From the NCBI GenBank assembly GCA_943331105.2, contig CALQKH020000005.1:124001-188000 (forward strand): a DNA stretch of 64,000 bases, read 5' to 3'. Under the pieces are notes generated by a model. That model worked only from the letters and a program-made list of their open reading frames with translations. It was not told the DNA's origin and searched no databases. Shown piece after piece: positions 1-64,000 of this stretch. A program made the translations under genes and the position numbers. Every line of letters begins with the position of its first letter. Position 1 is the stretch's first letter. The stretch is from Akkermansia muciniphila (GTDB lineage Bacteria; Pseudomonadota; Gammaproteobacteria; Burkholderiales; Burkholderiaceae_C).

Positions 1-1339
1 CTTCTGGTACAGAAACGCCCATGCCGTTGATGGCCAGGCTGCCCACTTCAAGACGCTCTGAGACCGACAAGATGGTTTTCGCCGAATCAGTGAACAAATA
101 GCCAGCCAACCCATAGGGATTGTTGTTGGCCATTCCAAGGGCTTGTTCCAATGTTTCGTAGGGCATGGCGCTCGCTACAGGCCCAAAGGGCTCTTCTGTC
201 AACACAGGTGCATTCAGCGGCACATCAGCCAGCAAGGTTGGAGCTACAAAGCTGCCTTGCTCTGGCGCCAAGCCCGTCACAGAGCGAGCCCCCATAGCGA
301 CAGAACGTTCGATGAGGTCGCGTACCGCCGATTGCCGCCGTGTACTCGCCACAGGGCCCATTTGAGTGCTGCTTTCAATACCCGAACCCACTCGCAAAGC
401 CTGCATGGCTGCGCCAAAGGCATCCAAAAAATCGCCGTAGATTCGCTTTTCCACATAGAAGCGCGTCGGAGCCAAACAGGCCTGGCCTGCGTTGCGAAAC
501 TTGTGTTGGACCATCAAATTGACTGCACGCTGCAGGTCAGTGTCGCCACAAATGATCACTGGGGCGTGCCCACCCAACTCCAATGTGATGCGCTTGAGGT
601 GCTGCGCTGCCATGCCCGCCAAATGACGCCCCACGGGGACTGAGCCGGTGAATGTAACTTTCCGGATGATGGGAGACCGAATAAGGATCTCTGACACTTC
701 ACTGGGAACGCCGTAGATCAATTGCAAAACACCAGCCGGCAATTCTTGATTAAGGCACTCGACCATGGCTGCTACGCTAGCTGGCGTTTCTTCGGCCCCT
801 TTGACGATGATGGAGCAGCCAGCTGCCAAGGCTCCGCCAATTTTGCGTGCTGACAAAACCAAGGGGAAATTCCATGGCGAAAAAGCAGCCACCGGACCGA
901 CTGGAAATTTGAGCACGTCCATTCGGCTGTTGGGTAAACGTGCTGGGACCACTCGCCCATAGACACGTCGCGCTTCTTCGGCATACCACTTGATCAGGTC
1001 GGCAGCCATGGCACATTCAGCCCGCGCTTCAGCCAAAGGCTTACCTTGCTCCAAAGTCAACAAGGTGGCAATGCGTTCTGTGTTTTCACGCAAACGAGCA
1101 ACCCCACGCTCGAGCCTTGCACACCGATCATGGGCGGGCACTTGGCGCCAATGCTCAAAAGCCTTTTGCGTTGTTTGCAAGGCCAATTGCAGGTCATCCG
1201 TGCTGGCAAGCCCCAATTCTCCCAGTAACTCACCGTTGGCAGGATTTCGAACTGGCGAGCGTTGGGCATGGCTACCCAATCGCCACTCGCCACCCAACAA
1301 CATGGGTGGGCATTCGTAAGTCAAAGTGGTGGTGCTCAT
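1..1339 (-). CDS. NAD(P)-dependent aldehyde dehydrogenase, 3' end outside window
   Basis: About 446 residues of an aldehyde dehydrogenase of the succinate-semialdehyde dehydrogenase type are visible; the C-terminus lies beyond base 1. The translation contains the FSPWNFPL cofactor-binding stretch, the LELGGHAP segment with the general-base Glu, and GQACLAPTRF with the catalytic Cys. The ATG overlaps the stop of the upstream SDR gene as ATGA, so it is the last visible gene of the operon that starts at 4108. By family it oxidises an aldehyde to a carboxylate; with the upstream oxygenase and SDR it may finish side-chain oxidation of an aromatic or related substrate, but the substrate cannot be read from sequence. 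Confidence 0.9.
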   Translation of the reverse strand, partial: MSTTTLTYECPPMLLGGEWRLGSHAQRSPVRNPANGELLGELGLASTDDLQLALQTTQKAFEHWRQVPAHDRCARLERGVARLRENTERIATLLTLEQGKPLAEARAECAMAADLIKWYAEEARRVYGRVVPARLPNSRMDVLKFPVGPVAAFSPWNFPLVLSARKIGGALAAGCSIIVKGAEETPASVAAMVECLNQELPAGVLQLIYGVPSEVSEILIRSPIIRKVTFTGSVPVGRHLAGMAAQHLKRITLELGGHAPVIICGDTDLQRAVNLMVQHKFRNAGQACLAPTRFYVEKRIYGDFLDAFGAAMQALRVGSGIESSTQMGPVASTRRQSAVRDLIERSVAMGARSVTGLAPEQGSFVAPTLLADVPLNAPVLTEEPFGPVASAMPYETLEQALGMANNNPYGLAGYLFTDSAKTILSVSERLEVGSLAINGMGVSVPE

Positions 1340-2094
1340 ATGTTGCGTCCCCCATCTACATCCAAACAAACGCCGGTAAGGAAACTCGCATCATCTGATG
1401 CAAGGAAAGCTACAGCTGAAGCCACATCATTGGGCTGGGTAAAACGTCCGAGAGGGATACGCGCAAGAAATTTTTCTCTGTTAGCGGGGGTGTCCTCCAT
1501 GCCCATGAAGTCGGCCATCATTGGGGTTTCACCGATCATGGGATTGACCGCATTGATGCGAATACCCCCTCGAGCAAATTCCAGAGCCAACCCCTTGGTA
1601 ATGTTGATCATGGCCGCTTTGCTTCCGCTGTACCAAGTTAACCCAGGCCCTGGCCGTACACCAGTGGTGGACGCAACGTTGACCATCACGCCATGACCTT
1701 GTGCCGTGAAGTGTGGCAAAGCGAACTGCGCTGACCAATAGAGACTTTTCAGATTTACTCTATAAACTCGGTCAAACTCTTCTTCGGTCACTTGTAAAGC
1801 GGGCTTATTGCGGTGGGTAGTGCCAGCGTTATTGACAACAATATGCAGCCCACCTAGTTGCTCGATGCTGCTAGCCACCATGCTTTGGTAATCCGCCTGT
1901 TGTGCCACATCGCACGGCATGGCCGCTGCACGGCCGCCTGCTGCGGTCAATTCAGCGGCCATTCGATTTGCCCCTTCAGCATTCAGGTCGGCAACCATCA
2001 CAGCCGCACCACACTGGCTCAACCGCCGCGCAATAGCCGCGCCAAACCCCGATGCGCCACCTGTCACGATGGCTACTTTGTTTTTCAATTGCAT
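1336..2094 (-). CDS. SDR family oxidoreductase
   Basis: A 252-residue classical short-chain dehydrogenase/reductase. The Rossmann motif TGGASGFG is near residue 12, NNAG follows in the middle, and the catalytic Tyr-x3-Lys appears as YSGSK, preceded by the active-site Ser region NVASTTG. The ATG at 2094 is preferred because a purine-rich AAAGAG sits 6 nt upstream; an in-frame ATG at 2100 lies directly against it. The gene follows the reductase gene by about 11 bases and overlaps the aldehyde dehydrogenase by 4 bases. It probably interconverts an alcohol and a carbonyl in the same pathway; substrate unknown. Confidence 0.9.
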   Translation of the reverse strand: MQLKNKVAIVTGGASGFGAAIARRLSQCGAAVMVADLNAEGANRMAAELTAAGGRAAAMPCDVAQQADYQSMVASSIEQLGGLHIVVNNAGTTHRNKPALQVTEEEFDRVYRVNLKSLYWSAQFALPHFTAQGHGVMVNVASTTGVRPGPGLTWYSGSKAAMINITKGLALEFARGGIRINAVNPMIGETPMMADFMGMEDTPANREKFLARIPLGRFTQPNDVASAVAFLASDDASFLTGVCLDVDGGRNI

Positions 2095-2105
2095 GGTCAT
2101 CTCTT

Positions 2106-3055
2106 TCAAATATCTAAAACCAATGAACCGCCACCGCATCGCGAGACACAGACCATAATGCGACGCTGTTCTGCACGCTCCTCTGGGGTGAGCACAAAAT
2201 CAAGGTGTTGCACCTCACCAGAAAGCACTGAGGCTTCGCAGGTGCCACAAATGCCTTCTCGGCATGACCATGGGTAATCCACTCCCAGTCGCTCCATGGC
2301 ATCAAGCACGCTCTCGTTTTCGTTGACAGTGGTACTCAGCCCGGATTTTTGGAGCTTCAGCTCAAATGGTTTGCGCCCACTGGTGCTGACTTCTGCGCCT
2401 TTAAAGCGCTCCATGCGTACCGACCCAGATGTCCAGTGGGCCGTAGCAGCAGTGAGTGCATCCAACATGGGGGCTGGGCCGCAGGCATAGACCGCACCCC
2501 ACTGCTGTTGTTGCAAGCGGGAGGAGAGATCCATTGGGCCGCCTTGCTCATCGTCAAAATGCAGATGCAAACGTCCTTTGGCCAGGTTCTTGATCTCTTC
2601 TAGATAAGCTAGACGTGGTGCAGAGCGAGCGCTGGCCCACAACTCAAAGTCCAGCCCTTGATGAGCACAGGCCTGGGCCATGGCATAGATGGGAGTGATG
2701 CCGATGCCCCCAGCCAATAACAAAACTCGGCGGTGCTCGGGTGCCATCTCAAACAGATTTCGCGGTGCACTGACCCGCATGGCCTGCCCCGCCTTGAGCC
2801 TGTCATGGATCCAGACCGAGCCCCCACGACTGTTAGCGTCTAAGCCAACCGCAACCACATAGGAGTCCGCACTCTTTTGCCCTGTGGCATTGACCAATGA
2901 ATACTGGCGCACGAGGCCGTTGGGCAAGGCAAGGTCGATGTGTGCTCCGGCTTGTGCAGCGGGCAAGCTCTGCCCTGATTTGTGGCGAAGTTCTATCGCC
3001 AGCACATCACGCGCCACTGCGCGCACACTGCTGACGATGACATCAATATCGACAC

Positions 3056-3059
<4 letters not shown>
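2106..3059 (-). CDS. PDR/VanB-type ferredoxin-NAD(P)H reductase of a Rieske oxygenase
   Basis: A 317-residue reductase with the phthalate dioxygenase reductase order: N-terminal flavin-binding barrel (RQYSLVN region), NAD-binding domain (LLLAGGIGITPIYAMAQ), and C-terminal plant-type 2Fe-2S domain with the Cys cluster CREGICGTC. By family it passes electrons from NAD(P)H to a Rieske oxygenase. Its start codon overlaps the stop of the Rieske gene upstream (ATGA), so the pair is translationally coupled. The second Rieske gene at 7096 has no reductase beside it, so this protein may serve both. Confidence 0.92.
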
Positions 3060-5117
<2,058 letters not shown>

Positions 5118-5120
5118 ATC

Positions 5121-5861
5121 ATGGAGTGGACCGATTGGCTGTATCCAGCCATTGTTTTAGGTTTGGGTTACCTTGTTTTGGGAATCACTGGGTTCGGTTC
5201 AGCGTTGGTCACGGTACCTTTGTTGGCTTGGATATGGCCATTGCCAGAAGTAGTAGTGCTGGCCATTTTGTTGGATATTCCCGCTTCCATATTGCATGGC
5301 GGTCTGAATTTTCGCCAAGTCAGATGGAATGCTCTGAATGCCATGCTGCCTGGCATGGCGGTGGGCTCTGTTGTGGGTTTATGGCTTCTGGGTCAACTCG
5401 ACAAACGCTGGCCGCTGTTCGTACTCGGGATCTACATCGCTATCGTTGGACTTCGAGCACTAAGGGTGGCGGCTACACCCACAACTACGACCGCCTCCCG
5501 TTGGGGCTATCACGCAGGCAGCACGGTATTGGGCGTTGTTGAAGTGATGTTTGCAACGGCAGGCCCAGTTGTCTTGGCGCTGTTACAACGGCGCTTGCCG
5601 AATGTTGCCGAAATTCGAGCCACAGTTCCCGTGGTGATGGTTGTGGCTGGCTCGGTGGCCATCGCCGTACTGGCTATTTCAGATCAGGTTAACAGTGCTC
5701 AAACCTTTGAACGTTGGATCATTGGCCTTCCAATAGCCGCTCTTGGGGTACTGATTGGCAACCGACTGGCAAAGCAAATTCCGGCGGTCATCATGAAAAG
5801 AACCATTGCGTTGCTGCTGATTGCCAGTGGCTTGTCCTTGACCCGTCATATCTGGCTTTAA
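5121..5861 (+). CDS. TauE/SafE-family membrane permease
   Basis: A 246-residue very hydrophobic protein with about seven or eight membrane segments and the family start GLGYLVLGITGFGSALVTVPLL. TauE/SafE proteins export or import sulfonates, sulfite or organic acids across the inner membrane. It directly follows the LysR gene (3-base gap), so the two are likely cotranscribed. Its role here could be uptake or efflux of a catabolic substrate or product; the exact cargo cannot be inferred. Confidence 0.85.
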   Translation: MEWTDWLYPAIVLGLGYLVLGITGFGSALVTVPLLAWIWPLPEVVVLAILLDIPASILHGGLNFRQVRWNALNAMLPGMAVGSVVGLWLLGQLDKRWPLFVLGIYIAIVGLRALRVAATPTTTTASRWGYHAGSTVLGVVEVMFATAGPVVLALLQRRLPNVAEIRATVPVVMVVAGSVAIAVLAISDQVNSAQTFERWIIGLPIAALGVLIGNRLAKQIPAVIMKRTIALLLIASGLSLTRHIWL

Positions 5862-5948
5862 AAACGATCGTTTGCAACGTTGAAGGCTCCTAGTAGCTTT
5901 CACAGAGATGTCACGCCTGTGATTTGTTTTTCTGATCAATGGCTCAAA

Positions 5949-5958
5949 AAATCGATTT
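5949..5958. promoter_or_regulatory. Second copy of the AAATCGATTT palindrome
   Basis: Identical to the 10-bp palindrome at 4164-4173. It lies 61 bases upstream of the GTG start of the TRAP binding-protein gene, in a 157-base non-coding gap, where an operator would be expected. Short enough to occur by chance, but the two placements are both promoter regions of the same pathway. Confidence 0.4.
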
Positions 5959-6018
5959 GCATCTTGCACAAGCCGTTCCCTATCATTCAATCCGTTCATC
6001 ACATAACAGGAGACAACC

Positions 6019-7035
6019 GTGAACCTTCGTCGCTCCCTTCTCGCCTGCGCGCTAGCGCTGACCCTGCCCCTGAGCGGTATCGCGCAAAGCAACACACTGC
6101 TGCTCAACAGTTTTCTTGCACCTCAACATCCGGTGACCAGCATGGTCATCAAGCCTTGGGCTGAAAGAATTGGCCAGGTGACCGAAGGTCGTGTGAAGGT
6201 TGATGTAGCGCCATCAAGTCTGGCGGCACCCCACCAGCAAATAGCGAGCGTGAACAAAGGAGTCTTTGATGTTGCCTATCAGTTCCATGGGCTCATGGCT
6301 GAGCAGGTCAAACTCAACCAAATTGCTCATCTTCCTTTTGTCAACACCACTTCGCGCGGAAGTTCAGTCGCTTTGTGGCGCACTTACCAAAAACATTTCG
6401 CCAAGGTCAAGGAAATCGAAGATGTTCATGTGCTCGGCATGTTCGTCTTGCCCCCAGGTGTTTTCTACGGCATGAAGGGCCCTATTGATGGCATGGACAA
6501 GCTCAAGGGACGTAAGGTTTACGCCTTGCCCGGTGTGCCTGCAACACTTCTTCAGGCAGCAGGTGCTGGCGTGGTGGCAGCACCTGCTGCCCGCAGTCAT
6601 GAAATCGTATCGGGAAAGACCGTAGATGCTTTTGCTGGCTACTCGGTGTCGGATGCCAACGGTCTGAAGACCTTATCCTACGCTACAGACGTCACAGACA
6701 TTACGGGTAATCTGACAGCCCCATCATTTGTCTTGTTCATCAACAAAAAACGCTGGACTGGATTGTCTGAAAAAGATCGTAAAGCCATTGAATCTATCAG
6801 CGGTGAAGCGCTTGCTCAGAGCATGAAGATGTATGACGATCTGGAAATCAAAGCGCGCGCAGATGCTGCAGCCAGTGGCATCAAGTTTCATAGGGCCAGT
6901 GATAGTTTCAACAAAGACCTACAGGCCTTGGGTGCTCCGCTCACCCAGTCATGGCTAACCGATGCTCAAAAGTTGGGGGTGAACGGTCGTGAGGCTCTTG
7001 ACTTTTATCGCACTGAGGCCATTGCCAACCGCTGA
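6019..7035 (+). CDS. dctP: TRAP transporter periplasmic solute-binding protein (DctP family)
   Basis: A 338-residue extracytoplasmic binding protein with a Sec signal peptide (MNLRRSLLACALALTLPLSG, cleavage near GIAQS) and the DctP fold: PWAERIGQVTEGRVKVDV near the start and LKGRKVYALPGVPATLL in the middle. It captures a substrate, usually a carboxylate, for the DctQM membrane pair encoded at 9306-11101. The start is GTG at 6019 with AGGAGA 5 bases upstream. It opens a five-gene operon in which two enzyme genes separate it from its membrane partners. Confidence 0.93.
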   Translation: MNLRRSLLACALALTLPLSGIAQSNTLLLNSFLAPQHPVTSMVIKPWAERIGQVTEGRVKVDVAPSSLAAPHQQIASVNKGVFDVAYQFHGLMAEQVKLNQIAHLPFVNTTSRGSSVALWRTYQKHFAKVKEIEDVHVLGMFVLPPGVFYGMKGPIDGMDKLKGRKVYALPGVPATLLQAAGAGVVAAPAARSHEIVSGKTVDAFAGYSVSDANGLKTLSYATDVTDITGNLTAPSFVLFINKKRWTGLSEKDRKAIESISGEALAQSMKMYDDLEIKARADAAASGIKFHRASDSFNKDLQALGAPLTQSWLTDAQKLGVNGREALDFYRTEAIANR

Positions 7036-7095
7036 ACAGCGACGCTAGGGCTCTTGGCTTAGCCAAGAAGCCCTTCAATTTGGTTGGAGTTCAAC

Positions 7096-8145
7096 ATGTT
7101 TGTAAAAAATGCTTGGTATGTAGCAGGGATGTCTGTGGAGTGCACAGACAAACCACTAGCCCGTACATTCCTGAATGAAAAGGTGGTTTTGTTCCGTACG
7201 GCGGCTGGCACAGCAGTAGCCTTGGAAGATCGTTGCTGCCACCGCTTTGCCCCACTATCCCTAGGCGATGTGGAAAGTCATGGCATCCGTTGCCGCTACC
7301 ACGGCATGGTTTTTGACGATAACGGGCAATGCGTGGAAATTCCTGGGCAAGCCCAAATTCCCCCCGGTATGTGCGTCCGCAGCTTTCCCCTTGTTGAGCG
7401 ACACAACTTGCTTTGGATATGGATGGGTGATCCAGTCAACGCCAACCCTGACGAGATTGTTGATGTCCACTGGAACGGAGCTCCAGGGTGGCCTACTGCC
7501 ACCGGGTATATCCACTACCAAGCAAACTACCAACTGATAGCAGACAACCTGCTGGACTTCACCCACCTGACGTTTGTACACCGGACGACCCTGGCGAACA
7601 ATGCTTTCCCCAATGCGCGTCCAGAAATCACGCCGTTTGAACGGGGCATCCGTTTAAACCGAGTGATTCACAATTGTGATCCCTCGCCTTTGCATGGCAT
7701 GGCGGGGAAGTTTGAGGGCAAAGTGGATTTTTGGAATCGCCAGGTTTGGTGGCTTCCTTCGATCTTTGAAAACTGGGCCGGGTCTGTGCCACTGGGTGAG
7801 GGCGAGCCACATGAACGAGAGGGTGCATTACACCTGCGCCATTTTTCGTTGCTCACCCCAGAAACTGACCAAACAACACATTATTTCTGGTTGCAGCCCT
7901 GCCAGTTTCCCCATGACGACGCCAGCATGATTGATCGCGTAGGCCAAGGCATTGCCACCGCATTTGCAGAAGATCGCTGGGTCATCGAGGCGCAGCAAAC
8001 TGTGATCAACAGCCAGCCAGATGCAAAGATGAAATCTGTGCGCAACGATGCAGCACTGGGACGTGTGCGGTATATGACTGAACGTTTGCTAGAGCAGGAA
8101 GCGGCAGTATCGGCTCAAACCATTTCCATTGCCAAGGCGGATTGA
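7096..8145 (+). CDS. Second VanA-like Rieske oxygenase
   Basis: A 349-residue Rieske oxygenase beginning MFVKNAWYVAGM. Rieske ligands: RCCHRFAP and CRYHGMVFD; iron-site segment NLLDFTHLTFVH. It is similar along its length to the 3056-4108 product (shared VEIPGQAQIPP, WIWMGDP, GYIHYQANY segments), so the two are paralogues that may act on related substrates or form mixed oligomers. There is no adjacent reductase gene. It sits between the TRAP binding protein and an alcohol dehydrogenase that starts one base after its stop. Confidence 0.9.
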   Translation: MFVKNAWYVAGMSVECTDKPLARTFLNEKVVLFRTAAGTAVALEDRCCHRFAPLSLGDVESHGIRCRYHGMVFDDNGQCVEIPGQAQIPPGMCVRSFPLVERHNLLWIWMGDPVNANPDEIVDVHWNGAPGWPTATGYIHYQANYQLIADNLLDFTHLTFVHRTTLANNAFPNARPEITPFERGIRLNRVIHNCDPSPLHGMAGKFEGKVDFWNRQVWWLPSIFENWAGSVPLGEGEPHEREGALHLRHFSLLTPETDQTTHYFWLQPCQFPHDDASMIDRVGQGIATAFAEDRWVIEAQQTVINSQPDAKMKSVRNDAALGRVRYMTERLLEQEAAVSAQTISIAKAD

Positions 8146-8146
8146 T

Positions 8147-9262
8147 ATGCAAATTCAAGCCGCTGTACTGAATACACCTCAAGGTCAACTGGAGATTGAA
8201 ACACTGGAGCTAGAAGCGCCACGTGAGCTTGAAATTCGGGTGCGTTTGGTAGCAACAGGTGTCTGCCATACCGACATTTCCGTGATGGGTCGACCGTTCC
8301 CAGTGTCACAACCTATTGTGCTGGGCCATGAGGGTACGGGGATAGTGGAATCCATTGGCAGTGCGGTTACCAAAGTGAAAGTTGGCGATCGTGTGGTCCT
8401 GAGCTACAACTTTTGCGGCGAATGCCCAAGTTGTCAACGACATGCACCCAGTTACTGCCACTACTTTTTTGGGCATAACTTTCTGGGTCAGCGTCGTGAT
8501 GGCAGCACCGCTTTATCCCGTCAAGGACAACCCGTTCGGCATAACTTTTTCGGACAGTCATCATTTGCCACCCATTGCCTGTGCAGCGAGAACAACGCAG
8601 TGAAAGTGCCGGACTCTGTACCAAATGAGGTTTTCGAACTGTTGGGGCCACTGGGTTGCGGCATTCAGACCGGTGCAGGTGCTGTCATCAATGTGCTCAA
8701 ACCACAAATGGGAGAATCTTTCGTTGTCTTTGGAGCGGGTGCTGTTGGTCTGGCGGGTTTGATGGCGGCTAAAGCTATTGGTGCCGCTGTTCTAATTGCT
8801 GTCGACAAGGTGCCTGAGCGATTGACCCTTGCCACTGATTTGGGTGCAACGCATACTGTCTTGGCCGATGGTCAGACCGACGTGGTGGCCCGCATTCGAG
8901 AGATCACAGGCGGCGGCGCTCAATGCAGCTTGGACACCACAGCTGTCAGTGTTGTACTTCGACAAGCCTTGGATTGTCTCGGATCATTGGGACGCTGCGG
9001 CTTTGTTGGCGGCGCTCCTTTGGGTACCACTTTGGAAGTGGATGTGCGAGACATGATGCTCAACGGTAAGACGTTGCGCGGTATTGTTGAGGGCGACGCC
9101 AATGCAGATGCGTTTATTCCCGATCTGATCCGGATGCAAGCACAGGGCAGTTTCCCTTTTGAAAAATTAATGAAAATCTACCCTTTTGATTCCATCGACC
9201 AGGCGATAAAAGATGCCAAATCTGGTGTCACTGTTAAACCTGTTTTGAGAATGCCTGCTTGA
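8147..9262 (+). CDS. Zinc-dependent alcohol dehydrogenase, aryl/benzyl-alcohol type
   Basis: A 371-residue medium-chain dehydrogenase. Catalytic zinc ligands are in GVCHTDIS and LGHEGTGIVE; the structural zinc lobe is CGECPSCQRHAPSYC; the Rossmann motif is VFGAGAVGLAGL near residue 195. The long inserted loop after the structural zinc resembles benzyl-alcohol dehydrogenases of the AreB/XylB group. It would oxidise an alcohol to an aldehyde, feeding the aldehyde dehydrogenase at 1-1339. The ATG at 8147 is chosen because the protein then starts MQIQAAVL, the usual family start. Confidence 0.9.
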   Translation: MQIQAAVLNTPQGQLEIETLELEAPRELEIRVRLVATGVCHTDISVMGRPFPVSQPIVLGHEGTGIVESIGSAVTKVKVGDRVVLSYNFCGECPSCQRHAPSYCHYFFGHNFLGQRRDGSTALSRQGQPVRHNFFGQSSFATHCLCSENNAVKVPDSVPNEVFELLGPLGCGIQTGAGAVINVLKPQMGESFVVFGAGAVGLAGLMAAKAIGAAVLIAVDKVPERLTLATDLGATHTVLADGQTDVVARIREITGGGAQCSLDTTAVSVVLRQALDCLGSLGRCGFVGGAPLGTTLEVDVRDMMLNGKTLRGIVEGDANADAFIPDLIRMQAQGSFPFEKLMKIYPFDSIDQAIKDAKSGVTVKPVLRMPA

Positions 9263-9305
9263 CTGACCCCGACTCAGCCAAACCAGCACCTATGAGACCA
9301 AAAAC

Positions 9306-9815
9306 ATGAACAACAACAGCTCTGCTTTACAAGCAAACCGTTCGGATCTGCTATTTCGCGTATTGGGGTGGCTGAGCGCACTTCCAGTGGCATTGATCGT
9401 GGTTTTGACATTTGCAGATGTATTTGCCCGCTACGTTTTTTCCTCACCTGTCCGTGGAAGCATGGAGATTATTGAATTTGCTATGGCTTTAGTCATTTTT
9501 ACGGCACTGCCATTAGTGACTCGTCAACGAGAGCATGTCACTGTCAGTCTGATAGACGGTATGGTCAAAAGTTTGCGCAGTAAAAAAATAAAAATTATTT
9601 TGTGCGATGCCGTCAGCGCCTTGGCGCTGGGTCTTCTGACATGGCGTTTGTACTTACAAGGATTGGATGATCTGCAATCGGGCTCCGCCACGATCGTACT
9701 TAACTTACCTCACGCCCCACTGAGCTTTGCATTGACATTTTTCGCTGGTCTAACGACCTGCTTGGTATTGGCACTAATCTGGCAAACATTGACCAGCCAT
9801 GAGGGGGTAGTATGA
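9306..9815 (+). CDS. dctQ: TRAP transporter small membrane subunit (DctQ family)
   Basis: A 169-residue protein with four hydrophobic segments and the DctQ signature VFARYVFSSPVRGSMEIIEF. It forms the inner-membrane complex with the large subunit; its stop overlaps the next start by four bases (ATGA). Confidence 0.92.
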   Translation: MNNNSSALQANRSDLLFRVLGWLSALPVALIVVLTFADVFARYVFSSPVRGSMEIIEFAMALVIFTALPLVTRQREHVTVSLIDGMVKSLRSKKIKIILCDAVSALALGLLTWRLYLQGLDDLQSGSATIVLNLPHAPLSFALTFFAGLTTCLVLALIWQTLTSHEGVV

Positions 9816-11101
9816 CCGCAGCACTGATTGGCTTTGCCGCTGTTTTTTTGCTGGCATTTGCAGGCGTTCCACTGGCTTTTGCCATGCTGCTTGCCGGTGT
9901 AGGCGGTTACGCGGCCCTTCGCGGCATAGACCCTTCGCTTCACATGTTGGGCCAAGTGGTCGTCGATGCTTCGACGAATTACGGCATGTCTGTATTGCCT
10001 ATGTTCATTTTGATGGGCTTGTTTGTCCACAAAGCTGATATCAGTGGTGAGCTTTACGACGCAGCCAATGCATGGCTTGGCCATCTTAAAGGTGGGTTGG
10101 CACACGCTACGCTCGCTGCATGCGGTTTGTTTGCGGCCATTTCGGGCAGCTCGATCGCTACAGCGGCCACCATGACCAAGGTGGCAATGCCTCCTATGCG
10201 CCGCTTGGGTTATCACGACAGCCTGTCTACCGGCACAGTTGCTTCTGGTGGTGTATTGGGTGTACTTATTCCCCCTTCGGTGCCGCTTGTTATCTTTGGT
10301 TTGCTCACCGAGACCGATATCCGACAACTATTCATTGCAACCGTTATTCCCGGTATTTTGTTGCTCATTCTTTTTCTGGGCGCGGTTTGGGTCACCTTGA
10401 TGCTGAATCCTGCGCTAGGTCCGCGGGGCACGCGCTTGCCAATCAAAGCGCGCTTTTTAGCTTTGAAAGGTGTCTGGTCAACGATCGTGTTGTTTGCCTT
10501 TGTTATGGGCGGCCTTTACGGAGGCGTTTTCACAGCCACTGAATGCGCTGGTATGGGTGCCTCTGGGGCATTACTGATTGCAGTTGCTCGTCGAAAGATG
10601 AATTTTCAGGCAGCGCTTGAATGTCTGAAGGAGACAGCCTCAACAACTGCCATGATCTTTGCGATCGTCTTCGGTGCGCTTGTTTTCGCAAATTTCATCA
10701 CACTTTCTGGACTCACTTTTCAGTTGGTTGAGTGGATCAAAAACAGCGGCTTCTCGCTGTTGGGCGTTCTTTTGGTGATGGTGCTGATTTACCTGGTCTT
10801 AGGCGCCCTAATGGAAGCAATGGGATTGCTGCTGCTAACCGCGCCTATCTTTACAGTTATTGCAGTTGAATTGGGTGCGTCGCCAATTTGGTTTGGTATT
10901 TTTGTGGTCATGATGATCGAAATCGGAATGCTGACACCACCCGTCGGCATGAACGTGTTCACGGTCAAATCTCTCTTGCCTGATGTGAAATTGTCAACCA
11001 TCTTCAAGGGTGTGATGCCGTTTGTAATTGCAAACTTGATCGCTGTCGGGATCTTGATTGCTTGGCCACAATTGGCACTTGTATCGCTTAGTTGGTTTTA
11101 G
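9812..11101 (+). CDS. dctM: TRAP transporter large permease subunit (DctM family)
   Basis: A 429-residue polytopic permease with roughly twelve membrane segments. Family motifs visible: FAGVPLAFAMLL near the N-terminus, ISGSSIATAATMTKVAMPPM, GGVLGVLIPPSVPLVIFG, and TPPVGMNVFTVKSLLPDV near the C-terminus. It carries out sodium- or proton-coupled uptake of the solute bound by the DctP protein. Last gene of the operon; about 620 bases of non-coding DNA follow. Confidence 0.95.
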   Translation: MTAALIGFAAVFLLAFAGVPLAFAMLLAGVGGYAALRGIDPSLHMLGQVVVDASTNYGMSVLPMFILMGLFVHKADISGELYDAANAWLGHLKGGLAHATLAACGLFAAISGSSIATAATMTKVAMPPMRRLGYHDSLSTGTVASGGVLGVLIPPSVPLVIFGLLTETDIRQLFIATVIPGILLLILFLGAVWVTLMLNPALGPRGTRLPIKARFLALKGVWSTIVLFAFVMGGLYGGVFTATECAGMGASGALLIAVARRKMNFQAALECLKETASTTAMIFAIVFGALVFANFITLSGLTFQLVEWIKNSGFSLLGVLLVMVLIYLVLGALMEAMGLLLLTAPIFTVIAVELGASPIWFGIFVVMMIEIGMLTPPVGMNVFTVKSLLPDVKLSTIFKGVMPFVIANLIAVGILIAWPQLALVSLSWF

Positions 11102-11224
11102 AAATTTTTTCTTGTGCTGAATTACTCATGAAAATCTATGACCACTGCTGAACTTAGGTGGCGGATAATTTTTCATTAGTGGTACTAAAAAAAGCTCGTC
11201 TATTTGCCAATCGGTGATTAATTT

Positions 11225-11391
11225 CAATATAGCGGACCGTCATCACCTTAAAGCGATCCAGAGCTTTGCAACTGTCAGTTGGTCACCTGAAAGCGGTCAG
11301 CGGAGGAAACAGTGACGACTGAGTTTGAGTGACTGCTTTTGGCAGAAAGCCCCGAAATGACTGTAGGACACGACCGGCGGCAATCGCTGCA
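11225..11391. repeat. Left copy of ~165-bp imperfect direct repeat
   Basis: The stretch beginning CAATAT and then GTCATCACC, with exact blocks AGCGATCCAGAGCTTTGCAA and CGGTCAGCGGA, recurs at 14241-14408. The two copies bracket the PhyH/GntR cassette. No open reading frame of substance; likely an intergenic repeat family. Confidence 0.75.
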
Positions 11392-11723
11392 CTCCAGACC
11401 TTCGCCCTTGTCAGTCGCCTAAAGATCGAGAGAGTGAGTTCACCGGTTCGAGCAGCGGACTTTCACCCACGATTTTTCAGTGCGGTCTGCTAACTAGCTA
11501 GGTAGGACGACTGCAGTTCCTTCGAAACCGGTCGTTGGTGTCACAGCATTGCAGGGTGAATCAGTGACGGCTTTTACCAGGCACCATGAATCAAGCCCTT
11601 GAGTTCGTTAGGTCGCTATCGCTGCAATTATGCCGTTATGGCACCTAGAGTTGATGGCCGTAATGGGTCGGGTGCTTCAATCATTGCTGGAAGTGGCTCC
11701 ACCGATGTACTTATCGAAAAGCC
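11392..11723. other. Non-coding stretch after the left repeat
   Basis: About 330 bases with no credible gene on either strand. Parts resemble the neighbouring repeat loosely (short ATCGCTGCA and GTGACGGC-like words), suggesting degraded copies of the same repeat type. I see no terminator or promoter that I can support. Confidence 0.5.
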
Positions 11724-12590
11724 CTAGTTCTTCCCGGCCGTCTGCAAAGCGTATATGCCTGAATATCCCGCCGAGAAATCCGGCGGTAATTCAATGATTC
11801 CAGTTTCCACGCGTGCATGAGTAGCCGGCTCGCCCCTGACCATCTGGTTGCGATGGATGCTGTCTACAACGGGTGCGGTATAGGCGAATGAGTCAGCAGC
11901 GGCGTACTGAATGATGTAGGTCGTGCGCAAGGTGTCCGAGCGATTTTGACTGGAGCCGTGCACTGCGAGGCCGTGATGTGCCACCACATCTCCCACATCC
12001 AGCTCATTGTCGACTACGTTCTCAAAGTCTTCCCGCGTCATCGTGTGGTTGCAATTGAGTTTATAGATGCCGTTTTCCCAATGACTGCGCGGCCCCAACT
12101 TGTGGCTGCCGGGGATCGTCTGAAGGCAGCCATTGATGGCGCGGGACGGATTCAAAGGTACGCTCAGAGCGACAAGATTGGTGTTGGTGTGAGGAAACAC
12201 CGGCCAGTCCTGATGCCAGCCAATCTCTGCACCTCCATGAGGCAGTTTGAAATTGATCTTCGAGTGGTAAAACTTGACCGCTCCACCAAGCAGGTCTGCG
12301 GCGATGTCACCCAGGATCGAATCGAAAGCGGCTTCAACATACACCGAATCTAGTTCGGTTGGGCTGGAGATACGCCTGATACGTGGCGCAAGGGCGGTAT
12401 GCGCAGGCTCTAGGTCGTAATGTTTTGACTTTTGCTGGAGTGATCGGCCCTCATCGTACAGTCGCTCAGTGGTCGCGATCAGCCTCGCAAGCAATTTGGG
12501 ATCAAGTACCTGACGGAGATTGAGATAACCCGTATCGCGGTAGTCCCCGATCTGCTCAAGGGAAAGGATGCGTTGATGGCGGGTATTCAT
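11724..12590 (-). CDS. Phytanoyl-CoA dioxygenase (PhyH) family protein, first of two
   Basis: A 288-residue Fe(II)/2-oxoglutarate oxygenase-like protein. The metal site is indicated by GWHQDWPVF (His-x-Asp) and the distal His in VAHHGLAVHGS; the 2-oxoglutarate-binding Arg is probably in DTLRTTYIIQY. PhyH-family enzymes hydroxylate lipid-like or small natural products. Its start overlaps the stop of the next gene upstream (12587-12590, ATGA), so the two are coupled and may form a heteromer or act in sequence. Substrate unknown. Confidence 0.88.
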   Translation of the reverse strand: MNTRHQRILSLEQIGDYRDTGYLNLRQVLDPKLLARLIATTERLYDEGRSLQQKSKHYDLEPAHTALAPRIRRISSPTELDSVYVEAAFDSILGDIAADLLGGAVKFYHSKINFKLPHGGAEIGWHQDWPVFPHTNTNLVALSVPLNPSRAINGCLQTIPGSHKLGPRSHWENGIYKLNCNHTMTREDFENVVDNELDVGDVVAHHGLAVHGSSQNRSDTLRTTYIIQYAAADSFAYTAPVVDSIHRNQMVRGEPATHARVETGIIELPPDFSAGYSGIYALQTAGKN

Positions 12591-13405
12591 CTGGCTTCCT
12601 GCGTCGAGCTTGTAAGCGGGAAAATATGGTCGCTTCCCTTGATGAGTGGTTTTGTATTGGTTGACCGTACGTAGTCAGGACGTGGGTTGGGAACGTCGTT
12701 GCACCGGTTTGATACCGGGTTGTAGACCACATAAATCGCCCAACGATTGTGCTGGGACAAGTTATGCCCCGAGGCGTGCAGAATATTGCAGTCAAAGAAC
12801 ACCACGGTGCCGGGCTTGCCAGTGATCGCCACCGGTGCGGGGCTGCGAGCCATGATTTCTAGCAGCTTGTCCTTCGGCGTCACATAAAACTTGTAGCCCG
12901 TAGCGTCGTTGAATTCTGGCTCTAGATTGCCCTCTTTGTGGCTGCCCGGAATGAAGTACAAGCACCCGTTCATTTCTGTTGGCTCGTCCAGCATGACCAA
13001 CGCTGTAGTTGGACGTGCCTCAGGCATGCCATCTCGCTTCCAAGTTCCGTAGTCCTGGTGCCACGCCCACACCGAACCGTCAATGGCGGTCTTCAAATTG
13101 CATTTGGTGTGATGGATGTAGAGCTCCTGCTCGGAAAGCAGATCCTGTGCGGGCTCGAGCATACGTGAAGTACGCGAGACGGCATGAAACACCGGTGAAC
13201 CTGTAGGGCCGTCTTGCTCGTGGACCTGATAGATAGTTTTGGCAATATTGCTTCCCTTTTCCCGCACCAAGTGATCGGTGTCGATCACTTGAATTCGCTC
13301 AAGCTCGGCCCTCATGGCCGCTACTTCAGGGGCAGAAAAAAGGCCATCAAGGGTGAGAAATCCATCACGGCGGTAGGTTTCGATCTGCAGATGGGTGAGG
13401 CGCAC
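12587..13405 (-). CDS. Phytanoyl-CoA dioxygenase (PhyH) family protein, second of two
   Basis: A 272-residue PhyH-like oxygenase. Metal ligands appear in WAWHQDYGTW and in CNILHASGHNLS, with the Arg in NRWAIYVVYN. The start is decided by a very good ribosome site: AAGGAG at 13413-13418, seven bases before a GTG at 13405; the ATG at 13432 lies upstream of that site and would be unused. It is paralogous in architecture to the downstream gene but only distantly similar. A GntR-type operator lies just upstream. Confidence 0.87.
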   Translation of the reverse strand: MRLTHLQIETYRRDGFLTLDGLFSAPEVAAMRAELERIQVIDTDHLVREKGSNIAKTIYQVHEQDGPTGSPVFHAVSRTSRMLEPAQDLLSEQELYIHHTKCNLKTAIDGSVWAWHQDYGTWKRDGMPEARPTTALVMLDEPTEMNGCLYFIPGSHKEGNLEPEFNDATGYKFYVTPKDKLLEIMARSPAPVAITGKPGTVVFFDCNILHASGHNLSQHNRWAIYVVYNPVSNRCNDVPNPRPDYVRSTNTKPLIKGSDHIFPLTSSTQEAR

Positions 13406-13440
13406 TGGCAAACTCCTTAAACAGGAGTTCATGGTATGTG

Positions 13441-13454
13441 ACTGGTATGCCAGT
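13441..13454. promoter_or_regulatory. Inverted repeat, probable GntR (FCD) operator
   Basis: ACTGGTATGCCAGT is a 5-bp arm, 4-base spacer dyad in the 51-base gap between the gntR stop and the PhyH start. Its core TGGTATGCCA fits the TGGT-N-ACCA-like sites typical of FadR-subfamily regulators. Confidence 0.65.
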
Positions 13455-13456
13455 TG

Positions 13457-14149
13457 TCAAGTGCGGGTAATCAGGGTCCTGTGGGCGAAACCGAAAAGAT
13501 CATCAATCAACCGATCACTTGCCTCGGCAGCCTTGTCAGATTTGCCGGAGGCCATCGCACGTGCAAGGGCCACGTGCAGACGCAGTGTCGCGTTGACTTG
13601 ATCATGGTGATGGTAGAACCAGAAACGCCGTGAGGCCGAGTGCAGAGCGGACACGGCCGCAGCAGCCACAATGTTCCGAGCGCTGTGTGCTGACTGCCTG
13701 TTCATTTCATTGTCCCATTTCAGGAATGCTACAAGGTCATCAGACTTCACAGCAGTCTCCATGTTCTGAGCAATGGCGGCCATGGTCTCGCGCTCTGCCA
13801 GAGTGGCACGCGTAGCTGCAGATCGAGCAATAAGGCGGTCGAGTTCGCGCCGTGTCTCTAGGATTTGGAGTTGATGACCCACGTCGATGGCGGTGACCAC
13901 CACACCGCGACGGGGCAAGATCTGAACAAGATGTTCGCGCGCCAGACGCTGCAAGGCTTCACGGATCGGCGTATGCCCAATGCCGATGCGTTCGCTGAGC
14001 ATGGCCTCAGACACCACGCTGCCCGGCGCGAGTTCAAGAGTCACGATCATCTCTTCAATGAGGCGATAAGCTTCCTCGTTGAGTGAGGGCGGCACCTGGC
14101 TAGGAGTAGGCGATTTCGAGAGTACGCGAGGTCGACTGGTCATAATCAA
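13457..14149 (-). CDS. GntR family regulator, FadR/FCD subfamily
   Basis: A 230-residue regulator. The winged helix-turn-helix occupies about residues 25-90 (AMLSERIGIGHTPIREALQRLAREHLVQ, RRGVVV wing). An all-helical FCD ligand domain follows with metal-ligand-type residues in KWDNEMNRQ and LRLHVALARA. It reads into the PhyH pair with a 51-base gap, so it likely controls that pair and itself. The N-terminal 20 residues are polar and non-conserved, so a start slightly downstream is possible. Confidence 0.9.
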   Translation of the reverse strand: MIMTSRPRVLSKSPTPSQVPPSLNEEAYRLIEEMIVTLELAPGSVVSEAMLSERIGIGHTPIREALQRLAREHLVQILPRRGVVVTAIDVGHQLQILETRRELDRLIARSAATRATLAERETMAAIAQNMETAVKSDDLVAFLKWDNEMNRQSAHSARNIVAAAAVSALHSASRRFWFYHHHDQVNATLRLHVALARAMASGKSDKAAEASDRLIDDLFGFAHRTLITRT

Positions 14150-14240
14150 TATGGTGCCACAAGAAAATCCCCGACACTACAACTCACGAGGCATTTAGGA
14201 TGGTGGCACGACCGCTTTGAGTCAGTATTAGCCATCTCGC

Positions 14241-14408
14241 CAATATAAAAGGATCGTCATCACCTCGAAGCGATCCAGAGCTTTGCAACTGTCAGCTGAT
14301 CAGATTAAACCGGTCAGCGGACGAATCAGTGACTACTGAGTTCGAGTGCCTGCTTCTGAGTTGAAGCCAAGAAGTTACTGTCGGATACGACCGACCGCTA
14401 TCGCTGCC
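14241..14408. repeat. Right copy of ~165-bp imperfect direct repeat
   Basis: Matches 11225-11391 in the same orientation, with several exact blocks of 10-20 bases and small gaps. Together the copies frame 11.4-14.2 kb, the PhyH/GntR cassette. Confidence 0.75.
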
Positions 14409-14458
14409 AAGCGGCCATTCGGGGCCGTTCTCATTCCCATCGGCGCTAGACTGCTTCC

Positions 14459-14779
14459 GTGTGCACTAATTTCACGCCAACAAAGCGCGCCCAGTGGGTC
14501 AAGGAGAAACTGGGGGTAGACCTGCCTTCGGGCTACCCCGATGAGTCCTACCCAGGCTTCGCTGCCCCAGTCGTGGTGAAAAGCCACCAGTCAAGTCGAG
14601 TCGCCTGCGGTTTGGCCAGGTTCGGGTTGATTCCTTCGTGGGCCAAAGACGACAAGATCTCACGCCACACTTACAACGCTCGCAGCGAAACAGTCGCAGA
14701 AAAACCCAGCTATCGCAACGGTTGGCGACTTCGACAGTTTGGACTGGTACTCAATTCCCATGGTTTGAACCGTCTATAA
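14459..14779 (+). pseudogene. SOS-response-associated peptidase (SRAP/YedK) fragment
   Basis: The first ~95 residues match the start of the SRAP/HMCES family: catalytic Cys2 directly after the initiator (MCTNFTP), then FGLIPSWAKDD and TYNARSETVAEKPSYRNGW. Similarity stops abruptly near 14745 (after FGLVLN) and a stop follows at 14777. A full protein is about 220 residues and needs the later active-site His region, so this copy is truncated and probably inactive. GTG start. Confidence 0.8.
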
Positions 14780-14840
14780 AACATCAAAGAAAGTTTTTGC
14801 GCCTACGGAGCGCCAATCTTTGCGCCTATGGCGGCGGGCA

Positions 14841-14876
14841 AAAAAAAATCAAGCACCGCTAAGTGCTTGATTTTTA
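14841..14876 (-). terminator. Rho-independent terminator of tRNA-Leu
   Basis: A perfect 11-bp stem (14846-14856 with 14863-14873) and 6-base loop, with A-rich sequence on the left and T-rich on the right, so it can work in both directions. It lies immediately downstream of the minus-strand tRNA-Leu. Confidence 0.85.
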
Positions 14877-14879
14877 AAG

Positions 14880-14964
14880 TGGTGCCCGGGGCCGGACTCG
14901 AACCGGCACGCCTTGCGGCGGGGGATTTTGAGTCCCCTGAGTCTACCAATTTCACCACCCGGGC
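14880..14964 (-). tRNA. tRNA-Leu(CAA)
   Basis: An 85-base cloverleaf on the minus strand with encoded CCA, 7-bp acceptor stem GCCCGGG, a class II variable arm, TTCGAGTCC in the T arm and loop CTCAAAA giving anticodon CAA. The 5' half and upstream flank are duplicated at 19008-19064, indicating that a mobile element integrated at the anticodon loop. Confidence 0.95.
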
Positions 14965-14982
14965 GGTATTTGTGAAGACGCA
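14926..14982. repeat. Attachment-site repeat, left
   Basis: 57 bases identical to 19008-19064. It starts exactly at the anticodon loop of tRNA-Leu and extends through the tRNA 5' end into the upstream flank. Confidence 0.85.
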
Positions 14983-15071
14983 GATTATGGCATATTTTTG
15001 ACGCTTTTGGCTCCGCGTCCGGGGCTGGTTGTCAAATGATTTTGGCTTGGGTATGGGGCGAGCTTTGGTAA

Positions 15072-15623
15072 GCGTGGCACTTTCATGCCACCAAATATCG
15101 TGACGCACAGATAGCACGCGGGTTGAACCCCATATCCGTTCGCAAGCACTTTGCCACGCTGAATTCCATGCTGAACTTGTCATTCAGGCATCTTGACATT
15201 GATCGCTTGAGTCCTTTTCGTGGTTTGCACATACCGGGGGAGGGCGAGGTCGAACGCTACATGCGAAAGATCACTCCCGAATTGCTGCAGTCGGTCAAGA
15301 GTCACTTGCTCGTCCGCAGAACACCGAACAAGCTGCTGGCATTGGTTCAGTTGAACACGGGATTCCGCCTGTCTTAGCCCTTGTTTGCAAGGCGTGAGGA
15401 TCTGGTGCTTGAGCATGACATTCCGCATTTGTGGATTCGCAGGAACAGTCTTTCCGACAGAAAAACCAAGTCCAGCATCCGTGCAGTGCCGCTTGTGGGG
15501 GTGTCGTTGCAGGCGGCAAAGGAGCTGCATCACCTGTCTGTGCTGGCCAAACAACGAGTTAGAGGGAATGCTGTATCTCATTTTCGCCTTTCGATAAACA
15601 AGGCTACTGCACATGAAATATAA
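15072..15623 (+). pseudogene. Tyrosine recombinase/integrase remnant
   Basis: The frame from 15072 reads like the middle of a phage-type integrase: RGLNPISVRKHFATLNSMLN, SPFRGL, ERYMRKITPELL, then LLALVQLNTGFRLS. An in-frame TAG at 15375-15377 replaces the Glu expected after TGFRLS, and the same frame continues RREDLVLEHDIPHLWIRRN, RKTKSSIRAVPLVGVSL. The N-terminal arm-binding part and the C-terminal catalytic part with His-x-x-Arg and Tyr are missing. It is adjacent to the tRNA-Leu attachment repeat, as integrases usually are. Confidence 0.8.
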
Positions 15624-15680
15624 AAGAGTGATGATCTTTATGGTGACTATTTTTAATTCCAAAGTTAAAAGAAGTTTTGC
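15618..15680 (+). repeat. Degenerate duplicate of the tetR 5' region
   Basis: ATATAAAAGAGTGA (15618-15631) recurs at 15767-15780, and CCAAAGTTAAAAGAA (from about 15658) recurs in the first codons of tetR (from 15808). The copies are offset by about 149 bases. In the upstream copy the ATG has become ATT, so it is a dead duplicate of the tetR leader and start. Confidence 0.7.
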
Positions 15681-15804
15681 TTTTAGCTGAAGTCACTTGG
15701 TTTTGGCCGGCTCACAACCACTTGGATAGGCACTTTTTCAAGGGCTTTTGCATTTGAAAAGTACCCATATAAAAGAGTGAAATTTTTTTTAGGGAGTGCG
15801 TTTA

Positions 15805-16389
15805 ATGCCAAAGTTAAAAGAAACTGTCTTTTTGGAAAAGCGCCAACACATATTGATGTGTGCAAGACAGGTCTTTGCGCTGCATGGTTATGAAGCCACA
15901 ACCATCAAAGACATCTTGATCGCCAGTGGGATCTCCAATGGGGCTCTTTTCGTTTATTTCAAAAGCAAGAGAGAGATTTTGTTGGCCATCGTTGATGAGA
16001 ACCTGGGTTTGTTTTGTAAGCGAATTGATGAGATCGCAGATTCATCGCATGAGATGGAGCGTGAAGAGGCTTTTGTGATGTTGTTGGATTTGGTGCGGCA
16101 AATTTCATTGGGTGCAGGACGTGCGATGAGTCTGCACGTATGGAGTGCGGCCATGGTGGACGAAGTGATCAAGGCACATTTGCAGCTGCACTTCCAGCAC
16201 ATTCTTCGTGCGATTACCCACCTGCTGGCCAACTTACATGAAGAAGGCAAGTTGGCGAAATCGGTCAAGGTGAATAAAGCTGCACATGGTCTTTTTGCTT
16301 TCTTTATTCCTGGTTACATCATCCAGTTGCTTTTTTTCTCAGCGATGGAGCCACGTGCTTACATGGATGCACATCGGGACTTGTGGTGA
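15805..16389 (+). CDS. TetR family transcriptional regulator
   Basis: A 194-residue repressor. The N-terminal helix-turn-helix is typical: KRQHILMCARQVFALHGYEA, TTIKDILIASGISNGALFVYFKSKREIL, followed by a helical ligand domain. The ATG at 15805 is preferred over the GTG at 15796 because AGGGAG ends eight bases before it. A perfect 14-bp palindrome lies 141 bases after its stop, in front of the NHL lipoprotein gene, so it probably represses that gene. Low GC flanks suggest foreign origin. Confidence 0.9.
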   Translation: MPKLKETVFLEKRQHILMCARQVFALHGYEATTIKDILIASGISNGALFVYFKSKREILLAIVDENLGLFCKRIDEIADSSHEMEREEAFVMLLDLVRQISLGAGRAMSLHVWSAAMVDEVIKAHLQLHFQHILRAITHLLANLHEEGKLAKSVKVNKAAHGLFAFFIPGYIIQLLFFSAMEPRAYMDAHRDLW

Positions 16390-16529
16390 TGCTCCCCCTC
16401 GTTCAGAGATTCTTACCCATTCCGATTTTGCTAAAACCACTCTTTTAAGGCAGGTTCTAATCCTTAGAATATTTTATACAGTCAGGAAAACTTCCGAGCC
16501 ATTAAACGCTTTAGAAAGTCGTCATGAAC

Positions 16530-16543
16530 AGACCGATCGGTCT
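16530..16543. promoter_or_regulatory. Perfect TetR-type operator
   Basis: AGACCGATCGGTCT is a perfect 14-bp palindrome of the form bound by many TetR-family repressors. It abuts the expected -35 position for a TATAAC -10 at 16567-16572, 15 bases before the NHL gene start, so occupancy would block transcription. Confidence 0.8.
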
Positions 16544-16586
16544 TTTATGTGAATTGAACTTTTCTGTATAACTTGCGGATTCCATC

Positions 16587-18668
16587 ATGCGCTTATATAA
16601 ATTCTTGATTGTCTGTTTATCAAGTCTGTTGATTTCATGTGGTGGTAGTGGTGGCGCCAGTTCCTTTTCTTTCTTAAGCATTTTTGCCGGTAATCCGTAT
16701 GATGGGAATGCAGGTTTCGACGGTACCGGAACCGAAGCGAGGTTTAACAATCCATTTGGTGTCGCCACAGATGCTAGCGGGAATGTGTATGTGGCCGACA
16801 CCAGCAATCACACCATTCGTAAGATCACCCCGGCTGGTTTGGTCACAACCCTGGCGGGCACGGGGCGTGTATCAGGAAGTATCAATGGCACCGGCGGAGC
16901 AGCGGCGAGGTCCGATGGTAGTGTCGATGGCACCGGCGCCGCAGCGAGGTTTAACGCTCCCCTTGGTGTTGCCACCGATGTCAACGGCAATGTGTATGTG
17001 GCCGATACCAGCAATCACACTATTCGCAAGATAACCCCTGCTGGGGTGGTGACCACTTTAGCGGGCACTGCTGGTACGAGTGGAAGTGCCGACGGCACCG
17101 GCGCCGCAGCGAGTTTTTATTCACCTCGTTCTGTTGCCACCGATACCAGTGGCAATGTGTATGTGGCCGACAGCAGGAACCACACTATCCGCAAGATCAC
17201 ACCTGCTGGCGTGGTCACTACCTTGGCTGGCAGCGCGGGGAGTTGGGGCAGCGCAGACGGTACTGGAGCAGCAGCGAGGTTTGCGGTACCTGTTGCTGTT
17301 GCAACCGATGTCAGCGGCAATGTGTATTCGGCAGACTCTGATAGAGGTACTATCCGCAAGATCACCCCAGCTGGCGTGGTCACCACCCTTGCAGGCACAC
17401 CGGGTATTTATGGAAGCGCGGACGGCACTGGAGCAGCAGCTAGATTTTTCGGTTTAAGTGGTCTTGCAACCGATGCCAGTGGCAATGTGTATGTGGCCGA
17501 CTATTTAAACAACACCATCCGCAAAATCACCCCAACTGGCGTGGTGACCACTTTAGCGGGCACTGCTGGTACGAGTGGCAGTGCCGATGGCACCGGCTCC
17601 GCAGCTAGATTCGATAACCCTAGGGGTGTTGCCACAGATGCCGACGGTAATGTGTATGTAGCTGACAACTATAACGAAACCATTCGCAAGATCACCCCAG
17701 CAGGCGTGGTCACCACTTTGGCGGGTAAACGTATTGGTGCTGACGGCACTGGAGCCGAAGCGAGTTTTGATGCCCCACGTGGCGTTGCCACAGATGCTAG
17801 CGGTAATGTGTATGTGGCCGACTGGTACAACCACACCATCCGCAAGATCACCAAAGACGGTGTGGTCACCACCTTGGCTGGCACAGCGGGTGTGAGTGGT
17901 AGTGCCGATGGCACCGGATCCGAAGCGAGGTTCTTCTTACCCTATGGTGTCGCCACCGATGCCAGTGGCAATGTGTATGTGGGCGACTATTCAAACAACA
18001 CCATCCGTAAGATCACCCCATCTGGCGTGGTGACCACTTTAGCGGGCACTGCTGGTACGAGTGGAAGTGCCGATGGCACCGGCGCCGCAGCGAGGTTTAA
18101 CCTCCCCACTGGTGTTGCCACAGATGCCGACGGTAATGTGTATGTGGTCGACAGATCAAACCACACCATCCGCAAAATCACCCCAGCTGGCGTGGTGACC
18201 ACTTTAGCGGGCACTGCTGGTACGCGTGGAAGTGCCGACGGCACCGGCGCCGCAGCGAGGTTTAACGCTTCCAATGGTGTTGCCACCGATGTCAACGGCA
18301 ATGTGTATGTAGCCGACCAAGACAACTCCACCATTCGCAAGATCACCCCGGCTGGTGTGGTCACAACCTTGGCGGGCACTGCTGGTACGCGTGGAAGTGC
18401 CGACGGCACCGGCGCCGCAGCGAGTTTTTATTTCCCTCGTTTTGTTGCCACCGATACCAGTGGCAATGTGTATGTGACCGACACTGTCAACAGTACCATC
18501 CGCAAGATCACCCCGGCTGGTGTGGTCACCACCTTGGTGGGTACGGCAGGCCGTAAAGGCTTTCAACCCGGAGTGTTGCCTGGCGGTCTTTCGGAACCTT
18601 CGGGTATCGCAGTTCATGGTTCAAAAATTTACTTTTCAGACAAAAATGGCATTGGAGTGATCAATTAG
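16587..18668 (+). CDS. Secreted NHL/beta-propeller repeat lipoprotein
   Basis: A 693-residue protein with a lipoprotein signal peptide (MRLYKFLIVCLSSLLISCGG, lipobox LISC) and eleven tandem NHL-like blades, each ending NGNVYVAD-x-x-N-x-TIRKITPAGVVTTLAG. Most units are 55 residues (165 bases); unit 1 is longer (69, an internal duplication of the DGTGAAAR part) and unit 6 shorter (52). The DNA units are very similar to each other, implying recent expansion and possible length variation by recombination. Probably folds into one or two beta-propellers on the outside of a membrane. Controlled by the adjacent TetR operator. Function unknown; carbohydrate, protein or surface binding are possible. 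Confidence 0.88.
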   Translation: MRLYKFLIVCLSSLLISCGGSGGASSFSFLSIFAGNPYDGNAGFDGTGTEARFNNPFGVATDASGNVYVADTSNHTIRKITPAGLVTTLAGTGRVSGSINGTGGAAARSDGSVDGTGAAARFNAPLGVATDVNGNVYVADTSNHTIRKITPAGVVTTLAGTAGTSGSADGTGAAASFYSPRSVATDTSGNVYVADSRNHTIRKITPAGVVTTLAGSAGSWGSADGTGAAARFAVPVAVATDVSGNVYSADSDRGTIRKITPAGVVTTLAGTPGIYGSADGTGAAARFFGLSGLATDASGNVYVADYLNNTIRKITPTGVVTTLAGTAGTSGSADGTGSAARFDNPRGVATDADGNVYVADNYNETIRKITPAGVVTTLAGKRIGADGTGAEASFDAPRGVATDASGNVYVADWYNHTIRKITKDGVVTTLAGTAGVSGSADGTGSEARFFLPYGVATDASGNVYVGDYSNNTIRKITPSGVVTTLAGTAGTSGSADGTGAAARFNLPTGVATDADGNVYVVDRSNHTIRKITPAGVVTTLAGTAGTRGSADGTGAAARFNASNGVATDVNGNVYVADQDNSTIRKITPAGVVTTLAGTAGTRGSADGTGAAASFYFPRFVATDTSGNVYVTDTVNSTIRKITPAGVVTTLVGTAGRKGFQPGVLPGGLSEPSGIAVHGSKIYFSDKNGIGVIN

Positions 18669-18877
18669 ATGTGATGACGCTCCACCAAAACTGAAGATGT
18701 TTTCACTTCTGTGGTCCAATTTCTTTTCTCAATCAAACCAATCCCTGCCGTCACGAACTGAGATGTCCAAGGCCCGTGCAAGCAAGACTCTCAGAATGAG
18801 ACTTGCCCAGCCCAACGTCCAGAAACAGGACGTTCAAGCAGCTCAAACTTGCTGAAAATTTTGGGGAATTTAGCGAG

Positions 18878-18907
18878 TTTTTTCAGCGTGATTTTGTGCT
18901 GAAAAAA
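18878..18907. terminator. Bidirectional terminator-like hairpin
   Basis: TTTTTTCAGC at 18878-18887 pairs perfectly with GCTGAAAAAA at 18898-18907 across a 10-base loop. The A/T tails on both sides fit an intrinsic terminator. It is 210 bases after the NHL gene and inside the element; the remaining sequence from 18669 to 19007 has no credible gene. Confidence 0.55.
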
Positions 18908-19007
18908 TCGTGTGCTTTTGGCGTCAGCGTTCTACATTGCGTAGGACAATTTTTTGTCGCCTTGCTACAACCCGCATAAATTGTAGTGTTTACTAGGGCA
19001 TTCACTT

Positions 19008-19064
19008 TTTTGAGTCCCCTGAGTCTACCAATTTCACCACCCGGGCGGTATTTGTGAAGACGCA
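19008..19064. repeat. Attachment-site repeat, right (tRNA-Leu 5' half)
   Basis: A 57-base exact copy of 14926-14982. Bases 19008-19046 correspond to the anticodon loop through the 5' end of tRNA-Leu; the rest is its original upstream flank. No 3' half follows, so it is not a functional tRNA. Confidence 0.85.
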
Positions 19065-19133
19065 AACTATGGCATTTTTTGAGGCGAATTTTGCTGGTCT
19101 GGTTGGCGTTCTTTAAAAGATGTTCACGCGGAC

Positions 19134-20348
19134 TCAGGGCTGCTGTTGTCCCGAGACCATCACTTCAACGCGTCTATCTGCCCGCAGGCAAGTGATCAGC
19201 GTCCGTGAGGCTTGGGTGCCTTGGCATTCATTGGCCAGAGTTTCTGGTTGCATGGCGCCCATGCCCGTGGTGTTGATTTTGGGCGCAGAAATGCCGCCCG
19301 TTTGGATCAAGTAGCTTTTCACCGCTTCGGCGCGCCGCAGCGACAGTTTGTCGTTGTAAGCCTTGCGACCCAAGCGATCGGTGTGACCCGTGACTTCGAT
19401 CGCTTCAATGTCAACCCGTTGAAGCGACAAGATCAGTTGGTCTAAGGCTTTTTTGCCATCGGCCTGAAGGCTGTCTTGGTCAAAACCGAACAGCGAATCG
19501 GCCTCGAGTTTGACTTTGACCCAGGGTGCAGGTGCCGGTGTTGGCTCAGGTGCTGGGATGGGTGGTGCCAGCACGATGGGCGCGGGAGGTGGCAGTGGAG
19601 CGGGTGCAGGTGCTTGGGCTTGTGCCAGTGCAATAGGTTCTGCGGGCGGTACATAAGGGGTGTAAGCCACGGTTTGGGCGGGTGCTGCGGGGCCACCAAA
19701 TCGGTAAATCAAACCCAAGGTGTACAAGTCCACATCGCCGCGCTGGCCTACTGCGTCGTTGACTCTGTAACGCTCAGCCTCTAGCCGCAAGCTCAGTGCA
19801 GGGGTGAAGGCGTACTGCGTACCGAAGCCATATTTGTAATGGGTTTCGCGTCGGCTGGGTGAGGGGTCGGTCACAGTGACGGCACCGGTGCCGCTGAAAC
19901 GGTCTTGGGTTTGCGCATAGGCCGCACCTACGCGCCCCATCAAAGACCAGCGTTCGGTGATGGGCAAAAAGCCGACCAAGTCTAAGTTCAGGCCGCGAAT
20001 ACGGGCGGAGCCGGTGAGGCCCCCGACGGGCGCGGTGGTGGCGTCAAATCCAAATCGACCCAAGTCAAAATAACCGGCCTCCACAGCCCAGTTGGGGTGA
20101 ATGGGAATGCCCACATAGGCTTTGTAGCCGGTGTCACGGCCATCTTCCGTCAAGGTGCTGGTGCTCAAGCCTTGATCGAGTAAGCCTTGTCGGATGCGTT
20201 CGCTGTCGATGCGTGCTTTGGATTCACCCGCGCCAAGGCCCAGGTAAATGCCACTGTGGGTGTTGAGACCTTGTGCCAAAAGACCAGGGCTGACCAAGAA
20301 GGCCAGCGGCCACAAAAAGATTCGGGTGAGGACAGGCATGGGGCTCAT
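19134..20348 (-). CDS. OmpA family outer-membrane protein
   Basis: A 404-residue protein: signal peptide (MSPMPVLTRIFLWPLAFLV, ending near LLAQG), N-terminal eight-strand barrel of the OmpA-like type (residues ~25-215, YLGLGAGESKARID to LYTLGLIYRFGG), a Pro/Ala-rich linker (~residues 220-280), and a C-terminal OmpA peptidoglycan-binding domain (VTGHTDRLGRKAYNDKLSLRRAEAV). The ATG at 20348 is preferred: GGAG lies about eight bases upstream. It follows the DUF3494 gene by 47 bases on the same strand, so they may be cotranscribed. It likely tethers the outer membrane to the wall. Confidence 0.9.
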   Translation of the reverse strand: MSPMPVLTRIFLWPLAFLVSPGLLAQGLNTHSGIYLGLGAGESKARIDSERIRQGLLDQGLSTSTLTEDGRDTGYKAYVGIPIHPNWAVEAGYFDLGRFGFDATTAPVGGLTGSARIRGLNLDLVGFLPITERWSLMGRVGAAYAQTQDRFSGTGAVTVTDPSPSRRETHYKYGFGTQYAFTPALSLRLEAERYRVNDAVGQRGDVDLYTLGLIYRFGGPAAPAQTVAYTPYVPPAEPIALAQAQAPAPAPLPPPAPIVLAPPIPAPEPTPAPAPWVKVKLEADSLFGFDQDSLQADGKKALDQLILSLQRVDIEAIEVTGHTDRLGRKAYNDKLSLRRAEAVKSYLIQTGGISAPKINTTGMGAMQPETLANECQGTQASRTLITCLRADRRVEVMVSGQQQP

Positions 20349-20395
20349 TTTTTTCTCCAGATGGGCGCGATTCATGGGGTGGAATGTCGTGCGAC

Positions 20396-22216
20396 TCAAG
20401 GACTGGGCACTGTGATCGTGCAGGCATCGCAGGTGATGGCCGCTGCGGCGGCACCTTGGTTCAGTGCCCGACCTTCCAGTTGGGCACCGGTTTGCAGGGT
20501 GATGGCGGTGCTGGCCAGCAAAGAGCCTTTCATGACCGAGTTGACGCCCAAGGTGATGGCGCTTCCCGCAGACCAGAAAACGTTGCTGGCTTTGGCGCCG
20601 CCGCTCAGCACCACTTGGCTGGTCGATAAAGCGTTGATGGCCGTGGCGCTGCGAATCACAAACACGGCGTTGGGATCACCCTGTGCGTCCAGCGTCAAGA
20701 TACCGCCCGCCGACAAATCGATGGTCGTCAGCGATTGGTACAAGCCTGGATAAAAGGTGAGGCCTTCAAGATTGGTGCTGATGGCGGTGGGCGTGCCGCG
20801 AGCAGCGCCCGTGGCGTTGGTGAAGGCGGCCAGTGCATCGGTTTTGGCATTGCCCAGCAGCACGGCGTCGACCAGCGCACAGGCGGGGCCTGAGCTGTTG
20901 ACGGCATAAATGCGGCCCACCACTTCAGGGCAAGTCAGGGGTGCGCTGAAGCCGGTGATGTTGGCCCCAGTGTCGGGTGTCAGGCCGACATCGCCTGTGA
21001 TCAGTGAGGTGGGGATGTTGGTGATGGCCGCAGATCCCAAAATGGCGAAGTTGGACGCAGAGCCCAAGGCCACAGGGGTTTGGCATTCACTTGTGCCCGT
21101 GGTGAAGCGCCACACTTTGTCAACCTGCAGGGCGTTGCCCGCCAGGTCTTTGGCGCCTAGGGCACCGCCCAACACCGTGGCGGTGTAAGCCGTTGACGCG
21201 CTCAAGTTGGTGCTGGGATTGATCGATGCGATGCGGGTCTGTGCATCGTAGGTGATGACGGCCGCAACGGGTGTGTTCAAGCTGCTGGAGGGGGCCAAAG
21301 TCAGGGTGTTGTTGGTCAAACTCGAGGGCGCCATGGCTTCACTGAAGGTGACGTTCACGGTTTTGTTGATGCACACGCCCGAGATGTCGTTGTCCGGGTT
21401 GACCAAGCTGACCGTGGGTGGCGTGGTGTCGAGCGATTGGGCGGTGCTGAAGGTCCAGACTTTGGGGGCCAGCATGGCGTTGCCTGCCAAATCGATCGCT
21501 GCTGTGCTGATGGTGGCGGTGTACGTCGTGTTGTTGGTTAAAAGCGTGGTGGGCGTTAAAGTGGCTGTGCGTGCGCCCACGGCATAGCTGACGGTGCCTA
21601 GGACCGGGGTGTTGTCTGTGGTGGTTTGGAGGGTAAAGCTCACGGCGTTGAGGCTGGAAGGCGTCATTTCTTCGCTGAAGGTCGCGATCAGCTGAGTGTT
21701 GGTGGCTGAAATGGCGCCTTGTGCAGGCACTTGCTGTGTCACGGTGGGGCGCGTGATGTCGCTGGTGGAGCCCGTTACAAACGCCCATGTGTAGTTGGCA
21801 GGTAGAGGGGCGCCGTTGGTGTCTTGGGCACCAGTGGTTACCGTAGCTGTACATCTTGTGCCTGCAGGCAAATTAGCCGCTGGCGTCCATGTGGCCACGC
21901 GGCTGGGGGCGTCGTAATCAACGCTTCCGACGGTATTGACGCCCGCTGGACATTGCAAGGTCAAGGTGTCGGCGTTGAGACTGGTGGGGCTCATCGGCTT
22001 GTTGAAGGTGGCCGTAATGCGGGTGTTGACGGCTATGCCAGTCACTGCCGGGTTGCTTGCCAAAGGCGCGGTGGCCGAGACGCTGGGGGCGAGCGTCACC
22101 AATTGGCCCATGCCCAGGATCGGGTCTTTGCTGCCACCGCAAGCTGTGATGAGCAAAGATGACGACAGAGCCAGCAACCATGGGAGGGTGGTGGTGCTGA
22201 ACATAGAAGTGCGCAT
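20396..22216 (-). CDS. Lipoprotein with SbsA-type Ig repeats and a DUF3494 (ice-binding-like) domain
   Basis: A 606-residue protein. The N-terminus is a lipoprotein signal (lipobox LITAC, Cys26). Three bacterial Ig-like repeats follow (each with a TFSEAMAPSSL or TFNKPMSPTSL strand and ending VWTFST- or KVWRFTTG-like). The C-terminal ~220 residues are a DUF3494 beta-solenoid: VALGSASNFAILGSAAITN, GDVGLTPDTG, TFYPGLYQSL, AVFVIRSATAI, NVFWSAGSAITLG. DUF3494 proteins include ice-binding and adhesion proteins of cold-water microbes. Whether this one binds ice cannot be told from sequence. ATG at 22216 is preceded by AGGAG. Confidence 0.88.
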   Translation of the reverse strand: MRTSMFSTTTLPWLLALSSSLLITACGGSKDPILGMGQLVTLAPSVSATAPLASNPAVTGIAVNTRITATFNKPMSPTSLNADTLTLQCPAGVNTVGSVDYDAPSRVATWTPAANLPAGTRCTATVTTGAQDTNGAPLPANYTWAFVTGSTSDITRPTVTQQVPAQGAISATNTQLIATFSEEMTPSSLNAVSFTLQTTTDNTPVLGTVSYAVGARTATLTPTTLLTNNTTYTATISTAAIDLAGNAMLAPKVWTFSTAQSLDTTPPTVSLVNPDNDISGVCINKTVNVTFSEAMAPSSLTNNTLTLAPSSSLNTPVAAVITYDAQTRIASINPSTNLSASTAYTATVLGGALGAKDLAGNALQVDKVWRFTTGTSECQTPVALGSASNFAILGSAAITNIPTSLITGDVGLTPDTGANITGFSAPLTCPEVVGRIYAVNSSGPACALVDAVLLGNAKTDALAAFTNATGAARGTPTAISTNLEGLTFYPGLYQSLTTIDLSAGGILTLDAQGDPNAVFVIRSATAINALSTSQVVLSGGAKASNVFWSAGSAITLGVNSVMKGSLLASTAITLQTGAQLEGRALNQGAAAAAITCDACTITVPSP

Positions 22217-22261
22217 AAAAGGGGCTCCTGTCTCGATGGTCTGCAATGTCAAAGGTGGTTG

Positions 22262-22344
22262 GACGGTTCGGTCTGTGGCTTGGCCTGCATCCCGCTTATG
22301 GGCGTTGACACGGCCTGTTGCCCATTTGTCGACGGTTCAGTCTG
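22262..22344. promoter_or_regulatory. Paired 14-bp direct repeats upstream of the DUF3494 gene
   Basis: GACGGTTC(G/A)GTCTG occurs at 22262-22275 and 22331-22344, 69 bases apart, between the DUF3494 gene start (22216) and cysM (22553). This may be a regulator site; otherwise the 336-base gap shows no gene. Confidence 0.35.
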
Positions 22345-22552
22345 GGCCAGGGTTTATGCAACTTCAGTGCGTTGAAGCACCATGGGGGTCATTGACTGCT
22401 CAGCCCCTACTTGGATGGCAGACGAGACCTGTGGCGATGGAGAGGACTTGCTGAACAGGCTTTTCCTGTGAGAGTTTTAAGTCGGGTTTCTACGTTAGTT
22501 TCAGACGGACTCACCGCCATCAAGGGCGTTCAAGTTATGGCAAAGTACGGCC

Positions 22553-23455
22553 ATGACTTATCCAACCATTGAAGATGCGATCGGCAAAACGCCATTGGTG
22601 GCTTTGCAGCGCTTGGGGGCAGCCGATTCGGCGGCGCGTGGCAACGTGATTTTGGGCAAGCTGGAGGGCAACAACCCGGCTGGTTCCGTGAAGGACAGGC
22701 CCGCTTTGTCGATGATTCGCCGAGCCGAAGAGCGTGGCGAGATCAAGCCGGGTGACACCTTGATCGAGGCCACCTCGGGCAACACCGGCATTGCGCTGGC
22801 CATGGCTGCGGCCATCAAGGGTTACCGCATGATTTTGATCATGCCCGAGGATTTGTCGATTGAACGCGCTCAGACCATGAAGGCGTTTGGTGCCGAACTG
22901 ATCTTGACGCCCAAGAGCGGCGGTATGGAATATGCCCGAGATTTGGCTGACAACATGGCCGCCCAGGGCAAGGGTCGCATTCTGGACCAGTTTGCCAACG
23001 CCGATAACCCGCGCATTCATTACGAAACCACCGGCCCCGAGATCTGGGAGCAAACCGGTGGCAAAGTCACCCACTTTGTCAGTGCCATGGGCACGACCGG
23101 AACCATCACTGGTGTATCGCGGTTTTTGAAAGAAAAAAACCCAGCGATTCGCATCATCGGTGCCCAGCCCAGTGAGGGCTCTCGCATTCCGGGTATTCGC
23201 AAGTGGCCGCAGGAATACCTGCCCAAGATCTACGACCCCAGCCATGTGGATGAGCTGATTTATGTCAGCCAGAGTGATGCTGAGGAAACTTGCCGCCAAA
23301 TGGCACGGACCGAGGGGATTTTTGCGGGCATTTCGGCTGCGGGGGCGTGCTGGGTGGCCCAGCAAGTGGCCAAGACGGCGCAAAACGCCACCATCGTGTT
23401 CATCGTCTGCGATCGCGGTGACCGTTATTTATCGACCGGCGTTTTTCCCGCCTGA
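22553..23455 (+). CDS. cysM: Cysteine synthase B (O-acetylserine sulfhydrylase)
   Basis: A 300-residue PLP enzyme of the CysM branch. The lysine that binds PLP lies in NPAGSVKDRPA; the phosphate loop is GTTGTITG; substrate loop ATSGNTGIALA. The C-terminus ends GDRYLSTGVF as in CysM. It makes cysteine from O-acetylserine and sulfide or thiosulfate. It is followed within 20 bases by the nudix gene and then tusA, a plausible three-gene unit linking sulfur assimilation and transfer. Confidence 0.95.
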   Translation: MTYPTIEDAIGKTPLVALQRLGAADSAARGNVILGKLEGNNPAGSVKDRPALSMIRRAEERGEIKPGDTLIEATSGNTGIALAMAAAIKGYRMILIMPEDLSIERAQTMKAFGAELILTPKSGGMEYARDLADNMAAQGKGRILDQFANADNPRIHYETTGPEIWEQTGGKVTHFVSAMGTTGTITGVSRFLKEKNPAIRIIGAQPSEGSRIPGIRKWPQEYLPKIYDPSHVDELIYVSQSDAEETCRQMARTEGIFAGISAAGACWVAQQVAKTAQNATIVFIVCDRGDRYLSTGVFPA

Positions 23456-23474
23456 CTTGACCGGAGCTGATGGA

Positions 23475-24044
23475 ATGGCTGAATACCGTTTTTGCCCACA
23501 GTGCGCAAATCCCCTGTCTTGGGTGACGCAAATGGAGGATGGCGGCGAGACCATGCGTCTGCGTTGCACGGCGTGTGACTTCACGCACTGGAACAATCCG
23601 ACGCCTGTTTTGGCGGGCATTGTGCAAGTGGGCGATCAGATTTTGTTGGCCCGCAACGCGGCATGGCCTGGACGCCGCTTTGCGCTGATCACCGGCTTCA
23701 TGGAGGCGGGCGAAAGCCCCGAGGACGGCATCAAGCGCGAGATTGCCGAAGAAACCAATCTGAAGGTTTCAGCGCTCAAGTTGATTGGGGTGTACGACTT
23801 CCAGCGCATGAACCAAGTGATCATTGCCTACCATGCGGTGGCTGAAGGTGAGGTGCGTTTGTCCCCCGAATTGGCCGAGCACAAGATGTTTGACTTCAAA
23901 GATCTGATCTGTTGGCCTGCAGGCACGGGCTACGCCTTGGGCGACTGGTTGCGCACCATTGGCATCGAGCCTAAATTCATGACATGGGAAGAACGTGCTG
24001 CGCAGAGTCAAGAAACTGCTCAAGAACAAAAACAGGATGCATGA
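23475..24044 (+). CDS. Nudix hydrolase with N-terminal zinc ribbon
   Basis: A 189-residue protein. The N-terminal zinc ribbon has CPQC and CTAC pairs (residues ~7-40), then a Nudix domain with the box GFMEAGESPEDGIKREIAEE. This arrangement resembles NudC-type NADH pyrophosphatases without the N-terminal domain. It probably cleaves a nucleoside diphosphate-linked metabolite. The stop overlaps the start region of tusA. Confidence 0.88.
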   Translation: MAEYRFCPQCANPLSWVTQMEDGGETMRLRCTACDFTHWNNPTPVLAGIVQVGDQILLARNAAWPGRRFALITGFMEAGESPEDGIKREIAEETNLKVSALKLIGVYDFQRMNQVIIAYHAVAEGEVRLSPELAEHKMFDFKDLICWPAGTGYALGDWLRTIGIEPKFMTWEERAAQSQETAQEQKQDA

Positions 24045-24271
24045 TGCAGATCGACAAAGAGATTGACACCAGTGGCCTGAACTGTCCCTTGCCCATTTTG
24101 AAGGCCAAGAAGGCCCTGAACGAGATGAGCAGCGGGCAGGTGCTCAAAGTGACCGCCACCGACCCCGGTGCTTGGCGCGACTTTGAAGCCTTTGCACGTC
24201 AGACGGGCAACGATTTGCTGATGCAGGAAAAGACAGAAACGGCGTTTGTGTTTGCCCTCAAACGCCGCTGA
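24044..24271 (+). CDS. tusA: TusA/SirA-family sulfurtransferase
   Basis: A 75-residue protein with the TusA signature DTSGLNCPLPILKAKKAL near the N-terminus (catalytic Cys14). It carries persulfide sulfur to tRNA thiolation or other acceptors. Two tandem ATGs at 24041 and 24044 are both possible; the second gives the usual spacing from AGGA. The gene overlaps the nudix stop. Confidence 0.9.
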   Translation: MQIDKEIDTSGLNCPLPILKAKKALNEMSSGQVLKVTATDPGAWRDFEAFARQTGNDLLMQEKTETAFVFALKRR

Positions 24272-24277
24272 AAGCGG

Positions 24278-25162
24278 TCAGAGGCTCAGGCCTTTGAGGT
24301 ATTCGCGGAAAGATGCCCCCACTTGCGGGTGCTGTAAAGCCAGCTCCACCGTGGCTTCCAGAAAACCTTCTTTGCTGCCGCAGTCGTAGCGTTTGCCTTG
24401 GTATTGAAAAGCGTAGACGGCTTCGCGTTGCATCAGTCGAGCGATCGCATCGGTCAGCTGGATCTCGCCGCCCACACCCGTAGGCTGGTTGCGGATTTCT
24501 TCAAAAATTCCAGGTGTCAAGATGTACCGGCCGGCCACGCCCATGCGGGAAGGGGCCTGTTCGGGGCTGGGTTTTTCCACAATTTGCTCAACACGGATGA
24601 GCTGTTTGCCCGCAGATTCACCGGCCACGATGCCATAGCGTTTGACATGTGCCAAAGGGACCTCTTGCACCGCCAAAATCGAGCGCCCTTGCTGCGTGTG
24701 CGCGGCCACCATTTGGCTGAGCACCGAGGGGCCGCCTTCCAGACCGACCATCAGGTCGTCGGCCAGCAGCACGGCAAAGGGTTCGTTGCCCACCATGGCT
24801 TCGGCGCACAACACCGCATGACCCAAGCCCAGTGAGCGGGGTTGGCGCACGTAGGCACACACCATGTCGTCGGGCTGCACCGAGCGCACCAATGCCAAGA
24901 GTTCGTCTTTGTGTGCGGCTTCGAGTTCGTTTTCGAGTTCGTAAGCGGTGTCAAAGTGGTCTTCGATGGCGCGTTTGCTGCGGCCCGTCACAAAGATCAT
25001 GTGGCGTACGCCAGCGCTGTAGGCCTCTTCTACCGCGTACTGGATAAGCGGCTTGTCCACCACCGGCAACATCTCTTTGGGTGCAGCTTTGGTGGCAGGT
25101 AAAAAGCGGGTGCCCAAACCGGCGACCGGAAACACGGCTTTGCGAATGACTTGGTGGCTCAT
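24278..25162 (-). CDS. galU: UTP-glucose-1-phosphate uridylyltransferase
   Basis: A 294-residue GalU. The nucleotide-binding motif is [21 protein letters not shown] at the start, followed by [13 protein letters not shown], and [10 protein letters not shown] later. It makes UDP-glucose for polysaccharide and envelope synthesis. It converges with tusA (6-base gap) and follows valS on the same strand by 29 bases. Confidence 0.95.
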
Positions 25163-25191
25163 GGTGCTTTCCTTGCGAATCGGTGCGGCAA

Positions 25192-28100
25192 TCAGCCCAA
25201 GCGTTGGAGCTGTTGGCGAATTTTGTCAAGCGTGGCACCGAAGTCGGCCACGCGTTTCTTGGTTTCGTCGAGCACCGCTGGCGGGGCTTTGGCCACAAAG
25301 GCCTCGTTGCCGAGCTTGGCGTTGGCCTTGGAGATTTCGCCTTCCAAGCGAGCAGCTTCCTTGGTCAGTCGAATTTTTTCGGCGTCTGCATCCACTTCGA
25401 TGAACAGGCACAGGCGGGCCTCGCCCACCACCGCCACAGGCGCGGCTTGTGCAGCAGCGATCCATTCGGCTTCCGTGTCAAACACCTTGACTTCGCTCAG
25501 CTTGGCCAGCGACTGCAGCACCGGTGCCACGCTTTGCATGAAGGCCGTGTCACCCAGCACATACATGGGCATGCGGGTGGCTGGCGAGACATTCATTTCA
25601 CCGCGCAGGTTGCGACAAGCGTCCACCAGGTTTTTGAGTTTGGCCACATGCGCTTCGGCATCCAAATCAATGCGTTCGGGCTGACTCACGGGGTAAGCCG
25701 CGATGCTGACCGATTCGCCCGCACGGCCCGCGACCACCGACACTTTTTGCCAGAGTTCTTCGGTGATGAACGGGATGATGGGGTGCGCCAAGCGCATGAT
25801 GACCTCGAGTGTGCGGATCAAGGTGCGGCGGGTGGCACGTTGTTGCGCTTCGTTGCCGGTGTTGATCTGCACTTTGGCAATTTCGAGGTACCAGTCACAA
25901 AACTCGTTCCAAACAAAGTCATAGATCGTGTTGGCCACGTTGTCCAGGCGGTATTCGGCAAAGCCTTTGGCCACATCGGCCTCTACGCGCTGCAGTTGTG
26001 AACTGATCCAGCGGTCGGCCTGGCTGAACGCCAGGTAGCCATGCGCCGGGCCGCCCACTTCGCATTCGGCTTTGGTGTGCTCTTTGAGGCCGCAGTCTTG
26101 GCCTTCACAGTTCATCAACACAAAGCGGGTGGCATTCCAGAGTTTGTTGCAAAAGTTGCGGTAGCCCTCGCAGCGCTTGCTGTCAAAGTTGATGCTTCGG
26201 CCCAAGCTGGCGAGTGCTGCAAAGGTGAAGCGCAGCGCGTCGGCACCGTAAGCCGGGATGCCTTCTGGGAATTCTTTTTCGGTTTGTTTGCGCACCTTGG
26301 GCGCGGTTTCTGGCTTGCGCAAACCTTGTGTGCGTTTGTCGAGCAGGGGCTCCAAGGTGATGCCGTCGATCAGGTCCACCGGGTCAAGCACGTTGCCCTC
26401 GGATTTGCTCATCTTCTTGCCTTGGGCATCGAGCACCAAGCCGTGGATGTAGACGTGTTTGAAGGGTACTTTGCCGGTGAAGTGGGTGGTCATCATGATC
26501 ATCCGGGCGACCCAGAAGAAGATGATGTCGTAGCCGGTGACCAACACGCTGCTGGGGAGGTAGAGGTCGTAGTCGCTTTGGCTGTTGTTGGCATTGACGT
26601 TGGCGTTGACGTTAGTTCCGCTGGCGAACGTACCGGACTCGGCCTTGCTCCTACTCGCTTCGCTCGCCATGTCGCTGCGCCCGAGCCCGGCACGCTCGCC
26701 AGCTGCGTTCTTGGTGCTTGTCTCGTTGTTAGGCCAGCCCATGGTGCTGAAAGGCACCAAGGCGCTCGAATACCAAGTGTCCAAAACGTCTTCGTCGCGC
26801 TTGAGGGTTTTGCCCGGGGCTTGCGCTTGTGCTTCGGCTTCGTCTCGCGCCACATACACATTGCCCTCTGTGTCATACCAAGCCGGGATCTGGTGGCCCC
26901 ACCACAGCTGACGCGAGATGCACCAGTCCTGGATGTTGTTCATCCACTGGTTGTAAGTGTTGACCCAGTTCTCGGGCACAAAGCTCACTTGGCCGGACTG
27001 CACCGCATCAATGGCTTTTTGCGCGATGCTTTTGCCGGTGGCGTCGCCTTGGCCCACCTGGTTCATGGCCACAAACCATTGGTCAGTCAGCATGGGCTCG
27101 ATCACCTGGCCGGTGCGTGCGCAGCGGGGCACCATGAGTTTGTGTTTCTTGACCTCGACCAAAGCGCCGGCGGTTTCCAGGTCGGCCACCACGGCCTTGC
27201 GGGCCACGAAGCGGTCCAGGCCCCTGTACTTTTCTGGCGCCTGGGCGTTGATCGTGGCGTCCAGGTTCAGCACGCAGATCATCTCCAGCTGATGGCGTTG
27301 ACCCACCGCGTAGTCGTTGGTGTCGTGGGCTGGCGTGACCTTGACCACGCCGGTGCCGAAGTCTTTGTCCACGTAGTCGTCTGCAATCACGGGGATGGTG
27401 CGGCCGCAGAGTGGCAGGTTGACCTGTTGGCCGATCAGGTGTTTGTAGCGCTCGTCTTCAGGGTGCACCATCACGGCCACGTCGCCCAGCAGGGTTTCAG
27501 GGCGGGTGGTGGCCACTGTCAATGAACCACTGCCATCGGCCAAGTCGTAACGGATGTGCCACATCGAGCCGTCCTCTTCGGCGCTTTCAACTTCCAAATC
27601 GGACACCGCGCTCATGAGCACCGGGTCCCAGTTGACCAAGCGTTTGCCGCGGTAGATCAGGCCTTGTTGGTAAAGCTGTACAAAGGTTTCGGTCACGGTT
27701 TGTGACAGCTTGGGGTCCATCGTGAAGTATTCGCGGCTCCAGTCCACGCTGTCGCCCATGCGGCGCATCTGGCTGGTGATGGTGTTGCCGGACTCTTCTT
27801 TCCACTCCCAGACCTTGCTCACAAAGTTCTTGCGTGCTTCGGCAGGGGTGGGGCCCATGTCATGGCGGCTGATGCCTTTGGCCTGCAGCTGGCGCTCGAC
27901 CACAATTTGCGTGGCAATGCCTGCGTGGTCTGTGCCCGGAATCCAGGCGGTGTTGTGCCCCAACATGCGGTGGTAACGGGTCAACGAGTCCATGATGGTC
28001 TGGTTGAAGGCGTGGCCCATGTGCAAAGTGCCCGTCACGTTGGGCGGCGGCAGCTGGATGGCAAATGCCGGGGCGCCTACCTTGGGGGCTTGTGTCCCAC

Positions 28101-28233
28101 GGAAACCGGCCACACCGTAGCCGCGCTTTTCCCATTCGGGGCCCCAATGGGCTTCGAGTGAGGCAGGCTCAAACGATTTGGACAGGCTCTCTAGGCCGGG
28201 TTGATGGACCGGACTGGTGGGGACGTTGCTCAT
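25192..28233 (-). CDS. valS: Valyl-tRNA synthetase, with an in-frame palindromic insertion
   Basis: A 1013-residue class I synthetase charging tRNA-Val. The HIGH box is TLHMGHAF (residue ~75) and the KMSKS box KKMSKSEGN (~residue 590); the editing domain lies between. The C-terminal coiled coil ends near [12 protein letters not shown]. Compared with the family, about 50 extra residues (roughly 500-550) lie between the conserved PFSTMGWPN and [14 protein letters not shown]. The centre of this insert is encoded by an 84-base imperfect palindrome (26620-26703), followed by an Asn/Val repeat ([10 protein letters not shown]). The reading frame is open throughout, so the enzyme is probably functional with a surface loop extension. 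Confidence 0.95.
26620..26703. repeat. Palindromic element inside valS coding sequence
   Basis: Left arm 26620-26642 and right arm 26681-26703 are complementary at 20 of 23 positions, with a 38-base GC-rich loop. Read on the coding strand it gives residues ~511-538 ([28 protein letters not shown]). This is the form of a REP-like or mobile palindromic element that inserted in frame. Confidence 0.75.
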
Positions 28234-28510
28234 GGCGGGGGTCTTCTTAAAAATGAAAACAGCAACTCAGCAGGTGCTGTTGGGGACAAGCTGTGTCCGA
28301 AACGCTGATTTTAACGAGCCCTCCCGGGCGGGGCGGGGGGGCATTCAGGGCAGCGTTGATTGTGAGGAGCTGACTTTAGAGATCAATAGCCTGGATCAAT
28401 CGATTTAATTGAATCAATTTATTGGTCGCATCGGAGGTTTGACGCTAATCTTCGATTTCTCTGGCGATTCTGCCAGGGCAATTCAAGTTAAAACCCAATA
28501 GGAGATATCC

Positions 28511-28933
28511 ATGGCAGCACTCAAAGGCTCGCGCACGGAACAATGCCTGAAAGACGCCTTTGCAGGCGAATCCCAGGCCAACCGTCGCTATTTGTATTTC
28601 GCGAACAAAGCTGACGTTGAAGGTCAGAACGACGTGGCAGCTCTGTTCCGTTCCACCGCCGAAGGTGAAACCGGTCACGCTCACGGCCACCTGGAGTTCC
28701 TGGAGCAATCCGGCGACCCAGCGACTGGCATGCCCATCGGCTCGACTCGCGAGAACCTGGCCTCTGCTGTGGCTGGCGAAACCCACGAGTACACCGACAT
28801 GTACCCCGGCATGGCCAAAACTGCTCGCGAAGAAGGTTTTGACGAAGTCGCCGACTGGTTTGAGACCCTGGCCAAGGCTGAGCGTTCACACGCCAACCGC
28901 TACCAGAAAGCTTTGAATGAACTGGTGGATTGA
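28511..28933 (+). CDS. rbr: Rubrerythrin
   Basis: A 140-residue ferritin-like diiron protein lacking the rubredoxin tail. Metal ligands: [47 protein letters not shown]. Rubrerythrins reduce hydrogen peroxide. It is followed by a terminator and then an Fe-S protein and DUF3501 gene that commonly accompany it in proteobacteria, forming a redox-stress cluster. The 277 bases upstream (to valS) hold no gene. Confidence 0.93.
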
Positions 28934-28951
28934 TCCCCGGTGATTCAGCCT

Positions 28952-28979
28952 GCTGCACGACCCCGTGCAGCGGGTTTTT
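28952..28979 (+). terminator. Rho-independent terminator after rbr
   Basis: GCTGCACG (28952-28959) pairs with CGTGCAGC (28964-28971) across a 4-base loop, then GGGTTTTT. It may attenuate rather than block transcription into the Fe-S gene. Confidence 0.75.
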
Positions 28980-29041
28980 CTCAGGCCTCTGACAGCAGAG
29001 TTCTCAGACAAACCCAAAACAAAAAAATACAGGAGCACCAC

Positions 29042-30391
29042 ATGGCCAAAGAAGGCAACCTCGAAGCCCCCACACGGCACGCCCTCGGCTGGGAGAGCCC
29101 AGACTTTTACAACGAAGAAAAATGCTTCGACGAGTTGGAGCGTATTTTTGACATCTGCCACGGTTGCCGTCGCTGTGTGAGCCTTTGCGGCTCTTTCCCC
29201 ACCTTGTTTGACTTGGTGGACGAGAGCAGCACCATGGAAGTCGATGGCGTCGACAAGAAGGACTACTGGAAAGTGGTGGACCAGTGCTTCATGTGCGACC
29301 TGTGCTACATGACCAAGTGCCCCTACACCCCGCCCCACGAATGGAATCTGGACTTCCCGCACACCATGCTGCGGGCCAAGGCCATCAAGTTCAAAAAAGG
29401 CGAAGTGGGTGCGGCTGAAAAGTTTTTGGCCTCGACCGACACGCATGGCTCCTTTGCGGGCATTCCGATCGTGGTACAGGCGATCAACGCGCTGAACAAG
29501 ACCGAAACCGCTCGCAGCATCATGGAAAGCGTGGCGGGCGTGGACAAAAACGCCTGGTTGCCTTCATTGGCCACCCAAAAATTCCGCTCCAGCGCCCCTG
29601 ACGCCCAATCGGTCAAAGTGGTGGATGGCGAGAAGACACCCGGCAAAGTGGCGATCTATTCGACCTGCTACATCAACTACAACGAACCCGGCATTGGCCA
29701 CGACTTGCTCAAAATCTTGGACCACAACGACATTCCGTATGTGTTGGTCGAGAAAGAAAAGTGTTGCGGCATGCCCAAGTTGGAATTGGGCGACTTGGAC
29801 TCGGTCAAAGACTCCAAAGAAGCCAATATCCCGGTTTTGGCCCAATACGCCAAAGATGGCTTCGCCATCATGGCGGCAGTGCCCAGCTGCGCCTTGATGT
29901 TCAAGCAAGAGATTCCTCTGATGTTCCCCGACTGCACCGACACCCAGTTGGTCAAAGAAGCCATGTGGGATCCTTTTGAATACTTCATGGCCCGCAAGCG
30001 AGATGGCTTGCTCAAGACCGAGTTTCCGCAAAAGCTGGGCAATGTGAGTTACCAAATTCCTTGCCACGGGCGGGTGCAAAACATTGGCAAGAAGACCGAA
30101 GAAATGCTCAAGATGATCCCTGACACCGAGATCAACACCATCGAGCGCTGCTCGGGCCATGCCGGCACCTACGGCGTCAAGAAAGGCTCGCACGACGTGG
30201 CGATGAAGATCGGCAAACCCGTCTTCAAGGCCATGGCCACCATGAAGGACGGCTCCAAGCCCGACTTCATCAGCTCCGACTGCCCGCTGGGCGGCCACCA
30301 CATTGCCCAAGGCTTTGAGGTCAATGGCTTGGGTGCCCCCGAACTGAACCACCCCTTGACCTTGGTGCGCAAAGCCTACGGTCTCAAATAA
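29042..30391 (+). CDS. Heterodisulfide reductase-like Fe-S protein of the rubrerythrin cluster
   Basis: A 449-residue protein. Two ferredoxin-type Cys groups are near residues 38-100 (CHGCRRCVSLCGSFP; CDLCYMTKCPY), followed by two CCG-like domains, one with EKEKCCGMPKLELGD, the other with IPCHGRVQN and ERCSGHAGTYG. This resembles GlpC/HdrD-type electron carriers. With rubrerythrin and DUF3501 it probably forms an electron pathway to peroxide. ATG at 29042 follows CAGGAGC; longer upstream frame is not conserved in character. Exact role not established. Confidence 0.88.
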   Translation: MAKEGNLEAPTRHALGWESPDFYNEEKCFDELERIFDICHGCRRCVSLCGSFPTLFDLVDESSTMEVDGVDKKDYWKVVDQCFMCDLCYMTKCPYTPPHEWNLDFPHTMLRAKAIKFKKGEVGAAEKFLASTDTHGSFAGIPIVVQAINALNKTETARSIMESVAGVDKNAWLPSLATQKFRSSAPDAQSVKVVDGEKTPGKVAIYSTCYINYNEPGIGHDLLKILDHNDIPYVLVEKEKCCGMPKLELGDLDSVKDSKEANIPVLAQYAKDGFAIMAAVPSCALMFKQEIPLMFPDCTDTQLVKEAMWDPFEYFMARKRDGLLKTEFPQKLGNVSYQIPCHGRVQNIGKKTEEMLKMIPDTEINTIERCSGHAGTYGVKKGSHDVAMKIGKPVFKAMATMKDGSKPDFISSDCPLGGHHIAQGFEVNGLGAPELNHPLTLVRKAYGLK

Positions 30392-30402
30392 GGAACAACG
30401 CC

Positions 30403-30993
30403 ATGCAACTGACCGGAAAAATCACACCCGAGACCTTGATGTCTTTGGAGGCTTACACCAAGTGGCGCAAGCTGCACAAGCCTGAGGTGATCGCCCACCG
30501 CAAGCTGCGCAGCGTGCAGCTGGGTGAGCACATCAACATGCAGTTTGAGAGCGAAACCACCATCCGCTACCAAATTCAGGAGATGCTGCGCATCGAAAAA
30601 GTCTTCGAAGAAGAGGGCATCCTGCAAGAGATCGAGGCCTATGCCCCACTGGTGCCGGACGGCAGCAACTGGAAGGCGACCATGATGATCGAGTACACCG
30701 ACATCAACGAACGCAAGCGTGAACTCGCCAAGCTGATTGGTGTGGAAGACCGCATGTTTGTCGAGGTTGAAGGCCATGCCCGCGTGTACGCGATTGCCGA
30801 CGAAGACCTGGACCGCGAGACCGAAGAGAAAACCTCGGCGGTGCATTTTGTGCGTTTTGAACTCACGCCGGTCATGTGCGCGGCGGTGAAGGCGGGCGCT
30901 GGCGTCAAAATGGGTTGCGACCACACCCACTACCCCTCACACCTCGATATCACCGCGGACACCTTGGCCAGCTTGGCCGGCGATTTGAAGTGA
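30403..30993 (+). CDS. DUF3501 family protein
   Basis: A 196-residue protein of the DUF3501 family, which travels with rubrerythrin and the Fe-S gene. Conserved stretch: LQLGEHINMQFESETTIRYQIQEMLRIEK. No membrane segment or catalytic motif recognised. It follows the Fe-S gene by 11 bases, so the two are surely cotranscribed. Confidence 0.88.
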   Translation: MQLTGKITPETLMSLEAYTKWRKLHKPEVIAHRKLRSVQLGEHINMQFESETTIRYQIQEMLRIEKVFEEEGILQEIEAYAPLVPDGSNWKATMMIEYTDINERKRELAKLIGVEDRMFVEVEGHARVYAIADEDLDRETEEKTSAVHFVRFELTPVMCAAVKAGAGVKMGCDHTHYPSHLDITADTLASLAGDLK

Positions 30994-31007
30994 AGCGTCG
31001 GGTCTTT

Positions 31008-31631
31008 TTATAGGCCCAGCAGCGCCGGGTCGCCACGACCTTGGCGAATCACTTCAGGCGCGTCGCCACTCATGTCGATCACGGTGGTGGGCTCCAGCGA
31101 ACAAGCGCCCGCATCAATGACCGCGCCCAAGTGGTGTTCAAGGCGCGCACGAATCTCATCGGGATCGTTGAGCGGCACTTCTTCACCGGGCATGATCAGG
31201 GTGGTGGCCAGCAAAGGTGCTCCGTGCAAGCTCAGCAACTCTTGCAGCACCTTGTGCTCGGGCACGCGCAGCCCAATGGTTTTGCGCTGCGGATGACTGA
31301 CGCGACGAGGGACTTCTTTGGTCGCCTCCAAAATGAACGTGAAGGGTCCTGGCGTGGCTTGTTTCAGTGCCCTGTACTGGGGGTTGTCGACCCTGGCGTA
31401 GTTGGCCAGCTCACTCAAGTCGCGACACAGCAGGGTCAGATGATGTTTGTCGTCAACCCCGCGAATGCGGCGCAGTTGGTCTGCGGCGCTTTTGTCGTCC
31501 AGGTGGCAGACCAGCGCGTAGCTGGAGTCGGTGGGAACCGCCAAGACTCGGCCTTGATGCAGCAGTTGCACCGCTTGCTTGAGCAGCCGGGCTTGAGGGT
31601 TGTCGGGATGAACTGTGAAAAATTGGGCCAT
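31008..31631 (-). CDS. YciO/YrdC/Sua5-domain protein, L-threonylcarbamoyladenylate synthase-like
   Basis: A 207-residue YrdC-domain protein. VLAVPTDSSYALVCHLDDKSA, TPGPFTFILEATKEVPRR and TIGLRVPEH are the family motifs. It resembles YciO rather than TsaC. Its neighbour upstream is a PHP phosphatase, the same pairing seen in E. coli (yciV/trpH-yciO). The gap is 57 bases. Possible role in tRNA t6A formation or RNA metabolism. Confidence 0.9.
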   Translation of the reverse strand: MAQFFTVHPDNPQARLLKQAVQLLHQGRVLAVPTDSSYALVCHLDDKSAADQLRRIRGVDDKHHLTLLCRDLSELANYARVDNPQYRALKQATPGPFTFILEATKEVPRRVSHPQRKTIGLRVPEHKVLQELLSLHGAPLLATTLIMPGEEVPLNDPDEIRARLEHHLGAVIDAGACSLEPTTVIDMSGDAPEVIRQGRGDPALLGL

Positions 31632-31688
31632 GGTTCTTCGGATTCAGTTCATCGCATGTTTGGCGCAGTGCCTGAGCACTGCGCTGCC

Positions 31689-32534
31689 TCACTGTATGCG
31701 GTCTGCCAGCAATTCCCAAACAGGGGTCAATTGGCCTGGCAAATAGGGCAGGGTGCCCAAGTCGATTCGGCTTTCATCGGGGCTGTGAAAGTCGCTGCCA
31801 CGAGAGGCAGCCAAGTCGAACTCTAAAGCGGTCTCGGCATAGCGCACGGCTTCTGGCGAGGAGTGGCTGCCGGTGACGACCTCCACACCACGCCCGCCAT
31901 GGGCTTTGAATTCGCTGAACAGTGCGTATTCCTCGTTGGGGGTAAAACCATAGCGTGCCGGGTGGGCAATGACCGCGATGCCACCGGCTTCGCTGATCCA
32001 TTGCACAGCTTCTTGCAAGCGTGCCCACCGGTGGGGCACGTAGCCGGGTTTGCCTTCGGTGAGGAATTTGCGAAACACTTCTGAGGTGTCGCTGCACACA
32101 CCGGTTTCAACCAAGTGCCTTGCAAAGTGCGTTCGAGAGATGAGTTCAGGGTTGCCCACATATTGCAAGGCGCCCTCGTAGGCGTTGAGGATGCCGACTT
32201 TGGCCAAGCCATCTGACATTTCCTGGGCCCGTTCACTGCGCCCACCTCGCGTTCGGCGCAAGCCTGCCACCAAAGCGGTGTTGTGGGCATCAAAACCCAA
32301 GCCCACAATGTGCACTGTCTGATGGGCAAAGGTGACAGAGATTTCAGTGCCGGTCAGGTACGGCAAACCCAGTGCTTTGGCCGCTGCCAAAGCCCTTTCT
32401 TGGCCTGCGACCTCGTCGTGGTCGGTCAGTGCCCAGAGTTCGACGCCGTTGGCTTTGGCACGTTCGGCCAAGGCCTCGGGGGTGAGGGTGCCGTCGGACA
32501 TGACGGAGTGGCAGTGCAGGTCGGCGTTCATCAT
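31689..32534 (-). CDS. PHP-domain 3',5'-nucleoside bisphosphate phosphatase / RNase (RnmV/YciV-like)
   Basis: A 281-residue PHP protein with the metal motifs NADLHCHSVMSDGTL, ALTDHDEVAG and VIAHPARYG, and GSDFHSPDE near the end. The E. coli homologue removes 5' phosphates from nucleoside bisphosphates and trims rRNA ends. Start is ambiguous (ATGs at 32543, 32534 and 32531); 32534 is chosen because the family begins at the ADLHCHS strand. Upstream of yciO. Confidence 0.88.
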   Translation of the reverse strand: MMNADLHCHSVMSDGTLTPEALAERAKANGVELWALTDHDEVAGQERALAAAKALGLPYLTGTEISVTFAHQTVHIVGLGFDAHNTALVAGLRRTRGGRSERAQEMSDGLAKVGILNAYEGALQYVGNPELISRTHFARHLVETGVCSDTSEVFRKFLTEGKPGYVPHRWARLQEAVQWISEAGGIAVIAHPARYGFTPNEEYALFSEFKAHGGRGVEVVTGSHSSPEAVRYAETALEFDLAASRGSDFHSPDESRIDLGTLPYLPGQLTPVWELLADRIQ

Positions 32535-32650
32535 GCAGGTCATTTTAGGCGCATGCCGCAGTTCAAGAGTGGCTTGTGGGGTCTTGTTTTGCCTTCAGGC
32601 GGGTTGCGAACAGCCCTGCAATTCTTCGGGCTCAAGTCTGTGGCCGATAA

Positions 32651-32941
<291 letters not shown>

Positions 32942-32951
32942 GGCACAAGGC

Positions 32952-33596
32952 TCAGCCCTGAGCGTCGGGCTCGTTTTTCGGGGGCTGCGCCACTTTGGGT
33001 GGCTTGGGCGGTTTGGGCCTATGGGGTTTGCTGGTGTGGATTTTGACCATGGCTTTTTCCATGTCTCCAGCCAGCAACAGCGGCAAGGCCAGCAGCGCAC
33101 GGTGGATGCTGTCGTCGATGGCTTTGCGGTGCTCCAGCATCGGCTTCTTCAAAACCCAGCTGACCACTTCGGCCTTGTCCCCGGGGTGGCCTACGCCAAT
33201 GCGCAGGCGCCAATAGTCCGCCGTGCCCAGCTGGGCATGGATGTCGCGAAGGCCATTGTGCCCAGCGTGGCTACCGCCCAGTTTGAGCTTGGCTTCGCCC
33301 GGCAGGATGTCGAGTTCGTCGTGCGCCACCAAAATTTCTTGGGGCTGAATTTTGAAGAACCTGGCCAGCGCGCTGACCGACTTGCCCGACAGGTTCATAT
33401 AGGTTTGGGGTTCAAGCAACCACAGGTTTTGGCCGTTGACGGTCGTGCGGCCCACCAGGCCGTGGTAACTGCGCTCGGGCACCAGCGACACCTTGAGGTC
33501 GCGGGCTACCGCGTCGATCCACCAAAAACCTGCGTTGTGGCGTGTCTCTTCGTATTCGTTGCCCGGGTTGCCCAGGCCGACTAGCAGTTTGATCAT
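32952..33596 (-). CDS. pth: Peptidyl-tRNA hydrolase
   Basis: A 214-residue Pth. The substrate motif [19 protein letters not shown] begins the protein with the active-site His; [13 protein letters not shown] YMNLSGKSV and HDELDILPG follow. The C-terminus carries a Pro/Lys-rich tail (after residue ~180) beyond the usual length. It releases tRNA from stalled peptidyl-tRNA. Last gene of the ispE-prs-rplY-pth group. Confidence 0.95.
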
Positions 33597-33651
33597 GGTG
33601 TCTGATTATCCTTGGTGCTGTGTGGGCTGTTGCAAAGCATGGGCACCAAGC

Positions 33652-33676
33652 AAAAGGCCCGCTTGCGCGGGCCTTG
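33652..33676 (-). terminator. Rho-independent terminator of rplY
   Basis: A perfect 9-bp stem AAGGCCCGC / GCGGGCCTT (33654-33662 and 33667-33675) with a 4-base loop; on the minus strand it is followed by TTTTG. It lies between rplY and pth. Confidence 0.8.
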
Positions 33677-33709
33677 AAGGTGCAGGGCTTTGCTGCCCGG
33701 GCCAGAAGA

Positions 33710-34336
33710 TTACTTCTTGCCTTTGCCCTTGCCTTTGGCGTCCACAGGAGCGGCCACAGGGGCTGCCACCACTTCTTCGACAGGCGCCACCACGGACACG
33801 AGGACCGGGTTCTTTTTGCCGTGCGTGATGGCTTTGCAGCCAGCAGGCAAAGTGATGTCGTCGAGGTGCAGTGATTTGCCCATGGTCAGGCCCTTCAGGT
33901 CCACCGCGATGAATTCGGGCAGGTTGGCAGGCAAGCAAGCCACTTCGATTTCAGTGGCAACATGGGTGATCGTGCACTTGTCGGTCTTGACGGCTTCGGA
34001 CTCGTCTTGGCCACTGTAGTGCAATGGCACTTTCATGTGCAAAGTGGTGTTGGCATCGACGCGCTGGAAGTCGATGTGTTGCACCAACTGCTTGTAGGGG
34101 TGCATCTGGTAGTCACGCAGCAAGACTTTGCTGGACTGACCGTTCAGTTCCATGTCCAGGATCGAAGCGTGGAAGGCTTCCTTTTTCAGGGCATGCCACA
34201 AAGCATTGTGGTCCAGCTCGATCAGTTGGGGGGCCGATGTGGAACCGTAAACGATGCCAGGCGTGCGACCGGAATTGCGGAGACGGCGGCTCGCACCCGT
34301 GCCCTGCTTAGCGCGCTCAAAAGCGACAAATTTCAT
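33710..34336 (-). CDS. rplY: 50S ribosomal protein L25/CTC
   Basis: A 208-residue long-form L25 (CTC type): KFVAFERAKQGTGASRRLRN at the N-terminus (5S rRNA-binding domain) and a C-terminal beta domain, ending in an Ala/Val and Lys-rich tail (residues ~185-208). It binds 5S rRNA in the large subunit. Position between prs and pth is the usual one. Confidence 0.95.
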   Translation of the reverse strand: MKFVAFERAKQGTGASRRLRNSGRTPGIVYGSTSAPQLIELDHNALWHALKKEAFHASILDMELNGQSSKVLLRDYQMHPYKQLVQHIDFQRVDANTTLHMKVPLHYSGQDESEAVKTDKCTITHVATEIEVACLPANLPEFIAVDLKGLTMGKSLHLDDITLPAGCKAITHGKKNPVLVSVVAPVEEVVAAPVAAPVDAKGKGKGKK

Positions 34337-34435
34337 ACATTTCTCCTTCTAGGGTCCACCGCGACCAGTGCGACCCTGACTCAAAAAAGCCAACCAGTCC
34401 ATGAGGACGGCTGACCACTGGGGGCCCGTAACCGA

Positions 34436-35407
34436 TCAGGTTTGATCGGAGAACAGGCTCATCACCGACTCGCCATGGGCAATCCGGTGGATCGTTTCGG
34501 CGATCAACGGAGCCACGGAGAGTTGGCGAATCTTGGAACACGCCGCGGCTTCGGCCGTCAGCGGGATGGTGTTGGTGACCACGACTTCGTCGAGGGCTTC
34601 GCCCTTGGCGATGCGGTCAATGGCCGGACCTGAAAAAATCGGGTGGGTGCAATAGGCGTAGACTTTTTTGGCGCCACGCTCTTTGAGAACTTCGGCAGCT
34701 TTGACCAAGGTCCCAGCGGTGTCAATCATGTCGTCCATGATCACGCAGTTACGGCCTTCGATTTCACCGATGACGTGCATGACTTCACTGACGTTGGCTT
34801 TGGGGCGGCGTTTGTCGATGATGGCCAGATCGCAACCGAGTTGCTTGGCCAAAGCACGGGCGCGCACCACACCGCCTACGTCGGGCGATACGACGATCAA
34901 GTTGTCGTAATTTTGCTGGCGCAGGTCGCCCAACAAAACAGGCGAGGCATAAATGTTGTCGACCGGGATATCAAAGAAACCCTGGATTTGGTCGGCGTGC
35001 AAGTCCATGGTCAGCACACGGTCAACGCCTACGGCCTGCAACATGTTGGCCACCACCTTGGCTGAAATGGGTACGCGGGTCGAGCGGGGACGGCGGTCCT
35101 GGCGGGCGTAGCCAAAGTAGGGGATGACGGCGCTGATGCGGCCAGCCGAAGCGCGTTTGAGCGCGTCGACCATGATCAGCAGTTCCATCAGGTTTTCGTT
35201 GGTGGGGGCGCAGGTGGACTGGACCACAAACACTTCGCGGGCACGAACGTTTTGCTTGAGCTCGACGGTGACTTCGCCATCAGAGAAACGGCCCACGTCG
35301 ACCGCGCCGAGCTGAGTGCCCAAGTGCTTGGCGATTTCGGCCGCCAAAACAGGGTTGGCGTTGCCGGTGAACAGCATGAATTCGGGAGGAAGTGGAGCAG
35401 GCTGCAT
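34436..35407 (-). CDS. prs: Ribose-phosphate pyrophosphokinase
   Basis: A 323-residue PRPP synthetase. Motifs: [18 protein letters not shown] at the start, [31 protein letters not shown], and the PRPP loop [14 protein letters not shown]. It makes PRPP for nucleotides, His and Trp. ATG at 35407 begins [15 protein letters not shown]; the ATG at 35413 is a less likely alternative. The tRNA-Gln sits just upstream on the same strand. Confidence 0.95.
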
Positions 35408-35454
35408 GTGCATTCCAGCGATCAGATAAAAGGGCCTGTACGTTTGAACGTATT

Positions 35455-35531
35455 TGGCAGGGGAAGAAGGACTCGAACCTTCGAATGCCGGAATCAAAAT
35501 CCGGTGCCTTAACCAACTTGGCGACTCCCCT
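35455..35531 (-). tRNA. tRNA-Gln(TTG)
   Basis: A 77-base minus-strand cloverleaf with encoded CCA, acceptor AGGGGAG / TTCCCCT, GGTTCGAGTCC in the T arm and loop TTTTGAT giving anticodon TTG. It lies between ispE and prs, the common order in this bacterial group. Confidence 0.95.
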
Positions 35532-35563
35532 ACACGGGTTGACTGCCAAAGACAGTCGACCGA

Positions 35564-36409
35564 TCAACTTTCGCTGGATGCCCACCCCAATAAAGGGTGA
35601 GACTCCATGTTGCTGCAGTGGCGTGCCAGAAATCCATCGGGTACCGACATTTCAAGGGTGTTTGCGACGCAAGGGGCAAACACAGCACTGCCAGAGCCCG
35701 TCATTCTAGCTTTCAAACCGGCGGTTGTGAGCACTTGGAGTGCCTGTGTAACGCCTGCGCAAAGAGCTTGAGCAACAGGCTGCAAATCATTTTGACCAAA
35801 GTCATATGGGTCTGCAGCAAAGACCGAAATTATAGCAGCGTTTGTGTCGCGTTTCAGGCCAGGATGCCCAAAAATTTCAGCGGTATTGATGCCTTCTGGC
35901 GGTTTGATGACCCAAAAATCAGCGGGCGGAAGTTCGATGGGGGTGATTTTTTCGCCCACACCCTCTACCCAAGCATTGCGTCCGCGCAAGAAAAAAGGGA
36001 CATCAGCACCCAGTTCAAGGCCCAGTTTTTCCAAGCTGACCAAGTTTAAATTCAGATTCCAGAGTCGGTTCAGAGCCAACAAGCAGGTGGCTGCGTCGGA
36101 TGAGCCCCCGCCCATGCCCGCTTGAGCCGGAATTTGTTTGTCCACGGCGATGTGCACGCCATCAGTGCAGCCGGTGCGTTGCTGTAACAGGCCGGCTGCC
36201 CGGGTGATCAGGTCTTGGGCAGGCAAAGCCACGGTGAGGTCTTCTCGGCTGATGGCGCCACCTGAACGCTTTTCGAAATGCAGGGTGTCGCACCAGTCGA
36301 TGAGCATGAAAACCGATTGGAGAAGGTGGTACCCGTCGGGCCTGCGCCCGGTGATGTGCAAAAACAAATTCAATTTGGCCGGGGCCGGCACATCGTGCAA
36401 CGTTTTCAT
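35564..36409 (-). CDS. ispE: 4-diphosphocytidyl-2-C-methyl-D-erythritol kinase
   Basis: A 281-residue GHMP kinase of the MEP isoprenoid pathway. Motifs: APAKLNLFLHITGRRPDGYH at the start and the ATP loop PAQAGMGGGSSDAATCL. ATG at 36409 (MKTLHDVPAPAK) is the normal start; the frame remains open far upstream but that overlaps lolB. Downstream of lolB by 28 bases. Confidence 0.95.
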   Translation of the reverse strand: MKTLHDVPAPAKLNLFLHITGRRPDGYHLLQSVFMLIDWCDTLHFEKRSGGAISREDLTVALPAQDLITRAAGLLQQRTGCTDGVHIAVDKQIPAQAGMGGGSSDAATCLLALNRLWNLNLNLVSLEKLGLELGADVPFFLRGRNAWVEGVGEKITPIELPPADFWVIKPPEGINTAEIFGHPGLKRDTNAAIISVFAADPYDFGQNDLQPVAQALCAGVTQALQVLTTAGLKARMTGSGSAVFAPCVANTLEMSVPDGFLARHCSNMESHPLLGWASSES

Positions 36410-36437
36410 GGACGGAGTGTTTCTGTTTTTGAGCCGA

Positions 36438-36926
36438 TCAGCGGTCCAAAGCGATGCGCAGCACGGTTGCGGGAGGCGGCAGGCGACGCTCTGCGGTAAT
36501 TCGGCCTTGGGCGTGCTGTGAAAGGTCAACTTGCCAACCTGCCGCATCGGCGGGTCGACCTGCCATCCATTCGAACAAGGCTGTGATGGGCAGTTCTGTG
36601 CCCGTAAGCCCTTTGGCCAGATGTTGCAAGCTGGTGCTGTCGATCTGCTGTTGGCCCTGTTCAAGGCGGGCAAACTCTGGCTGCCATTGAAGGCGAGCCA
36701 AGGTGGTGCCAATCGGGCTGAGCAAAACCATTTGCCCAGATTGGGCAGAGCCCTGCAGTTCAAAGCCGGCACTCAAGGATTCAGGGGGGTCTTTGAGCAC
36801 TTGAATGGCCAAGCGGCCAGACCAGTCAGCGCCAGGCGTTGAAACTTTGGGTTGTGGTGTGGCGCAGGCCGTTAAAAGCACAAGCCATGACCAAAAGCTC
36901 CATCGGCGTAAAACCTGTAACGTCAT
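36438..36926 (-). CDS. lolB: Outer-membrane lipoprotein receptor LolB
   Basis: A 162-residue LolB with a lipoprotein signal peptide (lipobox LLTAC, Cys21). It accepts lipoproteins from LolA and inserts them in the outer membrane. The segment WSGRLAIQVLKDPPESLSAGF is family-like. Usual neighbour of ispE. Confidence 0.92.
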   Translation of the reverse strand: MTLQVLRRWSFWSWLVLLTACATPQPKVSTPGADWSGRLAIQVLKDPPESLSAGFELQGSAQSGQMVLLSPIGTTLARLQWQPEFARLEQGQQQIDSTSLQHLAKGLTGTELPITALFEWMAGRPADAAGWQVDLSQHAQGRITAERRLPPPATVLRIALDR

Positions 36927-36966
36927 GGTGCTGGCTACGCAAAAGCCATATTGGGCATGAAGCGAC

Positions 36967-38700
36967 TCATGGTTTGAACTGGAAACGCTTGAGCGTTTCG
37001 TTCAAGGTGTCGTTGTCGGACTTCAGGAGCAAACCTTCGCGCCAAATGATCGCCGCCGCGTCGCGTTGCCCCATGACCCACAGCACCTCGCCCAAATGGG
37101 CGGCTATTTCAGCGTCAGGCTTGGCTTTGTAGGCTGTCTGAAGCAGTTGCAGGGCTTCCGCCAGCTGACCTTGCCTGAAGGCCACCCAGCCCAAACTGTC
37201 CTGAATGTACGCATCGTTAGGAGCCAGCTGGAGTGCTTGTGTGATCAGTAGGCGGGCTTCGGGCAGGCGGATGTTTCGATCGGCAAGAGAGTAACCCAAG
37301 GCGTTGAAGGCATGCGGGTCATCGGGTTTTCGCTTCATGAGTTCGCGCAACAAACTTTCCATTTCGTCAAAGCGTTTGAGCTTTTCACAGACCATGGCCA
37401 ACTCTGACATCAATTCGGTGTTTTGAGGGTTCTGGGCCAAGGTCTGTTTCACCAAGACGTAAGCGCTTGAGGCTTGTTTGTTGTCTCGCAGCCATTGCGA
37501 CTGCACCAAGGCTTTTCTGATGGCCAGCTCTGGGGTGTTGGCTCTGATCTGCTCCAAAGTCTGGCGGGCTTCGTCCAGCCGGCCCTGTTGGGACAATAAA
37601 TCCGCTTGTCGGCTGGCCAGTTTGATGGGGTCGGCATCGGCAGGCACTTGCGCCAACCATTGTTGGGCTTGCGTCCATTGGCCCTTGCGTTGGGCAATTT
37701 GAGCCAATCCCATCAAAGACTCGGTGAGGCCCGCAGGCGCTGATTTGTCTGTTGCCACAGCGGCCAGCGCCACATGTTTCGTCAGTTTTTGCTCGGCTAA
37801 TGCCCATTGCCCTGTTTCAAGCAAAAGCAGGCCGTGTACCCACCAAGCATCGGCAAATTCAGGCTGGTCGGTATTGATTTTTTGAAGCTGCTCCAACGCC
37901 TGGGTGTATGAAAGCTGGCCTATGAGCAAGCGGGCATAGCCAAGGCGAAGCTCGGGAGGCACAGGGCCTTGCATGGCGCGGCTGATCAAGGGGGAAAGCT
38001 CGGTCGGTGCGGCGCCGACCAAACTCAGGGCCAAGATCAAGGGGCCGGAGGCCGTGGCGTCGGCTAACAAGGCTTGGCGGGTAGCTTCAACGGCCAGAGC
38101 CAACTGGCCTGCCTCGCGCCTCATTCTGCCCACCGTAGTCCATGCTGATGCGGCTGAGGGGGCTTGTTTTAAGGCAGTTTGGAGGGCTTTCTCGACCGTA
38201 TCTGCGGCCAGTTTTTTGTCTTGAACGCGTGAGAACACTCTAGGAATTGACGCGATGGCTGTGTTTCTCTCATCGGCAGGCAGTTCTCGGATCGACACGG
38301 TCAAAGCCTGCCCGGCCTCATCCAAGCGGTTCAAGGCCAACAAAATTTGCAACAAGTAACGGTTGGCTTCAGAGGACTCGGGCAAGGCGCTTTTCCAGGC
38401 CTGTGCGGCTTGAAGCGCGGCATCGCCCGAACGCGACTGGAGTGCAACATCCACGGCCCGTTGGAACAGCAAAGGGTCTCGGGTTTTGCGTGCAGCGTCC
38501 AAAATAATGGAGAAGCCACTGCCCGGAGCGCCGCCCCTGACGTTCATTTCGCCCAACAACAGTTGGTAAAAAAGCATGGCGTCCAGCCCGGACTTTTGAG
38601 CCGCAGGCCGGTCTTTTGGGGCAGCAGATGGCGCGACGGATTGTGCCCATGCGCTGTGAACGCAAAGAAACATCAACGCGACTCGATACCAGGATTTCAT
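36967..38700 (-). CDS. Periplasmic tetratricopeptide-repeat protein
   Basis: A 577-residue protein with a cleavable signal peptide ([20 protein letters not shown]) and many TPR helices; clear ones are near the C-terminus ([44 protein letters not shown]). It is the usual TPR protein upstream of lolB in this group and may act as a scaffold in envelope biogenesis. ATG at 38700 begins the signal peptide; an ATG six codons upstream would spoil it. Confidence 0.88.
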
Positions 38701-38771
38701 GGCTTCATCATAATCCACGCATCCGCCGCCCAGCGCTGTGCGGCCCTTGTCCCTTTTTTGCGCCAGAGCCC

Positions 38772-39587
38772 ATGCCTGAACTCCCCGAAGTTGAAGTTAC
38801 CCGTCGCAGTTTTGCAGAACGCATCGCCTCGGCCCACATTTTGGCGCTGCAAATGGGCAAGCCCCTGCGTTGGCCCCTCGGTGTAACTGCTGCCAGTTTG
38901 GTAGGCCGGCAAATTTGGGGTGTTCGGCGGCGCGGCAAGTATCTTTTACTCGACCTTGATGAAGGCTTGCTCTTGGTGCACCTGGGCATGTCGGGCAGCC
39001 TGAACTTCGCACCCACCCAGCCTGAAGCCGGGCCGCACGACCACATGGACCTGGTGACCGACCGAGGCGTGCTGCGTTTGCACGACCCGCGCCGATTTGG
39101 GGCTGTGGTCTGGGCGCCGGGTGAAGACTCGCCCCAAGCGCAAAAGTTGTTAGGCCGTTTGGGAGTGGAGCCCTTGAGCGCTCAATTCGATGTCAGCGCT
39201 TTTGCCGAGGCCCTTAAAAAACGACAGACGGCCATCAAGCAAGTTTTGTTGGCGGGCAACGAGGTGGTGGGCGTGGGCAATATTTATGCATCAGAAGCTT
39301 TGTTCATGGCGGGCATACGGCCCACCACCAAAGCCGCGCGCTTGTCCAAGCCGCGGGTGGCCCGGTTGCATGCGGCCATCGTGCAGGTGCTGACCCGTGC
39401 CGTGGAGCAGGGAGGCAGCTCGCTCAAGGATTTCGTGAGCGCCGAAGGGCGGACCGGCTACTTTCAACTCGAAGCTGCGGTTTACGGCCGTGCGGGCGAA
39501 CCCTGCCGTGTGTGCGCCGCGCCCATCAAGTCCATGCTGCAAGGTCAGCGCACCACTTTTTATTGCTCTTCATGCCAGAAACCGTGA
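38772..39587 (+). CDS. mutM: Formamidopyrimidine-DNA glycosylase
   Basis: A 271-residue Fpg. N-terminal catalytic [12 protein letters not shown] (Pro2 nucleophile after Met removal), [17 protein letters not shown] helix-two-turn-helix, and C-terminal zinc finger with CRVC and CSSC. It removes 8-oxoguanine. Its stop shares a base with the mutY start, so the two repair enzymes are coupled. Confidence 0.96.
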
Positions 39588-40615
39588 TGACTTTGCCCGA
39601 AGGTTTTGCAAGCCGCATGGTGGATTGGCAGCGCCTGCACGGCCGCCAAAGCCTGCCTTGGCAAAACACCCAGGACCCTTACCGCGTGTGGCTGTCTGAA
39701 ATCATGCTGCAACAAACGCAGGTGAGCACGGTGCTGGACTACTTTCCCCGGTTTTTGGAGCGCTTTCCCGATGTGGCTGCTCTGGCGGCCGCACCGCAAG
39801 ACGATGTGCTGGCGCTGTGGAGTGGGTTGGGCTATTACAGCCGCGCCCGCAACATGCACAAATGCTCCCTGGAGGTGATGGGGCGTTTTGGCGGGGCTTT
39901 TCCGCGCCGTGCCGAAGACTTGCAAACCTTGCCTGGCATTGGCCGATCCACCGCTGCCGCTATTGCAGCCTTTTGCTTTGGCGAACGTGCGGCCATTCTG
40001 GATGGGAATGTGAAGCGGGTGCTGACCCGTGTGCTGGGCTATGGCGCGGACTTGGCCATAGCCAAAAACGAAAAAGCCCTTTGGGCCTTGGCGCAAGAGC
40101 TGTTGCCCGCGCATGCGGCCGACATGCCGCGTTACACCCAAGCCTTGATGGACTTGGGTGCCACCGTGTGTTTGCCGCGCAAAGCGCAGTGCGAGGCTTG
40201 CCCGGTCATCACTGTCTGTCAGGCGCAGGCTCAAGGCAAGCCGATGGCTTATCCGGTCAAAACCCGCAAGCTCAAGCGCAGCAGTGCCACGCTGTGGTTG
40301 CTGTGGGCGGTGAACGATCTGGGCCAAGTGTGGTTGCAAAAAAGGCCGGACACAGGCATTTGGGCGGGCTTGTTCAGTTTGCCCGTGTTTGACTCAGAAG
40401 TGGATTTGCGGGCTGTTTGGGCAAATGGCAATGAGCCGCAGTACATTGCGCCTTGGAAGCATGTGCTGACGCACCGCGATTTGCATTTGCACCCGGTGCG
40501 ATTGCACGGCTGCGTCCAGTCCGCGCCGGCATGCGAAGGTCAGTGGGTGGATGCTGACGCGTGGCCAGCGATGGGCCTGCCAGCGCCAATCAGATTTTTA
40601 TTGTCGACGAATTGA
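39587..40615 (+). CDS. mutY: A/G-specific adenine glycosylase
   Basis: A 342-residue MutY. Helix-hairpin-helix QTLPGIGRSTAAAIAAF and catalytic Asp region AILDGNVKRVLTRVLG; the Fe-S ligands are CLPRKAQCEACPVITVC; a C-terminal Nudix-like domain recognises 8-oxoG. It removes A opposite 8-oxoG, the partner activity of MutM encoded just before it (TGATG junction). Confidence 0.96.
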   Translation: MTLPEGFASRMVDWQRLHGRQSLPWQNTQDPYRVWLSEIMLQQTQVSTVLDYFPRFLERFPDVAALAAAPQDDVLALWSGLGYYSRARNMHKCSLEVMGRFGGAFPRRAEDLQTLPGIGRSTAAAIAAFCFGERAAILDGNVKRVLTRVLGYGADLAIAKNEKALWALAQELLPAHAADMPRYTQALMDLGATVCLPRKAQCEACPVITVCQAQAQGKPMAYPVKTRKLKRSSATLWLLWAVNDLGQVWLQKRPDTGIWAGLFSLPVFDSEVDLRAVWANGNEPQYIAPWKHVLTHRDLHLHPVRLHGCVQSAPACEGQWVDADAWPAMGLPAPIRFLLSTN

Positions 40616-40654
40616 AAGGTACCCCGCTTCGAATGCGGGATAACAGGTGACTCT

Positions 40655-41512
40655 TCAGAGCGCGTCCAATTCCCGGTGCCGCTTGAGGGTGAGCCAGCGG
40701 GTGCCAAAGCTTTGCGCCAGCTGCTCGACCATGAATACCGAGCGGTGTTGGCCTCCGGTGCAGCCGATGGCCACTGTGACATAGCTGCGGTGGTCACGTT
40801 CGATGGCCGGAATCCAGTGTTTTAAAAACCCCTCAATCTGCAGCTGCATCTGCACAAACTCTTCGGACTGCCTGAGGTAGGCTTGCACGGGTTCATCACG
40901 CCCCGTGAGAGGCTTCAGGGCGCTTTCGTAGTGCGGGTTGGGCAGCATGCGCACGTCAAACACATAGTCGGCATCGGTAGGGATGCCGCGTTTAAAGCCA
41001 AAGGACTCGAACACCAAGGTCAGTTGAGCCTTCGGCGCGCTGACCAAAGTCTTGATGTAGGTCTGCAGTTGGGCCGAGCGCAGCAAACTGGTGTCGATGA
41101 CGTGGGCACGGTCTCGCAGATCAGCAAGCAGGGCTCGCTCAAATTGAATGGTCTCAACAAGCGCTTTGTCGCTTTGTGGTTTGTCTCCCCCTGACAAAGG
41201 GTGTTTGCGCCGAGACTCTGAATAGCGGCGCTGCAGCGTATCCGAGTTGGCATCCAGAAAAACCGATTTCACTGTCATGCCCATGTCGCGCAGCAAGGTC
41301 ATTTGCTCGGGCATCAAATGCAGTGAGTTGGCGCTGCGCACATCGATCGCAATCGCCAAGCGTTGTTCTTTTTGCTGTTGTTCGAGTTTGACGAAGGGGA
41401 TCAGCAACTCGGGCGGCAGGTTGTCGACGCAGTAATAGCCCGAATCTTCAAGAGCGTGCAGTGCCACCGATTTGCCAGAGCCGGACATGCCAGTGATGAG
41501 GATGATGTCCAT
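40655..41512 (-). CDS. rapZ: RNase adapter protein RapZ (nucleotide-binding)
   Basis: A 285-residue protein with P-loop [19 protein letters not shown] at the N-terminus and the C-terminal [11 protein letters not shown] motif. In enterics RapZ guides a small RNA to RNase E; in other bacteria it binds nucleotide second messengers. ATG at 41512 gives MDIILITG. It begins 3 bases after the recN stop. Confidence 0.93.
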
Positions 41513-41514
41513 GC

Positions 41515-43206
41515 TCAACTTTCTTCGAATTTCTGGTCAGAGGGTTGTGTAAGAGCGCCCAGCATTTCGCGGGCATGGGCCAAAGTGGTGGCAGACAACT
41601 TTTCGCCGCCCAGCATGCGGGCGATTTCTCTCACACGTTCTTCGCCTTTCACGCCGCGCACTTGGCTACTGACTTGACCTTTGACCGCTGCTTTGCTCAC
41701 CAGCAAATGGTGATCGGCGCAGGCCGCCACTTGGGGCAGGTGTGTCACGGCCAGAACTTGGCGGTATTGACCCAGTTGTTTCATGAGGCGGCCCACGGTC
41801 TCGGCCACAGCACCGCCAACGCCGGAGTCCACTTCGTCAAAGATCAAGGTGCCGGCTTCGCCCAGCTCGCTCGTGGTCACCGCGATGGCCAGAGCGATGC
41901 GTGACAGCTCGCCCCCAGACGCCACTTTGCCCACGGGCCTTGGCGTGCTGCCCTCGTGGCCTGCCACCAGAAAACTGACTTCTTCGAGACCGTGTTGCGC
42001 GGGAGCATCCAAGCTTTGCAACTGCACTTCAAAGCGGCCGCCTTGCATGCCCAGTTGCTGCATGGCGCTGCTGACCGCTTGGGCCAAGGGCTTGGCCGCT
42101 TGCTGGCGCTGGCGTGAAACCGCTTTGGCTGCTTGCGTGCAAGACATTTGTGCCGTTTCTGCGGCCTTTTGCAAAGCAGCCAAATCAGCTGCAGCGTCGA
42201 GCTGGGCCAGCTCTTTGTGCCAGGTCTGCAATACCTGTGGTAATTCGTCGGGGGTCTTTTTATAGCGGCGGGCCAGAGACAACCAAAGACCCATGCGCTC
42301 GTCTAGGCGGCTCAACTGCGCTGGGTCCAGATCGGTTTTTCTCAAATAACTGTGCAGGCTGTGGGCCACGTCTTCGGCTTGGGCTTGGGCCGAATTGAGC
42401 ACCTCGGCCAAGGCGTTGAATTCCGGCTCAAATTGCCCGAGTGACTGCAGAGTCTGGATGGCGCGAGACAGCTGGCGCAGAGCACCGCTTTCGCTGTCGT
42501 TGTCACCGCCTTCGAGCAGCAGCGTGCCTTGGTTGGCCCCATCCATCAAGGCTTGTGCATTGGCCAAGCGGCTGTGCTGGGTGCTCAGCTCTCGCCATTC
42601 GTCCATTTGCGGGTTGAGCTTTTCCAACTCACCGATTTGCCAGGCCAGCCGCTCGCGCTCGTTGGCCAGCGTGCTTTGTGACTGCTCTGCATCAGCCAAA
42701 GCTTGCTGCGCTTGCCGCCAGCTTTGCCAAGAGGCTTTGAGGTGGCGGGTGTCGATGCCGGCGTAAGCGTCCAGCAGTCCGCGTACCGCGTCAGGCCGAG
42801 TCAGACTTTGCCAGGCGTGCTGGCCATGAATGTCCAAAAGCTGCTCGCCCAGCTCGCGCAGTTGCGTGGCGGTGGCCGGGCTGCCGTTGATCCAAGCGCG
42901 GCTTTTGCCAGCGGTGTCCACAGTGCGCCGCAGCAGCAAAGAAGCGTTGGTATCAAAGCCCGCCGTCTCAAGCCAAGTTTGAATCGCGGGCGTGGGGTCG
43001 AATTCGGCGCAAACCTCACATCGGCTGGCGCCTTCTCGCACCACGCCCGATTCGGCTCGGGCGCCCAATGCCAGTTGCAGCGCATCAATCAAGATGGATT
43101 TGCCGGCGCCCGTTTCCCCCGTCAGGACGCTGAAGCCTGGCGTCAAGTCAAGCTCTAAAGTCTGCACGATCACAAAGTCGCGCAAAGTGATGTGCGTCAG
43201 TGCCAC
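41515..43206 (-). CDS. recN: DNA repair protein RecN
   Basis: A 563-residue SMC-like ATPase. N-terminal Walker [20 protein letters not shown], central coiled coils, C-terminal signature [15 protein letters not shown] and Walker [13 protein letters not shown]. Acts in double-strand-break repair. I looked for a LexA box in its short upstream region and saw none; nadK ends three bases before it. Confidence 0.96.
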
Positions 43207-43209
43207 GGC

Positions 43210-44103
43210 TTAAGCGCCCTCATTCCAGTGCATTTTTTTGCGCAAGGTGTCAAAGTAGTTCCAACCCGCAGGGTGCAAAAACCGCACCCTGTGCTCGGAG
43301 CGCTTGACGACAATCCGATCACCCAAAATCAGGTCGGCCAGCGACTGCATGTCGAAGTTGGCGCTGACATAACGCCCTGCCACGATCTCGATGCTGATCT
43401 CGGACGACTCGGGCAACACAATGGGCCGGTTAGACAGCGTGTGCGGTGCTATCGGGGCCATGACCCAGCCGCCGATTGCAGGGTGCATCAAAGGGCCACC
43501 CACCGACAAAGAATAGGCGGTGGAACCTGTGGGCGTGGCGATGATCAGTCCGTCGGCGCGTTGGTTTGAAACAAAACGGCCATCGACCTCGACCCGCAAC
43601 TCCACCATGCCCGAGGTGCCGCCCCGGTTGACCACCACGTCGTTCATGGCCAAAGCGTTGAAAACGCTACGCTGGTCGCGCATGACGTGGGCCTGAAGCA
43701 GGCTGCGGTCTTCGGTTTGGTAGTGGCCCTGCAGCATGGGCAGCAACACATCCTGGTAGCTTTGCAAGGGGATGTCGGTGATGAAACCCAGTCGCCCTTG
43801 GTTGATGCCTATCAGCGGCAAATTGAACTGGGCCATCTGGCGGCCAATGCCCAGCATGGTGCCATCGCCCCCAATGACCAAGCCCAGATCACACTGTTTT
43901 CCAATCTCCGTCATCTCCAGCGCAGGGTACTGGTTCATACCTGTGTGCGAGGCCGTTTCTTGGTCCAGCACCACGTCGCAGCCTTGCCGCGTTAAGAACT
44001 GGGCCACGTCGTCCAGGGCGCGGCGCGAACTCTCCAGCGCCCCACCGTGAGCGGTGGTGTGGTATTTACCAAAAAGTGCAACGTGACGAAACTTGGATCT
44101 CAT
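43210..44103 (-). CDS. nadK: NAD kinase
   Basis: A 297-residue NAD kinase with the [12 protein letters not shown] motif and NDVVVNRG, and the [12 protein letters not shown] substrate loop. It makes NADP. ATG at 44103 is selected over an upstream TTG. It diverges from hrcA with 28 bases between. Confidence 0.95.
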
Positions 44104-44131
44104 TCTCAAATTACATCATTAAAATGACCGC

Positions 44132-45136
44132 ATGCTAGATGATCGTGCCAAGTTATTGCTCAAAGCCCTGGTTGAACGCTATATTGCGGATGGTCAGCCT
44201 GTGGGCTCTCGCACGCTCTCCAAGGCCTCGGGTCTTGACTTGTCGCCTGCCACTATCCGCAATGTCATGTCTGACCTTGAAGAGTTGGGGCTGATCGCCA
44301 GCCCCCACACTTCGGCCGGGCGCATCCCGACCAGCCGGGGCTACCGCCTGTTTGTGGACACCATGCTCACGGTGCAGCGCGATGGCCTCGAAACCCCCGC
44401 CCTGATTCCCGATCAGCCGCAAAAGGTGATCGCCAGCGCGGCCAACTTGCTGTCCAGCCTCTCACATTTTGTGGGCGTGGTCATGACGCCGCGCAGGCCG
44501 TCTGTTTTTCGGCATATCGAATTTTTACGTCTGTCTGAGCGGCGCTTATTGGTCATCATTGTCTCGCCCGAAGGCGATGTGCAAAACCGCATCTTGTTCA
44601 CCGAGACCGATTACTCGCAAAGTCAGCTGATCGAAACGTCTAATTTTTTGAACACCCACTACGCTGGTATGGCCATCGAACAGGTGCGCAGCCGTGTGCA
44701 GCAAGAGTTGGTCAGCCTGCAAAGTGAAATCGCCACGCTCATGCAAGCGGCTGTTCAGGTCAGCACAGAAGCTTTGGCCGAAGACCAAAATGAGGTGGTC
44801 ATTGCCGGTGAACGCAACCTTTTGTCGGTGAGTGACTTTTCCAGTGACATGGGCCATTTGCGCCGGGCGTTTGATCTGTTTGAACAGAAAACCCAGCTCA
44901 TGCGCTTGCTGGACGTGTCCAGCCAAGCCGAAGGCGTTCGCATCTACATTGGCGGAGAAAGCCAGATCGTGCCCATGCAAGAGCTGTCGGTTGTTAGCGC
45001 GCCTTATGAGGTGGATGGCCAGGTTGTCGGCACTTTGGGCGTGATTGGCCCAACCCGTATGCCCTATGACCGTATGATCCAAATCGTCAACATCACCTCG
45101 CGCTTGGTGAGCAACGCTCTGAGCCAGTCCAAATAA
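44132..45136 (+). CDS. hrcA: Heat-inducible repressor HrcA
   Basis: A 334-residue repressor. N-terminal winged helix ([50 protein letters not shown]) and a GAF-like domain. It represses groE/dnaK genes by binding CIRCE. No CIRCE element is seen beside it, as the targets are elsewhere. Confidence 0.96.
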
Positions 45137-45170
45137 GCGTTTGAGGCCCACTACAATCAAGTCTTCGGTT

Positions 45171-45209
45171 GGGGCGTTAGCTCAGTTGGTTAGAGCAGAG
45201 GACTCATAA
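45171..45209 (+). pseudogene. 5'-half of a CAU-anticodon tRNA
   Basis: GGGGCGTTAGCTCAG onward to GGACTCAT is identical, over 37 bases, to the 5' exon of the tRNA at 45368. It continues CATAA, so no intron is present, and then diverges into a palindrome. No matching 3' half follows. Confidence 0.85.
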
Positions 45210-45231
45210 ACAACTTAAGAACTTAAGTTGT
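45210..45231. repeat. Perfect palindrome at the broken tRNA anticodon
   Basis: ACAACTTAAG-AA-CTTAAGTTGT is a perfect 10-bp inverted repeat with a 2-base spacer, directly after the tRNA half. The next bases TATAAATCCTC faintly resemble the expected 3' exon. Confidence 0.6.
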
Positions 45232-45367
45232 CTATAAATCCTCAATGAAATCAACGGGTTACAGCGCCACAGTTGTCAAAATTTGCTTCCACACCGCTTC
45301 CACACTTTGCTGAAAATTTAAGCAGTAAAGTTGGAGTGGCCCAGAGCCTAGAATCAGTATGTTTTAA

Positions 45368-45647
45368 GGGGCGTTAGCTCAGTTGGTTAGAGCAGAGGAC
45401 TCATGAAAATTGTGCACCGAGGTAGGAAACTCTTCGTGTGAATGACGTCAAATTCGGTGAAAGCTAAGTGCAGTGATGCATACGCCAATGCCGAGCGAAG
45501 CTAGGTGCGAAAGCACCCTGAACGTGTAGAGACTAGACGGCGTCCACCTAAAGCGCAAGCCATGGTGAAGGCATAGTCCAGGGAGTAGTGAAAGCTACAC
45601 AAACCAGAATCCTTTGGTCGACAGTTCAAGTCTGTCACGCCCTACCA
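45368..45647 (+). tRNA. tRNA with CAU anticodon (Met or Ile2) interrupted by a group I intron
   Basis: Exon 1 is 45368-45404 (ends at anticodon CAT), exon 2 is 45608-45647 (begins AATCCTTTGG, ends TACCA with encoded CCA). Joined, they form a 77-base cloverleaf with acceptor GGGGCGT / ACGCCCT, D arm AGCTCAGTTGGTTAGAGC and T arm with GTTCAAGTC. Elongator Met versus lysidine-modified Ile2 cannot be settled by eye. The 203-base insertion sits just after the anticodon. Confidence 0.9.
45405..45607 (+). ncRNA. Group I intron, IC3-like, in tRNA anticodon loop
   Basis: The 203-base insert has the conserved group I core: P strand AATTCGGTGAAAGC (near 45451), Q AATGCCGAGC (45487-45496), R GTGTAGAGACTAGACGGC (45524-45541), S AAGGCATAGTCCAG (45568-45581), and ends in G (45607). 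The 5' site is after U of CAT, with a GTG near 45412 able to pair as the internal guide. It matches the small self-splicing Azoarcus tRNA intron closely in order and sequence, with no protein gene inside. Confidence 0.9.
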
Positions 45648-45656
45648 TTTATTACT

Positions 45657-45683
45657 CATGAACGGTTCTCTCAACCGTTCATG
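45657..45683. terminator. Perfect hairpin after the tRNA
   Basis: CATGAACGGTT pairs with AACCGTTCATG across CTCTC (11-bp perfect stem). There is no T tract, so it may be a processing or attachment-related hairpin rather than a full terminator. Confidence 0.45.
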
Positions 45684-46037
45684 TATCCCGTTGCGGGCCT
45701 GTAATGGCGCCATTCCTGAAAAAGTCTCTTGGCCGTAGATGGCCGAGAAATCGGGAGTGGCCCATTTTTTGGCCCGAAATCTCTCTCTTTCTCTGTTTTC
45801 TCTTGGTCGTGCCCAAGAGGAAAGCCTAGGATTTATGCGGGTTCGGGCAAGGAAGTTTGATGTGAATCTTGCCCCTCATGATTGACCAGACAACAAAAAA
45901 TCATCGTTGACTTGAGGTTACGGCAGAGCCCAACCAGGCTGATTGCGGAATACAACATGGACCGCCTCTAATGGCGGCTTAATCAAACACCGGTCGTATA
46001 GAGCGCGCTCACCTTCCAAGCCTAATCTTCAGCCACC
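45684..46037. other. Non-coding stretch between the tRNA and the accessory cluster
   Basis: No credible gene on either strand. Two small hairpins are present (CTTGGCC..GGCCGAG region near 45730; TCTTGG..CCCAAGA near 45805). Probably a junction region of the accessory DNA. Confidence 0.5.
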
Positions 46038-47153
46038 TCAGGTATTCATTTCTTTCGCCACCAGCTTGACGATCCGAGCGCGAGATACTGCCCTGCGGGC
46101 CACCAAGGCCCCCTCGCCGGTCTGTTGTAACCATTCAAAAAAACGTTGACTGGCGTGTCGCGTCTGCGAGTCGTCTCGACAGTTGGCCAAGAAGGCGAAT
46201 TGCATCTTCTGCACGTCATCCGCTACGAACACCCCAAAGGGGCCGCTCACCACCGTAGCGTCTGGAAATCCCAGAAGCGACGTAGCCTGGGTTTCCGTAG
46301 CGCCCCGGTGACAGGCGATCAAATGCAATGGCCCATGCGCAGAAGTCAGCAACTCGATACGCTGATGATCCTCTAGGAAGGGCCTTCCCACTAACTCGCG
46401 CGCGGCGGCCACGCCGAACGCGGCCGGAATTGCGTGAACCACAACTGCAACGTCTTTGCCATCCAGCTTGACCACCACGCCTCCGTCCACGGCCTTGGCA
46501 CCTTTGAGCCCACTCAAGGCCGTTTTGAGCGTCGACTCCATAGCCATTTTTCGTTGACGGAAGTCAAGTCGAGTCCAATCCAGGGCTGCGCCAACATCAA
46601 AGCGCGCCGATGCGCCAGCCAACACACCCCGTTGTGCCAGCGAGATCAGGGCATCCGAGAGCGCCTCGAATACACGCTTTTTCGCATCAGCCACGGTTTT
46701 AACCTCGCCGCCGCGAAAGGCCGTCTGCCGCGAAAGATAGTCCTGAAAGCGCCGGTTGCGTTTGCCTGCCGCTCCCTTGGCATCGGCCACGTTCGGCAGC
46801 GCTACTAGGCGCACCTTGGCCTGCGCCGAGCGAAGGCCCTCCATGTACTCCGCATGGCAAATGCCGATATCCTGCTTGCCTGCGGCCCAACCCGCATTGC
46901 CGTTTGACAGAACAATGAGTACATCGCAATCGCGAACAGCCTGTAGACAGGTATCCCAACTGTCTTGTGTGCCTCCGGCCGGCGGTGCGTCTTCGTTGAT
47001 CCAGACCTCGAACAGCCTTCTCCCCAGCACGTGGGCGGATTCGATTTCGGCCTTCAGTTCCTTTCGTAGGTCAGTCAGTTTGGACTTTGTACCTGTGGGG
47101 AACGCGTCGAGACATCGGCTGGACAGCATTACTTTTATGAGTGATTTAGCCAA
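46038..47153 (-). CDS. DUF4062 domain protein
   Basis: A 371-residue protein with an N-terminal DUF4062 domain (IKVMLSSRCLDAFPTG, FEVWINEDAPPAGG, CDVLIVLSNGNAGWA, GICHAEYMEGL). DUF4062 is TIR-like in fold and found in conflict-system proteins. The C-terminal ~200 residues are unrecognised. Start is TTG at 47153 with AGGAG six bases upstream, much better than the downstream ATG. It lies 85 bases after the ABC-3C ATPase gene, same strand, so it may be part of the same system. Confidence 0.78.
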   Translation of the reverse strand: MAKSLIKVMLSSRCLDAFPTGTKSKLTDLRKELKAEIESAHVLGRRLFEVWINEDAPPAGGTQDSWDTCLQAVRDCDVLIVLSNGNAGWAAGKQDIGICHAEYMEGLRSAQAKVRLVALPNVADAKGAAGKRNRRFQDYLSRQTAFRGGEVKTVADAKKRVFEALSDALISLAQRGVLAGASARFDVGAALDWTRLDFRQRKMAMESTLKTALSGLKGAKAVDGGVVVKLDGKDVAVVVHAIPAAFGVAAARELVGRPFLEDHQRIELLTSAHGPLHLIACHRGATETQATSLLGFPDATVVSGPFGVFVADDVQKMQFAFLANCRDDSQTRHASQRFFEWLQQTGEGALVARRAVSRARIVKLVAKEMNT

Positions 47154-47238
47154 GAAGCACTCCTGATTGATTGTCTACTGATTGACAGTACGCAATTCGG
47201 GATGCCGACGTCAGCTAGCAAGCATTCCGTGCTCGTCA

Positions 47239-49038
47239 CTACCAAACCTGCATGCGGAAGAGACGTCCCTTATCGCCCTCGTCGTGCAGGTTCAGCACAA
47301 TCTCGTCGGGAGAAAATACGGGTACCTCTGCCTCTACGCGAGGCGGCATATCGGAGTCGATCAAAGTAATGACTGACTGCACGCCAAGCTCAGCATACTC
47401 ACGGATGACCTTGAGAAGGTTAACCTTCTTGCGGTCGTCCAGCGACTCGAACACACCGTCGTGATAAACGAAGTGAGGAAACCTGTCCTTAATGTGAGCA
47501 CGCAGCACAGCTAGATCAAAGGCTATGCACAGCAATTTCCGGTAGGTATGCCCCAGATCGGCACTCGTGGCCTTGCCCTTTTCGTTGAGAATCTCGGCCC
47601 GAAACTCTAGGTGTCCGTTCGCGTTCGGAGAGACGCTTAGCAATGCCTTGTGAGCCAGGACTTCTTCGATGATCTCGCTGAAGTACACGCGGATCACTGA
47701 AAAAAGACTGGCTTTATCCGTATTCTGCGATTCAACGTCCGTCTCAATCTGCGACTGCAGATGCACACAGGCCTCCGTAAGTGCACGAATCTCCGTACGC
47801 AGCTCTTGCAGTCGGCGCAAGAAGCCCCGCTGCTTCTCAAGCGTTGCAATGTCAGCGCGCAGCGTCACGAGATCGTCAGTAACTTGCTTGTACTTGGCGA
47901 ACACGTCAGTGCTGCTAAGAAAGTCTAATACCCCCGACCGACGTTTGCCGAGGTCATCAAGTTCCTCTGCAACGGTCTTCAGCTCGGCCTCGATCTCAGT
48001 GCGCTCCTCTTGCAGATATCCGCGCCGCTCTTCCGTGATGGCGCGATTGAAGGCGATGAGCTGGCTGAAGTCCTTCTTGATCTGTCCAGAGAAAAGGATG
48101 CCTACTTCGTTGAACAGCTTCTCCGCTTGATCGGGCTTGAAAAGTATTTGGTCTTCCTCCAATGAGGTAACGATTTTGCGGCGGGCCTGGTGGAGCGAAT
48201 AGCGGCGTGCGTTCAGCTCAGCGACGCGCGCGTTGATCCCCTCCACGAGCTTCTCAGTTTGATCTTTGTCCTGCTCACGGAAGTCGAAAGCGTCAAGAAG
48301 TTGCTGCTTTTTGTCAGCATCCTTCTGCTTCAATAAAAGGATGCCCTCGATCTTGCTCAGGTCATCGACTGATCCGCCCAGTTCCGCCTGTACTGTTTGC
48401 GCGATGGCCTTTTTATCTTCCAGCTCTTCTAGTTTCGAGTAGTACTCCTCGATCAGCTTGTGATCAAAGCCAAGGATGTGTGCAACGTACGGCTTCCAGT
48501 CCTTGTGCTTCCCAATGGCGAACCGCCGCAGTTGAAACACGTCCTGGTAGTCGTCCTGCCCACGCAGCTGGTAGCCAAGTCCCTTTCGGAAGTCCCATGG
48601 TGAGACGGCGCGCCAATCAAGGAGTCCGTCGAGCATCTCCCGAGCGCGGTCAAACGACAAATTGAAGTGATCCCAGTCGGCTTCGGTTAGGTCCGTGAAG
48701 TCCTGATGTGCGGCCTCGTGCTTCTTAAAGCTGATCTTTGTGTGCTCGCTCACACCTCGCCGGACAGTAAGGTAGGTGGCGTCAGAGAGTCCAATCTCCA
48801 GGAAAAATATGAAATCCTTAAAGGCGTCTTCCTGCTTGAAAAGAAAGAAGTCCTTGTCGCGTCCGGCCAGGAAGCAGAAGTCGATCATGCGTCCCAGTGT
48901 GGTCTTTCCGAGGTTGTGCGTGTCCTTGTCCTTGTTCTTCGGCACCCTGATTTCTGCAAGGACCACGTTCAGGCCTGCACGGAACTCGATCGGCCCGAAA
49001 ATATCGGGCTTGTTGCTGTATAGCCTAGAGAGCTTCAT
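47239..49038 (-). CDS. ABC-three-component system ATPase, DUF2326 family
   Basis: A 599-residue SMC-like ATPase. The N-terminal Walker A is degenerate-looking but recognisable (DTHNLGKTTLGRMIDFCFLA); long coiled coils occupy ~230-450 (EELDDLGKRRSGVLDF, TLEKQRGFLRRLQELRTEI); the C-terminal ATPase lobe has YHDGVFESLDDRKKVNLL and LIDSDMP. DUF2326 proteins are the NTPase of predicted three-component (ABC-3C) conflict systems. ATG at 49038 starts MKLSRLYSNKPDIFGPIEF. It overlaps the middle component by 14 bases. Confidence 0.82.
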   Translation of the reverse strand: MKLSRLYSNKPDIFGPIEFRAGLNVVLAEIRVPKNKDKDTHNLGKTTLGRMIDFCFLAGRDKDFFLFKQEDAFKDFIFFLEIGLSDATYLTVRRGVSEHTKISFKKHEAAHQDFTDLTEADWDHFNLSFDRAREMLDGLLDWRAVSPWDFRKGLGYQLRGQDDYQDVFQLRRFAIGKHKDWKPYVAHILGFDHKLIEEYYSKLEELEDKKAIAQTVQAELGGSVDDLSKIEGILLLKQKDADKKQQLLDAFDFREQDKDQTEKLVEGINARVAELNARRYSLHQARRKIVTSLEEDQILFKPDQAEKLFNEVGILFSGQIKKDFSQLIAFNRAITEERRGYLQEERTEIEAELKTVAEELDDLGKRRSGVLDFLSSTDVFAKYKQVTDDLVTLRADIATLEKQRGFLRRLQELRTEIRALTEACVHLQSQIETDVESQNTDKASLFSVIRVYFSEIIEEVLAHKALLSVSPNANGHLEFRAEILNEKGKATSADLGHTYRKLLCIAFDLAVLRAHIKDRFPHFVYHDGVFESLDDRKKVNLLKVIREYAELGVQSVITLIDSDMPPRVEAEVPVFSPDEIVLNLHDEGDKGRLFRMQVW

Positions 49039-49273
49039 TGGGCCCCACGTATTCGATAGCATCGGTCTTGGGCTGGTACTCGACCAGTCCAAGCAGGAAC
49101 AGAAAGTTGAGTGCTGGCAGGAAGAGAACATCGCCGCCTGTGACCGCCTTTTTGGCGAATGTGCGTAGGTCGCCGTAGCGATCAAAGCGGCGCTTGCGCA
49201 AATGCTTCAGCAGAAGAAGGGCTACGTTCACGACTGTGCGATCAGGATGGGAGTGCTTAGTAGGTCGTAGCAT
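49025..49273 (-). CDS. ABC-three-component system middle component (MC6-like)
   Basis: An 82-residue small protein: MLRPTKHSHPDRTVVNVALLLLKHLRKRR, YGDLRTFAKK, FLPALNFLFLLGLVEYQ. This winged-helix-like size and position, between an Mrr-like protein and a DUF2326 ATPase and overlapping both, fits the middle component of ABC-3C systems. An ATG seven codons upstream (49294) is possible. Confidence 0.7.
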   Translation of the reverse strand: MLRPTKHSHPDRTVVNVALLLLKHLRKRRFDRYGDLRTFAKKAVTGGDVLFLPALNFLFLLGLVEYQPKTDAIEYVGPNEAL

Positions 49274-50216
49274 CTTCACCCTCCCCAATGTCACAATTCC
49301 AGTACATGTAGAAGAGCATAACGCGCGTCAAGGTTTTGTTAGCGCGCAGCAGAGGATCGCGCTCCAGGAGCAAGCGCACGAGATGATTCATTACCTCGTC
49401 AAATGTTTGATAGTCCTTCCGCTTTCCGATGATGCTGAGCTGAAACTCTTCAACTACGGATTCATATAGGCCTAAAAGATCTGCGTTTTCGGGTGCAGCA
49501 AGGAAGGCCTTCACCTGGGCCGTATCTTTTAGGTACCGCCGGCGAAGCTCCTTCGCGTACTCCGGAGTCATCTTGTTGAGGATGTTCTTCGTTTCGTATT
49601 TCGTCCGATCCGTCGGTGGTGTATCGACAACACTCGCCGTGCTTTTCAGATGGCGAGCAAGAGCCTGTACAACCTCGGAAAGCTGATCGGGGCTCACAAT
49701 TAGAGGCGAATCAATCGGGTCGAGATTGACTTGCGAGGCAACTGCAGGGAAGTCCTTGAGCCAGCCCTCAAGCTGCTCAATCCCACACAGCATGATCGAC
49801 GGCTCTGGTATGCCGCACTCTTTAGAGATGCGCGCGCGAATGCTGCTCTCTGCCCCGCCCGTCAGCTTGCGATTGGCGAACAACATGTAGTGATCCAGTT
49901 GCTTTGCCACCCTTAGCTTTTTGATGCGCTGGATTTCTTCGCCGATGATGTTATTTGTTGACTTCGGATTGAAAAAGTCGGTCTCGGAGAAGCTACGGTT
50001 GTAGCCGTAGGTGTGCTTGGCCTGAACGATTACGGTTCCGCTCCACGGAGCTTGGCTGCTTGGCAGCAGTTCTGCGGTACCTACGAATTTGGCATCGCGT
50101 CCGCCGTCGGGGCCCTTCGCAAAGCCTTGGGTTGCCATACCTAGAAGGCGTCGGCACAGCGCTACGACAAGCTCTTCAAACCGTGTGTCTCCCAAGTCTT
50201 CGTAAGCGTACTTCAT
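49257..50216 (-). CDS. ABC-three-component system effector with restriction-endonuclease-like domain
   Basis: A 319-residue protein. N-terminal PD-(D/E)xK nuclease-like domain: FEELVVALCRRLLG, KGPDGGRDAKFVG (Asp), TVIVQAKHTYG (QxK). The C-terminal part (from ~residue 210, TKYETKNILNKMTPEYAKEL, to the end) resembles the ABC-3C C-terminal domain that pairs with the ATPase. Likely first gene of the operon and the nucleolytic effector. ATG at 50216; the upstream region has no strong ribosome site. Confidence 0.8.
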   Translation of the reverse strand: MKYAYEDLGDTRFEELVVALCRRLLGMATQGFAKGPDGGRDAKFVGTAELLPSSQAPWSGTVIVQAKHTYGYNRSFSETDFFNPKSTNNIIGEEIQRIKKLRVAKQLDHYMLFANRKLTGGAESSIRARISKECGIPEPSIMLCGIEQLEGWLKDFPAVASQVNLDPIDSPLIVSPDQLSEVVQALARHLKSTASVVDTPPTDRTKYETKNILNKMTPEYAKELRRRYLKDTAQVKAFLAAPENADLLGLYESVVEEFQLSIIGKRKDYQTFDEVMNHLVRLLLERDPLLRANKTLTRVMLFYMYWNCDIGEGEDATTY

Positions 50217-50250
50217 GCGATCGCGGCTTCTGCCGTCCTATTTCCCGGCA

Positions 50251-50334
50251 TCAGGCAGACCTCTTCGTTGTTAGGGCAAGTGTCTCAATCTTTTGGGCCA
50301 GAACTTCGCCCGGATGGCAGGCTTTAGCAGTCAT
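50251..50334 (-). pseudogene. HigA-like antitoxin N-terminal remnant
   Basis: MTAKACHPGEVLAQKIETLAL followed by TTKRSA then stop resembles the first turn of a HigA-type antitoxin (HPGEVLxxxxxxxLxL...). Only 27 residues remain, so the helix-turn-helix is missing. It lies just upstream of the ABC-3C operon, possibly at an insertion junction. The rest of 50217-50583 has no credible gene. Confidence 0.45.
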
Positions 50335-50583
50335 CGGGTACCTTTTTGGGGAACCGTGCAGTCGCTCTGGCTCCACCTTTAGTTTATGTTTTAGTTGAAA
50401 ATACGCCGTCACGAAGCACGTCATTCGTGAATTATGCCTAAGTGCTTGAAGCGCGAGAAGTCGCCAAGCTTTGAATATCGCGGTGCCCATTGGGGCCGTT
50501 TCTATTGGTGCATTCGCTTGGCGCGTGAATTCGAAGGCGCAGGGCCTGGGTCCGATCGCTGGCCCCGCAGTTCACCGGCTCAT

Positions 50584-51048
50584 TCAGTCGTCGGCGATGG
50601 CCTGAAACTTTGCATGCTGCTCACTCCATAGGGCCGGAATGGTGTGTTTGGTGAACCAATGTAAGTTCAGCCCCTTGGGCTGGGTGCCTTGAAGGATGCT
50701 GTCAATGATTTTGGGATCCAGCAGCGTCAAGCGCATGCATTCGTTGACCGTGGCCTGATCCAGGCCCTCCTGCCTGGCAATTTCAACGCCACTGCGAACG
50801 ATGCCCTCGTCGATCAGCCGCTGCCAGTAAAAGGCCCGCGTGAGCCCTTCAACCAGTTTGGTGTCCGGTAGTTGAGCGTGGTCTTTGGGTAGTTGAGCGT
50901 GGTCTTTGATCACCTGGGCGACGTTTTCCGGGGGCTCAACAACGCTGCGCCCACCGCGTTTGACGAACTTCAGTGGGATGAAGGTGCTGAACTCCACGTG
51001 ATTCGAGGTGGTGGCCACGCTGTGGCTCACCGACTGTGCGTTATTCAT
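50584..51048 (-). CDS. Recombinase-associated HTH-type protein
   Basis: A 154-residue protein read directly after the serine recombinase (ATGA overlap). The central part, VKRGGRSVVEPPENV to ARQEGLDQATVNECMRLTLLDPKIIDSILQG, matches the small helix-turn-helix-like proteins found downstream of phage-type serine recombinases. A 7-residue unit (KDHAQLP) is repeated in tandem. May assist recombination or regulate it. Confidence 0.65.
   Translation of the reverse strand: MNNAQSVSHSVATTSNHVEFSTFIPLKFVKRGGRSVVEPPENVAQVIKDHAQLPKDHAQLPDTKLVEGLTRAFYWQRLIDEGIVRSGVEIARQEGLDQATVNECMRLTLLDPKIIDSILQGTQPKGLNLHWFTKHTIPALWSEQHAKFQAIADD
50867..50908. repeat. Two exact 21-bp tandem repeats in the HTH gene
   Basis: GGTAGTTGAGCGTGGTCTTTG-type units at 50867-50887 and 50888-50908 are identical and in frame, adding seven residues. 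Probably a recent duplication by slippage. Confidence 0.85.
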
Positions 51049-52406
51049 GCAATCTCCAATTCACGCAGGTCATATTCCAGTTGTTCATATCCGGCCAGGT
51101 TCTTGGGCGGAAGGCCGATCAGTGCACCCCAGGCTTCAAATCGCCAGTCCACATGCAAGCCTTCCGGGGCGACGGTGATGCGCTTGATCAGCGTGCGCAC
51201 GATGTCTTGTTTGGCTTGCGTGGCCAACTGGTCCCATATGCCCGCCGTGTTTTTGAAGAACAAGACCATGGCTTCAGGTTCGGTCAGCTTGGGGTTGAGG
51301 CTGTACACCTGCTCCCAGCATTTGTGAACCATCTGACCGGATCGCAACACTTCGAGCACCTTCTCCATCACGGATTTCTCTATACCCGCCGCAGGCAGAT
51401 TGGCAAATTCCACGGTGCCAGCCCCCATTTTTTGGTTCTTGTTGACCACGTAGTAGCGGTACAGCTTGCCGCTGGTCTTGCGGGTGGCCATCGGCAGGTA
51501 GAGGTCTCCATCGGCCGTGAACATCATCCCGCGCAGCAAGAAGCCGTGCCTGCACTTCTGACCGAAGGTGTCGCGAGCCCGATCTCGGCTGTTCTGGGCC
51601 ATGATCTCTTGCACACGGTCCCATTGCGACTGGTCAATCAGGGCCTCGTGTTGGCCTGGATAAAAGTCGCCCTTGTGCCCAATATCGCCGATGTACAGAC
51701 GGTTGTGCAGGATGGTGTAAAGGGCCTGCTTGCTCAGTGGCTTGCCGTTTTTGCTCGTGACGCCTTGCTCTACGAGCTGCTTGACCATGAGAGTGGTCGA
51801 CCGTGTGGCGACAAACGAGTCAAAGATTTGCCGCACAACCTCGGCCTCCTCTGGCACCACCACCAACTTTCGGTTGTCCACGCAGTAGCCCATCGGCACT
51901 GGTCCGCCCATCCACATGCCTTTGCGCTTGGAGGCGGCGAATTTGTCGCGGATGCGCTCGCCGGTTACCTCGCGCTCAAATTGCGCAAAAGACAGCAAAA
52001 CGTTGAGCATCAAGCGTCCCATGGACGTGGCCGAATTGATCTGCTGTGTGACTGAACTGAAGCTGGCCTTGTACCGATCAAAGAGCTGAATCATCTTGGC
52101 AAAGTCAGCCAGTGACCGCGAAAGTCGGTCGATCTTGTAGACCACCACAATGTCGATCTTGCCGTCCTGGATGTCTTGCAACAGGCGCTTGAGGCCCGGG
52201 CGGTCCATATTGCCGCCGGTGAACCCTGGGTCTTCGTAGTTGTCCTCGACTTGTTCCCAGCCCTCGGCGCGCTGACTGGCGATGAATGCTGCGCCAGCTT
52301 CACGCTGCGCATCAATGGAGTTGAAGGCTTGATCTAGCCGTTCGTCCGATGAGACGCGGCAATACACCGCGCAGCGCTTGGGAGTGACTTGTTGCGTCTC
52401 GCTCAT
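51045..52406 (-). CDS. Serine recombinase (large, phage-type)
   Basis: A 453-residue recombinase. Catalytic domain: CAVYCRVSSDERLDQAFNS (Ser nucleophile in VSS), then IDIVVVYKIDRLSRSLADFAK and LLSFAQFEREVTGERIRDK; a recombinase middle domain (GYCVDNRKLVVVPEEAEVVRQIF) follows. The usual Cys4 zinc ribbon is degenerate (KCRHGFLLRGMMFT). It would integrate or excise mobile DNA. ATG at 52406 overlaps the DUF2924 stop (ATGA). Confidence 0.9.
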   Translation of the reverse strand: MSETQQVTPKRCAVYCRVSSDERLDQAFNSIDAQREAGAAFIASQRAEGWEQVEDNYEDPGFTGGNMDRPGLKRLLQDIQDGKIDIVVVYKIDRLSRSLADFAKMIQLFDRYKASFSSVTQQINSATSMGRLMLNVLLSFAQFEREVTGERIRDKFAASKRKGMWMGGPVPMGYCVDNRKLVVVPEEAEVVRQIFDSFVATRSTTLMVKQLVEQGVTSKNGKPLSKQALYTILHNRLYIGDIGHKGDFYPGQHEALIDQSQWDRVQEIMAQNSRDRARDTFGQKCRHGFLLRGMMFTADGDLYLPMATRKTSGKLYRYYVVNKNQKMGAGTVEFANLPAAGIEKSVMEKVLEVLRSGQMVHKCWEQVYSLNPKLTEPEAMVLFFKNTAGIWDQLATQAKQDIVRTLIKRITVAPEGLHVDWRFEAWGALIGLPPKNLAGYEQLEYDLRELEIA

Positions 52407-52873
52407 GCCTTCTTGCCTTTCAAGCCAAAGAAGGCCGGTCCGGACCACTGTGTGCCGGTGATTAACTTGGCAATGGCCGACAGGCTCTTGTACCGCTGGC
52501 CGTCGAATTCATAGCCACCAGTGGGTAGCACCGTGACCTTGTATTTGTGGCCATCAAATTCACGAAAGAGCGTGGTGCCCGGGAGTAGTGTCCGGGTGGA
52601 TGGGGCAGCGGTCTTGATCTTCGAGAACCGGGCTCCGTAGTCGGCCAGCATGTCGCGTGTGCCGGTGGGCAGTGCGCCATAGGCCTGCTCTTGCAGCTTG
52701 TAGATCAAGCGTGACTCGATGTGCGTGCGATTGGGCCGCGAAGGCCGGTGCACAAAGAATTGATCCCACAGGGCCCAGAGCTCGGGCATTTTCATATTCG
52801 GGAGCGCGTGGAGTTGTTCGGATATTTGGCCGGTGCGAAAGATGTCGCGCATCGGCGGGGCGGTGTTTTTCAA
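52403..52873 (-). CDS. DUF2924 family protein
   Basis: A 156-residue protein of the family that precedes serine recombinases in mobile elements: MPELWALWDQFFVHRPSRPNR, LIYKLQEQAYGAL, GTTLFREFDGHKYKVTVL, EFDGQRYKSLSAIAKLITG. Function unknown, possibly a DNA-binding partner of the recombinase. Overlaps neighbours by 4 bases on both sides. Confidence 0.85.
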   Translation of the reverse strand: MKNTAPPMRDIFRTGQISEQLHALPNMKMPELWALWDQFFVHRPSRPNRTHIESRLIYKLQEQAYGALPTGTRDMLADYGARFSKIKTAAPSTRTLLPGTTLFREFDGHKYKVTVLPTGGYEFDGQRYKSLSAIAKLITGTQWSGPAFFGLKGKKA

Positions 52874-53100
52874 GGTTGTGACTCCAGGTGTGTAGACGGG
52901 TTTGCATTGACGCTCTGGTAGGCATGGAAGTCGAGGAACTTGTCTCGATCAGTCGCATATACCCAACTGCTGTGCGCCTGTGCGAGGGCCTGGTGTTGAT
53001 CTACGACCGCTTTTGCGATCAGGTGAGCGATTTGCGAGAGGGAGAGATACCCACTTTTCTCGGCCGGATTGCCTTGGACTGGGTTTTGAAAGTGGTTCAT
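52870..53100 (-). CDS. Small protein leading the recombinase operon
   Basis: A 76-residue protein beginning MNHFQNPVQGNPAEKSG. Its stop overlaps the DUF2924 start by four bases, the same coupling used through this operon, which is the main support that it is a gene. No domain recognised; mostly helical by composition (AHLIAKAVVDQHQALAQAH). Confidence 0.6.
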   Translation of the reverse strand: MNHFQNPVQGNPAEKSGYLSLSQIAHLIAKAVVDQHQALAQAHSSWVYATDRDKFLDFHAYQSVNANPSTHLESQP

Positions 53101-53284
53101 TGAGGGGCTTTGATTGATCAAATCTGACCTCGGAAATCGTAGCCAAAACACCCAAATTCGAGTCGTTGTTTTAGAGGCCCATCAACGCGCTTGAGAGCAC
53201 AAAGCCGCATGAATCCTGGCTTTTTCTGAAACCTCCCAGCATCCATGCGGCTTGGAGCGACGGTTTTGACAGATTTCTGAAAGA

Positions 53285-53300
53285 CTGTATATTTATCCAG
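53285..53300. promoter_or_regulatory. LexA (SOS) box-like site
   Basis: CTGTATATTTATCCAG has the CTG-N10-CAG spacing and A/T-rich centre of a proteobacterial LexA box. It lies 91 bases upstream of the plus-strand gene at 53391 and 185 bases upstream of the minus-strand recombinase operon start, so either could be under SOS control, as is common for mobile elements. The rest of the 290-base gap shows nothing clear. Confidence 0.55.
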
Positions 53301-53390
53301 CAATCCGGCAAAAATCACCAAAAGCCCCAGGACGAAGGACCAAGGGTTCAGACGCCTCATTGCCCAACGAAAAACTACTTGGAGACATTC

Positions 53391-54632
53391 GTGAGCCGTA
53401 ACCAAACCTACGCCGACATATTGCTGAGCCTGCCTGTCGACGACACCCTCAAAACCTTCATCGAGCGCCATGCCTTGCCCATGCCCGAGGGCTGGGCATG
53501 GAGCGACACGGTGCAGACCTCAAGACGACTGATCGGGCTGATTCAGGCGCACCCCGTTGTAGCCATGCGAGACCGCATCGTGGCGGGGTTGCATGCCAGT
53601 ACGCTGCTGGCTTACCCACTGGGCAAACAGGCCATGTTCCAAGCCGCCCATGACCGCCCGGCCGAACTGGTGGGCCTCATTGCCTGCAAGAGTGATCTGC
53701 ACCGGGCCTTCTGGCTGTACGTCCACCACCCGGCACTGTTCGAGGCCGCAGCGGAAATCGAATACCTCGACCACCATGGCCAGCAAGCCCAGCAACATGA
53801 CCTGGGCCTGAAGCGAACCATCAAGCGCGACGAGGTGTCGATCGCCGCATTCGGTGATGCCATCAAAGGCTTCTACCAGCGGGAGCTGGGGTGTGGCGAA
53901 GTGTGCGTGGTCAATGTGCTGGACCGGGCGCGCGGCACGCAGCTGATCTCCATACATGCCAAGGACCTGGCCACGGCCAAGTTGGAGTTCGAAGGCAGCC
54001 AGTTACAGCGGAGGGTGGGAAGTCCGAACATTCACATGGTGCTCGAGTACGCGCAGGCCACCGGCGTGGCTCGCACCATCATCCGTGGCGGGGCCAAGTA
54101 CCACGCCATGCTGTGTGAGGCCTTTGCAAGGCATTTGCTTGGTGTGGATGCCGATGCTCAGCGGATCCAGACGCCACGCCTGAACCTGTCCACGCTGCGC
54201 TTGGGGCTGAACATTCCGCAGGCGATTGATGACGGATTCGTTGGCCTGCAGGTCAAGAGCGTGACTGTGGTCAGTGAATGCCGTCAACTCAAGATGGAGT
54301 GCACGTCCAGTGCGGCCAGCGATCAGCGCTGCGTGACGGATCTGCTGCACGATTACTTCGGCGCAGAAAACCCACTCGCACGCGGCTGGACCATCCAGGC
54401 AGCGGTGCTCAACTTCTATCTGGCGCCGATGCAGGGCAAGAGCCGATGTCAGGTGGTCAGTGTGGAGATCACCAGCAAGGGGCGACTGAACCTGCACAAG
54501 TTCGATGAGAAGCTCCGTGCGCAACTCGAGGGCTATTTGGTCCAGTTGGGCATCCTGAAGGCGCAGCAGGTGCTCAAACCCGACCGGGAGCAGGAACAGC
54601 CTGAGGTCATGGCCAGCAGCTTGTTCGAGTGA
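53391..54632 (+). CDS. Unrecognised 413-residue protein of the mobile region
   Basis: I do not recognise a domain. GTG at 53391 is chosen because GGAGA lies five bases upstream and the protein then begins MSRNQTYADILLSLPVDD. It is soluble, mixed alpha/beta by composition; a Cys-poor N-terminal half and a C-terminal half with LKMECTSSAASDQRCVTDLL. A LexA-like box lies upstream. The next gene begins 8 bases after it, so they form a pair probably related to the element or its defence functions. Confidence 0.75.
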   Translation: MSRNQTYADILLSLPVDDTLKTFIERHALPMPEGWAWSDTVQTSRRLIGLIQAHPVVAMRDRIVAGLHASTLLAYPLGKQAMFQAAHDRPAELVGLIACKSDLHRAFWLYVHHPALFEAAAEIEYLDHHGQQAQQHDLGLKRTIKRDEVSIAAFGDAIKGFYQRELGCGEVCVVNVLDRARGTQLISIHAKDLATAKLEFEGSQLQRRVGSPNIHMVLEYAQATGVARTIIRGGAKYHAMLCEAFARHLLGVDADAQRIQTPRLNLSTLRLGLNIPQAIDDGFVGLQVKSVTVVSECRQLKMECTSSAASDQRCVTDLLHDYFGAENPLARGWTIQAAVLNFYLAPMQGKSRCQVVSVEITSKGRLNLHKFDEKLRAQLEGYLVQLGILKAQQVLKPDREQEQPEVMASSLFE

Positions 54633-54639
54633 GGTGTGA

Positions 54640-55596
54640 ATGGAGTTGACACCCAATCAGCAGGCCATCAGCTTGGCCGCCTTGATGTTTCTGCGGGGCA
54701 GTGCATCATTCGAGAGTAGCCTGCACGATGAAGAAAAAGCTGCACTGCAGCTTCTCAAGCAAGCGAAGGCTGTGGTGGCTGTTGTGGCCAACAGCCGGGA
54801 TGCTGAATGCGCATTCTGCGGCATGTACCGTGGTCCGATCTTCAGGAGTGATGAAGGGCTCATGGTGCAGTGCCCGGACTGTGGCCCGTTTGCGCTGGAT
54901 CCGGCCAGTCAGCGCAGTTGGCGGCTGGACGACGAATGGTTGATCCGCAAGTTGCGCGGCGCTTTGGAAATTTCGCCGCATGCAGCCTTCACGCAAATTG
55001 TCGATGGCGTGTGGGACATTGGGCGGCACAAGAAGCGGCCGGTGGTGTTGGCACGCCGTATTGATCTGGTGGAGCGCCATGGGCTGCGGATTTTTCATGG
55101 ACCCGAGCCGCGCAGTCAAAGCTGGGTGATCACGCCACGGCCTTTGGTGCGGGCACCACTGGAGCCGCTGGCTGGAACAGCCACGTGGTGGCAACTGGAA
55201 GACCGGTTCGCCTTGCACGGTTTGGCATTGCGATTGCTCGATCCGGATCATGGTGAAAAAACCGATGACTTGCAGGACAACACACCAGGCGAGGCTTTCC
55301 ATGGGCCGTTCACCGAAGACTTCACCTGGGTGCATCTGGAAGGGTGGCCGTACGGCCCCATTCGTTTGACCGAAGCCCAGGCACATCTTTTTTCGGCACT
55401 CTGGAAGCACCGCAATCAGCCGCAGTCTGCTGAGTTCCTCATGAGAGAAGCTGGGCTCGCCAGTGAGCGGCCGATAGATGTTTTCAAGGTGAAGGCTGCA
55501 AACCGTGGTGACCCGGTATATGAGGGACCGTTACAAGCGTATGAGCTGTTGGTCAGTAGGCAGCGAAGGCATGGCCTGTATCGCTTGAAACTGTGA
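54640..55596 (+). CDS. Unrecognised zinc-ribbon protein
   Basis: A 318-residue protein with a likely zinc ribbon (CAFCGMYRG then CPDCGPFALDP, residues ~55-90). The rest, including a C-terminal winged-helix-like stretch (LTEAQAHLFSALWKHRNQPQS, FKVKAANRGDPVYEG), suggests DNA binding. Likely cotranscribed with the upstream gene. No specific function can be given. Confidence 0.75.
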   Translation: MELTPNQQAISLAALMFLRGSASFESSLHDEEKAALQLLKQAKAVVAVVANSRDAECAFCGMYRGPIFRSDEGLMVQCPDCGPFALDPASQRSWRLDDEWLIRKLRGALEISPHAAFTQIVDGVWDIGRHKKRPVVLARRIDLVERHGLRIFHGPEPRSQSWVITPRPLVRAPLEPLAGTATWWQLEDRFALHGLALRLLDPDHGEKTDDLQDNTPGEAFHGPFTEDFTWVHLEGWPYGPIRLTEAQAHLFSALWKHRNQPQSAEFLMREAGLASERPIDVFKVKAANRGDPVYEGPLQAYELLVSRQRRHGLYRLKL

Positions 55597-55718
55597 GCAG
55601 ATGAAAACAATCGCGCTAGCTCTTGCGGCACTTCGATTCAGCCAAAGTTGACGGGCAGTGGACGCCTGTGGGGCATAGTCACCGTAGAAACCAGTGGAGA
55701 AGAAATGAATCGTTTTGT

Positions 55719-56714
55719 TTAGTCATTACCGTAGTCGGGCTCGTACTTAATCTCGATTTCTTTGGTTTCAATGAAGTCATCTATGATTCCGGCGGCATTG
55801 ACGGCCGCATCTCCAACCAAAGACAGGCCGCAAGTGGGGCAATGAAATTCAGAGGGGGAGTAAGCTCGTTCGATGATTTCATAACCATAGTCGGCCTCAT
55901 CTTGATCTTCGGCCTTGTCTTCCCATGTCAAGTCGCCTGCTGCCACCCCCCAGGTCTTACATGCAGGGCACTCGTGCGACCAATACTGCGAGTACAAATA
56001 GTGGAAGTCGTTGTAGTTGGCTGGCAGCTTTAGGGTTTCTGCGCGGAAGAGCTTGAATTTGTCGCGCCCTAGCTTGCCGTTCTCGGTTTTTTTGAATTCA
56101 GAGGCGTGGTGGATCACCCGTTGTTTTGCAGCATTCGTCTCTGCCTGTCGGTGTGCTTTGAGTAGCGCCTTGGGAGCTCTAGCATCTGCTCCCAGCCACT
56201 CCTGAAGGTCCATGTCCATGCTTTTTAGGATCAGGTCCGCCGCATTCCAAAAGTCACCTTCCCATCCGTCGTATGGCATGGCAGCGCAAGCTGCCTCGCC
56301 AGAGTGTAGTTCAGCGTTTCGGCGGTCAGCCAGCTTTTTGCAACTCTCGATCACAGGTGTCGAGAAGTGCGGCACCGTATGATTGAGGCGAGCATAAGCT
56401 ACCGAAGCATTGATGGTGCGTACTTTGGTGCTGGTAGTGATGCCGCAGGCTTCTAGCAGGCTGTTGGTGTTCTCGGATTCAACCACCAAGGAAGGATGAA
56501 TTCCCGCAAGCTGCGCCTTGGCCAGTAGCTCCAAGGCACCAGCGGCCCACAGCTGGCATTCTGTTTCGAGTGAAGCCTGCTTGGCGTCAACGCTTCGCTT
56601 GGCCAAGAGCTTGGATTTTGCTAGCAGAGCATCGTACGATAGGGCTATGGGGATTGGCAGCCTAATCCCCTTTTGGGAATTTTTAAAGAAGTCCTTTTTA
56701 GTGATGCTGCTCAT
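55719..56714 (-). CDS. HEPN-like protein with RNxxxH motif and zinc knuckles
   Basis: A 331-residue protein. The N-terminal ~200 residues look all-helical; RNAELH at 132-137 fits the HEPN catalytic RNxxxH, and the spacing of helices around it (ELLAKAQLAGIHPSLVVES, AADLILKSMDMDL) fits too. The C-terminal third has HECPACKTWG and FHCPTCGLSL, a likely zinc-binding pair. HEPN proteins are usually RNases in toxin or defence systems. Its ATG overlaps the oxygenase-like stop (ATGA). It is the last gene of a three-gene coupled operon. Confidence 0.7.
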   Translation of the reverse strand: MSSITKKDFFKNSQKGIRLPIPIALSYDALLAKSKLLAKRSVDAKQASLETECQLWAAGALELLAKAQLAGIHPSLVVESENTNSLLEACGITTSTKVRTINASVAYARLNHTVPHFSTPVIESCKKLADRRNAELHSGEAACAAMPYDGWEGDFWNAADLILKSMDMDLQEWLGADARAPKALLKAHRQAETNAAKQRVIHHASEFKKTENGKLGRDKFKLFRAETLKLPANYNDFHYLYSQYWSHECPACKTWGVAAGDLTWEDKAEDQDEADYGYEIIERAYSPSEFHCPTCGLSLVGDAAVNAAGIIDDFIETKEIEIKYEPDYGND

Positions 56715-57403
56715 GCGGTTCCTTCCATGACACTGACCCGATACAGAATGCGATTAGCAGATTTGGTGGCGTCGGCTCGACGGTGAAGCATTTTCCAATT
56801 GTCAATGACCAGCACTGAGCCTGGCCCCCAATTGTGGGTGTGACTCGGTTCCAAGTCTTGATCCAAGAGCTTCTGCATCAGGGCCTTAGCCCGTGTCGTA
56901 GCTCCCTCCATGCAGCCTGGATCGAATCGAGGAAATGATTGACGTTTGGCTGTTATCGTGGCGTAAAAAGACTTAGACCCAGTACGTACTAAGAAGGGCT
57001 CCGACTGGGCTTCATCTTTCAGGATTTTTGGGATTAGCGTTGAGGCTTTCAGAAGCTCGGTGCAGGCTGTTTCGGTGGTACTCTGGTGCATGCCCATAAT
57101 CAAGTAGCGAGCAGGTTCTATCCTGTGAGCCAAGTCCATATGCCAGGGCTGTTGGCCAGTACCTGTGATTCGACTCAGGGAGCAAGGGGTGGCTTCATGC
57201 TTTTTTAAGGGTATGAGCTCGTCCACTAGCCTTCGGTTCCGGGTGGGCACCGGTATCCCTAAGGCACGTCCAAGTCCTAGCAATATGAGCTTAAAGTCAT
57301 GGCTCTTTGACGCTTGGCTATACAGAGAAATCCATCCACGGGCATCCAGTGTTGCTCGTTCTTCTTGAGTTAGTTGACCAACTGTATGAATAGTTGCGGT
57401 CAC
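56711..57403 (-). CDS. TauD/TfdA-like Fe(II)/2-oxoglutarate oxygenase-fold protein
   Basis: A 230-residue protein. His88-x-Asp90 lies in PWHMDLAHRIEPARY and the distal His about residue 207 in DNWKMLHRRADA, with Arg in RILYRVSVM; this is the TauD/clavaminate-synthase-like iron triad. GTG at 57403 overlaps the stop of the membrane gene as GTGA. Such an enzyme would hydroxylate a small molecule, nucleotide or residue, but here it is embedded between a membrane/coil protein and an HEPN protein. Confidence 0.75.
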   Translation of the reverse strand: MTATIHTVGQLTQEERATLDARGWISLYSQASKSHDFKLILLGLGRALGIPVPTRNRRLVDELIPLKKHEATPCSLSRITGTGQQPWHMDLAHRIEPARYLIMGMHQSTTETACTELLKASTLIPKILKDEAQSEPFLVRTGSKSFYATITAKRQSFPRFDPGCMEGATTRAKALMQKLLDQDLEPSHTHNWGPGSVLVIDNWKMLHRRADATKSANRILYRVSVMEGTA

Positions 57404-57969
57404 ACTATGCCCTTTTTCACGCGCTCCCACTCGTGCTTCAGGAGCGTCTGCATGTGCGCAACTACCTTGTCTCGGGCAGCGTAGAAATCCTTTTTTGCTT
57501 TCTCTTTTTGCTCTGGCGTTTCGTTGGGCGGTGGGTTCGCTGATGCATCGCTAAGCGACCCTAGCAGCGATACGAGCTTGTTGTGTTCTTCCTCTTTGGG
57601 ATTGAGTCGCAGCTTTATGCGAATGCCTAGCTCAGTGCCCCGGAAGTTGTACTGTGCTATGTCCTCAAAGTTCTTCGCTGCGTCCGCTGGTGAAATATCT
57701 TTGTTTGGTCGATTTAATTCATTCAACCGTGCCATTACGGTCAGAAATTCGGACATGTCTTTGCGCAGCTCATCAATCCAGATCTGTCGCTTCGCAGATA
57801 CGTTATCGGCGGCTGTTCGCTGCGCGATAGTTTTTTGAAGGTCTGTCTGTCGCTTCGCGATGAGCCACTGCAGAATAGGCCCAACAATCATTGCAACAAA
57901 AGCGACGAACGCAAGAGTCCCTTTATTGATGACCTCTACCCACCACGCTGGGTCAATCGGTGCCGACAT
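57400..57969 (-). CDS. Membrane-anchored coiled-coil protein
   Basis: A 189-residue protein: one N-terminal transmembrane helix (GTLAFVAFVAMIVGPILQWLI, residues ~17-37), then helices with SAKRQIWIDELRKDMSEFLTV and a charged C-terminal region (EKAKKDFYAARDKVVAHMQTLL). Similar small membrane proteins occur widely in accessory islands without a known job. First gene of the coupled operon; its C-terminus overlaps the oxygenase start. Confidence 0.7.
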   Translation of the reverse strand: MSAPIDPAWWVEVINKGTLAFVAFVAMIVGPILQWLIAKRQTDLQKTIAQRTAADNVSAKRQIWIDELRKDMSEFLTVMARLNELNRPNKDISPADAAKNFEDIAQYNFRGTELGIRIKLRLNPKEEEHNKLVSLLGSLSDASANPPPNETPEQKEKAKKDFYAARDKVVAHMQTLLKHEWERVKKGIV

Positions 57970-58072
57970 CTCGAATGCTCCTTAAATGTTGACCTTGTAT
58001 TTTCAATCCATGATGTTCCACAATTTCATTGCGTTCCGAATGCGTAAACCTGTGTGTCAATCTCAGAGTGGG

Positions 58073-59086
58073 TTATCTGTTAATTCTGTTTTGCAACTGT
58101 GTGCAGGTCGAGATGACTTCGTCGAAGCTTGGCTGATGAGTGGATAGCAACCCATCTTCCAGCATGGCGGCGTAGTCCATTTTGAGTGCTTCTAACGCAG
58201 CGCCCTCAGGAATGATCTGAATTTCAGTGTTGACGGCTGCCTTGTAGTCGATCAAATTCTTCTCGACATCTTTTTCAGCAAAAAACATGGACTTGTGTTC
58301 TGCCACTGCGCGGGCAAGTTCAAGGTCATCGATCGCTACTTGAGCATGTCCCGAGTTGGCCATCGCGGCCAGGTCATACCAGTGTCGTGAATAACGCTCA
58401 CCGCGCAGACGACCTTGTCGGCAGTACACGTGAGCGGCCGTGGCCTTTTCCCAGAAAGTGCGTTCAGCGGCCATCACCAAGGGTTGAGCCGTTGGGAACA
58501 CGATCCCATTAATTGCCGGTGTCATGTCACATGCGACGGCGTGTCGTTGGTGAGGTTCGCCCGTGGCTCGGCCACCAAACTCCAGCTGAATGGTGGATGC
58601 CGCATAGCCCGTGCCGACCTTGATGGGCTTGTAGGCCAAGATCAGCTTTTCTTTTTCATTGCCAGCAAGTGACAAGCTGGCCTGCACCCCATCACGCTGC
58701 AGGGCCGACAGCAGGATCGGAAGCACTTCGCCCTCAATCCATTGGGGCAAACGATCACGAACCCGGTCTGTGATCTTTTTGGCTTGACTCGCTGAAGCCG
58801 GGATTGGATTGCCATCGCGCAGCAGCTCCGGAACCACCTCGCGGATGTCGTAGGTCAGGTCGATGTCCTCCGAGAAGCGGTCAATGATCTTGTAGACCTT
58901 GGACAGCGACGTGCCACCCTTGAAGGTCAGCTTGTCCGCAAGGGCTGACTCATAGATGGCAGACAGTGTCCACACCACCCAGATATCTTTTTCCAGAAGA
59001 TGCGGAGGGCGCCCGGTCTGAGCAGCAGCCACTTCGAGTGCTTCAGCCTGGTCTTCGCGGCTGAGAGTGAACCATGAATCAGCCAA
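58073..59086 (-). CDS. AbiEii/AbiGii-type nucleotidyltransferase toxin
   Basis: A 337-residue nucleotidyltransferase. The catalytic GS/DxD motif is FKGGTSLSKVYKIIDRFSEDIDLTYD (residues ~53-79). It is the toxin of an AbiE-type abortive-infection toxin-antitoxin pair; known members transfer nucleotides to tRNA or GTP-related substrates. It overlaps the antitoxin by 8 bases. Role in phage defence is inferred from family. Confidence 0.88.
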   Translation of the reverse strand: MADSWFTLSREDQAEALEVAAAQTGRPPHLLEKDIWVVWTLSAIYESALADKLTFKGGTSLSKVYKIIDRFSEDIDLTYDIREVVPELLRDGNPIPASASQAKKITDRVRDRLPQWIEGEVLPILLSALQRDGVQASLSLAGNEKEKLILAYKPIKVGTGYAASTIQLEFGGRATGEPHQRHAVACDMTPAINGIVFPTAQPLVMAAERTFWEKATAAHVYCRQGRLRGERYSRHWYDLAAMANSGHAQVAIDDLELARAVAEHKSMFFAEKDVEKNLIDYKAAVNTEIQIIPEGAALEALKMDYAAMLEDGLLSTHQPSFDEVISTCTQLQNRINR

Positions 59087-59672
59087 TGGCCACCTCGCTT
59101 ACTGCTTTTGCCATCCAGCTTGGCAGTCCCGCTCGAGCCTGGCGCATGGCTTCCCATTCCTGACTGGGCAGTTTGCTCCTGAGGACTTGCAGAACCTTGG
59201 GCGCCTGTTCGGGCCCAAGCCAAATGAGCGCACGAATGGCTTTGCCCGCTGGGCGCTTGCCCAGCAGCATTTGCCACCGGTTTCCGTGCTTGAGCTCAAC
59301 TTCCCGATTCCCCAGTTTCAATCGCCGCGAGGGGCCAGATGTCAGGTAGACCTCACGTGTGGGGACCTGTGTGGTCAGCCCCAGTGCATTGGCTTCGGCT
59401 GCTCCGCTGGCCACCACGGTCTCTCCGCTCGTGGACTCGATTGCTTCGACAACGGATTCGGTCGAGGGTGGACGCACACCAAAGCGCCCCTGAATTGGCA
59501 GAGAGTAGGCGCCTCGGCCGAGCCTCAGCAGCTTTCCTTCACGTGCCAGGCGAGAGAGGGTCTGATCAATCGCCGCCCGAGAGCCCAGGTGCAGGAACTC
59601 CTTGGGCGAAAGCAACCCTCCCTCGGGGAGGGACTGCGCTTGCGAGAGGATGGATTGGGCGAGTTGGCTCAT
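59079..59672 (-). CDS. AbiEi-type antitoxin, DNA-binding
   Basis: A 197-residue protein with an N-terminal winged helix (GGLLSPKEFLHLGSRAAIDQTLSRLAREGKLLRLGRGAY) and a C-terminal AbiEi domain (ETVVASGAAEANALGL). It represses its own promoter and blocks the toxin. A strong inverted repeat lies 13-44 bases upstream of its ATG. Confidence 0.88.
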   Translation of the reverse strand: MSQLAQSILSQAQSLPEGGLLSPKEFLHLGSRAAIDQTLSRLAREGKLLRLGRGAYSLPIQGRFGVRPPSTESVVEAIESTSGETVVASGAAEANALGLTTQVPTREVYLTSGPSRRLKLGNREVELKHGNRWQMLLGKRPAGKAIRALIWLGPEQAPKVLQVLRSKLPSQEWEAMRQARAGLPSWMAKAVSEVAIG

Positions 59673-59684
59673 GATCAGGCTCTG

Positions 59685-59716
59685 TTTGTCAGAAGTTTAC
59701 TAGATTTTCTGACAAA
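59685..59716. promoter_or_regulatory. AbiE promoter operator
   Basis: TTTGTCAGAA (59685-59694) and TTCTGACAAA (59707-59716) form a perfect inverted repeat with a 12-base spacer, directly upstream of the antitoxin. It fits cooperative binding by the AbiEi antitoxin. Confidence 0.75.
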
Positions 59717-59764
59717 AAGGCAAGCTAGGGGAGTTGAGAGGGGAATTGGACGGGTCAGCCGGGG

Positions 59765-59823
59765 ATTAAAGAACTGGAGATATCGCCAAAGTTCTTTAAT
59801 CAGTTCCTTATCAGTTCTTAATT
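59765..59823. promoter_or_regulatory. Iteron-like repeats ahead of the replication operon
   Basis: ATTAAAGAACT (59765-59775) is the perfect inverse of AGTTCTTTAAT (59790-59800), and AGTTC-TTA-type words recur tandemly at 59790, 59802 and 59813 (spacing 11-12 bases). This is an iteron or operator arrangement 52 bases before the AlpA-like gene. Confidence 0.6.
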
Positions 59824-59874
59824 GATTTCCTGAAATAGCAGCGTTGTCCCCCAACTCTTCGAAAGGAGTTACCA

Positions 59875-60159
59875 ATGCTGCTAGCAACACCAGCACCCGA
59901 GGCGCCAGTCTTCCTGAGCGCCACTTCCCCTGAATCCACCATGCCCAAGCAGCTGGTGCTGACCGAGGCTGACTTGGCCTCGCGTTGGGCCATGAGCCCT
60001 AAAACCCTGCAGCGCTGGCGAATGACTGGCACAGGACCGACCTATCTCAAACTCGGCAAACGGGTGAGCTACCCCCTCAACGCCGTGATCGCCTTCGAGA
60101 ACTGCGTCCAGCATGTCTCGACCTCCAAGCGCATCCCCGGAAAGGCAGGTGCTGCATGA
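59875..60159 (+). CDS. AlpA/excisionase-like MerR-type DNA-binding protein
   Basis: A 94-residue protein with a helix-turn-helix: LTEADLASRWAMSPKTLQRW, then TYLKLGKRVSYPLNAVIAFE. AAGGAG sits eight bases before the ATG, supporting this start. Such proteins regulate or assist phage/ICE excision and replication. It starts an operon of overlapping genes (ATGA with the next). Confidence 0.8.
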   Translation: MLLATPAPEAPVFLSATSPESTMPKQLVLTEADLASRWAMSPKTLQRWRMTGTGPTYLKLGKRVSYPLNAVIAFENCVQHVSTSKRIPGKAGAA

Positions 60160-60641
60160 ACCACCTGCAATTGCAGCAAGCTGCGCTGCCTGACCTCTCC
60201 GTGAGCCAGATCAGCCGTCTGCCGAAAGACCAGTTGGCCCATTTCAGCAACGCGGTGCAGCAGCTTAATGACTGGACGGTGCAGATGCGTGGTCGGATCA
60301 ACCGAGCCATGGAAATCCGCTACGCCGACCAGATCCGCCATGCCGAATGCCTTGGCCAGGAGGAGGCGGCCAGGTTCCGCATCGATGACGGTGACCTGCA
60401 GATCGATGTCTCGCAGCCTAAGGAAATCGTCTGGGACCAGCAGCACCTGTCCCAGATCGCTGAGCGGATGGTGGTGGCCGGTGACCGGGTGCAGGACTTC
60501 ATGCAAGTCCAGTTCTCGGTGGCCGAGCTGGACTACGCCCGCTGGCACCCACTGCTGCGCGCGGCCTTCCAGCCAGCCCGCAAAGAGCTGATCACCGAAC
60601 CCACCTTCCAGATTCGCTGGGTCGGCGAAGTCCAGCTTTGA
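60156..60641 (+). CDS. Hypothetical phage/ICE protein
   Basis: A 161-residue acidic-basic mixed protein; SQISRLPKDQLAHFSNAVQQLNDW and AERMVVAGDRVQDFMQVQ look helical. No domain recognised. The start overlaps the AlpA-like stop. Confidence 0.7.
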   Translation: MNHLQLQQAALPDLSVSQISRLPKDQLAHFSNAVQQLNDWTVQMRGRINRAMEIRYADQIRHAECLGQEEAARFRIDDGDLQIDVSQPKEIVWDQQHLSQIAERMVVAGDRVQDFMQVQFSVAELDYARWHPLLRAAFQPARKELITEPTFQIRWVGEVQL

Positions 60642-60697
60642 GCGAACGGCCACTCGGACAAACCAAAACGCAACCCCACACAACAGGAAAACCTTCA

Positions 60698-61414
60698 ATG
60701 AACCACGACAGCTACAACCAGGCCGCAACCTATGGCCAATCCTCAACCCACGGCGCCCCGGGTGCCTGGTGCGACTTCAATGACGCCGATGCCCAGCAAG
60801 GCGAGTTCAACTTGATCCCCAAAGGCACCCAGGCCCTGGTGCGCATGGCCATCAAACCCGGCGGTTATGACGATGTCAGCAGGGGCTGGACGGGCGGCTA
60901 TGCCACTGCTTCGGATGAAACCGGCGCCGTGTTCCTGTCCTGCGAGTTCGTGCTTCTCACCGGGTTGTTTGCCAAACGCAAGATCTGGAGCAATGTCGGT
61001 CTGCACTCCAACAAGGGCCCGACCTGGGCACAGATGGGCCGCAGCTTCATCAAGGCGGTGCTCAACAGTTCTCGCAACATCCACCCCGATGACGCATCGC
61101 CCGAGGCGCAGCGTGCCCGTCAGATCCGCAGCTTCGGTGACCTCGATGGTGCCGAATTCGCCGCCCGGATCGGCATTGAAAAGGATGGCCAGGGCGAGTA
61201 CCGCAACATCATCCGATTGGTGATCGAGCCCGATCACAAAGAATACGCAGAGCTGATGCAGGCCAAGTTGCAACGAGATGGTGGCACGGGCGGGGGCTCC
61301 GGTGGAGCTCCGGCAATGGCCTCCCCACCATCAGCAGCGCCAGCCCCTCAGTCCGGGGCCAGCTACACCCCCCGTCCGGGTCATGCGCAGTCTCGGCCTG
61401 CATGGGCGCAGTGA
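60698..61414 (+). CDS. Hypothetical protein, possibly ssDNA-binding-like
   Basis: A 238-residue protein with an N-terminal beta-rich region (NLIPKGTQALVRMAIKPGGYD, GAVFLSCEFVLLTGLFAKRKIW) and a Gly/Pro/Ala-rich tail (residues ~190-238) ending QSRPAWAQ. This layout recalls phage single-strand DNA-binding proteins, but I cannot confirm the fold. The ATG at 60698 follows ACAGGA, with the purine AGGA about 10 bases upstream. Confidence 0.7.
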   Translation: MNHDSYNQAATYGQSSTHGAPGAWCDFNDADAQQGEFNLIPKGTQALVRMAIKPGGYDDVSRGWTGGYATASDETGAVFLSCEFVLLTGLFAKRKIWSNVGLHSNKGPTWAQMGRSFIKAVLNSSRNIHPDDASPEAQRARQIRSFGDLDGAEFAARIGIEKDGQGEYRNIIRLVIEPDHKEYAELMQAKLQRDGGTGGGSGGAPAMASPPSAAPAPQSGASYTPRPGHAQSRPAWAQ

Positions 61415-61426
61415 TGGCGGCTGTGC

Positions 61427-61849
61427 ATGAAATGCTGGGTGTGTTCCCGTCAAGCCAAAGGCTTCGGTCATGTGGATCTTCGCTTCAAGGTGGGCCACCC
61501 CAAGCGGTACCCCATCGACTGGATCTTTTGCTCACAGCGCTGCCAGGCCTGCTTCCACCGACTGTACGCGGCCGGTGTGCGGGCACTCGAGCGCGAGGGC
61601 ACTTTGCCGTCCGGAGTAGGCGTGATTGATCCGACGGACGCCGAACTGGCTGCCATGCAGCAGTGCCTCAAGCCGCTGGGTGAGGCTGCAGGTGAAATCG
61701 GTATGGACCGACCACTGTCGAGCTACACCCAGCACGAGGCCCTGCGGCTGATCAATGCCGTGGTCACGACCTATGTCGAGGCCATGGTGCAGGAACACGA
61801 GCGCAGCAAGTACCCGCCTGTTCGCATGCAACTGGATCAATCGCCATAG
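61427..61849 (+). CDS. DUF6511-type protein
   Basis: A 140-residue protein with paired Cys (MKCWVCSRQAKGFGHVD, WIFCSQRCQACF), then the acidic segment DPTDAELAAMQQCLKPLGEAAGEIG, as in DUF6511 proteins of phages and ICEs. Function unknown. Same operon. Confidence 0.75.
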   Translation: MKCWVCSRQAKGFGHVDLRFKVGHPKRYPIDWIFCSQRCQACFHRLYAAGVRALEREGTLPSGVGVIDPTDAELAAMQQCLKPLGEAAGEIGMDRPLSSYTQHEALRLINAVVTTYVEAMVQEHERSKYPPVRMQLDQSP

Positions 61850-61961
61850 AGACGACTATGAGTCGATTGTCCTGAATCCACCGCAGGACGCGCGTTCTGC
61901 GGATTCCAACTTCTACCAACCAATGCGGGTGAAACAGATCACCTGCAGGGGAGACTATTTC

Positions 61962-62252
61962 ATGAATGAACCTGAATCTTTGGCTTCGCCATTGAGTTTG
62001 CAAGCAGCAGGCGAGAACGATTTCAGCGATGAGCCGCTGCTCACAGCCAAACGAGCATCCAAGGCGCTGAACCTGCCGCTGTATTACTTCACCAAAACTG
62101 CAAAGCGCAAGGCCCTGGGGCTGCCGTTCTACTGCGTCAATCGATTGGTCCGCTTCAGATTGGGTGAGCTGCACCAGTGGCAGCTTGCCTATGCCCACAA
62201 GCTGCTTGAAGAACAAGACGCAGCTCTCCAAGAGGGAGGTGCGCATGCTTGA
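61962..62252 (+). CDS. Small helical DNA-binding-like protein
   Basis: A 96-residue protein. ATG at 61962 follows AGGGGAG about ten bases upstream. LLTAKRASKALNLPLYYFT resembles a MerR-like or AlpA-like recognition region. It overlaps the primase start by eight bases. Confidence 0.7.
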   Translation: MNEPESLASPLSLQAAGENDFSDEPLLTAKRASKALNLPLYYFTKTAKRKALGLPFYCVNRLVRFRLGELHQWQLAYAHKLLEEQDAALQEGGAHA

Positions 62253-64000
62253 TTTCAACGATGCCCCCACATCGATCACGCGCAAAGCAGCGGGGGATGG
62301 CACCGAAGCCAATCGTGAAAAATCCGAAATCCGAACAGCCCTCAATGACCAGCTGGCCCTCCTGGCTGTGGATATCTGGCCTTCGGGCAAGCGCCGCCAG
62401 AACAAATACCTGGTGGGCGATGTGATGGGTGGTCAGGGCGACAGCCTGGAATTGTTGCTCTCTGGCCCCAAGACCGGGCTGTGGACAGATCGGGCCACAG
62501 GCGAGGGCGGAGACATCTTCGATCTGATCGCCCGCTACTACAGCCTCAATGTTCAGACCCAATTCCCGCAGGTGCTCGATAAAGCCCGGGAATGGCTCGG
62601 CCGTGTCTCAGCCATGCCGCCCAGCGCCGTGGCAGCAAGCAAGGCCAAGGCCCCAGTGGTCGATGAGCTGGGGCCCCCAACGGCCAAGTGGGACTACCAG
62701 GATGCCAGCGGCAAGCTCATCGCGGTGGTGTACCGGCACGACCCTGAGCCTGGACGCAAGGAGTTCAGGCCTTGGGATGTGCGTCGCCGCAAGATGACGC
62801 CGCCCGAGCCCCGTCCGCTGTACAACCAGCCCGGCATGCTCAAGGCCGATCAAGTGGTGCTGGTCGAAGGAGAAAAGTGCGCCAAGGCCCTGCTCGAATT
62901 CGGTGTGTGTGCCACCACGGCCATGCACGGCGCCAACGCGCCCGTTGAGAAAACCGATTGGTCGCCGCTGTCGGGCAAGCATGTCCTCATCTGGCCCGAT
63001 CGGGATAAGCCTGGCTGGTTGTACGCAGACCGTGCCTCGCAGGCCATTTTGCAGGCAGGGGCCAAGTCATGCGCCATCTTGCAACCCCCCGCAGAAAAGC
63101 CCGAAGGCTGGGATGTGGCCGATGCACTGACCGATGGCTTTGACATTGCCGGGTTTCTGGCCGTGGGCGAGCGTATGCCGATCACGCGTGAATTCGGTGC
63201 AGACGATATCGCCATGCCGATCGAGGGCATCGACTACTCCACCGAGGACGGGCTGGCTCTGGCGTTCTCGCACCAGTTCGCCGAGGACTGGCGTTACTGC
63301 GCCCCGTGGTCCAAATGGCTGGTCTGGAATGGCGTGCGCTGGAACGTGGACAAGCAGTTGTACATCATGCACCTGAGCCGCACGGTGTGCCGCAGCGCCG
63401 CCATGTTTGCCGAGACGCCGCGCATGAAAGCCCGCATGGCCAGTGCAGCCACCATCTCGGCCGTTGAGCGTCTTGTGCGATCGGATCCCCGGCAAAGCGC
63501 CACCGTTGAAGAGTGGGATGCCAATGCCTGGCTGCTCAACACGCCCGGCGGCATTGTGGACCTGCGAACCGGCGCGCGTGGACCGCATGACCGCGATCGC
63601 CGAATGACCAAGGTGACCACGGCCACGCCGCAAGGAGAGTGCCCGGTCTGGCGAAATTTCCTGGTCAACGTCACTGGGAGCGATCAAGAACTGCAGGACT
63701 ATCTGCAGCGCGTGGTGGGCTATTGCCTCACGGGCGATTTGAGCACCCACGCGCTTTTTTTTCTCTATGGCACGGGGGCGAATGGCAAGTCGGTGTTCGT
63801 GAACGTGATCTCAACGGTGCTGGGCGACTACGCGGCCAATGCGCCGATGGACACCTTCATGGAGTCGCGCACCGATCGTCACCCCACCGATCTGGCCGGT
63901 TTGCGCGGTGCCCGTTTTGTTTCGGCGACAGAAACCGAGCAGGGCAGGCGTTGGAACGAGTCCAAGATCAAGGCGATCACGGGTGGTGACGACATCACGG
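62245..64000 (+). CDS. P4-family phage/plasmid primase-helicase, 3' end outside window
   Basis: At least 585 residues. An N-terminal primase-like zinc-less region leads to a Toprim-type domain (VVLVEGEKCAKALLEFG, LIWPDRDKPG), then an SF3/D5-type helicase whose Walker A is GTGANGKSVF and following motifs NVISTVLGDYAANAPMDTF, LRGARFVSATETEQ. It should start replication of the mobile element. It is cut at base 64000. Confidence 0.9.
   Translation, partial: MLDFNDAPTSITRKAAGDGTEANREKSEIRTALNDQLALLAVDIWPSGKRRQNKYLVGDVMGGQGDSLELLLSGPKTGLWTDRATGEGGDIFDLIARYYSLNVQTQFPQVLDKAREWLGRVSAMPPSAVAASKAKAPVVDELGPPTAKWDYQDASGKLIAVVYRHDPEPGRKEFRPWDVRRRKMTPPEPRPLYNQPGMLKADQVVLVEGEKCAKALLEFGVCATTAMHGANAPVEKTDWSPLSGKHVLIWPDRDKPGWLYADRASQAILQAGAKSCAILQPPAEKPEGWDVADALTDGFDIAGFLAVGERMPITREFGADDIAMPIEGIDYSTEDGLALAFSHQFAEDWRYCAPWSKWLVWNGVRWNVDKQLYIMHLSRTVCRSAAMFAETPRMKARMASAATISAVERLVRSDPRQSATVEEWDANAWLLNTPGGIVDLRTGARGPHDRDRRMTKVTTATPQGECPVWRNFLVNVTGSDQELQDYLQRVVGYCLTGDLSTHALFFLYGTGANGKSVFVNVISTVLGDYAANAPMDTFMESRTDRHPTDLAGLRGARFVSATETEQGRRWNESKIKAITGGDDIT

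Follow-up and report, generated by a model that had tools for sequence, protein, structure and literature searches.

The window analysed here, a single stretch of 64,000 nucleotides, carries a tRNA-Ile(CAU) gene that is interrupted by a group I intron (45368-45647, + strand). We propose, with a probability of about 0.74, that the locus is the remnant of an integrative element that replaced its target tRNA gene. We favour replacement because an orphan 5' half of the same tRNA, termed N5, sits upstream at the place where intronless relatives keep an intact gene; because six elements in other genomes, each with both host halves, carry matched tRNA halves of their own that are mismatched in most cases when crossed with those of the host; and because the orphan half goes with the intron and not with the intronless genes, with an integrase gene downstream of the tRNA in 16 loci. 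N5, which lies 197 bp upstream of the gene and points to the vehicle, had been overlooked in a preliminary description made from the letters of the window. The features are collected in Table 1.

Table 1. Features of the tRNA-Ile(CAU) locus in the window, and extents of the six elements assembled with both host halves in other genomes.
Feature	Position or extent	Strand	Basis
Orphan 5' half of tRNA-Ile(CAU) (N5), 37 nt, equal to the intact 5' exon	45171-45207	+	self-match
160-bp stretch interpreted as the attL arm of a tyrosine-integrase element; ends within the promoter region of the intact gene	45208-45367	+	
Perfect inverted repeat ACAACTTAAG-AA-CTTAAGTTGT, right at the junction	45210-45231	.	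sequence; self-match on opposite strand
AATCAACGGGTTAC, like the reverse complement of GTAACCTATTGATT at right ends in G001 and G026	45249-45262	+	
Tandem arm-type repeat GCTTCCACAC-C-GCTTCCACAC, 11 bp spacing	45285-45305	+	
Putative -10-like TAGAAT ahead of the intact tRNA	45349-45354	+	sequence
5' exon of tRNA-Ile(CAU), last triplet the anticodon CAT	45368-45404	+	sequence
Group I intron, 203 nt, at tRNA positions 36/37, after anticodon base 36	45405-45607	+	RF00028 and pairing
Internal guide sequence GTG, pairing with anticodon CAT (P1)	45412-45414	+	GTGC in 38/38 introns
3' exon of tRNA-Ile(CAU), CCA encoded; start of accessory DNA	45608-45647	+	sequence comparison
Comamonas sp. lk element (L192/L193)	about 24 kb		
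G006 element	about 18 kb, to the first of two 3' halves		
Gulbenkiania element (L195)	about 8.6 kb		
G001 element	about 15 kb, to the first of several 3' halves		
G017 element; truncated 5' half, decayed piece of intron in the 3' half, ambiguous right junction	about 6 kb		
G455 element	ends on two contigs		

Joined, the exons form a 77-nt tRNA, which was called by ARAGORN once spliced and typed as tRNA-Met(cat); the unspliced gene drew no ARAGORN report in the scan of the window. The intron starts with GAAAATTGTG and ends with AAACCAG, and the 3' exon reads AATCC...ACGCCCTACCA. At about the place of the candidate -10-like element, TACAAT is found in six other units (L008, L011, L021, L032, L051 and L106). 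The organism belongs to the Burkholderiales and, judging by its named relatives, probably to Limnohabitans. Its genome has 37 tRNA genes above the Rfam cut-off, two of them in the window. The 35 outside it were extracted and all were typed with ARAGORN, and a CAT anticodon was found in two other tRNAs of the genome, L272 and L295. We take L272 to be an elongator Met-like and L295 an initiator-like tRNA. As these two CAU tRNAs look like the elongator and the initiator, the intron-bearing gene was read as Ile and not Met, and its product presumably resembles E. coli tRNA-Ile2. The C34 of tRNA-Ile(CAU) is converted to lysidine.

Over 77 nt the joined tRNA is identical to the hrcA-linked intronless tRNA of 4 of 14 relatives (L033, L058, L059 and L260); the hrcA-linked tRNA of the remaining ten differs by 2-6 nt. 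Only a single copy of the tRNA-Ile(CAU) 3' half was found in the draft genome (29 contigs), and the intron-bearing gene is therefore the only source of tRNA-Ile(CAU) found there. The one gene found for the tRNA that reads AUA is thus a gene with an intron of the self-splicing type. Across the loci scanned, ARAGORN in bacterial mode reported no interrupted tRNA-Ile genes, and annotations based on this program may seem to be without tRNA-Ile(CAU).

The preliminary description had named a group I intron placed after the anticodon of a CAU-anticodon tRNA whose exons join to a full tRNA. All of this was confirmed, with coordinates and the 203-base length exact. It had also proposed a covariance search, and RF00028 matched the intron over the full model at 45.5 bits (E 2.2e-10, 651 bases searched), a score under the gathering score of 50; for this reason the Rfam scan of the whole window at gathering listed two tRNAs and no RF00028. 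We collected 45 distinct related introns, of which 38 were aligned after removal of seven near-duplicates. Canonical pairs filled 1496 of 1544 cells over ten helices, and two-sided changes were present in 22 of 42 pairs, including 2/6 in P3, 1/5 in P7 and 1/4 in P8. When the 3' partners were slid by 1-3 columns as a control, 419-606 cells were canonical and 4-9 pairs had two-sided changes. The helices were picked on one member sequence, that of the window, so some excess of paired cells is expected and the two-sided changes are the stronger evidence. The intron has a P3-P9 core with crossing P3 and P7 helices, backed by these paired changes. The guide GTG and the terminal G are kept in 38/38 introns, and the pairing of CAT with GTG places a U before the 5' splice site, facing a guide G.

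With about 200 nt and a site within the tRNA-Ile(CAU) anticodon loop, the intron is of the Azoarcus kind, an already known family, and its length and 36/37 position bear out the earlier assignment to the small group I introns of the Azoarcus tRNA-Ile kind. Like that of Azoarcus sp. BH72, this intron lies in a tRNA-Ile precursor and has the same kind of guide and tag triplets. We take the BH72 intron to be of about the same size, at the same position and of subgroup IC3, the label that presumably applies to the intron of the window as well. Introns at positions 33/34 were found at other loci; two of these were compared with RF00028 and scored 31.0 and 28.7 bits (E 2.8e-6 and 2.2e-5), under gathering. 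Similar group I cores were also observed in an apparent tRNA-Arg(CCU) (L036 8200-8600, G004) and an apparent tRNA-Leu (L022 1380-1760, G057), the tRNA names being assigned by eye.

N5 starts 34 nt past the hrcA stop codon, at roughly the distance from hrcA of the intact intronless tRNA in relatives such as L058 and L059, and continues into CATAA with no 3' half. Stretches like the one that follows it were collected from the loci (30 in all, 18 of them non-redundant, the window's included). A tandem repeat spaced by 11 nt lies at offset 80-84 after the GGACT of the tRNA half in 15/18 stretches, compared with 1.8% of shuffles; it is missing in L081, L099 (Gulbenkiania) and L122. Tyrosine integrases leave tandem arm sites at a fixed distance from the anticodon-loop junction, and the left end in the window has both the arm-type repeats and the anticodon-loop junction of a tRNA-targeting tyrosine integrase. 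The left junction is CATAA in 22/22 orphan halves, as in the intronless target. Spacings between half and gene range from 181 to 226 bp and are constant at 197 bp in the genome of the window (G000), G015 and G027.

No match to the integrase family better than E 0.5 was found downstream in the window, which is for this reason at most the remnant of an element. A right end or second boundary was likewise not found in the window, and the genome has one 3' half only. As integrase remnant, right end and second 3' half are absent, replacement is argued for the window from N5, from its left end and from what other genomes show. N5 and the intact 5' exon are identical, so a test of acceptor-stem pairing is uninformative in the window.

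Such a test was informative elsewhere. In six cases a complete element tRNA could be assembled together with both halves of the host gene. The acceptor stems of the host halves pair at 7/7 positions in all six, as do those of the element's own halves. Crossed stems pair at 4-5/7 in four cases, at 6/7 in Gulbenkiania and at 7/7 in G001, where the acceptor types are alike. The right ends read CTCAT/AATCC in five of the six, followed by the displaced 3' half. Elements of this kind in related genomes cut the host tRNA-Ile gene within the 7-nt anticodon loop (CTCATAA) and supply a complete tRNA in its stead, in many cases interrupted by a group I intron at 36/37 or 33/34. The unit type of the window occurs in part beside a switch of acceptor type in G017 (32 nt identical) and G026 (78%). 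The same target is used in G472, G467 (two contigs) and G032 by layouts that restore an intron-free 3' half.

A host 3' half with a decayed intron piece lies 6 kb downstream of the intron-bearing replacement tRNA in G017 (L042 7534-13917), and two generations of introns are present at this one place. Two stacked orphan tRNA-Ile 5' halves, about 185-233 bp apart, precede an intact intron-bearing gene in L198 (Polynucleobacter sinensis, 2262-2990, + strand) and L255 (17634-17224, - strand) and record repeated integrations at one site.

At 16 distinct loci, a gene for an integrase of one family, A1, follows tRNA-Ile(CAU) at a distance of no more than 5 kb. The proteins are of about 470 aa; two of the three tested have Phage_int_SAM domains and the third had no Pfam match. 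The tRNA has a 36/37 intron in 11 of the loci and a 33/34 intron in three, and is intronless in two (G241, with a different anticodon stem, and G126, ordinary); upstream, ten have an orphan half, two reach the contig start and four have none. Because 11 of the 16 were found through the intron or the tRNA, the intron share of 14/16 is biased. The integrase search alone (E 1e-120 or better) found G006, G034, G088, G099, G126, G241 and G319, and among these seven loci the intron is present in five and the orphan half in six. Integrases at this threshold were present in 6 of 399 genomes of the order, in six genera. Left out of the 16 were L203 (an integrase fragment 2 kb after a lone 3' half), L045 (a 61-aa remnant), and more distant integrases beside intronless tRNA-Ile in G472 and G467.

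Among the elements with both host halves, the family integrase was seen in the sequence of Comamonas and G006 only. It was not found in the G001, G017 and Gulbenkiania elements, and the G455 contig ends soon after the tRNA. DNA methylases and SNF2 or restriction-type helicases are among the scanned proteins of the Comamonas, G006 and Gulbenkiania elements. The L191 integrase had no match among phages at E 1e-20 and one 30% partial match among plasmids, and the family alignment matched 1 of 17 candidate stretches from viral contigs (25%, partial). As the phage and viral searches were nearly empty, there was no sign of the elements being phages. In the G241 element, the intronless CAU tRNA with a different anticodon stem lies directly before the integrase (L252, about 1767-1841, - strand). 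In the genus, more distant relatives of the integrase directly follow tRNA-Phe, Asn, Lys, Leu and CAU tRNA genes (L218-L243), and the window's own genome has one after tRNA-Phe (G000:C10:143221-144268).

We compared intron-bearing and intronless genes for an orphan half within 450 bp upstream. One was present at 17/39 genes with the 36/37 intron, 4/9 with the 33/34 intron and 1/23 intronless genes; one more 36/37 gene lacked upstream sequence, and six loci drawn by the unit pattern (L210-L215) were left out. Pooled, the orphan half was found at 21/48 intron-bearing genes versus 0/22 intronless genes when G425, which had been fetched because of its unit, was set aside (p 6e-5), and versus 1/23 when it was kept (p 7e-4). 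The association was also present in a restricted set of loci (16/36 versus 0/11, p 0.009) and within the same genus only (L001-L065; 6/14 versus 0/17, p 0.004); related genomes were treated as independent, and all of these p values are guides only. The pattern misses decayed halves, as in G017 (intron-bearing, truncated) and G026 (intronless, about 83% identity). In G026 the missing intron and its 3' exon lie 1.8 kb downstream, severed by an insertion. One of the searches behind these loci returned at least 118 stretches, 80 of them named among the matches listed, and their distribution gives lower bounds.

Under replacement, a tyrosine-integrase element would have recombined at CTCATAA, the 7-nt anticodon loop of the host tRNA-Ile(CAU) gene by hrcA, splitting that gene into a 5' half, which would remain as N5, and a 3' half. 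The element's own complete tRNA-Ile(CAU) gene with its group I intron would have lain just inside the left end, behind the arm sites and promoter, and would have taken over the function. The integrase, the cargo and the host 3' half would later have been lost, plausibly via recombination between the two 3' halves, so that N5, the left end and the intron-bearing tRNA were left behind. Splicing is predicted to follow the usual two-step route: with CAU paired to the guide GTG, the attack of an exogenous G falls after U36, and the 3' splice site is set by the terminal G. A host in this state would rely on a ribozyme for its only known tRNA-Ile(CAU).

Several observations speak against replacement. 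G011, G022, G024 and G473 have the 36/37 intron at hrcA but no orphan half, as for a resident intron. Intronless tRNAs come after the unit of G425 and after the decayed orphan half of G026, and the integrase of G126 lies beside an ordinary intronless tRNA. The Gulbenkiania left end is without the tandem repeat, and the family integrase was present in 2/6 elements with both host halves.

The intron may also be a shield, although we regard this as rather unlikely. It would split the anticodon-loop target in the element's own tRNA against the element's own integrase, and splicing would keep the tRNA working. Introns at two positions, both within the 7-nt loop, in 14 of the 16 integrase-linked tRNAs are consistent with such a role, as is the different anticodon stem of the intronless replacement tRNA in G241. 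Similarly, the Comamonas and G319 elements have integrases that are 88% identical (that of G319 with one in-frame stop) and the same type of tRNA, yet their introns lie at different positions. However, the 14/16 share suffers from the bias noted above, the less biased count being the 5/7 of the integrase-found loci; G126 pairs the integrase with an uninterrupted tRNA-Ile; insertions sever 4/45 distinct introns from the 5' exon (G026, G060, L092 and L202); and a passenger intron accounts for most of the pattern. The four insertions lie directly before the intron and rule out that the intron blocks integration in general. A broader proposal is that this class of elements swaps its target tRNA outright and hides the replacement from its own integrase, either with introns at two positions or with a recoded anticodon stem; we consider it speculative and doubtful. 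The intron-biased finding of loci and the presence of the integrase in two of six elements lowered our confidence in both of these proposals and in replacement itself.

It is improbable that the intron was resident and that an element, with an attP made of promoter and tRNA 5' half, hit CTCAT, rebuilt the gene and later shrank to 197 bp. Such a course would agree with the 3' exon of the window, which equals the native 3' exon of four relatives, with the use of intron-bearing tRNAs as targets at least four times (the severed loci named above), and with the four hrcA-linked introns that have no orphan half. It conflicts with the G017 and G026 units, which precede a 5' half of another acceptor type, and with the six elements that each carry a complete matched tRNA. 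That the tRNA gene was duplicated in tandem and the first copy then lost its 3' half is highly improbable: this would fit the exact 37-nt repeat and the constant 197-bp spacing in three genomes, but the CATAA junction of every orphan half, the arm-type repeats at a fixed offset and the differing acceptor types of the two copies in several genomes argue against it, and among the loci examined there was no intermediate in which two complete genes are separated by the same spacer.

Horizontal acquisition, suggested in the preliminary description, is in line with several signs of spread. The intron of the window is 99.0% identical to that of G015, whereas hrcA is 89.3% and nadK 85.2% identical. 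On an hrcA tree of 25 rows, with 4/22 inner branches starred and eight loci without an assigned state left out (L034, L055, L056, L194, L258, L262, L264 and L267), intron presence changes at least six times, and the window's supported sister, G472, has no intron. Limnohabitans Jir61 shares with G099 (family code f43; window f1) a stretch of 2946 bp that comprises tRNA, 33/34 intron and integrase, at 98.8% identity. Bacterial tRNA introns had been described as uncommon, but within the genus this intron is not rare: the 36/37 kind was found in 14 of 36 genomes (window included), in three of them as contig-end pieces only and in one severed from its 5' exon.

The setting had been described as an accessory region, which holds for the DNA from the 3' exon onward but not for the left side, where hrcA and nadK are conserved. 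Compared with G028, identity is 98-100% from the 3' exon over about 1 kb and 84.5% in the upstream flank. This accessory DNA is a separate story from the intron element. Serine-recombinase genes occupy the same place in relatives. In the window, a large serine recombinase (51045-52448, - strand) has CcrB as its best NCBIfam match, at 158.8 bits against a cut-off of 900. Downstream of this tRNA, G020 and G034 have 98% identical copies of it, along with partial repeats of the 391 bp after the tRNA (45648-46038), as if serine-recombinase elements stack at the tRNA 3' end. The interval 46038-50216 (- strand) encodes DUF4062, DUF2326 and an ABC-three-component CTD12 protein with a weak Mrr match, genes that are probably for defence.

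The Azoarcus pre-tRNA-Ile group I intron has been crystallised (PMC3984707). Like the Islander islands described in PMC4383910, the elements reported here combine a tyrosine integrase, a crossover in the anticodon loop and a displaced tRNA fragment. In Islander islands a fragment in attP restores the split tRNA gene, whereas these elements bring a whole tRNA gene, which is not interchangeable with that of the host in four of the six elements, while a fifth fails by a single pair. Restoration of the split gene by attP, the usual account, does not cover the six elements, since each brings a complete gene. In archaea, tRNA introns have been proposed to travel in an intron-containing attP, which might also prevent further invasion (PMC3293823, PMC8371274). 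As proposed for the Caldiarchaeum element (Sugahara 2012, PMC3293823; PMC8371274), a mobile element would bring an intron into a tRNA at the integration site; in contrast to that element, where an archaeal intron lies within attP, the group I introns here are bacterial and interrupt a complete tRNA gene that the element carries separately. The tycheposons of Methylophilaceae (PMC10872708) are likewise tRNA-starting islands with a tyrosine recombinase in freshwater Betaproteobacteria, but the word "intron" is absent from the main text of that paper. In a search covering part of the literature, we found no description of group I introns in whole tRNA genes carried by integrative elements, and no bacterial equivalent of the archaeal intron-vector proposal in the literature searched.

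How bacterial tRNA group I introns spread without a homing endonuclease is an old question, and these loci give a concrete vehicle. Their scars can be read, since the ends of the element, the split halves of the host gene and the mismatched acceptor stems tell the direction of each event. The loci also offer a bacterial setting in which to test the archaeal idea linking tRNA introns and integration sites. Should the element class indeed hide its replacement tRNA from the integrase it encodes, the group I intron would have a function in the life cycle of the element, and hosts of remnants would depend on the ribozyme. These loci also show an essential tRNA exchanged for a foreign one by integration, through which the host would come to depend on a ribozyme.
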